Origin: a virus | Reading direction: 5' to 3' (one strand) | Length of the DNA: 25,009 nt | Virus record (IMG/VR): IMGVR_UViG_3300004460_001790 | Span: 1-25,009 of that record | Part shown: piece by piece, positions 1-25,009 of the stretch | Layout of the letters: the number at the start of each line of letters is the position of its first letter | Numbering within the stretch: position 1 is the stretch's first letter | Translations under genes and position numbers: made by a program | Notes under the pieces: generated by a model | Told to the model about the DNA's origin: nothing | Databases searched by the model: none | Seen by the model: the letters and a program-made list of their open reading frames with translations, nothing else

Positions 1-140
1 TTCGCGCCGTACAGGTCCGCATCGGTCAAGTACGCGCCAGACAGGTCCGCGCCGGTCAGATTTGCGCGCTTTCCGGCCGCGTTGTCTACCAACCACATCG
101 CGTGCTGGTCAAGGATGTTTTTGATCTCGTCACGGGTCAT
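1..140 (-). CDS. Pentapeptide-repeat protein, N-terminal part only
   Basis: The gene reads leftward off the window edge, so only the first 46 residues are visible. After a short helical lead (MTRDEIKNILDQHAMWLVDN) and a GGK-like turn (AAGKRA), the sequence enters repeats of the form A(N/D)LxG: ANLTG, ADLSG, AYLTD, ADLYG. These are pentapeptide repeats, which fold as a right-handed beta-helix. The start at 140 is preceded by AGGAGAGAAC on the minus strand, a good ribosome binding site. Phages often carry such proteins but their role is usually unknown; DNA mimicry is established only for some family members. It is the last visible gene of the leftward recombination operon, separated from the preceding gene by 77 bases that contain a hairpin. 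Confidence 0.8.
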   Translation of the reverse strand, partial: MTRDEIKNILDQHAMWLVDNAAGKRANLTGADLSGAYLTDADLYGA

Positions 141-174
141 GTTCTCTCCTTAGGCTGAATCGCCTACTGGGAAT

Positions 175-201
175 GGCCCGTCCCTTTGCAGGGTACGGGC
201 C
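175..201. other. Intergenic hairpin between the SSB-like and pentapeptide genes
   Basis: GGCCCGTCCCT (175-185), a TTGC loop (186-189) and AGGGTACGGGCC (190-201) form an 11-bp stem with one bulged base. No T-run follows on either strand, so it is not a classic intrinsic terminator. It may be a processing or partial termination site that lowers expression of the pentapeptide gene. That role is inference; the complementarity is directly visible. Confidence 0.5.
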
Positions 202-217
202 GGCCGGTCATGCGCGT

Positions 218-652
218 CTAGAACGGAATGTCGTCGTCGGGCTGCGCGTCGTCGTCGGGCGCGTCAGTCGGCGCGGGACGGTCGACGGTGCCGGGCAGGC
301 GGTTCGTGTACTCTACCTGGCTATTCGTCTTTCCGTTCCACTCGTTCTCGACCACCACGATCTCCAGCTCTTGACCGAGCAGCGCTTGGTCGACGCTGCG
401 GCTGGACTTTGGCTCGATGACGTGCGGCCAGCCTACAGCTTTCAGCAGACCGGCCAGCAGCCACGCGCGCGGACCCTCGACCGGGTACCAGCCGCGGATG
501 GTGGAATAGCCCACGCTGAACGTGCACTCCAGCTGCGCCTTGATGTCGTTCCACGTGACCGACTGAACGGTGGCGCGGTGCTTGCCCGGAAGAACGGTCT
601 GGCGTCCGCCGGTACGGGGCTTGTTGTCGAATGCGTTCGGATCGAAGGGCAT
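218..652 (-). CDS. Phage ssDNA-binding-like protein with SSB-type C-terminal tail
   Basis: 144 residues. The body (about residues 15-118) looks like a small beta-rich phage DNA-binding domain. The last part is a low-complexity Pro/Asp linker ending in DDDIPF (139-144), identical to the C-terminal tip of bacterial SSB, which is the docking peptide for replication and repair partners. The gene lies four bases downstream of the ERF annealing-protein gene on the same strand, and the start at 652 follows AAGGAATAAGACC, a fair ribosome binding site. Annealing protein plus SSB-like protein is a standard phage recombination pair. The body resembles the DUF669 type of phage protein more than a canonical OB-fold SSB, but that assignment is from memory of the families. 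The tail is the strong evidence. Confidence 0.65.
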   Translation of the reverse strand: MPFDPNAFDNKPRTGGRQTVLPGKHRATVQSVTWNDIKAQLECTFSVGYSTIRGWYPVEGPRAWLLAGLLKAVGWPHVIEPKSSRSVDQALLGQELEIVVVENEWNGKTNSQVEYTNRLPGTVDRPAPTDAPDDDAQPDDDIPF

Positions 653-656
653 GGTC

Positions 657-1274
657 TTATTCCTTGGTGGGGGCGTTGTGGTTGGCGGCTGCGACGGCGT
701 TCTGACCGTCGTCCGTGGCGAGCCACAGCAGCAGCTTGGCGCGCTGCGGGGCAGTCATCTCGGAAGGGTGCGGGCGCTTGAGCGTTGCCAGCGTGGCCGA
801 CAACTCGCGCTCGCTGACCTTGAGGTCTTCGAGGGCGGTGAGAAACAGGCGCGCCTCAGTAGCGGACCACGTCGACGGCGTCGTCGTCGGCGCGGGGCGG
901 CCTGCGACCTGACCGTCGTCGTCGGCGCTAGCGATGCCGCACGCGGTCTGGAGCGAATACCGGCGAAGGTACGTGAGCGCGCTTCCGATGGCCTGCGCGG
1001 ACTCGTCCTTCGCGCGGGCAGTCATGGCGCCGCAGTCCAGCACCTCACCGGACACGTGACGCAGCACGGTGCGGACGCTGACGTTCGCGCCTTCGACGCT
1101 AACCAGCTGCTGGTACGCGATGCCATGGTCGTGCAGCGGCTGCACAGCCTCAATGACCGACGCAAGGTCGGCGTAGTTGGAACGGAAGGCCGGATTGACC
1201 TTGCCCTTGCGGGCCGGTCCCATCTCGGACTGGGCCTTGCAGAGTGCGGCGTTGAGTTCAGGGGTGTCGTCCAT
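657..1274 (-). CDS. erf: ERF-family single-strand annealing protein
   Basis: 205 residues. The N-terminal half carries the ERF signature: NPAFRSNYADLASVIEAV (about 27-44), a hydrophobic strand around GIAYQQL (51-57), and the helix AIGSALTYLRRYSLQTACGIA (95-115). ERF proteins are Rad52-like single-strand annealing proteins that promote homologous recombination and genome circularisation or concatemer formation. The C-terminal part (about 120-205) is variable and Ala/Thr-rich, as is normal for the family. The start at 1274 is preceded on the minus strand by CAGGAGTAAACC, a strong ribosome binding site. The gene sits between the lipoprotein-like gene (3-base gap) and the SSB-tailed gene (4-base gap), so the three are surely one transcript. 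Confidence 0.88.
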   Translation of the reverse strand: MDDTPELNAALCKAQSEMGPARKGKVNPAFRSNYADLASVIEAVQPLHDHGIAYQQLVSVEGANVSVRTVLRHVSGEVLDCGAMTARAKDESAQAIGSALTYLRRYSLQTACGIASADDDGQVAGRPAPTTTPSTWSATEARLFLTALEDLKVSERELSATLATLKRPHPSEMTAPQRAKLLLWLATDDGQNAVAAANHNAPTKE

Positions 1275-1277
1275 GGT

Positions 1278-1421
1278 TTACTCCTGAGCGGCGGCGGTGA
1301 GGTATTCAGCGAGGCGGACGCCGGGCGTGCCGTAGGGCTGGCTGGCGCTGCAGCCTGCGACCTGGCACAACGTGGTGACCGACGCGATGAAGATGGCGGT
1401 GACGATGATCCGTGCGAGCAT
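1278..1421 (-). CDS. Small putative lipoprotein or signal-peptide protein, first gene of the leftward operon
   Basis: 47 residues. A longer reading from 1496 is open, but the start at 1421 is chosen because it follows CAGGAGAACAAC and lies just downstream of the predicted leftward promoter. The product begins with a short basic N-terminus (MLAR) and a hydrophobic segment (about residues 5-18). It then has VAGC (21-24), which fits the lipobox pattern with Cys24 as the lipidated residue, and a short polar tail. The protein is therefore probably exported and lipid-anchored. I do not recognise the family. Its place ahead of recombination genes differs from the late lysis location of Rz1-type lipoproteins, so a role in the host envelope early in infection is possible but unproven. 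Confidence 0.5.
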   Translation of the reverse strand: MLARIIVTAIFIASVTTLCQVAGCSASQPYGTPGVRLAEYLTAAAQE

Positions 1422-1464
1422 GTTGTTCTCCTGTCGAGTCAGCGGAAGCCGACCCGACACGACC

Positions 1465-1493
1465 TCTATACACCCCCGGTTACCGGGCGGCAA
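1465..1493 (-). promoter_or_regulatory. Leftward sigma70-type promoter for the recombination operon
   Basis: On the minus strand TTGCCG (1493-1488) is followed after exactly 17 bases by TATAGA (1470-1465). Each box matches consensus at four of six positions. The predicted transcript would start near 1458, about 37 bases before the lipoprotein-like start codon. The spacer contains the 13-bp palindrome described separately, which suggests direct repression. Confidence 0.5.
1475..1487. promoter_or_regulatory. Palindromic operator CCCGGTTACCGGG
   Basis: Perfect 6-bp arms, CCCGGT and ACCGGG, flank a single central T. The palindrome fills the spacer between the -35 and -10 boxes of the leftward promoter, so a bound dimer would block RNA polymerase. 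The natural candidate for the binder is the HTH protein encoded 78 bases away. A half-site-like CCGGT recurs at 1538-1542, inside the candidate rightward promoter. Confidence 0.55.
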
Positions 1494-1528
1494 CATGTAG
1501 ACCCCTACTTGTTGTGCTTTTTTTGTTC

Positions 1529-1558
1529 TTGACGTTTCCGGTCGGTATCTGCTACATG
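1529..1558 (+). promoter_or_regulatory. Candidate rightward promoter for the HTH regulator and early operon
   Basis: TTGACG (1529-1534, five of six consensus positions) is followed after 18 bases by a weak TACATG box (1553-1558). The TGC just before that box gives the TGn of an extended -10. A transcript from here would begin at about 1565, which is also the best start codon of the regulator. The -10 match is poor, so this is a modest call. A T7 run lies just upstream at 1518-1524. Confidence 0.35.
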
Positions 1559-1564
1559 GGGGCC

Positions 1565-1786
1565 ATGCTTTCCGACTTGCTCACGTCCTACCGCGAATCG
1601 GCGGGCCTCGGCTTCAGCGAGGCCGCGCGCTTGCTTGCCGTGTCCCGCGTCACCCTCTGGCGCTATGAACAGGGCAAGCGGACGCCCAGCTATGACCAGC
1701 TGCGGGCCATGCTTGAGGCCTACAGGTGCGCGCCGTCTGAATGCGAGGCCGCCGAGGCTGCGCGCCGGAAGTCGGTGCGGCTTTGA
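1565..1786 (+). CDS. Short XRE-type helix-turn-helix regulator
   Basis: 73 residues. The helix-turn-helix is clear: FSEAARLLAVSRVTLWRYE (about 17-35) followed by QGKRTPS, the typical loop after the recognition helix in Cro/CI-like proteins. There is no C-terminal peptidase or oligomerisation domain, so it is unlikely to be a RecA-cleaved repressor and is closer in size to Cro. An alternative ATG nine bases upstream (1556) would add MGA, but the G-run at 1557-1562 lies between the two. The gene faces the leftward recombination operon across a 143-base region with a palindrome in the opposing promoter, which suits a lysis-lysogeny or timing switch. It is the first gene of the rightward early operon and shares a TTGA stop-start overlap with the next gene. 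Confidence 0.75.
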   Translation: MLSDLLTSYRESAGLGFSEAARLLAVSRVTLWRYEQGKRTPSYDQLRAMLEAYRCAPSECEAAEAARRKSVRL

Positions 1787-2235
1787 GGCTGTTCATTGAC
1801 CTTGAGCCCATCGGCAAGGGCCGGCCTCGGGCGGCATCGCGTGGCGGACATGCCGTGATGTACACGCCGAGCAAGACGGCCGCGTGGGAGGACGCCGCGT
1901 GCGTCAGCATCATGCGGCAGGCGCGCGGCCAGGTCGTGCGCGGCCCGGTGGCGGTCAGCATCGTCGCCGTGTTCAGCCGCACCAAGGCGCAGCTTGCGTG
2001 TGACCGCCTGGGCAACGTGAAAGCCGGCGCCGAGCGCCTGTGGCACACGAAGAAGCCCGACGCCGACAACGTGGTCAAGATCGTGCTGGATGCGCTGGTG
2101 CGTGCTGGCGTGCTTGAGGACGACGCGACCGTCGTCTACCAGACCATCCGTAAGGTCATTCGTTCTATCGACGAGCGGCCCGGCATCTACATCGACATCA
2201 CCACCGTCGACCATTCACCCCAGAGAGAACAATGA
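1783..2235 (+). CDS. rusA: RusA-family Holliday junction resolvase
   Basis: 150 residues when started at the TTG at 1783, which overlaps the TGA of the regulator gene. The N-terminal RLFIDLEPIGKGRPRAA matches the usual start of RusA proteins, whereas the upstream ATG at 1741 would add an untypical leader. The catalytic motif KPDADN (91-96) is followed by K99, LDAL (102-105) and LEDD (111-114). D93, D95, K99 and D114 have the same spacing as D70, D72, K76 and D91 of E. coli RusA. RusA is a dimeric endonuclease that cuts four-way junctions made by recombination and replication forks, helping to debranch phage DNA before packaging. It works logically with the ERF protein across the divergent region. 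Confidence 0.9.
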   Translation: MRLFIDLEPIGKGRPRAASRGGHAVMYTPSKTAAWEDAACVSIMRQARGQVVRGPVAVSIVAVFSRTKAQLACDRLGNVKAGAERLWHTKKPDADNVVKIVLDALVRAGVLEDDATVVYQTIRKVIRSIDERPGIYIDITTVDHSPQREQ

Positions 2236-2513
2236 ACATCAGAGAAGCTCGCGCGAAGCTGATCGCGCAAGAACAGGAGCTGCACATGCTCCAGCTGGAA
2301 GCCGGCGCGATGCGTCGAGCTCTGACGGCGTGTCACGAAACCGAGCTCGTGTTGCGCAAGCACATCGAGCAGCTGCAGCACGCGCTGAATGAGATTCAGC
2401 CTGCAGTCATCAAGGTCCGTACCGAGCTGGCCCGCGTCGGTGGCCTTGACGCGCTCGCCCACTACGACGCCGCTCGCGGGTTCGCGTCTGAGGTGTACGA
2501 TGATGTCGAGTGA
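2232..2513 (+). CDS. Small coiled-coil protein of unknown function
   Basis: 93 residues. The start overlaps the RusA stop as ATGA, with AGAGAGAAC as the ribosome binding site. Residues about 3-65 are a charged helical stretch with Leu/Ile/Met at heptad-like spacing (AKLIAQEQELHMLQLEA and HIEQLQHALNEIQPAVIKV), so a coiled coil is likely. The last 20 residues are acidic. No enzymatic motif is visible and I do not recognise the family. It is one of a run of small genes between RusA and the helicase whose ends overlap. Confidence 0.7.
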   Translation: MNIREARAKLIAQEQELHMLQLEAGAMRRALTACHETELVLRKHIEQLQHALNEIQPAVIKVRTELARVGGLDALAHYDAARGFASEVYDDVE

Positions 2514-2709
2514 TGCCAACGTTCAGGCGGTCATCGCGCGTGATTACTGGCTCATTTACAGGTCGAACAACGCATCTGAAGGCTTCTGGAGCGTGGCCGT
2601 GCGCGCGGACGGTTACCAAGGAGCGACCATCAGCGAGCATGCTGCCACGCTTGAGGAGGCCTGCGCGGTCGTCGTCCAGCGGTTGCAGGAGGCGCGCGAT
2701 GCCGGGTGA
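2500..2709 (+). CDS. Small hypothetical protein
   Basis: 69 residues. The frame is open further upstream, but TGAGGTG (2489-2495) points to ATG 2500 or the adjacent ATG 2503 as the start; either overlaps the preceding gene by 11-14 bases. The sequence has aromatic-rich strands (DYWLIYRSNNASEGFWSVAV) followed by a helix (HAATLEEACAVVVQRLQEA). This gives a beta-beta-alpha pattern reminiscent of small DUF-type phage accessory proteins, but I cannot assign a family. Confidence 0.6.
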   Translation: MMSSDANVQAVIARDYWLIYRSNNASEGFWSVAVRADGYQGATISEHAATLEEACAVVVQRLQEARDAG

Positions 2710-2815
2710 ATCCTTCCACCGCGCCCTCGCTGGCGTGTCCCCCCTGCTGGTCTGGTGCGGCGCTGTCACGCTGCTTGTCGCTGGCGCGTGCGCCGGGTTC
2801 TGGAGGCTCGGATGA
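2699..2815 (+). CDS. 38-residue single-pass membrane miniprotein
   Basis: The start ATG at 2699 follows a perfect AGGAGG with good spacing and overlaps the end of the previous gene by 11 bases; the stop overlaps the next start as ATGA. After a short polar N-terminus (MPGESFHRALAG), residues about 13-33 are a continuous hydrophobic segment (VSPLLVWCGAVTLLVAGACAG), ending in FWRLG. This is one predicted membrane span. Both boundaries being fixed by coupling signals makes a real gene likely despite the small size. Function is unknown. Small early membrane proteins of phages sometimes act in superinfection exclusion or host membrane modification, but nothing here proves that. Confidence 0.65.
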   Translation: MPGESFHRALAGVSPLLVWCGAVTLLVAGACAGFWRLG

Positions 2816-3201
2816 CCAACCGCGAGCAAACCTACCATGGCCACCAGACCAACGCCGAGCGCCTGGACGACATCCGACGCCGTCACGAGGCGCTGCGCGC
2901 GCACTCGGCCGAGACGGACTACGCGCACCGCGTCATCATGGACTGCGCGTGGCTGCTTGACCAGATGGACGACATGCGCCTGATTGTCGAAGCTTTGCGG
3001 CGGCAGGTCGGGCCTGTCGAGACTGCGCGACAGCAGGGTTACCGGCAGGGCTACACGGACGGAAAGGACGACGAACGCCGGGCCGTTCTGGAGTACCTGC
3101 GGGGCCAGAAAGGCGCGGCCGGGTCGTCCATCATCCCGCGGCTGGCGGGCGGGTGGGCAACGGACATCGAAAGCAGCAAGCACCGACGGAGGAAGTCATG
3201 A
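2812..3201 (+). CDS. Hypothetical protein with helical N-terminal half
   Basis: 129 residues from the ATG at 2812, which overlaps the upstream stop (ATGA) and follows TGGAGGCTCGG. The first 75 residues are strongly charged and helical (NAERLDDIRRRHEALRAH, LLDQMDDMRLIVEALRRQV). Then comes a Gln/Tyr/Gly segment (QQGYRQGYTDGKDDERRAV) that looks like an amphipathic helix, and a glycine-rich tail. No known catalytic motif is visible. Length and context fit accessory early proteins; I cannot name a family. Confidence 0.65.
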   Translation: MTNREQTYHGHQTNAERLDDIRRRHEALRAHSAETDYAHRVIMDCAWLLDQMDDMRLIVEALRRQVGPVETARQQGYRQGYTDGKDDERRAVLEYLRGQKGAAGSSIIPRLAGGWATDIESSKHRRRKS

Positions 3202-3401
3202 CCGACAAAGCGACAACGGCTGCGGAGTTAGAGTACCGGCGCCTGCACGACGTGTGGAAAGAGGCCGAAGCCGAGCATCAGGCTTTGCTCTATTCAAAGG
3301 ACAGAGCGGCTGTCATCAAAGCGCGTGAGGCCGAGGCCAAAGCGTGGGAGGCCCTGTTCGTGGACTTTTGGGTAGGCTTTGAAAAGCGGGTGCGGACATG
3401 A
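3198..3401 (+). CDS. Small helical hypothetical protein
   Basis: 67 residues from the ATG at 3198, which overlaps the upstream stop as ATGA and follows CGGAGGAAGTC. The sequence is almost entirely one charged helix rich in Ala/Glu/Lys (AELEYRRLHDVWKEAEAEHQ, KAREAEAKAWEALFVDFW), so a helical hairpin or coiled coil is likely. The stop overlaps the start of the helicase gene as ATGA, so the two are probably translated together and could form a complex. Family unknown. Confidence 0.65.
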   Translation: MTDKATTAAELEYRRLHDVWKEAEAEHQALLYSKDRAAVIKAREAEAKAWEALFVDFWVGFEKRVRT

Positions 3402-4735
3402 CCGGCGCCACACGCGCGGGCGGCCTGCACACGCCGCACCCCGAAGACGCCTGGGAAACCGAGATCGTCAATCAGGCGTACCGCATCGCCATCGCCATGC
3501 GCAAGAAGAACAAGCACGTGCCGTTGCCAGCCACGACCATCAAGCCGTGGCGGTTGCACATGAGCGGCCACGGGTACGTCATTCCACGATACGCGCCGAC
3601 GCTGGCTTCACCCGTTGTCGACGAAACCGTGGCGCCGCCTGCGGTTCACTTGGGTGCGCATCCGGGGCTCACGCTCCGACCGTACCAGCGGGATGCGTTG
3701 GCCAAGTGGTGGGCACACAAACACGGCGTCGTCGTCGCGCCGTGTGGTGCGGGAAAGACCGCCATCGGACTGACGGCCGTGCTTCACCTGGACACGCCGG
3801 CGCTGGTGTTGGTTCACACCCATGACCTGTTGCGACAGTGGCAAGTCCGCGCACATGCCCTGGACATCCCCGTGCAGGTTGTGACCGAGGGAAAAGGCCC
3901 GGCGTCCGCGCGTCTGGTCATCGCCACGATGCAGACGTTGGCTGGCTGGCCGCACGACCAGATTGAGGGCTGGGGCGAGCAGTTCGGCCTCGTCATTGTG
4001 GACGAGGCGCACCACGTGCCGTGCACGACGCTGACCGACGTGCTGTACGCGTTGCCCGGCCGGTACAGGCTGGCGTTGACAGCCACGCCCGAGCGCGCCG
4101 ACGGGCTCACGCCCATTCTGCTGGGGCACATGGGGCCGGTTCGCGCCGAGGTCAGCCGGCAAGCGCTAATCGAGGCGAACGCCATCATCATCCCCGAGGT
4201 GCGGCGCATCTCGACGGGCTGGGCGCCGAAAGAGGACGCCGACTATACCGAGATGGTCACGTCCAGCACCGAAAGCGCGAAGCGAAACGGGCTGATCGTG
4301 GCGCTGGCCTCAGCTGCTGTCGCAGATGGGCGGACGGTTCTGGTGCAGACTGAGCGCGTCGAACACGTCGAACAGCTCGGGCGCATGCTTCAAGCGGTCG
4401 GCGTCGGCTCTGCGGCTGTTCATGGAAAGCTATCCGGCAAGGTCCGCGCGGCGCTGCTAGAATCGGTGGCCTCGGGCATGACGCCCGTGCTCATCGCCAC
4501 CCAGTTGGCCGACGAAGGCCTTGACCTGCCACGGCTGGACACGCTGATACTCGGCGTCCCCCAGCGCAACGCGGCCCGCCTTGAGCAGCGCGTGGGGCGC
4601 ATCGCACGGCCTGCGCCCGGCAAGCTGGGCGCTGTCGTGTACGACTTGTGCGACGGCGGCAAGGCGGAGCGGCTTTGGTACCAGCGCCGGAAGGTCTACC
4701 GAATGATGGGCTGCCCTGTGGTGGAGAATGAATGA
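3398..4735 (+). CDS. Superfamily 2 DEAD/DEAH-type DNA helicase
   Basis: 445 residues. An N-terminal 90-residue extension precedes the Q-like motif LRPYQRDAL (93-101). The Walker A motif is APCGAGKT (114-121), Walker B is VDEAHH (201-206), motif III is LTATPER (227-233), and the second RecA lobe ends with LEQRVGRIAR (395-404) carrying the arginine finger. The order and spacing fit XPB/UvsW/Ssl2-like SF2 helicases, which use ATP to translocate on duplex DNA and remodel forks or recombination intermediates. Size is normal for phage members. The start overlaps the preceding gene (ATGA at 3398). The stop overlaps the ATG at 4732, the start of the overprinting frame, and lies just after the methyltransferase ATG at 4728. 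Confidence 0.88.
   Translation: MTGATRAGGLHTPHPEDAWETEIVNQAYRIAIAMRKKNKHVPLPATTIKPWRLHMSGHGYVIPRYAPTLASPVVDETVAPPAVHLGAHPGLTLRPYQRDALAKWWAHKHGVVVAPCGAGKTAIGLTAVLHLDTPALVLVHTHDLLRQWQVRAHALDIPVQVVTEGKGPASARLVIATMQTLAGWPHDQIEGWGEQFGLVIVDEAHHVPCTTLTDVLYALPGRYRLALTATPERADGLTPILLGHMGPVRAEVSRQALIEANAIIIPEVRRISTGWAPKEDADYTEMVTSSTESAKRNGLIVALASAAVADGRTVLVQTERVEHVEQLGRMLQAVGVGSAAVHGKLSGKVRAALLESVASGMTPVLIATQLADEGLDLPRLDTLILGVPQRNAARLEQRVGRIARPAPGKLGAVVYDLCDGGKAERLWYQRRKVYRMMGCPVVENE
4720..4735 (+). promoter_or_regulatory. Ribosome binding site shared by two overlapping genes
   Basis: GGTGGAG at 4720-4726 is followed by ATG 4728 (methyltransferase frame) after one base and by ATG 4732 (alternate frame) after five bases. 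Only the second spacing is normal. ATG 4732 also forms the ATGA overlap with the helicase stop, the coupling used at most junctions in this operon. The arrangement AATGAATGAGC would let one initiating ribosome choose between frames. Confidence 0.6.
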
Positions 4736-5510
4736 GCTACATCTTTTTGCTGGATCCGGGGGAGGAATCCTCGGCGGACAGCTTCTCGGCCATACCTGCG
4801 TCTGTGCTGTTGAGTGGAATGCCTACGCGCGGCGCGTTTTACTCGCTCGACAGCGGGATGGGTCACTACCGCGGTTCCCAATCTGGGATGATGTCCAGAC
4901 GTTTGACGGCACGCCGTGGCGCGGGCGCGTGGATGTTGTTGCGGGCGGCTTCCCGTGTCAGGACATATCGTCGGCTGGAAAGGGCGCAGGCATTGACGGG
5001 GAACGGTCGGGAATGTGGCGGCACATGGCCCGCATCATTGGCGAGGTACGACCGCGATTCGCGTTCGTGGAAAACAGCCCAGTTCTCACTTCTCGGGGGC
5101 TCGGCGTCGTACTCGGAGATTTGGCCGCAATGGGGTACGATGCGGAATGGTGCGTGTTGGGCGCTTTCGAAGCCGGAGCACCACACCGACGACAACGAAT
5201 CTGGATTCTTGCCTACGCCAACGGCGGCGGCAAACATGCTGTCACCGTCAATGCAGAAGTGGCCCGCGCATCTCAGGATGTGGCCGACGCCGACAGCACA
5301 CAACGCCAAGGAAGGAGGGTATCCAGCAGAACACAACAGGAACACGCCCACACTTGCGGCACAAGCTGGTGGGGCGCTGAACCCGACGTGGGTCGAATGG
5401 CTAATGGGGTGGCCGCTCGGGTGGACAGACTGTGCTGTATCGGCAACGGACAAGTACCGGTGGTGGCGGCGCTTGCATGGCAAACGCTGATGAAGCGGAT
5501 TAACGAATAG
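4728..5510 (+). CDS. C5-cytosine DNA methyltransferase, solitary phage type
   Basis: 260 residues. Motif I is LHLFAGSGGG (4-13), motif IV is GGFPCQDIS (73-81) with catalytic Cys77, motif VI is VENSP (114-118, where ENV is the usual form), motif VIII is APHRRQRIW (151-159), and motif X is IGNGQVPVVAALAW (238-251). It transfers a methyl group from S-adenosylmethionine to cytosine C5. No restriction endonuclease is adjacent, so a protective or regulatory role in phage DNA is more likely than restriction. The protein is short: the target-recognition stretch between motifs VIII and X is only about 80 residues. Its ATG sits one base after the Shine-Dalgarno sequence, an awkward spacing. Almost the whole gene also encodes a second protein in another frame. 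Confidence 0.88.
   Translation: MNELHLFAGSGGGILGGQLLGHTCVCAVEWNAYARRVLLARQRDGSLPRFPIWDDVQTFDGTPWRGRVDVVAGGFPCQDISSAGKGAGIDGERSGMWRHMARIIGEVRPRFAFVENSPVLTSRGLGVVLGDLAAMGYDAEWCVLGAFEAGAPHRRQRIWILAYANGGGKHAVTVNAEVARASQDVADADSTQRQGRRVSSRTQQEHAHTCGTSWWGAEPDVGRMANGVAARVDRLCCIGNGQVPVVAALAWQTLMKRINE
4732..5490 (+). CDS. Overprinted protein encoded within the methyltransferase gene
   Basis: 252 residues in the +1 frame relative to the methyltransferase, covering 759 bases without a stop. Several features look like real protein: an N-terminus MSYIFLLDPGEESSADSF, SWKTAQFSL (112-120), YSEIWPQWGTMRNGA (127-141), two copies of a PTPTA motif (LPTPTA 160-165, WPTPTA 184-189), and LNPTWVEWLMGWPLGWTD (216-233). 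From memory, unverified, phage databases contain proteins with starts like MSYIFLQ and segments like LNPxWVEWLMGFPxGWTD, sometimes labelled methyltransferase-related. The start has the better-spaced Shine-Dalgarno sequence and overlaps the helicase stop as ATGA. No function can be assigned. The alternative is a frame kept open by the composition and conserved sequence of the methyltransferase; independent expression is not shown here. Confidence 0.6.
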   Translation: MSYIFLLDPGEESSADSFSAIPASVLLSGMPTRGAFYSLDSGMGHYRGSQSGMMSRRLTARRGAGAWMLLRAASRVRTYRRLERAQALTGNGRECGGTWPASLARYDRDSRSWKTAQFSLLGGSASYSEIWPQWGTMRNGACWALSKPEHHTDDNESGFLPTPTAAANMLSPSMQKWPAHLRMWPTPTAHNAKEGGYPAEHNRNTPTLAAQAGGALNPTWVEWLMGWPLGWTDCAVSATDKYRWWRRLHGKR

Positions 5511-5544
5511 ATGCTCTCTCCGAGCGCGGTCTGATCCACCGCTG

Positions 5545-5574
5545 GGGCGTCCGGGTGTTGTTCCCCGGGCGCCC
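5545..5574. other. Strong GC hairpin between the methyltransferase and primase-like genes
   Basis: GGGCGTCCGGG (5545-5555) pairs with CCCGGGCGCCC (5564-5574) over 11 positions with one G-U wobble; the loop is TGTTGTTC. No T-run follows, so it is not a textbook terminator. It lies in the 90-base gap 5511-5600, the only sizeable gap inside the early rightward genes, and may mark an RNA processing, pausing or partial termination point. Confidence 0.5.
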
Positions 5575-5600
5575 ATCTCGGAGACTTCTGGAGAGGCACC

Positions 5601-6512
5601 ATGGATACCTGGAGCGTCGCCATCAGCGACCATGCACGCACGTCCGCATGTGTCCAGCATGTGCTTCCATGGCTGGAACTAGTCGAGCTGCTCACCGTCC
5701 CGACGGTCCACCGCGGCGAGAAAAACCGGCTGACGGCGTGGAGCCCGGTACAGCTGCGGCCCGGTGCCGACGGCAAGGTCACGCGCGCAAACGCCAACGT
5801 GGTCAGCGTGTCGTGCCTCGTGTACGACTTCGATCAGGGCGAGCCCGTCGAGCGCGTGGACGCGCTGGCCTACGGGTGGACGGCCATTGTGCACACCTCG
5901 TGGAGCCACGCGCCTGCGCATCCAAAGGTGCGGCTGATTCTTCCGCTAGCCGATCCTTGCGCTGCTGACCGTTGGCCCGACGTGTGGGGCGCTGCGGCCC
6001 GCTGGGCGGCCTCTGTTGGCTTGACCGTCGACAAGTCGACCAAGGACCCATCCCGGCTCTTCTTCTTGCCTGCAACGCCTCCGGACGCGACGCGTCGTCG
6101 TCAGTTCTTCGCGTCATCGCAGGAGGGCCAGATGCTGACGTGGCGCCACGTGTTGACCTTGTACCCGGCGCCTGTCGAGGCCCGGCGGTTCGCTCCGGTC
6201 AAGTCCGCGTTGAGTCGAGGGCTACCCGGGCAGGACTTGACCTCGGTTCGCTGCGACAAGGCGGCGCGCATCATCGCGCACCGCTGCCGCGAGCTCGCCA
6301 CCACCTCCGAGGGCGGCCGGAATCTCCGGCTGTTCCGGACAACTGCTGCAGCCGCGCAGCTTCACGCGGCTGGCGTTCTGGACCTCCAGAGCGCCTTAGA
6401 CGACATCACGCAGGCGGCACGGGCGGCAGGGCTCGGGGACCGTGAGATCGCAACCACCATCGCCAGCGGAGTCACCCGCGGCAAACAGGACGGACCATGG
6501 CAGTTCAGCTGA
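5601..6512 (+). CDS. Primase/primase-polymerase-like replication protein
   Basis: 303 residues. The N-terminal half resembles archaeo-eukaryotic-type primases found with VapE helicases: VYDFDQG (74-80) gives the acidic DxD-like motif, then HTSWSHAPAHPKVRLILPLADP (98-119) gives the conserved His and Arg strand. VDKSTKDPSRLFFLPATPP (143-161) gives the Asp and Ser-Arg motif that typically closes the active site. The C-terminal third is helical. The predicted role is primer synthesis at the phage origin. The start at 5601 follows TGGAGAGGCACC. The gene overlaps the VapE-type helicase gene by 16 bases, so the two are likely coupled and act together. Family assignment rests on motif pattern, not on a search; the fold is likely, full catalytic competence less certain. 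Confidence 0.6.
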   Translation: MDTWSVAISDHARTSACVQHVLPWLELVELLTVPTVHRGEKNRLTAWSPVQLRPGADGKVTRANANVVSVSCLVYDFDQGEPVERVDALAYGWTAIVHTSWSHAPAHPKVRLILPLADPCAADRWPDVWGAAARWAASVGLTVDKSTKDPSRLFFLPATPPDATRRRQFFASSQEGQMLTWRHVLTLYPAPVEARRFAPVKSALSRGLPGQDLTSVRCDKAARIIAHRCRELATTSEGGRNLRLFRTTAAAAQLHAAGVLDLQSALDDITQAARAAGLGDREIATTIASGVTRGKQDGPWQFS

Positions 6513-7723
6513 ATCAGGACGAGAAGCTCCGCGAGCGCGTGCGCGCCCAGCTCCGATACCCCAAGGGTGCAGTGGAGCGAGGCGACGACGGCACGCGCAC
6601 GTACCTCAAGCCTCCGCACGCCACCCTCGCGAACCTCGAGGTCATCATCGGGCAGGACCCCGCGTTCTACCCGTTCCTCGGGCTGAACGAGTTCACGAGT
6701 CAGATCACGTGGAACGGCCAGCCGTTGACCGACGCAACCGAGACTGCCATCAACCTGCAGGTACAGGCCCTGTACGACCTACACGTGTCGACCGAGCGGT
6801 GCCGCGAGATGATCGCCTACGTGGCGAACCAGCACCCGTACCACCCCGTGCGCGACTGGCTGAATCACCTGGTATGGGACGGCGTGCCCCGCCTTGACAC
6901 GATGCTGCACGTGTACGCCGACGCCGCGGACACCCAGCTGCATGCGGCGATGGGCCGGAAGTTCATGACGGGCGCGGTGGCCCGCATCTACCGGCCCGGG
7001 TGCCAGCTCGACACAACGCTGATTCTGGTCGGCAGCCAGGGCGTGAAAAAGTCCAGCCTGTTTCGCGCGCTGGTCGAAGACCCCACGTGGTTCTCGGACA
7101 CCACCATCGACCTAAGGACGAAGGATGTGTACCAGCAGCTGCAAGGCGTGTGGCTATACGAGGTGGCCGAGCTCGCTGCGCTGCGCGGGCGCGACGCCGA
7201 GTCTACGAAGGCCTTCCTGACCTCAAGGTGCGACCGGTACCGCCCGCCATACGGCCGAAACGTCGTCCGGTGGGACCGGCAGGTCGCATTCGTCGGCACC
7301 ACCAACGAGGCCGAGTTCCTCGACGACAGCACCGGCGCGCGGCGGTTCTGGCCGGTGCGCGTAGGAGCTCCCGACGTGGCCAGCATCGCGCGCGACCGGG
7401 CGCAGCTCTGGGCCGAGGCCGTCGAGGCTTACAAGGCCGGCGCGGAGTGGTGGCTGACGCCCGAGCAGGACGAGGAGCTGACCGACAGCCAGCAGACCTA
7501 CCAGCGGGCGGACAGCTGGGGCGACATCATCGGTGAGTACCTGGCGCGTGAGGGACAGTCCGCGACCGTGCGCGACATCATGGCAAGCGCCCTCCAGCTC
7601 AATCCGACCCACCAAAGCAAGGGCGCCGCGATGCGTGTGGCTTCGATTCTGTCCGGACTCGGGTACTCAAAGCGCCGGGTGACCGAGGGCGGCCAGCAGG
7701 TCATGCGCTGGTCAAAGTCGTGA
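6497..7723 (+). CDS. VapE/virulence-associated-E-type P-loop helicase
   Basis: 408 residues. The N-terminal 110 residues are a variable domain. The motor domain follows: NHLVWDGVPRLDTML (123-137), the P-loop LVGSQGVKKSSLF (177-189), the block YEVAELA (221-227), FLTSRCDRYRPPYGR (240-254), FVGTTNEAEFLDD (265-277) and the terminal signature STGARRFWPV (278-287) with its arginines. These are hallmarks of the VapE family, predicted superfamily 3-like replicative helicases of phages and satellites. A lysine (K184) occupies the position before the catalytic lysine that is usually glycine in GxxGxGKS. The C-terminal 60 residues look like a winged-helix DNA-binding domain. The gene ends directly against the repeat-rich candidate origin, consistent with a cis-acting initiator or helicase. 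Confidence 0.82.
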   Translation: MAVQLNQDEKLRERVRAQLRYPKGAVERGDDGTRTYLKPPHATLANLEVIIGQDPAFYPFLGLNEFTSQITWNGQPLTDATETAINLQVQALYDLHVSTERCREMIAYVANQHPYHPVRDWLNHLVWDGVPRLDTMLHVYADAADTQLHAAMGRKFMTGAVARIYRPGCQLDTTLILVGSQGVKKSSLFRALVEDPTWFSDTTIDLRTKDVYQQLQGVWLYEVAELAALRGRDAESTKAFLTSRCDRYRPPYGRNVVRWDRQVAFVGTTNEAEFLDDSTGARRFWPVRVGAPDVASIARDRAQLWAEAVEAYKAGAEWWLTPEQDEELTDSQQTYQRADSWGDIIGEYLAREGQSATVRDIMASALQLNPTHQSKGAAMRVASILSGLGYSKRRVTEGGQQVMRWSKS

Positions 7724-7725
7724 CG

Positions 7726-7797
7726 AGGTGTGTAAGGTGTGCAAGCGGGAACGAGCAAACGCCGACTTTCGGCCGGTTTTGCACACCTCACACACCT
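7726..7797. repeat. Inverted repeat 1 (19-bp arms, 34-base spacer)
   Basis: The left arm 7726-7744 (AGGTGTGTAAGGTGTGCAA) is complementary to 7779-7797 at 18 of 19 positions. Each arm is itself two 9-bp units. The 34-base spacer contains a small GCCGA/TCGGC hairpin (7761-7773) followed by a TTTT, which might terminate early transcripts weakly. It begins two bases after the VapE stop codon. Confidence 0.75.
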
Positions 7798-7859
7798 GCA
7801 CACGCCTTTCTATACTCCCTATATCTACTACTACTACTTCTTCTTCTTCTAGGTATGAA

Positions 7860-7925
7860 AGGTATGCAAGGTGTGTAGAAGGTAGGTAGGGCGCTGGTTA
7901 TTGACCTTGCACACCTTGCACACCT
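7860..7925. repeat. Inverted repeat 2 (16-bp arms, 34-base spacer)
   Basis: The left arm 7860-7875 (AGGTATGCAAGGTGTG) is complementary to 7910-7925 at 15 of 16 positions. The 34-base spacer has the same length as in inverted repeat 1, and the arms share the same core unit, so the two structures appear to be copies or binding arrays for the same protein. Confidence 0.75.
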
Positions 7926-7933
7926 CTGACGAC

Positions 7934-7961
7934 TTGACGCCACCGACAGAACCGATACCAT
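7934..7961 (+). promoter_or_regulatory. Candidate promoter for the packaging and late operon
   Basis: TTGACG (7934-7939) is followed after 16 bases by TACCAT (7956-7961), with five and four of six consensus matches. Transcription would start near 7968, about 35 bases before the small terminase ATG. It lies just downstream of the second inverted repeat, so the repeat-binding protein could also regulate it. Confidence 0.35.
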
Positions 7962-8002
7962 GCCCACACCGCCTGTTGTCGTAGTGCGGGCCAGAGAGAC
8001 CG

Positions 8003-8452
8003 ATGGCCAGACACCCCGAGACAGCACCGACCGCGACCATGCTTGAGGCCATCCGCCTCATTGTCGAGGAGGGCATGCGCATCAACAAGGTGTGCGAGGC
8101 CGTGGGCATCAACTACTGCACGTACAACGACTGGACGCACAACACGGTATACCCGCCGGCTCTCAAAGCCGCGAAGGAAGCGCACCAGGAGGCCATCTGG
8201 AACCGACTGCGGGCAGCGGGGCAGATGGCGGCCGAGACTCTCATCGAGGTCTGCACGAATCCCGACGAGAAAGGCTCGGTACGCATCATGGCGGCAAACA
8301 GCATCCTCGAAAAGGGCGGTTACATCAAAGCCGACCAGACCGCGGCGGCGGCGCAGCCCTACCAGACGCGTGACGAACTCGTCCAGGCGCTGAGTGCCAT
8401 CCCCGCGGACGTGCTGGCCGAAGCGCTGTCGAAGGTCGGGAAAGATGGTTGA
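8003..8452 (+). CDS. terS: Terminase small subunit
   Basis: 149 residues. The N-terminal half is a helix-turn-helix of the small terminase kind: ATMLEAIRLIVEEGMRINKVCEAVGINYCTYNDW, where CEAVGINYCTYNDW supplies turn and recognition helix. It is followed by a helical oligomerisation region (AAKEAHQEAIWNRLRAAGQMAAETL). Small terminase binds pac or cos DNA and hands it to the large subunit. The call is supported by the immediately following large-subunit gene, which overlaps by eight bases. AGAGAGACC before the ATG at 8003 is a moderate ribosome binding site. The C-terminal DELVQALSAIPADVLAEALSKV is a predicted helix pair that may contact the large subunit. Confidence 0.8.
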   Translation: MARHPETAPTATMLEAIRLIVEEGMRINKVCEAVGINYCTYNDWTHNTVYPPALKAAKEAHQEAIWNRLRAAGQMAAETLIEVCTNPDEKGSVRIMAANSILEKGGYIKADQTAAAAQPYQTRDELVQALSAIPADVLAEALSKVGKDG

Positions 8453-9770
8453 CTTTGCGCGCGTGAGCATGACCCTGCAGGAGCGGCGGTTGGAGCTGTT
8501 CCGGCCGAGCCCCGTGCTGGCAAAGTTCATGCGCGACGACTCAAGGCGCATCCTCGTCCGAGCGGCGAATCGCGTGGGCAAGACGAAGCACGCCGCAGCA
8601 AAGCTGGTGGGCGAGATGCTGGCAAACCCAGGACGGCGATATCGAGCGGTGGCGGTCACGTATCAGCAGTCCATCGCTGTCATCGGAAATTATCTACGAG
8701 AGTTCATCCCCCCGGCCGAGCTCGCGGCCGGGTGTCGGTACACGCTTGAGAACGGCTGGACGCACCAGCTGGTGCGCCTGCGCAACGGCACGACGTGCGA
8801 GATGAGGTCACAGGACCAGAGCGCCCTCGCGCATGCGGGCAGCGACCTCGACGGCGTGTGGTGTGACGAGCCGCCCCCGTCGGACATCTTGCTCGAGGGC
8901 CTCACGCGCACGATGGCGAGGAACGGATGGGTGTGGGTGACCATGACGCCCATCGGCCGGCCCATCGATTACCTGCGCGCCGTTGTCGAGGACCCCGAGT
9001 CTGAATGGATTGAGTACGTGGCGCCGCTCAGCGCGGACAACTGCCCGTGGTACTCGCGTCCGCAAGTCGACCGTTGGCTGACCGAGGCTCGGGCTTTCCC
9101 CGACAGCTACGAGCAGAAAATCAACGGCGCGTGGGAGGGCATCACCAGCGAGCGCACGTTCACCGGGTTCGACTCGTCCTGCCTCATCACCGAGGCGGAC
9201 CCCATGCCGCGCGGGTGCCGCATCGGCGTAGGCATCGACCACGGCGAACACGCGGGCAGTCAGGTTGCCGTGCTGGCGGCGTGGAACAGCCAGGGCGTGT
9301 GGATTCTGGACGAGGCCGTCTCCGAGCAGTCCACCACGCCGACGCAAGACGCCGTCGCCATCCGCCAGATGCTGCTGGCCAACGGCCTCGACGTTCACCA
9401 GGTGGACACGTGGGTGGGCGACGTGAACAGCGCGGGCAAGCTCGGCGCGGGCTTCAAAATCAACGAGATTCTGGCGCTGGCTCTCGCGCGCGAGGCCGGG
9501 CACGCCAAGGTTGGGATCAAGATTGGCACGCCGGTCAAAGGGCCGGGCTCTGTGGACCTTGGAGAGAAGCTGCTGAACGCGGGCTTCCTGCGCCGACAGG
9601 TCAAGGTGCACCCGCAGTGTGAGGCGGTCATCAAGGGCCTGCGCCACGCTCGTGGGGGGCGCGCTGACGAAGACCTCAAGCACGCGCTGGACGCCGTGCG
9701 ATACGTCACCTACGCCCCGCTCACCGCCATGAACACCAACCGCTCCAGCGCCTTGCGCTACCAGCTCTGA
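8445..9770 (+). CDS. terL: Terminase large subunit
   Basis: 441 residues from the ATG at 8445. ATPase part: the Walker A-like AANRVGKTKHA (40-50), Walker B VWCDEPPP (138-145) with the catalytic Glu, and the coupling motif VTMTP (165-169). Nuclease part: GVGIDHGE (261-268) with the first acidic residue of the RNase H-like fold, a middle motif near WVGDVNSAG, and a C-terminal acidic motif in EDLKHALDAVRYVTYA. Together these package DNA into the prohead and cut it. Length is normal. A second in-frame ATG (8469) exists but lacks a ribosome binding site. The gene overlaps the small subunit by eight bases and is followed after eight bases by the portal gene. Confidence 0.9.
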   Translation: MVDFARVSMTLQERRLELFRPSPVLAKFMRDDSRRILVRAANRVGKTKHAAAKLVGEMLANPGRRYRAVAVTYQQSIAVIGNYLREFIPPAELAAGCRYTLENGWTHQLVRLRNGTTCEMRSQDQSALAHAGSDLDGVWCDEPPPSDILLEGLTRTMARNGWVWVTMTPIGRPIDYLRAVVEDPESEWIEYVAPLSADNCPWYSRPQVDRWLTEARAFPDSYEQKINGAWEGITSERTFTGFDSSCLITEADPMPRGCRIGVGIDHGEHAGSQVAVLAAWNSQGVWILDEAVSEQSTTPTQDAVAIRQMLLANGLDVHQVDTWVGDVNSAGKLGAGFKINEILALALAREAGHAKVGIKIGTPVKGPGSVDLGEKLLNAGFLRRQVKVHPQCEAVIKGLRHARGGRADEDLKHALDAVRYVTYAPLTAMNTNRSSALRYQL

Positions 9771-9778
9771 GGACCACC

Positions 9779-11200
9779 ATGCTCCAGCCCGACAACGACA
9801 TCGACAAGGCCCGCTGGGCGCACACGCGCCTCTGCCGCAACATCCTCGGCGGCACGTGGGAGCTTGAGATTCTGACCCGCATGAAGGAGCAGTACGGGCT
9901 GAACAACGTCAACAACATGGGCCGGCCGTCCATGGCGGTGAACCTGTACGCCAACACCGTCGACCAGGTCGCCATCCTGTACGACACCCATTCGGTCGTA
10001 AGCAACGACGCGCTGGACGAGCGCGGCCACGAGGTGTGGTCCGACCTGTTGAACGGGTGTCACTTCTGGTCGATGGAGCAGGAGATGAACCGGAAGGTCA
10101 TCGGCCTGCGCGAGTGCTTCTACCACCTCGTGCCGACCCCGGGCGGACTCCAGCTTGAGATTGTGACGCCCGACGAGATGGTCGTGACCAAGACGACCGG
10201 CGACGCCAGCAGCCCCACGGCGCTCAAGCGCGGCATCACCATCCGCGCGATGGACGAGCACGGCAAGGTCATCCACCGCGACTGTTGGGAAATCTGGGAC
10301 ATCAGCGACCCCGAGGCGCCGGTTCATTGTGTGGTCGACGGCGCGGGCGTGGACTGCACCATGCAGGCCTACCCGGAGCACACGGGCGAGTACGTGTGGC
10401 AGGACGAGGGCGGCCCGTTCCTGCCGTGGCAGCTGTACCGCGCTCGGTACACCAGCCAGACGTTTGACCCGTGGTTTGGCAGCGAGCTTGTGAACGGCAC
10501 GCTGGACATCGCCATCCACTGGACGATGTGGGGCGTGTGCCTGCGCAACAACAGCTGGCCGCAATGGTGGCTGATGGACGCCGACGTACCGGGCATGCAG
10601 GCCGTGGACAGCATGAACGGCTTTACCTCCAACCCGCCCGAGTCCATCGAGCTGGCGCCCAACAGCATCTTGAGGTTCAAGTCTGAGGGCAACCCGGGCG
10701 TGGGCAAGGTCGGGCAGTTGCAGCCCTGCGACGCCAAGACAATGGCCGACGCCATCTTGTCGAAGCAGGCCACCATCCTGAACAACGTGGGCATCCACCC
10801 CGACGACATCAGCCAGAGCGGCCAGCCGCAGTCGGGCGTCGCCATCCAGCTCAAGCGGTCCTACACGCGCAAGGTCGCCCTGTCCTACGTGCCGACTTTT
10901 CGCGACGCGGACATTGCGCTGTTCTCGCTGATGGCGCGCATGTTCAACCTGTTCTACGCGACCACCACGACCCTGCCTGTGGACGGCTGGCGCATCGACT
11001 ACGCGTTGCCCGAGACTTCCACCGACGAGTTCCTTGCCGACCTGCAGAAGGACGAACAGCTCATTCAGCTGGGCCTCAAGTCCACCATCGACCTGTGCAT
11101 GAAGCTCTACGGCATTGACGAGTCGCAGGCCGTCGACAAGCTCCAGAAGATCCGCCAAGCGAATCTGATGTTCCCGTACACCCCACCCACCAAGGGATAG
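9779..11200 (+). CDS. Portal protein
   Basis: 473 residues. Position directly after the large terminase, length and helical-rich composition fit a phage portal, the dodecameric ring through which DNA enters and to which the neck attaches. Visible pieces that suit the family: the N-terminal NMGRPSMAVNLYANTVDQVAILY segment, the long central beta region around VTPDEMVVTKTTGD, the helix LDIAIHWTMWGVCLRN likely in the stem or crown, and the C-terminal helix TDEFLADLQKDEQLIQLGLKS typical of portal clip or wing regions. GAGGACCACC precedes the start. I could not assign a specific portal subfamily by eye. Confidence 0.72.
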   Translation: MLQPDNDIDKARWAHTRLCRNILGGTWELEILTRMKEQYGLNNVNNMGRPSMAVNLYANTVDQVAILYDTHSVVSNDALDERGHEVWSDLLNGCHFWSMEQEMNRKVIGLRECFYHLVPTPGGLQLEIVTPDEMVVTKTTGDASSPTALKRGITIRAMDEHGKVIHRDCWEIWDISDPEAPVHCVVDGAGVDCTMQAYPEHTGEYVWQDEGGPFLPWQLYRARYTSQTFDPWFGSELVNGTLDIAIHWTMWGVCLRNNSWPQWWLMDADVPGMQAVDSMNGFTSNPPESIELAPNSILRFKSEGNPGVGKVGQLQPCDAKTMADAILSKQATILNNVGIHPDDISQSGQPQSGVAIQLKRSYTRKVALSYVPTFRDADIALFSLMARMFNLFYATTTTLPVDGWRIDYALPETSTDEFLADLQKDEQLIQLGLKSTIDLCMKLYGIDESQAVDKLQKIRQANLMFPYTPPTKG

Positions 11201-11203
11201 CCC

Positions 11204-11827
11204 ATGTCCGACACGACCGACACCAGCGCCGACGAGCGCATCCAGACCCTCATCCGCGAGCGCAATCAGGCGCGCTCTGACCTGCAGGAAGCCCGCGCGC
11301 AGATTGCCGAGCTGACCGAGCAGCAGACCGCCATCAAAGCCGAGGCCGAGCGCACGGCCGCGTCGGGACGTGCGGAACTCGAAGCCAAGGTGGCGACGAT
11401 GGAGGCGCAGCTACGCCGCGGTTCCAACCGCGAGCTGCTGCTGGCGGACAAGATCCCGTCCGACCAGATGGACGACCTGTTGGAGTACCTGGACTACCAG
11501 TACAGCCGCATTCCGTCCGAGGATGGCCAGACCCGGCCCGAGTTCAAGGACTGGTACGCCGAGGCGCGCAAGACGAACAAGGTGTTGCGCGCGGCCATGA
11601 AGCCGAGCGTGCGCGAGTCGGCCACGGACCAGCCCGAGGTCGAAGCGACCGCTGCTGTCCAAAAGCCCCGGCCTGCCGTGCCTGCCGCTAAGCCCGCCAA
11701 CGTCGTGGCGTCGAAGCCCGGCGACAACGGACGCGACGTGGACCTGAGCAAGATCCGACACGGCACGCCCGAGTGGAGCGCGGCCAAGGAGCGCTTGCAG
11801 CGTCAGGTGTTCACGCGCGGAGCTTGA
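11204..11827 (+). CDS. Probable capsid scaffold protein
   Basis: 207 residues. Residues about 10-72 are a highly charged coiled coil (IRERNQARSDLQEARAQIAEL and ELEAKVATMEAQLRRG). The middle (80-115) is folded and acidic, then comes a Pro/Ala/Lys-rich linker (about 145-175) and a short basic C-terminal helix (EWSAAKERLQRQVF). That architecture and the place between portal and major capsid genes are standard for scaffolding proteins, whose basic C-terminal helix binds the coat protein. It starts three bases after the portal stop. The stop codon overlaps a predicted capsid promoter (TTGACA). Confidence 0.6.
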   Translation: MSDTTDTSADERIQTLIRERNQARSDLQEARAQIAELTEQQTAIKAEAERTAASGRAELEAKVATMEAQLRRGSNRELLLADKIPSDQMDDLLEYLDYQYSRIPSEDGQTRPEFKDWYAEARKTNKVLRAAMKPSVRESATDQPEVEATAAVQKPRPAVPAAKPANVVASKPGDNGRDVDLSKIRHGTPEWSAAKERLQRQVFTRGA

Positions 11828-11852
11828 CAAACCTGTACACCGTCAGTACGCT
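11824..11852 (+). promoter_or_regulatory. Promoter upstream of the major capsid gene
   Basis: A perfect TTGACA (11824-11829) overlapping the scaffold stop codon is followed after 17 bases by TACGCT (11847-11852, three of six consensus). The transcript would start near 11859 with a roughly 95-base leader. A dedicated promoter plus the terminator at 12900 would give a short abundant capsid mRNA. Confidence 0.5.
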
Positions 11853-11866
11853 TTCGGTGTGCGAAC

Positions 11867-11909
11867 GCCCACGTCACGGGCTCCTGTCAGCGGTAGCCCA
11901 CGTCACGGG
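11867..11909 (+). repeat. 14-bp direct repeat in the capsid leader
   Basis: GCCCACGTCACGGG occurs at 11867-11880 and again, identically, at 11896-11909, a 29-base period. Between the copies GGGCT (11878-11882) can pair with AGCCC (11895-11899). The repeats lie in the 126-base gap 11828-11953, downstream of the predicted promoter and upstream of the capsid ribosome binding site. They could bind a regulator or shape the leader RNA; they could also be a duplication remnant. Confidence 0.6.
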
Positions 11910-11953
11910 TCAGGAATGGTCTACAACCCTTCTTCCACTTTCTGGAGCCTCCC

Positions 11954-12877
11954 ATGGCCGCTGATACCTACGCCAGCCTCAACTCCGACCTCGGCCTTGC
12001 CGCCTACCTCAACATGGCCTTCATCGAGCTGCTGCACGAGACGAAGGACCTGAAGGAGGTCGCCACCTACTTTCCGTTCTCCGGCGGCGCCGGTTCGGCC
12101 ACGATGAAGCTGCGCCAGATCCAGCCCGTGGACGCGTTCACCGCTCCCGGTGAGGACACCGCGCCCAGCATCACCAACTTCACCACCGCCTCCAAGTCCC
12201 TGACCGTGGCGAAGGCGAACCTGTACCGCTCGGTCACCGACCTCGCGTTCATCACGGGTGAGATGGAAGCGCAGCAGCTGGTGAACAGCTTCGCCAAGTC
12301 GCTGGTGTACTACCGCTCCAGCCTCATCGCGGCGCTCGGCTCCGGCTTCACCAGCAACACCGCCGTCGGCACCTCGGGCGTCGCCCTGACCGTCGACACG
12401 GTTTACGCCGCGATGTTCGCGCTCCGCAAGGCGCTCGTCCAGGGCGAGCTGGAGTTCGTGTCCCACCAGACCGCGCTCACCCAGTTCCAGGCGTCGCTCC
12501 GCGGTGAGACCGCCACGCCGTTCCAGATCGCGCCCGAGACCCAGAAGGCGCTCGGCATGGGCGACACCGGGAACAAGCAGTTCTCCTGGATGGGCATCAA
12601 CTTCCGAAGCCACGCCAGCGTCCCCAAGATCAACGCGAACGCCGACTACTCCGGCTTCATGGTCGGCAAGGGCGCCATCGCCTTCACCGAGGCGCCCGTG
12701 ACGAACTTCATCCGCCAGTACGCGTTCAATCCCCAGACGCTGGCCGGCGAGGAAGCCATCATCGCGCAGGACCTGTCCACCGAGGCCAAGGGCTCGCGCT
12801 CTTGGATCTGCCACTACTACCCGGGCGTGTCCGAGCTTGAGGACGCCCGCGGCGTGCAGGTCGTCAGCTCCGTCTGA
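11954..12877 (+). CDS. Major capsid protein
   Basis: 307 residues, a common size for HK97-fold coat proteins. The protein has an N-terminal helical arm (ELLHETKDLKEVATYFPF), a spine-helix-like region with VNSFAKSLVYYRSSLIAAL, and a beta-rich C-terminal half (FSWMGINFRSHASVPKI, FMVGKGAIAFTEAPV). The segment GKGAIAFTEAP resembles the coat-protein strand that reads 'gk.Ai.f...p' in many phages. Codon choice is the most uniform in the window, with C-ending codons dominating, as expected for a highly expressed gene. It has its own predicted promoter, a CTGGAGCCTCCC ribosome binding site and a strong hairpin terminator downstream. Position after portal and scaffold makes the call firm even though the fold is not proven by eye. 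Confidence 0.8.
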   Translation: MAADTYASLNSDLGLAAYLNMAFIELLHETKDLKEVATYFPFSGGAGSATMKLRQIQPVDAFTAPGEDTAPSITNFTTASKSLTVAKANLYRSVTDLAFITGEMEAQQLVNSFAKSLVYYRSSLIAALGSGFTSNTAVGTSGVALTVDTVYAAMFALRKALVQGELEFVSHQTALTQFQASLRGETATPFQIAPETQKALGMGDTGNKQFSWMGINFRSHASVPKINANADYSGFMVGKGAIAFTEAPVTNFIRQYAFNPQTLAGEEAIIAQDLSTEAKGSRSWICHYYPGVSELEDARGVQVVSSV

Positions 12878-12899
12878 TACCTGACTCTCAACAACCCCC

Positions 12900-12929
12900 G
12901 GGGAGGCCCAGTTGTCGGGCCTCCCCTTT
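12900..12929 (+). terminator. Intrinsic terminator after the major capsid gene
   Basis: GGGGAGGCCC (12900-12909) and GGGCCTCCCC (12917-12926) form a perfect 10-bp stem with a 7-base loop, followed by TTT. The T-tract is short, so some read-through into downstream head genes is expected. The GAGG just after it serves as the ribosome binding site of the next gene. Confidence 0.75.
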
Positions 12930-12936
12930 GAGGCAC

Positions 12937-13632
12937 ATGGATCTCACCGCCAAGTCATTCGCTCCCGAGCGCGTACGCAACTCCAAAGAGGCGCGGGACT
13001 ACCTGCCCATCGACGGCTTCTTGAACAACGTGTTCGAGCTCATGCACAAGCCGCTGGACTGGGAAGCGAAGGACGGCCGCTGGCTTCCTGTCCTCAGCCC
13101 CATCTTCTTCCTGAAAGCCCTCAACAACTACGACGAGCACGGGCACGTCGACCCCGAGGCCGTGCGGCGCATCTACCGCGCGAAGGGCTGCACCATCATC
13201 GTCCCCGACGATGACCGCCTGGGCGAGTACAAGCACTACATCGCCACTGTGCCGGCGACGAATCCGCAGTTCGGCAGCGTCGGAAAATACTACCTGACCA
13301 TCTTCGAGTCGCCCGAGATGGTGGCCGGCAAGGTCATCTGGCGCCGCGACGAGGCGGCCTATGACGCGTTCCGCGCGCACCTCGTGGACGCGGGCATCGT
13401 CGCCATGAACAGCACCATCGCCGAGCTTGTCATCAGCGCCAAGCGCGAGAGCCTGACGACAATGGAGCAGGTGCCGCTAAACACCGAGTCGAAGCGCAAG
13501 ACCATCGCAAAGCTGCAGGCGGACATCACCGCCATGGAAGCCCTGCTGGTCGGCCTTGAGAAGCCGAAGGCGGCGCGCACCAAGCGCAGCGCGTTCCGCG
13601 TCGAGCGTGATACGAACCCCCACGGAGAATGA
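12937..13632 (+). CDS. Head-region protein of unknown function
   Basis: 231 residues from the ATG at 12937, with GAGG three bases upstream; a TTG nine bases earlier is a less likely start. The first two thirds look globular (LPIDGFLNNVFELMHKPL, VLSPIFFLKALNNYDE, YKHYIATVPATNPQFGSVG, KYYLTIFESPEMVAGKVIW). The last 60 residues form a helix that ends in a basic tail (KRKTIAKLQADITAMEALL, then TKRSAFRVERD). The gene lies between capsid and neck genes, so a minor head, maturation or accessory role is likely. I do not recognise the family. Because its ribosome binding site sits at the foot of the terminator stem, its translation may depend on read-through. Confidence 0.65.
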   Translation: MDLTAKSFAPERVRNSKEARDYLPIDGFLNNVFELMHKPLDWEAKDGRWLPVLSPIFFLKALNNYDEHGHVDPEAVRRIYRAKGCTIIVPDDDRLGEYKHYIATVPATNPQFGSVGKYYLTIFESPEMVAGKVIWRRDEAAYDAFRAHLVDAGIVAMNSTIAELVISAKRESLTTMEQVPLNTESKRKTIAKLQADITAMEALLVGLEKPKAARTKRSAFRVERDTNPHGE

Positions 13633-13636
13633 ACCG

Positions 13637-13909
13637 ATGTACAAGTCTGGTCAGGAATGCATTGTTGACGGCGTCACGTACACCGTCGTCGGACCCGCCG
13701 AGGCCTACCACGTGATGTCCCCGGATCAGCAGGATTACATCTTCACCGTCGACCAGCTGGACGCCGGTCAGGAAGAAGTGGCCGAGCCCGCCGAGCACGG
13801 CGCCGAGATGGAGATGGAGACCGAGATGCCGATGGACCTCAAGTCCGTCAAGCCTGCCGACAAGGCAGCCGTCATGGCGCAGCTCAAGAAGGCGGCGTTC
13901 GGTGGCTGA
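13637..13909 (+). CDS. Small acidic protein with a Met/Glu repeat
   Basis: 90 residues from the ATG at 13637, preceded by CGGAGAATGAACCG. The N-terminal half resembles a small beta domain (CIVDGVTYTVVGPAEAYHVM, QQDYIFTVDQLD). The middle is a low-complexity acidic run with Met alternating (GAEMEMETEMPMDL), and the C-terminus is a basic helix (KPADKAAVMAQLKKAAFGG). No family recognised. Position in the head genes suggests a virion or assembly protein. Confidence 0.6.
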   Translation: MYKSGQECIVDGVTYTVVGPAEAYHVMSPDQQDYIFTVDQLDAGQEEVAEPAEHGAEMEMETEMPMDLKSVKPADKAAVMAQLKKAAFGG

Positions 13910-14069
13910 GTCCAAGTACGTCGGCACGGGGTCGGGCGAGCAGCCCGGCACGCGTCAGGCCATGGACGCGGTCACGCGTGACCTGGTCAAGGGCGGGATG
14001 AAGCCCAAGGACGCAGAGAAGAAGGCGCGCGACCTCGCGCTGGACTGGGACCGGAAGAACAGCCGGTAG
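13902..14069 (+). CDS. 55-residue basic protein with GTG start
   Basis: The GTG at 13902 overlaps the end of the preceding gene by eight bases and the frame runs to TAG at 14067-14069. The product begins AESKYVGTGSGEQPGTRQAM and continues as a charged helix (MKPKDAEKKARDLALDWDRK). It is lysine- and arginine-rich in the second half. AAGAAGGCGG upstream is a fair ribosome binding site. It fills what would otherwise be a 196-base gap. Function unknown. Confidence 0.55.
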   Translation: MAESKYVGTGSGEQPGTRQAMDAVTRDLVKGGMKPKDAEKKARDLALDWDRKNSR

Positions 14070-14105
14070 CAGAAGAGTTACACCCTCACCCATCAGGAGC
14101 CAATC

Positions 14106-14678
14106 ATGCCGAACATTAAGTCTTCCACCCCGTTCCAGCTGTACCGCCGACTCGCCCTGGCGGGTGACGGCGTGGCCGCTGCGACCATCACCGCGAACCT
14201 GACGATCACGTCCGCCTACGAGGAGATCATCCAGCTGAACCCCTCGACCGGAAACCGCGTGGTCACGCTGCCGACCGTGGCAAACGGCGCCAAGAAGGGC
14301 GAGATCCACATCATCCGCAACGTGGGCTCGACCTACTCGCTGACCATCAACAAGCCCGCGTCCACCACGCTCTGCACGCTCGCCCCGGGCGAGTTCTGCA
14401 TCGTGGTCCACAACGGCACCGCGTGGTCGACGGCCGCGCAGCCCGTGGGCTCCAACAGCCTCGCCACCGGCTCGTTCTTCAAGTCCATCGAGCAGACCGC
14501 CAACGGCTCCGCGCAGACCATCGCGCACGGCCTCGGAACGACCCCGTCGATGGCGTGGGCCGTTATCAGCGGCTACACGTCGGCCGCGTTCACGCTGGTA
14601 CCCGGCGCGCACGACGCGACGAACCTGACGTTCACGGGCACGAACGGCATCAAGTACTTCGCGTTCGCGCTGAAGTAG
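14106..14678 (+). CDS. Virion surface or fibre-like beta protein
   Basis: 190 residues, beta-rich, with many Thr, Ser and Gly. The stretch EEIIQLNPSTGNRVVTLPTVA followed by GEIHIIRNVGSTYSLTINKP and LAPGEFCIVVHNGTAW is the pattern of small trimeric decoration or fibre domains seen in phage head fibres and tail fibres. The last 60 residues, with HGLGTTPSMAWAVIS, resemble a C-terminal fibre-tip motif. AGGAGCCAATC precedes the ATG. Its place between capsid and neck genes favours a head decoration or head fibre protein over a tail fibre. The domain reading is from pattern memory. Confidence 0.5.
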   Translation: MPNIKSSTPFQLYRRLALAGDGVAAATITANLTITSAYEEIIQLNPSTGNRVVTLPTVANGAKKGEIHIIRNVGSTYSLTINKPASTTLCTLAPGEFCIVVHNGTAWSTAAQPVGSNSLATGSFFKSIEQTANGSAQTIAHGLGTTPSMAWAVISGYTSAAFTLVPGAHDATNLTFTGTNGIKYFAFALK

Positions 14679-14684
14679 GTCCAC

Positions 14685-15440
14685 ATGTACTCCGTGGACA
14701 CCCAGCTCCCCTCGTTCTACGAGCGGACGCGCAGCCAGACGGTCACCCTCCCGGTCTACGCGGCCGGCATGGTGCCGACTGTGCCGACCGCTGGCGTGTT
14801 CACGCTGTACGACCAGAGCAAGGCCGTCATCGTGACCGGCGCGTCGACCGTCGTGGATGGCGTGCATCAGTACGCCGTCCCCGGCGCGTCGTTGCCTGAC
14901 ACCCTCAGCCTGTCCGGATTCTGGCAGGAGGAATGGGTCATGACGTTCGCCGACGGGCACGTCGAGACGTTCCGGCGTGACGCGTACCTGTGCTTGCGCC
15001 TGCTCCACCCCGTGGTCACCGAGCCCATGCTGGTGCGCCGCGTGGCGGACCTACAGACGCTGCGGCCTCCGACGCTGCCCGACTTCTCGACCTACATCAG
15101 CGAGGCGTGGGGCATCATTCAACGCCGCCTGCTGCAAGACGGAAAGCGGCCGTACATGATCATGAACGACTACGCGTTCGCGGACTGGCACGTGGCGCTG
15201 ACGCTTGAGCTCGTGTTTCTCGACCTGTCGACGTACACGGGTGACGGTCGGTTCAGCGAGCGGGCCATGCAGTACCGCGAGGACGCGGACAAGGCCTACG
15301 ACAAGATCCGGTTTGAGTACGACGTGGCCGAGACCAACGCCCGAGCGAGCGCGGCGCCGAGCATCAGCGCCAAGCCCGTGCTGTACACCAACTACGCGCC
15401 GAGCATGGCCTACCGGCCGTTCGGCCCGCGGCGCGTGTAA
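14685..15440 (+). CDS. Probable head-tail connector/adaptor protein
   Basis: 251 residues in two parts. The N-terminal 95 residues are a beta domain (TVTLPVYAAG, GVFTLYDQSKAVIV, EEWVMTFADGHVETFRRD). The rest is helical, with LPDFSTYISEAWGIIQRRLL, DWHVALTLELVFLDLSTY and SERAMQYREDADKAYDKIRFEY, similar to the helical bundle of head-tail adaptors that bind the portal. The gene overlaps the next start by one base (TAATG). The call rests on architecture and gene order. Confidence 0.45.
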   Translation: MYSVDTQLPSFYERTRSQTVTLPVYAAGMVPTVPTAGVFTLYDQSKAVIVTGASTVVDGVHQYAVPGASLPDTLSLSGFWQEEWVMTFADGHVETFRRDAYLCLRLLHPVVTEPMLVRRVADLQTLRPPTLPDFSTYISEAWGIIQRRLLQDGKRPYMIMNDYAFADWHVALTLELVFLDLSTYTGDGRFSERAMQYREDADKAYDKIRFEYDVAETNARASAAPSISAKPVLYTNYAPSMAYRPFGPRRV

Positions 15441-15895
15441 TGTCGGTCCGCGAGCCCAACGACCTGACCATCCGCGAGCTGCTGACGCAGGTCGACCGCG
15501 TCCTGGTCAACGCTGGACTCAAACGGAGCCCGGCCCTATTCAGCGTCAACGACCAACCCAAAACGTTGGTCGACAACGCGTTCGCGCTGGACTTGCAGAC
15601 CGTGGACTCGCAACTGTTCCGTGAGGGCGGCGAGGAGTCGGCCCGCGTGGTTCACACGTTGACCGTGTCCATTCTCAAGCAGATCCGACCGATGGCTCAG
15701 TTCGACTCGCTCTGCGCTGCGGGCGACATCGAGGAGCGCGTCATGGCGTGCCTGCTGAAACGCTCAAACCTGCCGTTCGTCGTCGTCCGGTGGCTGCAGA
15801 CGGCGCGCACCCCTTCAGAATCGCGCGAGTACCTGGTACTCGGCATGCAGTTCTCCCTTGAGCACGACTGGAGCTGGTCGCAGCTGCAGGCGTGA
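15440..15895 (+). CDS. Neck or tail-terminator candidate
   Basis: 151 residues. It starts in a one-base TAATG overlap with the upstream adaptor gene. The sequence is mixed alpha/beta: an N-terminal helix (TIRELLTQVDRVLVNAGL), a central RVVHTLTVSILKQIRPM region and C-terminal strands (EYLVLGMQFSLEHDWSW). Length and place, between the connector and the tail tube, suit a head-closure or tail-terminator protein. No diagnostic motif is seen. Confidence 0.4.
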   Translation: MSVREPNDLTIRELLTQVDRVLVNAGLKRSPALFSVNDQPKTLVDNAFALDLQTVDSQLFREGGEESARVVHTLTVSILKQIRPMAQFDSLCAAGDIEERVMACLLKRSNLPFVVVRWLQTARTPSESREYLVLGMQFSLEHDWSWSQLQA

Positions 15896-15919
15896 TACAC
15901 CGCCACACCAGAGGTCAAC

Positions 15920-16426
15920 ATGGCTGAATCGACTGTCATCAGAGTCAAGCGGGACGGCCAAATCCTGCTCGCCGACAACGGCGCCGGGCACACGTACACC
16001 ATCGTCCGCGAGCCGGGCGACTTCGCGTACACCGTCCCCGACTACACCATTGTGAACGTGCTCGACCGTGGCGTCATCGGCACCATTCCAATGATCCGAA
16101 TCGGCGACGAGCAGCCCATGACCGGCTCGTTCTCGGCCTACCTGTCAGACCTTGGCGATACCGCCGGGACCTACGTCACCCTGATGGACATCGCTCACCG
16201 GTACGCGTCCAAGTACGTCGAGACCAACTGGGTGAGCACCATGGGCGCGAACAGCGACGTGTTCACCATCTCGATCCAGTACACCATCGACGGCTCGCCG
16301 TTCGGTGAGGCGGACAAAACCATCACCTTCCCGTTCTGTGTGTTCCGCGCGAACGCCACCGAGGGCGACCCCAACAAGGTAGCCGCGACCTTCACCAGCT
16401 ACGCCGTCCGTCCCCTGCTGACCTGA
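15920..16426 (+). CDS. Probable major tail tube protein
   Basis: 168 residues, almost entirely beta (TVIRVKRDGQILLADNG, HTYTIVREPGDFAYTVPDYT, FTISIQYTIDGSPFGEADKT, ITFPFCVFRANATEGDP). The pattern of a strand-rich domain with a long central helix (MDIAHRYASKYVETNW) suits tail tube proteins. It precedes the chaperone pair and the tape measure, as tail tube genes do. The ribosome binding site is CCAGAGGTCAAC. The neighbouring gene at 16437 is a competing tube candidate. Confidence 0.5.
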   Translation: MAESTVIRVKRDGQILLADNGAGHTYTIVREPGDFAYTVPDYTIVNVLDRGVIGTIPMIRIGDEQPMTGSFSAYLSDLGDTAGTYVTLMDIAHRYASKYVETNWVSTMGANSDVFTISIQYTIDGSPFGEADKTITFPFCVFRANATEGDPNKVAATFTSYAVRPLLT

Positions 16427-16436
16427 GAGGCATCCC

Positions 16437-16985
16437 ATGGGCAACTCTACCGCTTCCATCTCGCTGAACATCACCGCGCGCGACGTGTTGAACTCCGGCC
16501 TTGCCAAGGGCGTCATCCCTATGACGTTCGCGCAGGTCCTTGAGCTGTCGAACGGCCTCACCGACGCCAACATCGACCTCGCGTGGTCGGCGTCCGTCGT
16601 AAGCGGCGCGGCCTCGTCCACCATCTCGTACGATCTGGTCGGCACCTCGCTCAAGGACAAGTTCGGCGGCGCCGTGTCCTTTGCCGAGGTCGTGCTCATC
16701 GCGGTCAAGAACAACCGCGCCGACGCGGGCGCGTACATCAACGTCGGCCCGCACCCCACCAACGGGTTCGGCCGTCTGTCTGGTGGCAAGGGCTTCTGGC
16801 CTGCGGACCTCGCGTCCGACGGTGACCAGGGCTCCATCGTCGGGCCGTCCGCCTGGTACGTCGTCTACGATCCGGCCGGTGTCCCGACCGTGGCTGGAAC
16901 GGGTGACATCCTCGCCGTCACGACCAGCGCCACCACGGGCTCCACCAACTCGTGGGACATCCTCGTGCTCGGCCGTTCCGCGTAG
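16437..16985 (+). CDS. Tail or virion structural protein
   Basis: 182 residues, rich in Ser, Thr, Ala and Gly, with strands such as STASISLNITARDV, STISYDLVGTSLKDK and SWDILVLGRSA. GRLSGGKGFWPADLAS is a notable central loop. The composition and highly regular codon use are those of abundant virion proteins. It may be the tail tube itself or a second tail protein. CTGAGAGGCATCCC precedes the start. The family is not recognised. Confidence 0.45.
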   Translation: MGNSTASISLNITARDVLNSGLAKGVIPMTFAQVLELSNGLTDANIDLAWSASVVSGAASSTISYDLVGTSLKDKFGGAVSFAEVVLIAVKNNRADAGAYINVGPHPTNGFGRLSGGKGFWPADLASDGDQGSIVGPSAWYVVYDPAGVPTVAGTGDILAVTTSATTGSTNSWDILVLGRSA

Positions 16986-17011
16986 TCACCCACACCACAG
17001 GAGGGTTTGCC

Positions 17012-17350
17012 ATGGGCGCCCACTCCGACGTTCCCCCGTACATCGCCGCCAAGATTCAGTCGCACGAGGACGAGCTTGACGCCATCTGGCCCAACTGGCG
17101 CCAGAAGGCGCGGTTCGACCACGTCGACTACCAGCTGAAAGCGCGCATCAAGTGGCTGCTGAAGCGGCTGGCGCTGCTGACCAGCCGTGACGAGCACGGC
17201 AACCCGGCCCCGAAGGACTGGGACGTGCTGGTGGTCAAGGACCGGCGCAACCCATCGCAATGTTACGCCCACCCTGTCATCCCGGCGACGGGGGAGAACG
17301 ACGATTCCTCCCGTGAGCCTGCCTCCCCGTTGCTTGGGATGTCCTCATGA
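17012..17350 (+). CDS. Small hypothetical tail-region protein
   Basis: 112 residues from the ATG at 17012, preceded by the perfect site AGGAGGGTTTGCC; the longer open frame from 16952 lacks such a site. The N-terminal 60 residues are charged and helical (EDELDAIWPNWRQKARFDHVDYQLKARIKWLLKRL, read in two pieces). A short strand follows (DWDVLVVKDRR). The C-terminus is disordered (GENDDSSREPASP). The stop overlaps the next start as ATGA. Family unknown; tail assembly or neck role inferred from place. Confidence 0.55.
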   Translation: MGAHSDVPPYIAAKIQSHEDELDAIWPNWRQKARFDHVDYQLKARIKWLLKRLALLTSRDEHGNPAPKDWDVLVVKDRRNPSQCYAHPVIPATGENDDSSREPASPLLGMSS

Positions 17351-17826
17351 AGCCCCGCGCGAAGCAGCATCTGGCGCCGACCAGCCCGCGGTATTGGACC
17401 ATCGAGGCGCACGGGTTCGGCCCGCACACGTGCCGCCACCCGTTCTACGGCGTCGGTGCGGCCATCGTCGGCGTCATGGCCGAGCGGGCGAAGCTGCACC
17501 CGCCCGAGACCGACACGCGCGACGAGGAGGCCAAGGCGCTGGACCTGCTGCCCATGGCCGGCCTGATGATTGGCGCCACCTGGTACAACGTCGACCACGA
17601 GCTCGATGCGCGCCTGCCGCTGAGTGACCTGTCCGAGGCCTCGCTGGTGGAGTACGGCAACGCCGTGGCGGACGAGCTGCAGGAGGCCGGGTACACCCTG
17701 CTGACAATGCTTGAGATGTTTGCCAGCATCGCGCCCGAGATGAACCGGCGCCAGTCCCTCATCGGGCAGGCAATGGAGCGTTCCAGTTTTTCCGCAGCCC
17801 CCACGGACGGCTCGACGGGCTCTTAG
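17347..17826 (+). CDS. Tail assembly chaperone, short form (G-like)
   Basis: 159 residues. It overlaps the upstream gene as ATGA and lies between the tail tube and tape measure genes, where long-tailed phages keep their tail assembly chaperones. The protein is helical (LVEYGNAVADELQEAGYTLLTMLEMFASIAP) with a low-complexity end (SSFSAAPTDGSTGS). The frame ends at TAG 17824-17826, but the -1 frame continues open for another 236 bases, as expected for the G/GT pair in which a minority of ribosomes slip to make a longer product that recruits the tape measure. Confidence 0.62.
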   Translation: MKPRAKQHLAPTSPRYWTIEAHGFGPHTCRHPFYGVGAAIVGVMAERAKLHPPETDTRDEEAKALDLLPMAGLMIGATWYNVDHELDARLPLSDLSEASLVEYGNAVADELQEAGYTLLTMLEMFASIAPEMNRRQSLIGQAMERSSFSAAPTDGSTGS

Positions 17827-18062
17827 TCGAGCACGGCGCGCGGCACCTTGGGGGCGCACATGCAGCCTACGATCTTCCGGAGGATGAATACGTGGACCTT
17901 GTGGCGCACCTCATGACCCGCAACAGCGACGACGGCTGGCGGTTTACGCTCGCGCCGAAGTCTCCCGCGGACGAGGTGCACATGCTGAACCACCGGAACG
18001 CGCCGAAGGCCACGCCGAGCGACCCCGCGCTCGCGGCGTTCCACCGCTGGGCCGAGCAGTAG
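17347..18062 (+). CDS. Tail assembly chaperone, long form by -1 frameshift (GT-like)
   Basis: If ribosomes slip back one base at the TTTTT run (17787-17791), translation continues in the -1 frame to TAG 18060-18062, giving about 238 residues. The extension contains PEDEYVDLVAHLMTRNSDD and ends AALAAFHRWAEQ-like (ALAAFHRWAEQ). This frame has a stop at 17712-17714 upstream. Its only in-frame ATG is at 17913, without a good ribosome binding site, so an independent gene covering it is unlikely. The extension ends exactly one base before the next ATG (18063). Without the frameshift, positions 17827-18062 would be an unexplained gap in a packed operon. The slip site is not a textbook heptamer, so the exact position is uncertain. 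Confidence 0.6.
17784..17832 (+). promoter_or_regulatory. Programmed -1 frameshift signal (slip run plus stem-loop)
   Basis: In the zero frame the codons read AGT TTT TCC; slipping back one base lets the TTT tRNA re-pair perfectly with TTT. Downstream, GCTCGAC (17810-17816) pairs with GTCGAGC (17826-17832) around a 9-base loop that holds most of the zero-frame TAG. The 16-base distance from slip run to stem is longer than usual. A C5 run at 17798-17802 is an alternative slip point. Confidence 0.45.
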
Positions 18063-18500
18063 ATGGGCCTTGAGATTCCCGTGCGCCTGCAGTCCATTGA
18101 GGCGTACATCATCGCGCAGCACCACGGGTTCCGGTACCTTGAGCTGAACGAGATCCAGACGCTGGACCAGTGGGCCGGAGACATCGTCCAGACCATCGAG
18201 GACGAATGGCCCGTCGACACCTCGACCAGCCGCGACGCGTTCTCGTACACCTTGATGGAGGGCGGTGAGGTCGGCTTCACCATTCTGAACGACGTGGACT
18301 ATGTCGAGTACATCCACCGCAAGGGCACGCCGTCCATCGCGGAGGGCGGCACGCCGTTGTACGCCGAGTTGATTCCCCAAGTCATCGCGCAGTACAGGGA
18401 CGGCATGCTGCAGGCCATGCGCGACGCTGTGGACGTGTCTGAGGCGGCGCTACAGGCTCAGCCTGCACCGAAGCCAAAGCGAGGCACACGTGGCCGCTAA
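18063..18500 (+). CDS. HK97 gp10-like tail-completion/neck protein
   Basis: 145 residues, starting directly after the frameshift-product stop. The centre carries the pattern of the gp10-like family: a helix (WAGDIVQTIEDEWPVDTSTSRD) then strands GGEVGFTILNDVDYVEYIHRKG, where the aromatic-hydrophobic 'DYVEYIHRKGT' segment matches the usual 'pYA.yvE.GT' motif. A C-terminal helix and a basic tail (PKPKRGTRGR) follow. Such proteins sit at the head-tail joint or tail terminus. No long leader precedes it, so it is likely translated by re-initiation. Confidence 0.5.
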   Translation: MGLEIPVRLQSIEAYIIAQHHGFRYLELNEIQTLDQWAGDIVQTIEDEWPVDTSTSRDAFSYTLMEGGEVGFTILNDVDYVEYIHRKGTPSIAEGGTPLYAELIPQVIAQYRDGMLQAMRDAVDVSEAALQAQPAPKPKRGTRGR

Positions 18501-18951
18501 AGCGTCCGTCGAGGCCATTAGCACGGTCAACTTCGACAACATCAACCGGCGCCTGTCGGATGTCGAACGGCGCGTGTTTACCAAGCACGAGCGGCGCATC
18601 CTGAACACGTTCAAGAAGGCGTGGGTCGGCTGGCTGTACAAGGGCCGGCCCATCGGCGCCGAGCGCAACGTCAGTCTCAAGGCGTGGCGCTCGGAGATTG
18701 AAACGACCGACGGCGCTCGCCCCGTCCTGCGCATCATCAACGACAAAGACTACTCCGGATTCGTGCATCGCTCGGGAAGCAACGACCTTGAGTGGCAGGT
18801 CATTTGGGAGCGCGTCCAGCTTGAGCTGATTCCGCCTCTGGTGGCCGACCTCCAGCGTGCCATTGCTGAGGAGCTCAACAAGCCGTCAAACCCCAAGAAG
18901 CTGGGTCCACGTGGAGGTGGTAAGACAACCCGCATGGAGATCACACTATGA
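18490..18951 (+). CDS. Second gp10-like protein, GTG start
   Basis: 153 residues from the GTG at 18490, which has GAGG five bases upstream and overlaps the preceding stop by 11 bases; no ATG lies in the first 140 residues. It repeats the layout of its neighbour: an N-terminal helix (RRVFTKHERRILNTFKKAWVGWL), strands (WRSEIETTDGARPVLRIINDKD) and the motif YSGFVHRSGS, equivalent to YVEYIHRKGT next door. The C-terminus is basic and glycine-rich. The two may be diverged duplicates forming a hetero-complex. The stop overlaps the tape measure start as ATGA. Confidence 0.45.
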   Translation: MAAKASVEAISTVNFDNINRRLSDVERRVFTKHERRILNTFKKAWVGWLYKGRPIGAERNVSLKAWRSEIETTDGARPVLRIINDKDYSGFVHRSGSNDLEWQVIWERVQLELIPPLVADLQRAIAEELNKPSNPKKLGPRGGGKTTRMEITL

Positions 18952-20561
18952 GCAGCGTCAACATCCCCATCACTGGCGACGCGTCCAGTCTCCAGAACGC
19001 CACCACCAAAGCCAAGCAGGCGCTGAACGACCTGGGCGACAACGCATCGAAGAACGGCGCCAAGCTCGACGGCGCGCTCGGCGGCGCAGCATCGACGGCG
19101 CAGAAGGCCGCGATGGCGATGGGTCCGCTGGGTGGCATCCTGTCGCGCATTTCCCCCGCTGCTGGCGCTGTGGCCTCGACGGTGGCTGGCGCCGCGTCGG
19201 CGCTGACCGGACTCACCAGCGCGGGCACCGCGGCCGGTCTGTCCATGGCCACCATGATCACCATCCTCGGCCCGGTCACGGTGGCCGTAGCTGCGCTGGG
19301 CGGTGCCTACTACCTGCTGTCCAAGGACCTTGAGGCGGTGGACGCCAAGAACAAAGCCGTGGCCGACTCGACCGAGAAGATGGCGGCCATGTACAAGAAG
19401 GTGACCGACGAGCGCCGGAGCCTTGAGGACCGTGCGGCCATCGCCACGGGCAAGCATACCAAGCAGGAGATTGAGCTGCGCGACGCCGTGAACAGCATCG
19501 CGGCCAACTACAAACCGCTGCTGGACGCCAAGAAGGGCGACATCGAGGCCACCAAGCAGTTGAACTTGCAGATGTCCAGAGACATGCAGAACGCGTCACA
19601 GGCCATCCTCATCGAGCCCAAAAAGGCCGAGGTGCACAAGGCCACCACCAAGGCGGTGAAGGAACAGACCGAGGCGCTGTACGACTGGGGCAGCGAGCTC
19701 AAGCGCATAGTCGACGAGGGCGTGGCCGGCGAGCAGCTGCTAGCCAAGTCGACGCACGACGACGAGCTCGCCACGATGTCCGCGATGGACGCCGAGCAGA
19801 CCCGGTACCGCGAGAAAATCGCAGGCCTGACGGCAGCGCGCGATGCCATGCTAGCAGCGGGCGAGGACGAGAAGCGCGCTAACGACGAGTTGAACGCGGC
19901 GCTCTTCGCTGCGGACAAAGTCCACGCCGAGCAGGTGGCCGACATCCGCAAGCAGCAGAGCGACGACGCGTTTGCGTTCCGGCAACAGCAGCTGGACGAC
20001 GCGTCGACCATCGCGGGCGCGTCCATTGACCTAGCGAAGTCCGTTGCCGAGGCCACCGCCAAGACCTACGACACCACGACGCAGGCCGGGCGCAACGCGG
20101 CCGAGGCGCAGTTCAAGGCGCAGAAGGCATTCGCCATCGCCACGGTCATTGCCGAGGGCGCGGTGGCCATCACCAAGGCCGTGGGCTCGGCACCGCCTCC
20201 GGCAAACATCCCCGCCATCGCGGCAACTTCCATCGCCGTCGGCGCCGAGCTTGTCACCGCGGCCAGCGCACAGCCAAAGTTCCACATGGGCACGACCAAC
20301 TACCGACCCGACGAGGGCAGCGCGGTGCTTCAGCGCGGCGAGGGCGTGGTCACCAGCGCCGGCATGAACAAGCCGGGCATGCGCGAGGCCGTGGCCGCGG
20401 CCAACTCGGGCCGGACGCCTTTCGCTGCTGACCGTGCGCAACCCGTCCAGTACCAGCACCGCGTGTTCAACGAATTCATCCGCGACAACCTCAAGCAGGG
20501 CTCGCCCGTGACGCGGCGGATAGACAGTAGTTCCATCGTCGGTCACCGGGTTCGGAGGTAG
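18948..20561 (+). CDS. Tail tape measure protein
   Basis: 537 residues. The N-terminal region is Ala/Gly-rich and helical (ATTKAKQALNDLGDNASKNG). It is followed by hydrophobic, membrane-compatible segments around residues 52-127 (ILSRISPAAGAVASTVAGAA and ITILGPVTVAVAALGGAYYLL). A long charged coiled coil spans about 140-370. Another hydrophobic stretch (IATVIAEGAVAITKAVGS) leads to the C-terminal HMGTTNYRPDEGSAVLQRGE type of motif common at the end of siphophage tape measures. It sets tail length and helps DNA pass the membrane. By the usual 1.5 angstrom per residue rule the tail would be roughly 80 nm. The start overlaps the upstream stop (ATGA). Confidence 0.82.
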   Translation: MSSVNIPITGDASSLQNATTKAKQALNDLGDNASKNGAKLDGALGGAASTAQKAAMAMGPLGGILSRISPAAGAVASTVAGAASALTGLTSAGTAAGLSMATMITILGPVTVAVAALGGAYYLLSKDLEAVDAKNKAVADSTEKMAAMYKKVTDERRSLEDRAAIATGKHTKQEIELRDAVNSIAANYKPLLDAKKGDIEATKQLNLQMSRDMQNASQAILIEPKKAEVHKATTKAVKEQTEALYDWGSELKRIVDEGVAGEQLLAKSTHDDELATMSAMDAEQTRYREKIAGLTAARDAMLAAGEDEKRANDELNAALFAADKVHAEQVADIRKQQSDDAFAFRQQQLDDASTIAGASIDLAKSVAEATAKTYDTTTQAGRNAAEAQFKAQKAFAIATVIAEGAVAITKAVGSAPPPANIPAIAATSIAVGAELVTAASAQPKFHMGTTNYRPDEGSAVLQRGEGVVTSAGMNKPGMREAVAAANSGRTPFAADRAQPVQYQHRVFNEFIRDNLKQGSPVTRRIDSSSIVGHRVRR

Positions 20562-20563
20562 CT

Positions 20564-23500
20564 ATGTCCACGTCGCTCTCAGTTGTCGCCAACCGTGGCC
20601 TACTCCTGCCCGTGTACGGCGTCACCGCGGACACCATCTCGTCGGCCTCAAGCATCACGCAGGCCGGCCCGCTCGCGGGCGTCCCCGTGGCCCAGCAGGT
20701 CACCGAGGCCACGTTGCAGACCGCGGGCACGCAGGCCGCGAACACGCGCATGATCATCAAGTGCCAGGACTCGGGCATGCCTATCACCGACGGCGGCATG
20801 CGGTATCTTTGGCGATACAACACCGACGCATCCGACGCATGGCGCGGCGACGGCATGGCCACGTGGAAGGGCGTGAGCCAGTTCGAGGCGCTTGACTACA
20901 CGACGACGGCGAACCGCTGGCGTTTCCCTGACGTAATGACACTCCAGAATGACACGCTGGTATGTGTCGCCATCCGTGGCCAGCAGGACGTGGTCGTGTG
21001 GTACAAGGCCAAGGACGGCACGGCGTGGTCGAGCGTGGTCCTGTACTCGTTCGCGTCGACCTCGGCCGAGTTGACCGCGTGCGTGACTCAGCTTCCGAGC
21101 GGGCGCGTGCTCGCCTTCTATGGCGACTGCACCAACATCATCAGCAGCTACAGCGACGACAACGGCACGACGTGGACGGTGTCCACACACGTGACTGGCA
21201 CCGACGTGGGCACCTCGCTTCCGACGCATCCGACGACGCACACGACGAAACGCATGCGCGTGGCCTACGCGGCTGGCAGCCTCTGCCTCATGCTGCACGT
21301 GCTCGACGGGGACGCCGCGCAGAGCCGCGACCGCCTGTACCAGTATGCCAGTCAGACCCTCGGCAGCACGTGGGACTACGTGGCCGCGACCACCGGCTAC
21401 CAGGCGGCCTACGCCGCGGCGACCGACGCCGACCAGAACAGCCGCGGATGGCCCGAGCTGGTAGTGCTGAACGACAAGGTCGTGGTGTTCTACGTGAAGG
21501 CGCAGAACACCACCGCTATGGGCGCTGTGGGGGCCTACAAGCGCGTCATCGGGTCGCCCTACCAGTCGATGCAGGGCGTGTCCGAGCAGCCCGTCTGGAT
21601 TGGCTCCAGCGTGGCGCTCGGTACGGTCAACGCCACCGGGTACATCGGTGATTCAGACCTCGCGGTCAGCCTTGACCAGACCGGCGAACTGCTGTTCCTT
21701 GCGCGCAACTTCAGCGCGAATCAGTCCCTGCGCATGGCCATCTCGACGTTCGGCGTGAACGTGTCGACGGCCGACGTGGCGTGGTCCGACGTGGCCAACT
21801 TTCACGACAGCGCCAAGGCCATCAAGGGCTTTGCGCTGACGCACCAGATGGGCCGGGCGGTCATGCTGCACGGCTTCAAAAGCGACACCGACAACCACGA
21901 CGACTCGCTGCTGGCCACGTACATCGGTGGGTACACGTCGCTCATGGTGCATCCGACCGTCGGCAACGCGTGCATCTACATGCCGTTCTTCGAGCCCGAC
22001 GCGGTGGCGGCGGACTGGACCAAGACGACGACGGCGACGCCGACGATGGCGCTGAGCGGCGCCGAGCTCAACATCACGCTGAATAGCCTGGGCGAGCAGG
22101 TCACGTGGACGAACACGGTCAGCGACGCGGCGACCAAGGTCTACATCCACGGGCACGCCACCAGCTCTGGCGCGACCTCGGGCGCGTTCATCCGCGCGCG
22201 GTACGCGTCTGGAGCTACCAGCTACAGCGTAAAGGTCCTGTTCAGCGACCAGTCCGTGGTCATCAGTGACGACAACGGCGGAAGCCTCTACACTGGCGGA
22301 ACGGCCATCAAGGCCGCTGCCAACGTGGGCATCCAGCTGCTGCTCGTTGTGACCTCGGCCGGCACCGCGCGTGTATGGTGGCGCGCTGCGGACCTGTCCA
22401 TCAAGTCCGACGCAGACCAGCTCTGGAACGACCTTGGCACGTTCTCCGGTCTGGTCAACGGCGGCGCGTCGACGCAGGTCGCCCAGTTCGGCGCGAGCTC
22501 AAGCGCCATCGCGCTTCACAACGTGTCGGCCTACATCAAAACCGTGGCGGTCACCGGGTACTCGACCACGCTGGCCGCATCGAGCAACCCCACCAGCCTG
22601 CCCGGCCGGCTGCTGACGAGCGACCTACAGTATGTCGACCAAGGCCTCAACCTGCGGGCGATGGCTGGCCCGGCCATGTACGGCGACCTCTGGTACATCG
22701 ACACGCGGTACACTTACGGCGTAATCAACGTCCACTCCGAAGTCAGCCCGAGCCCGCGCACGGTGTGGCGGACGACGGGCACGACGGCGCAGGACCTGCG
22801 CTGGGACCTGCCCGAGGCCGAGGCCTACTACGAGCCCTCGCGCGTGTTCGGCATCGCGCTCTGCGGCATCAACTGGCGCACCGCGGTCCTGTACGGGTGG
22901 ACCGGCGCCGCCTGGACGAAGATTCTCGACATCGACAGCGCGGCCGGTCAGAACGGGATGAAGTTCACGCGCACGGGGACGGCGCTGACCGGCGTGTACG
23001 GCGGCCTGCTCGGCTCGGATTCGGACCACTACTACACGTTCGGGACGCTCGCGGGCTCGCACGTGCGCATCACCGACAGCTCTGGCCCGACAACGGTGAC
23101 GCGCACCATCCGCGCGAACACCGAGGGCGGCATCGGCAAGGCCACCAAGTTCCAGACGGTCATGCAGCTAAACGACGCGTTGTCCACCGACCCCACGGGT
23201 GCGGGCGCCACGGACAGCATGGACATCCTGAGCCGAAACGTGCTGGTGGTCTGCAACTCCATCCAGAACAAGTACAGCAAGTTCCGGCTGCAGATTCCGG
23301 CGCAGGACACCGCCGAGGGCTACTTTGAGACCGGTTCGATCATCATTGGCACGCTGGCCGTGTTCGGTCAGCAGTACAGCCGCGGACGTGCCGTCGAGGC
23401 GCAGCAGAACACCATCGTGACCACCGCCATCAACGGCACGCGGCGCAGTCTCAACAAAGGCCCCGAGCGCCGCGCTGTTGAGTTCGCATGGGTCGACGGC

Positions 23501-23821
23501 GTGAACACGATTCAGCTGTTCGCGACGACCATCGACCCCGATTACGTCCAGTACGGTGCACCCACCGCGGCCCGCGCCGACGCGGCGTACAAGGTCGCCG
23601 GCATCGTGCGCGAGCTGCGCGGCGCCGACACGCCCATCTGTTACGTGCCGTACCTGCCTCAGTTCACCGCGTTCCTCGGCGCGCAGTTCACGCAGACCAA
23701 CATGGACCAGTGGTTCATGGGCCGGGTGATGTCGGACGTGCGCATTGAAAGCATCGTCGGCAACGAAAACGCGGGCGAGCTTGTGCAGGTCGCCACGGTG
23801 ACCATCGAGGAGGAAGTGTGA
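20564..23821 (+). CDS. Large tail protein with sialidase-type (Asp-box) repeats
   Basis: 1085 residues. SYSDDNGTTW (195-204) matches the Asp-box S-x-D-x-G-x-T-W of sialidases and other beta-propellers; WYKAKDGTAWSSVVLY (146-161) is a degenerate second copy. Residues about 80-440 therefore look like a propeller that could bind or cleave surface glycans. The middle (about 480-660) is a beta-sandwich-like stretch. The last 250 residues, with ETGSIIIGTLAVFGQQYSRG, then a charged segment with GPERRAVEFAWVDG, resemble a distal tail protein. The start follows CGGAGGTAGCT, three bases after the tape measure stop. It probably forms part of the tail tip and touches the host surface. I saw no full set of sialidase catalytic residues, so binding is safer than hydrolysis. 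Confidence 0.6.
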   Translation: MSTSLSVVANRGLLLPVYGVTADTISSASSITQAGPLAGVPVAQQVTEATLQTAGTQAANTRMIIKCQDSGMPITDGGMRYLWRYNTDASDAWRGDGMATWKGVSQFEALDYTTTANRWRFPDVMTLQNDTLVCVAIRGQQDVVVWYKAKDGTAWSSVVLYSFASTSAELTACVTQLPSGRVLAFYGDCTNIISSYSDDNGTTWTVSTHVTGTDVGTSLPTHPTTHTTKRMRVAYAAGSLCLMLHVLDGDAAQSRDRLYQYASQTLGSTWDYVAATTGYQAAYAAATDADQNSRGWPELVVLNDKVVVFYVKAQNTTAMGAVGAYKRVIGSPYQSMQGVSEQPVWIGSSVALGTVNATGYIGDSDLAVSLDQTGELLFLARNFSANQSLRMAISTFGVNVSTADVAWSDVANFHDSAKAIKGFALTHQMGRAVMLHGFKSDTDNHDDSLLATYIGGYTSLMVHPTVGNACIYMPFFEPDAVAADWTKTTTATPTMALSGAELNITLNSLGEQVTWTNTVSDAATKVYIHGHATSSGATSGAFIRARYASGATSYSVKVLFSDQSVVISDDNGGSLYTGGTAIKAAANVGIQLLLVVTSAGTARVWWRAADLSIKSDADQLWNDLGTFSGLVNGGASTQVAQFGASSSAIALHNVSAYIKTVAVTGYSTTLAASSNPTSLPGRLLTSDLQYVDQGLNLRAMAGPAMYGDLWYIDTRYTYGVINVHSEVSPSPRTVWRTTGTTAQDLRWDLPEAEAYYEPSRVFGIALCGINWRTAVLYGWTGAAWTKILDIDSAAGQNGMKFTRTGTALTGVYGGLLGSDSDHYYTFGTLAGSHVRITDSSGPTTVTRTIRANTEGGIGKATKFQTVMQLNDALSTDPTGAGATDSMDILSRNVLVVCNSIQNKYSKFRLQIPAQDTAEGYFETGSIIIGTLAVFGQQYSRGRAVEAQQNTIVTTAINGTRRSLNKGPERRAVEFAWVDGVNTIQLFATTIDPDYVQYGAPTAARADAAYKVAGIVRELRGADTPICYVPYLPQFTAFLGAQFTQTNMDQWFMGRVMSDVRIESIVGNENAGELVQVATVTIEEEV

Positions 23822-25009
23822 GTTACCGCGACACCTGGACAGCCGCCGAGCTCGTGGGCAAACGGACCCACTGGCTGCTCGACATCACGTTCGCAGGCCG
23901 GGTCTACCGGCTCGCTGAGACCTCGTTGTCGATGACCTCAACAACGCTGGGCGTGCTCCAGTACAGCCCGTGCATCACCAACGATCTCACCGTGAAATAC
24001 GGGTTCTCGCTGTTCGGCGACACCGCCGAGCAGCAGAGCGTGACCATCGAGACGTTCATGGAAGATTCCGACGTGGCCGCGCTCATCGCTGCCGGCCATG
24101 ACCTCGCGGGCAGCCCGTGCCAGCTGTCGAAGTGGATCGAGGGGCAGGACTACGACGACCGGCGCGTGTTCGTCATCGGGCGCCTCAAGAACCCCGTGTA
24201 CGGTGGTCGAGGCGTGCCGGTCACCGCCACGCTTGAAGACGCGTTCTTTGACGACTGGGCCATCATTCCCGACAACGACGCGCAGGTCACCAAGGCCACC
24301 ACCGACCTGACCAAGCTGGACAAGGACGACTGGGGCCTTACGTACCCCATCGTCATCGGCAACCCCGGGCGCTGCGCCAGCATCCCCGTGGGCTGGTGTA
24401 CCGGTTCCCAGGGCATCTGGCGCAACAAGGTATTGAACACGCAGGAGCTGATGATCGCAGGGCACGAGACCAACATCGCCCGCGTCATCCTGAGCAACGA
24501 GTCCTACACGGCCGGGGCGGTCTACAGCACCGCGCTGACCACCGACCTATCGGGGCGCGTCATCACGGTTGTCCCGAGCGCCTACGGTCAAGCGGTGACT
24601 GCCCTTCCGTCCATCGCAGGGCTGAACGGGTACGGCGCGCGGCCCGAGTACCTCGGCGTGTACAACGACGCTGACGCCACGCTGAACATGGCGACCTCGG
24701 TGTACGTCGCATGGTACACGGGCGACGACACCGAGACCACGGGCGGACTCGTCCAGAACGGCCAGCTGGTCCGCGGCGCGGGTGACGTGCTCGGCTACGT
24801 GCTGTCGTTCAGTAGGTATAGGTTCGACACCAAGCGCGTGCAGGCCGTCGCCAACGACCTCAACAGCTACCTCATCGACTGCACCATCGACGACCAAGTG
24901 AGGCCGTGGGACTGGGTGCGTCAGAACCTCGTTCCCATCCTGCCGGTCAGCGTGTGCAACGGCACCAACGGCATCTATTTCGTGCCGTGGAAGGTCGGCG
25001 CCGTCGCCA
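23818..25009 (+). CDS. Minor tail / baseplate hub-like protein, 3' end outside window
   Basis: The GTG at 23818 follows AGGAGG with four bases spacing and overlaps the upstream stop (GTGTGA); the frame stays open for 397 codons to the window end. It begins SYRDTWTAAELVGKRTHWLL, continues with beta strands (DITFAGRVYRLAE, LTVKYGFSLFGDT, VTIETFMEDSDV), and later has helical and strand segments (NSYLIDCTIDDQVRPWDWV). Place after tape measure and tip protein fits a hub or minor tail protein that lines the tail tip. There is no ATG near the start, so the GTG is well supported. Family not firmly identified. Confidence 0.6.
   Translation, partial: MSYRDTWTAAELVGKRTHWLLDITFAGRVYRLAETSLSMTSTTLGVLQYSPCITNDLTVKYGFSLFGDTAEQQSVTIETFMEDSDVAALIAAGHDLAGSPCQLSKWIEGQDYDDRRVFVIGRLKNPVYGGRGVPVTATLEDAFFDDWAIIPDNDAQVTKATTDLTKLDKDDWGLTYPIVIGNPGRCASIPVGWCTGSQGIWRNKVLNTQELMIAGHETNIARVILSNESYTAGAVYSTALTTDLSGRVITVVPSAYGQAVTALPSIAGLNGYGARPEYLGVYNDADATLNMATSVYVAWYTGDDTETTGGLVQNGQLVRGAGDVLGYVLSFSRYRFDTKRVQAVANDLNSYLIDCTIDDQVRPWDWVRQNLVPILPVSVCNGTNGIYFVPWKVGAVA

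Follow-up and report, generated by a model that had tools for sequence, protein, structure and literature searches.

A single gene that is read in two frames very probably encodes a two-polypeptide cytosine-5 DNA methyltransferase, in which one subunit, beta, is nested out of frame within the other, alpha. The gene lies in a virus record of 25,009 bases, taken over its whole length and referred to below as the window, where it is flanked by helicase and primase/helicase genes; the phage also carries a large terminase gene. Alpha (260 aa) matches PF00145 with E = 1.1e-30 and phrog_363 with E = 8.4e-69, and beta (252 aa, +1 frame) matches phrog_1008 with E = 1.9e-25 as well as several smaller phage families. 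Both open reading frames had been pointed out in a preliminary description of this DNA and are present, together with every peptide quoted there (Table 1). The double start contains a TGA (4729–4731) that is an in-frame stop of the beta frame, and a start of the ATGAATGAG type, with the beta ATG overlapping the codons for alpha Asn2 and Glu3, is common to most relatives. From the Shine-Dalgarno-like GGTGGAG, the alpha ATG follows 1 nt on and the beta ATG 5 nt on; for alpha this 1-nt distance is unusual, which counts against the explanation that we favor.

Table 1. Features of the doubly read methyltransferase gene in the window.
Feature	Positions	Strand	Basis or remark
Shine-Dalgarno-like GGTGGAG	4720–4726	+	Sequence; may serve both starts
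Double start ATGAATG	4728–4734	+	Alpha ATG at 4728, beta ATG at 4732
Alpha subunit, C5 methyltransferase, motifs I–VIII and X	4728–5510	+	Sequence, PF00145, AF2 model
Alpha motif IV GGFPCQDIS with catalytic Cys	4944–4970	+	Invariant in alignment A2
Beta subunit, +1 frame, 252 aa, nested inside alpha	4732–5490	+	ORF, relatives, selection tests
Beta N-terminal ~100 residues	4732–5037	+	Frame stays open; predicted disordered
Beta conserved block LARYDRDSRSWKTAQFSLLG..SEIWPQWGTMRNG	5038–5151	+	Conservation in alignment A1; hhalign to Corndogvirus gp5
Beta PTPTA-repeat region, likely TRD	5203–5367	+	Sequence comparison with relatives
Alpha linker, residues 167–235	5226–5432	+	Site of the TRD in single-chain enzymes; pLDDT <50
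Beta motif IX equivalent LNPTWVEWLMGWPLGWTD	5377–5430	+	Comparison with single-chain enzymes and Corndogvirus gp5
Alpha motif X RVDRLCCIGNGQVPVVAALAW	5418–5480	+	Sequence, alignment A2

An open frame of this length might be an artefact, held open by chance in high-GC DNA, with the likeness among its translations a mere shadow of the conservation of alpha. Long chance ORFs do occur here, such as an antisense one at 4866–5660, and the alternate frames of related genes look alike. (The antisense ORF, on the minus strand, runs for 264 aa over the alpha/beta pair; relatives of it were sought and none detected, and it is probably a chance ORF in high-GC DNA.) Alpha was shuffled 20,000 times among synonymous codons, with protein and codon usage unchanged; the mean length of the longest +1 open run was 91 codons, and no shuffle gave a run of 252. 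The preliminary description had looked to frequent alternate-frame stops in relatives as the sign of an accidental frame. When 80 viral loci were picked by their alpha protein, so that beta played no part in the choice, the +1 frame was open in 72 of the 74 distinct genes, with 2 stops seen versus 329 expected, whereas the +2 frame of the same genes held 1114 stops versus 926 expected. The larger set, 187 distinct loci that include prophages and MAGs of many phyla, gave 20, 0, 1, and 5 stops in the +1 frame over alpha regions 1–60, 61–110, 111–166, and 167–240 (121, 207, 269, and 291 expected) and 6 versus 767 over codons 61–240; +2 stops were at or above expectation overall, and the +1 frame closes within the last ~20 alpha codons. 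Neighboring genes of the window and two single-chain methyltransferases, used as controls, show roughly the expected number of +1 stops. Searching with beta by tblastn returned 182 phage records, where the register was the +1 frame of a methyltransferase in those inspected, and alpha was found at the +1 offset on the same strand in all 80 genome loci fetched with beta. A small sample of third-position G/C from the preliminary description was left out as too small to decide anything.

The start codon of beta is protected. Of 159 genes, 158 use AAT and 1 uses AAC for alpha Asn2, whereas AAT makes up 38% of the remaining Asn codons in these genes; because the loci are not independent, the contrast is weaker than its nominal P of 4e-65 suggests. 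The start codon of alpha is far freer than that of beta, with ATG, GTG, TTG, or none of them at its position. Substitutions were then compared between 69 independent close pairs and 39 control genes from the same contigs. The constraint on alpha third positions that had been proposed as a check is seen: these positions, which are second positions of beta, take 44% of the alpha substitutions versus 61% in controls, and the share of alpha first positions, which are third positions of beta, is up from 24% in controls to 37%. After motif VIII, identity in close pairs is 0.748 for beta, 0.584 for alpha, and 0.584 for the +2 frame. For pairs with <50% alpha identity, beta is 34% identical in the linker versus 18% for shuffled codons; the +2 frame is also raised there (25% versus a null of 16%), and part of the excess is shared ancestry, because the shuffle null leaves ancestry in. 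Conservation is almost no higher than the shuffle null over the first 60 residues of beta, and over its N-terminal ~100 residues it goes only weakly beyond the level that alpha imposes. Both frames are conserved and under selection, and the overlap is real. The chance frame or alpha shadow, to which we assign a negligible probability, is refuted by the stop depletion, the protected start codon, the third-position constraint, the greater conservation of beta than of alpha in the linker, and the controls at expectation. An old, conserved overprint with database relatives, as the preliminary description had it, is borne out.

C5 methyltransferases carry motifs I–VIII, a variable region with the target recognition domain (TRD), and motifs IX and X, the TRD and motif IX making up the small domain (PMC3404938). 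Motifs I, IV (PCQ), VI (EN), VIII, and X were found in alpha and are invariant in alignment A2; motif IX and a recognizable TRD are absent from it. The AF2 model of alpha matches M.HhaI and M.HaeIII, and residues 167–235, between motifs VIII and X, have pLDDT <50. In the 3′ half the filler reading seems to be this alpha linker and not beta, because the conserved half of beta has its homologue in the TRD/motif-IX part of ordinary single-chain C5 methyltransferases.

Judged by sequence comparison, this homology of beta runs through single-chain relatives and Corndogvirus gp5, and beta supplies the motif IX and TRD that are missing in alpha. The C-terminal half of beta holds, in order, the block SWKT..SETWPRWGTMRNG, the PTPTA repeats, and LNPTWVEWLMGWPLGWTD (alignment A1). 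Mycobacterium phage WillSterrel gp71, a single chain of 391 aa, spans both phrog_363, the alpha family, and phrog_1008, the beta family, in the order motifs I–VIII, PTPT repeats, RLNPAFPEWMMGWPTGW, motif X; hhalign of beta to gp71 gave 95.7% over the motif. Against Corndogvirus gp5, which runs on into motif X, hhalign gave 141 columns at 98.9% (E = 1.7e-17). At loci L188, L236, and L250, beta and motif X share one frame and alpha ends after motif VIII (L188 and L250 checked by alignment, L236 by translation only). The beta C-terminus of phage C72C1 is 50–57% identical to the window family, compared with just 31–36% for the catalytic part of alpha; beta C-termini thus seem to have been exchanged between lineages, as expected of a specificity module. 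The L-x-P-x5-[LM]-M-G-aromatic spacing agrees with that of motif IX in E. coli Dcm, RLTPRECARLMGF, a likeness by eye only because hhalign of the beta/single-chain alignment against Dcm gave no significant motif IX match. A beta profile did not match the M.HhaI sequence either, and the motif IX homology takes its direct statistical support from the single-chain enzymes of phages rather than from M.HhaI, Dcm, or enzymes of solved structure. The homology search that had been proposed for the 252-residue product succeeded with phrog_1008 and failed to give a known domain family, with no significant match in Pfam, NCBIfam, or PDB sequence searches. The AF2 model of beta alone is poor (mean pLDDT 51) and found no fold match in the PDB; two confident low-TM Foldseek matches in BFVD (one named methyltransferase, E = 1.9e-6) were left out as structural proof.

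Beta is most likely the half that chooses the DNA sequence to methylate. Since it has an ORF and a start of its own, it might instead be a separate regulator, inhibitor, or anti-restriction protein whose overlap with the enzyme is incidental, but single-chain enzymes contain a homologue of its conserved half in their TRD/motif-IX part, which is exactly what alpha is without, and we hold this alternative to be very improbable. The same homology supports the guess in the preliminary description that beta is a subunit, and it runs counter to the other roles suggested there, of regulator or anti-restriction factor, and to the idea of a protein newly born inside the enzyme.

The closest precedent is M.EcoHK31I, in which a second chain carries motif IX. 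The coding sequence of this small chain likewise lies in another frame inside the large-chain gene. M.EcoHK31I recognizes YGGCCR, its larger chain has motifs I–VIII and X with motif IX on the smaller second chain, and the predicted TRD was placed on the large chain (PMC3404938); both polypeptides are needed for activity, according to the title of a 1995 paper cited there. The window pair, compared by description, likewise has motifs I–VIII and X on one chain and IX on the other. Unlike in M.EcoHK31I, the TRD-like region of the window pair is in beta, and the alpha linker, disordered in its model, varies as much as the +2 frame; also, M.EcoHK31I belongs to a restriction-modification system, whereas no gene among those searched next to the window gene was recognized as an endonuclease. 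M.AquI (CYCGRG), an alpha/beta enzyme, is naturally split in the variable region, past motif VIII (PMC3404938). A split of this type, with motifs IX and X on the second chain, occurs in Corndogvirus, L188, L236, and L250; L003, L188, L236, and L250 have motif X on the beta ORF and an alpha that ends after motif VIII, an AquI-like intermediate form. The window differs from M.AquI in keeping motif X on alpha and in the complete nesting of its second gene. WillSterrel gp71 has the same motifs, the PTP repeats, and L-N-P-...-E-W-M-M-G-W-P-.-G-W ahead of motif X, but it uses one frame, and its +1 frame has stops. The PHROGs family matched by beta, phrog_1008, is also matched by second genes of the Dorothy and Yecey3 types, and its name, "DNA methyltransferase", is silent on members being out-of-frame subunits. 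As far as we have checked, what is new is that the second gene is completely nested from a conserved double start, ATGAATGA, that the TRD probably lies in beta, that beta carries motif X in some variants, and that the arrangement is so widespread. A full-text literature search did not find a phage description of such an overlap, which does not show that none exists.

We envisage that alpha, in frame 1, would form the catalytic/AdoMet domain with motifs I–VIII and X, and that beta, from its own ATG 4 nt downstream and ending just before alpha, would form the small domain with the target recognition region and motif IX. Both chains would be made from one mRNA, from two starts 4 bases apart behind one ribosome-binding site, and would join noncovalently into one active enzyme. 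Fragments of split C5 methyltransferases complement each other (PMC3404938, PMC3439449), and the two chains may assemble like these or like M.EcoHK31I. The part of alpha read from the TRD DNA would be an unstructured linker leading on to motif X. Each protein would have its functional half mostly over the filler half of its partner, which would make an overlap of this length tolerable. A programmed +1 frameshift after motif VIII, taking alpha into the beta frame, would give a single chain of motifs I–VIII, TRD, and IX, with the domain order of the single-chain relatives, and in some divergent loci (L004, L007–L009) the beta frame opens only later. However, such a product would be without motif X, and it needs neither a protected ATG nor an early open frame, while in the window family the Asn codon is AAT by 158:1 and the beta frame is open from an ATG 4 nt past the alpha start (20 stops versus 328 expected over regions 1–110). 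We therefore favor initiation at the beta ATG, because the frame is open and the ATG protected from the alpha start, and consider frameshifting unlikely. The usual role of phage methyltransferases is to methylate phage DNA against host restriction, and the two-chain enzyme may likewise protect the phage from restriction by methylating its DNA. We infer that beta is translated from its ATG, that the chains assemble into an active enzyme, that beta picks the target, and that the enzyme has this anti-restriction role. The ancestor was probably a single-chain gene. One frame change, seen in L188, L236, L250, and Corndogvirus, would have fallen after motif VIII, and a second one, seen in the window, ahead of motif X.

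Hundreds of phages and prophages share this two-frame arrangement, which gene annotation mostly overlooks. The beta profile is matched by ∼5% of the genomes sampled from the family of Pantoea and by 8% of those from the order of Bradyrhizobium. A far-diverged enterobacterial family (L264–L274, L276, L278–L280) has an alpha that starts MTAYYNEFDPKAAAWLREL... and an overlapping +1 beta that ends LNPAHSRWLMGFPPEW; its HMM E values are about 1e-17 for alpha and about 1e-9 to 1e-16 for beta, with 5 stops in the +1 frame versus 64 expected and the +2 frame at expectation. Annotation is inconsistent. Alpha alone is usually called (L001, L002, L258), and both are called in Corndogviruses, where gp5 is annotated as a second "DNA methylase" that overlaps gp6; in Stenotrophomonas phage SOVA965 (L009:1992–2492), the deposited "DNA-cytosine methyltransferase" is the beta frame, and the catalytic alpha is unannotated. 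The last two bear out, for some relatives, the suggestion in the preliminary description that they are annotated as separate genes.

Several variants were seen along the way. A single stop breaks alpha in the linker in L192 and L212 and in the catalytic part in L198 and L209, with beta open or nearly so, which may point to gene decay, errors in the sequence, or one more kind of split. In the E. coli PCP07014 prophage (L259:2001–2762), alpha and beta have one stop each, a few bases apart, and alpha is marked as a pseudogene by PGAP. Within Cheoctovirus, WillSterrel (L252) has the single-chain C5 methyltransferase versus an overlapping two-frame one in Nitzel (L007). Arthrobacter phage KBurrousTX gp80 (L257:577–1905) is a beta-type protein of 442 aa with many PTP repeats, which suggests repeated or multiple recognition modules, and it adjoins, with slight overlap, the separate DNA methylase gene gp79.

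We consider it fairly probable that a nested out-of-frame subunit is a general build of C5 methyltransferases, and that many of the short phage and prophage enzymes now annotated are alpha chains with their specificity chain in the +1 frame. The nested arrangement would derive from a single-chain gene by frameshifts on both sides of the TRD. A hidden second subunit would account for the apparent lack of a recognition domain in many phage methyltransferases, which form a large group, and it would mend their annotation; codon-optimized expression of the annotated gene would silently destroy the second subunit. The same-strand overlap of ∼750 bases, conserved across phages of many hosts and with both functions predictable, would be a clear, testable case, a natural system in which to see how double reading of a gene fixes a protein split, and, for engineering, a split methyltransferase that already exists.

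Follow-up and report, generated by a model that had tools for sequence, protein, structure and literature searches.

The locus raises the question of whether an array of short repeats at nt 7726-7925 serves as the replication origin of the virus carrying it, as had been proposed in the original prediction. The window, that is, the whole stretch analysed, was a virus record of 25,009 nt. The array was located in the 279 nt between the genes for a VapE-type helicase and a small terminase subunit (Table 1), directly after the primase-like and helicase genes as predicted, and the end of the primase-like ORF overlapped the start of the VapE gene. The Pfam search of the primase-like ORF was without a match. 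The contig also encoded RusA and, on the minus strand, an Erf-like annealing protein.

A unit scan of the window detected ten 9-bp units with no more than 2 mismatches to AGGTGTGCA, arranged in the predicted order of forward, reverse, AT-rich tract, forward and reverse; they started at nt 7726, 7735, 7851, 7860 and 7869 on the plus strand and at nt 7780, 7789, 7797, 7908 and 7917 on the minus strand. Both inverted repeats described earlier (18/19 and 15/16 matches) exist in the sequence, and their quoted arms are indeed separated by 34 nt each; in strict unit register, however, the inner gaps were 36 nt (7744-7779) and 30 nt (7878-7907). Since the second pair had been trimmed to 16 bp, the 34/34 equality depends on the register chosen, and equal 34-base spacing was rejected as a hard rule. 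A single unit was not rare in the contig (11 matches with 1 mismatch versus 7.4 expected). The cluster score per 200 bp was 7 at the array versus 5 or less in the rest of the contig, and 12 Markov-simulated 25-kb contigs likewise gave scores of 5 or less. The significance of the array thus lies in clustering and order, not in rarity of the unit. An Rfam search gave no match, and no intrinsic terminator was found.

Table 1. Features of the putative origin and its flanking genes in the window
Feature	Position (nt)	Strand	Evidence
Primase-like ORF (phage primase families)	5601..6512	+	PHROG 9765 DNA primase, E 3.6e-19
VapE-type AAA+ initiator helicase, 408 aa, C-terminal winged helix	6497..7723	+	Pfam PF05272, E 8e-78
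Codons of predicted winged-helix DNA-binding domain, residues 340-408	7514..7720	+	DSSP of model
Left outer units, 2 x 9 bp (AGGTGTGTA AGGTGTGCA)	7726..7743	+	
Left inner units, 3 inverted copies; third degenerate, 1 bp overlap	7780..7805	-	
Predicted melting zone: AT-rich tract without G, containing (CTA)4(CTT)4	7806..7850	none	
Right inner units, 3 x 9 bp (AGGTATGAA AGGTATGCA AGGTGTGTA)	7851..7877	+	
Right outer units, 2 inverted copies	7908..7925	-	
Small terminase subunit gene, outside the origin	8003..8452	+	PHROG 2538, E 2.4e-7

The origins of SaPIs and E. coli PICIs, which have been defined experimentally, match the array in position and plan (PMC6092414, PMC7581432). In the staphylococcal islands and in E. 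coli EcCICFT073, the rep helicase gene is followed directly on its 3′ side by the origin, in which an AT-rich region is flanked by two iteron sets, and a primase is encoded nearby (PMC6092414, PMC7581432); a rep-ori of this plan from an E. coli PICI drives plasmid replication (PMC6092414). Likewise, the first unit in the window began 3 nt past the VapE stop, immediately 3′ of the initiator gene, and the iteron sets at nt 7726-7805 and 7851-7925 flanked an AT-rich region. The unit sequences, however, differ between the islands and the window, the likeness being one of plan. Furthermore, SaPIs and PICIs are satellites, PICIs being without a tail or full structural gene set of their own, whereas the contig carried genes for a large terminase and a tail tape-measure protein and therefore looks like a tailed phage. 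Based on the SaPI/PICI precedent, the array was read as an origin: nt 7726-7925 very probably represent a SaPI/PICI-type replication origin in a tailed phage, recognised by the phage's own VapE helicase. Cumulative GC skew, which had been suggested as a check, was of no help, with a maximum at nt 9672, opposite in sign to the minimum usual for an origin.

The VapE protein was assigned to the VapE/PriRep helicase family by its Pfam domain and by its structure. An AlphaFold2 model (pLDDT 92.6) gave as its best solved match in Foldseek the VapE-like initiator PriRep1 with dsDNA (PDB 7pds; TM 0.80, E 2e-27), which shares the same fold across the whole protein although identity was only 23% over the structural alignment; the profile match to 7pds had an E of 4e-97. 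In the SaPI Rep protein, the C-terminal domain recognises iterons directly downstream of its own gene (PMC7581432). The D5-type helicases SCCmec Cch2 and SaPI5 Rep similarly combine an iteron-binding C-terminal domain with an array directly downstream (PMC7581432), but belong to a helicase family different from that of VapE, and the match of the VapE model to the SaPI5 primase-helicase (7ola) was weak (TM ~0.4-0.5). A further likeness, by description, is to satellite phage P4 with its alpha protein, ori and crr, where the phage likewise encodes a primase-helicase initiator and carries the repeat site cognate to it (PMC6092414). The units are likely bound by the VapE helicase rather than by the primase.

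Two close relatives were compared with the window. The array was kept in L005, whose VapE was 97% identical to that of the window. In L004 (82% identical), the same layout was present in the same place with the unit AGGYTGGCA; every clear copy there read AGGTTGGCA or AGGCTGGCA, and units matching AGGTGTGCA with 1 mismatch or fewer were absent. The unit copies of L004 have changed together, as expected for binding sites of one protein.

Between the two iteron sets, nt 7807-7850 had an AT content of 68% in a contig of 35% AT, the highest of all 44-mers, and the G-free run at nt 7805-7851 was the only one of at least 30 nt in the contig. The (CTA)4(CTT)4 repeat was located at nt 7824-7850, and its minus strand, (AAG)4(TAG)4, recalls DnaA-trio elements. 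The repeat was present in L005 but missing from L004, and the DnaA-trio reading was therefore set aside. AT-richness was also rejected as a universal mark, since in the L009-type family, mostly proteobacterial, the tract alternates between purine and pyrimidine and is not AT-rich. Alternation exceeded 0.7 in 22 of 45 tracts. A large family comprising L027, L028, L035, L138, L161 and relatives has such an alternating tract (CACGCGCACAC...), likewise not AT-rich, which might form Z-DNA.

VapE loci were collected from IMG/VR, GTDB genomes and six annotated phages and reduced to 111 non-redundant loci at an 80% identity cut. In 80 of them, the 350 nt downstream of the VapE stop held the strongest 9-mer cluster found in the locus, and the mean cluster score was 8.2 there versus 3.1 elsewhere in the same loci; all six annotated phages possessed an array. 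Among the other 31 loci, several had a cluster that was shifted a little, that followed a VapE gene with a broken frame, or that fell in the coding tail. L093, for instance, has a 12-copy array ~350 nt before the VapE stop, apparently inside the VapE coding tail. Relatives that keep the genes without the repeats had been named as evidence against an origin; this pattern was seen in one distant VapE clade (L067, L083, L098 and L115), in which no array was detected near the gene. The VapE proteins of this clade have a conserved HWGKPEQMR-type motif.

Across loci, the spacing of units on the same strand had its peak at 9 bp. The usual plan consisted of an outer unit, a gap, three inverted units, a tract of ~75 nt, three units, an equal gap and an outer inverted unit. 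The full plan was seen in 45 loci, and in 34 of these the gaps on the two sides differed by no more than 1 bp, compared with 9.9 expected by shuffling. Dozens of unrelated phages shared the layout while their repeats had a different sequence. The earlier suggestion of equal spacing needs correction for the window, where it is register-dependent, although equal gaps are common in relatives; the likely binder is the helicase, not the primase. In the reverse direction, exact 3-unit patterns of two unit types were scanned over the viral collection, giving 67 loci, 59 of which had VapE on the expected side with its stop no more than 500 nt away. Of the other eight, two had a full array where the stored DNA ended, and in the remaining six the patterns lay inside or overlapped open reading frames.

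Specificity was analysed in 42 related VapE loci with the unit AGGTTRGGA or AGGTRTGGA, whose proteins were ~30% identical to the VapE of the window. At one wing position, Tyr was found in all 18 AGGTTRGGA loci, versus Phe, His or Ser in all 24 AGGTRTGGA loci; the next best alignment column separated the two unit types at 0.86. This residue had been picked by a search of all columns and was then tested on held-out but related proteins, where it predicted the unit type of 23 of 23 loci, compared with 19 of 23 for the nearest relative. A tree computed with the C-terminal domain left out showed no fewer than 8 switches of unit type, 5 of which are required by well supported branches, and the residue was concordant in every case. 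A subset of AGGTTRGGA loci with another wing fell outside the one-residue rule. Once helicase distance was accounted for, unit distance still tracked the distance between C-terminal domains (partial r 0.28; maximum of 200 permutations 0.11). In the model of the window VapE, the wing strands span residues 390-397 and 400-407 (DSSP), and the specificity position maps to the last of them, around residues 402-404, the exact residue varying with where the alignment gaps are placed.

Comparison of the loci thus supports the candidate origin: it establishes the array, its place 3′ of VapE, the concerted change of its units with the protein and, in the related family, the tracking of the unit by a wing residue. 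It seems fairly probable that many VapE initiators of tailed phages and prophages share a mirror-symmetric origin with fixed outer-to-inner gaps, and that the units co-evolve with the wing, partly under a one-residue rule. If this is true, the origin specificity of a VapE phage would be readable from its protein, because units would follow the wing by a simple recognition rule; such a protein-DNA specificity rule is offered here for VapE origins. The array would provide a candidate origin for a large group of tailed phages that is for the most part uncharacterised. The plan of the origin, which has been described as unique to PICI satellites, would thereby be extended to tailed phages; the surveyed phages contradict that uniqueness. 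A literature search, mainly of open papers, found no description of iteron origins beside VapE in tailed phages.

We infer a mechanism that runs from unit binding through ring assembly, melting and the direction of synthesis to origin activity. The C-terminal winged helix of VapE, encoded immediately upstream, would bind the 9-bp units. As the half-sites on either side of the AT-rich tract approximately mirror each other, two helicase rings would assemble on them face to face; the rings would then melt the intervening tract and be loaded onto its unpaired strands, and the neighbouring primase would prime synthesis both ways.

Other functions of the array were considered. Packaging sites often adjoin the small terminase gene, and here that gene began 77 nt downstream; the array could accordingly be a pac or cos site bound by the small terminase encoded at nt 8003. 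Across relatives, however, no link to a small terminase gene was found: the gene following the array encoded a Holliday junction resolvase, a late activator, an HNH endonuclease, a Q-like antiterminator or a tail protein, the constant neighbour was VapE upstream, and unit changes tracked a VapE residue. With downstream genes so variable, a packaging site is highly improbable. The same variability counts against an operator, at which VapE or another regulator would govern how the terminase and structural genes downstream are transcribed. An operator would fit the presence of two sigma-70-like promoter matches within nt 7600-8100 (0.1 expected) and the position of the array in the gap ahead of the late genes, but the symmetric plan around the tract and the SaPI/PICI precedent favour replication, making an operator in place of an origin quite unlikely. 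Autoregulation could nevertheless accompany origin function.

A minisatellite or chance repeat without function might be suspected because the same 9-mers occur in tandem in phages lacking VapE, as coding repeats or one-way arrays. The inverted order of the units, a layout conserved while the unit sequence changed, and the link of the array to VapE make this extremely unlikely.

Some arrays of related units were observed in other settings. The window unit itself failed as a search key: three copies of AGGTGTGNA were found in 12 loci, only one of which had VapE, and those inspected proved to be either repeats within coding sequence or tandem arrays running one way. In L012, L017 and L018, each contig had one-way tandem AGGTGTGAA arrays at several sites, and its stored DNA did not include VapE. 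L132 (nt 4146-4433) combined two unit variants in a single array, with GGTGCGTCC outer and GGTGTGTCC inner. In three VapE-less loci, L217 (nt 779-1684, minus strand), L226 (nt 5920-6678, plus strand) and L241 (nt 1910-2296, plus strand), tandem AGGTTRGGA units lay inside ORFs and were translated as PNLPNLPNLP. The L217 ORF encoded a replication initiation protein (PHROG 9474, E 1.2e-14), that of L226 matched a replication initiation protein weakly (E 0.0086), and that of L241 preceded a DnaB-like helicase gene (PHROG 19, E 7.8e-42). The in-ORF units of these three loci resemble in their placement the origin of lambda, which lies inside gene O.
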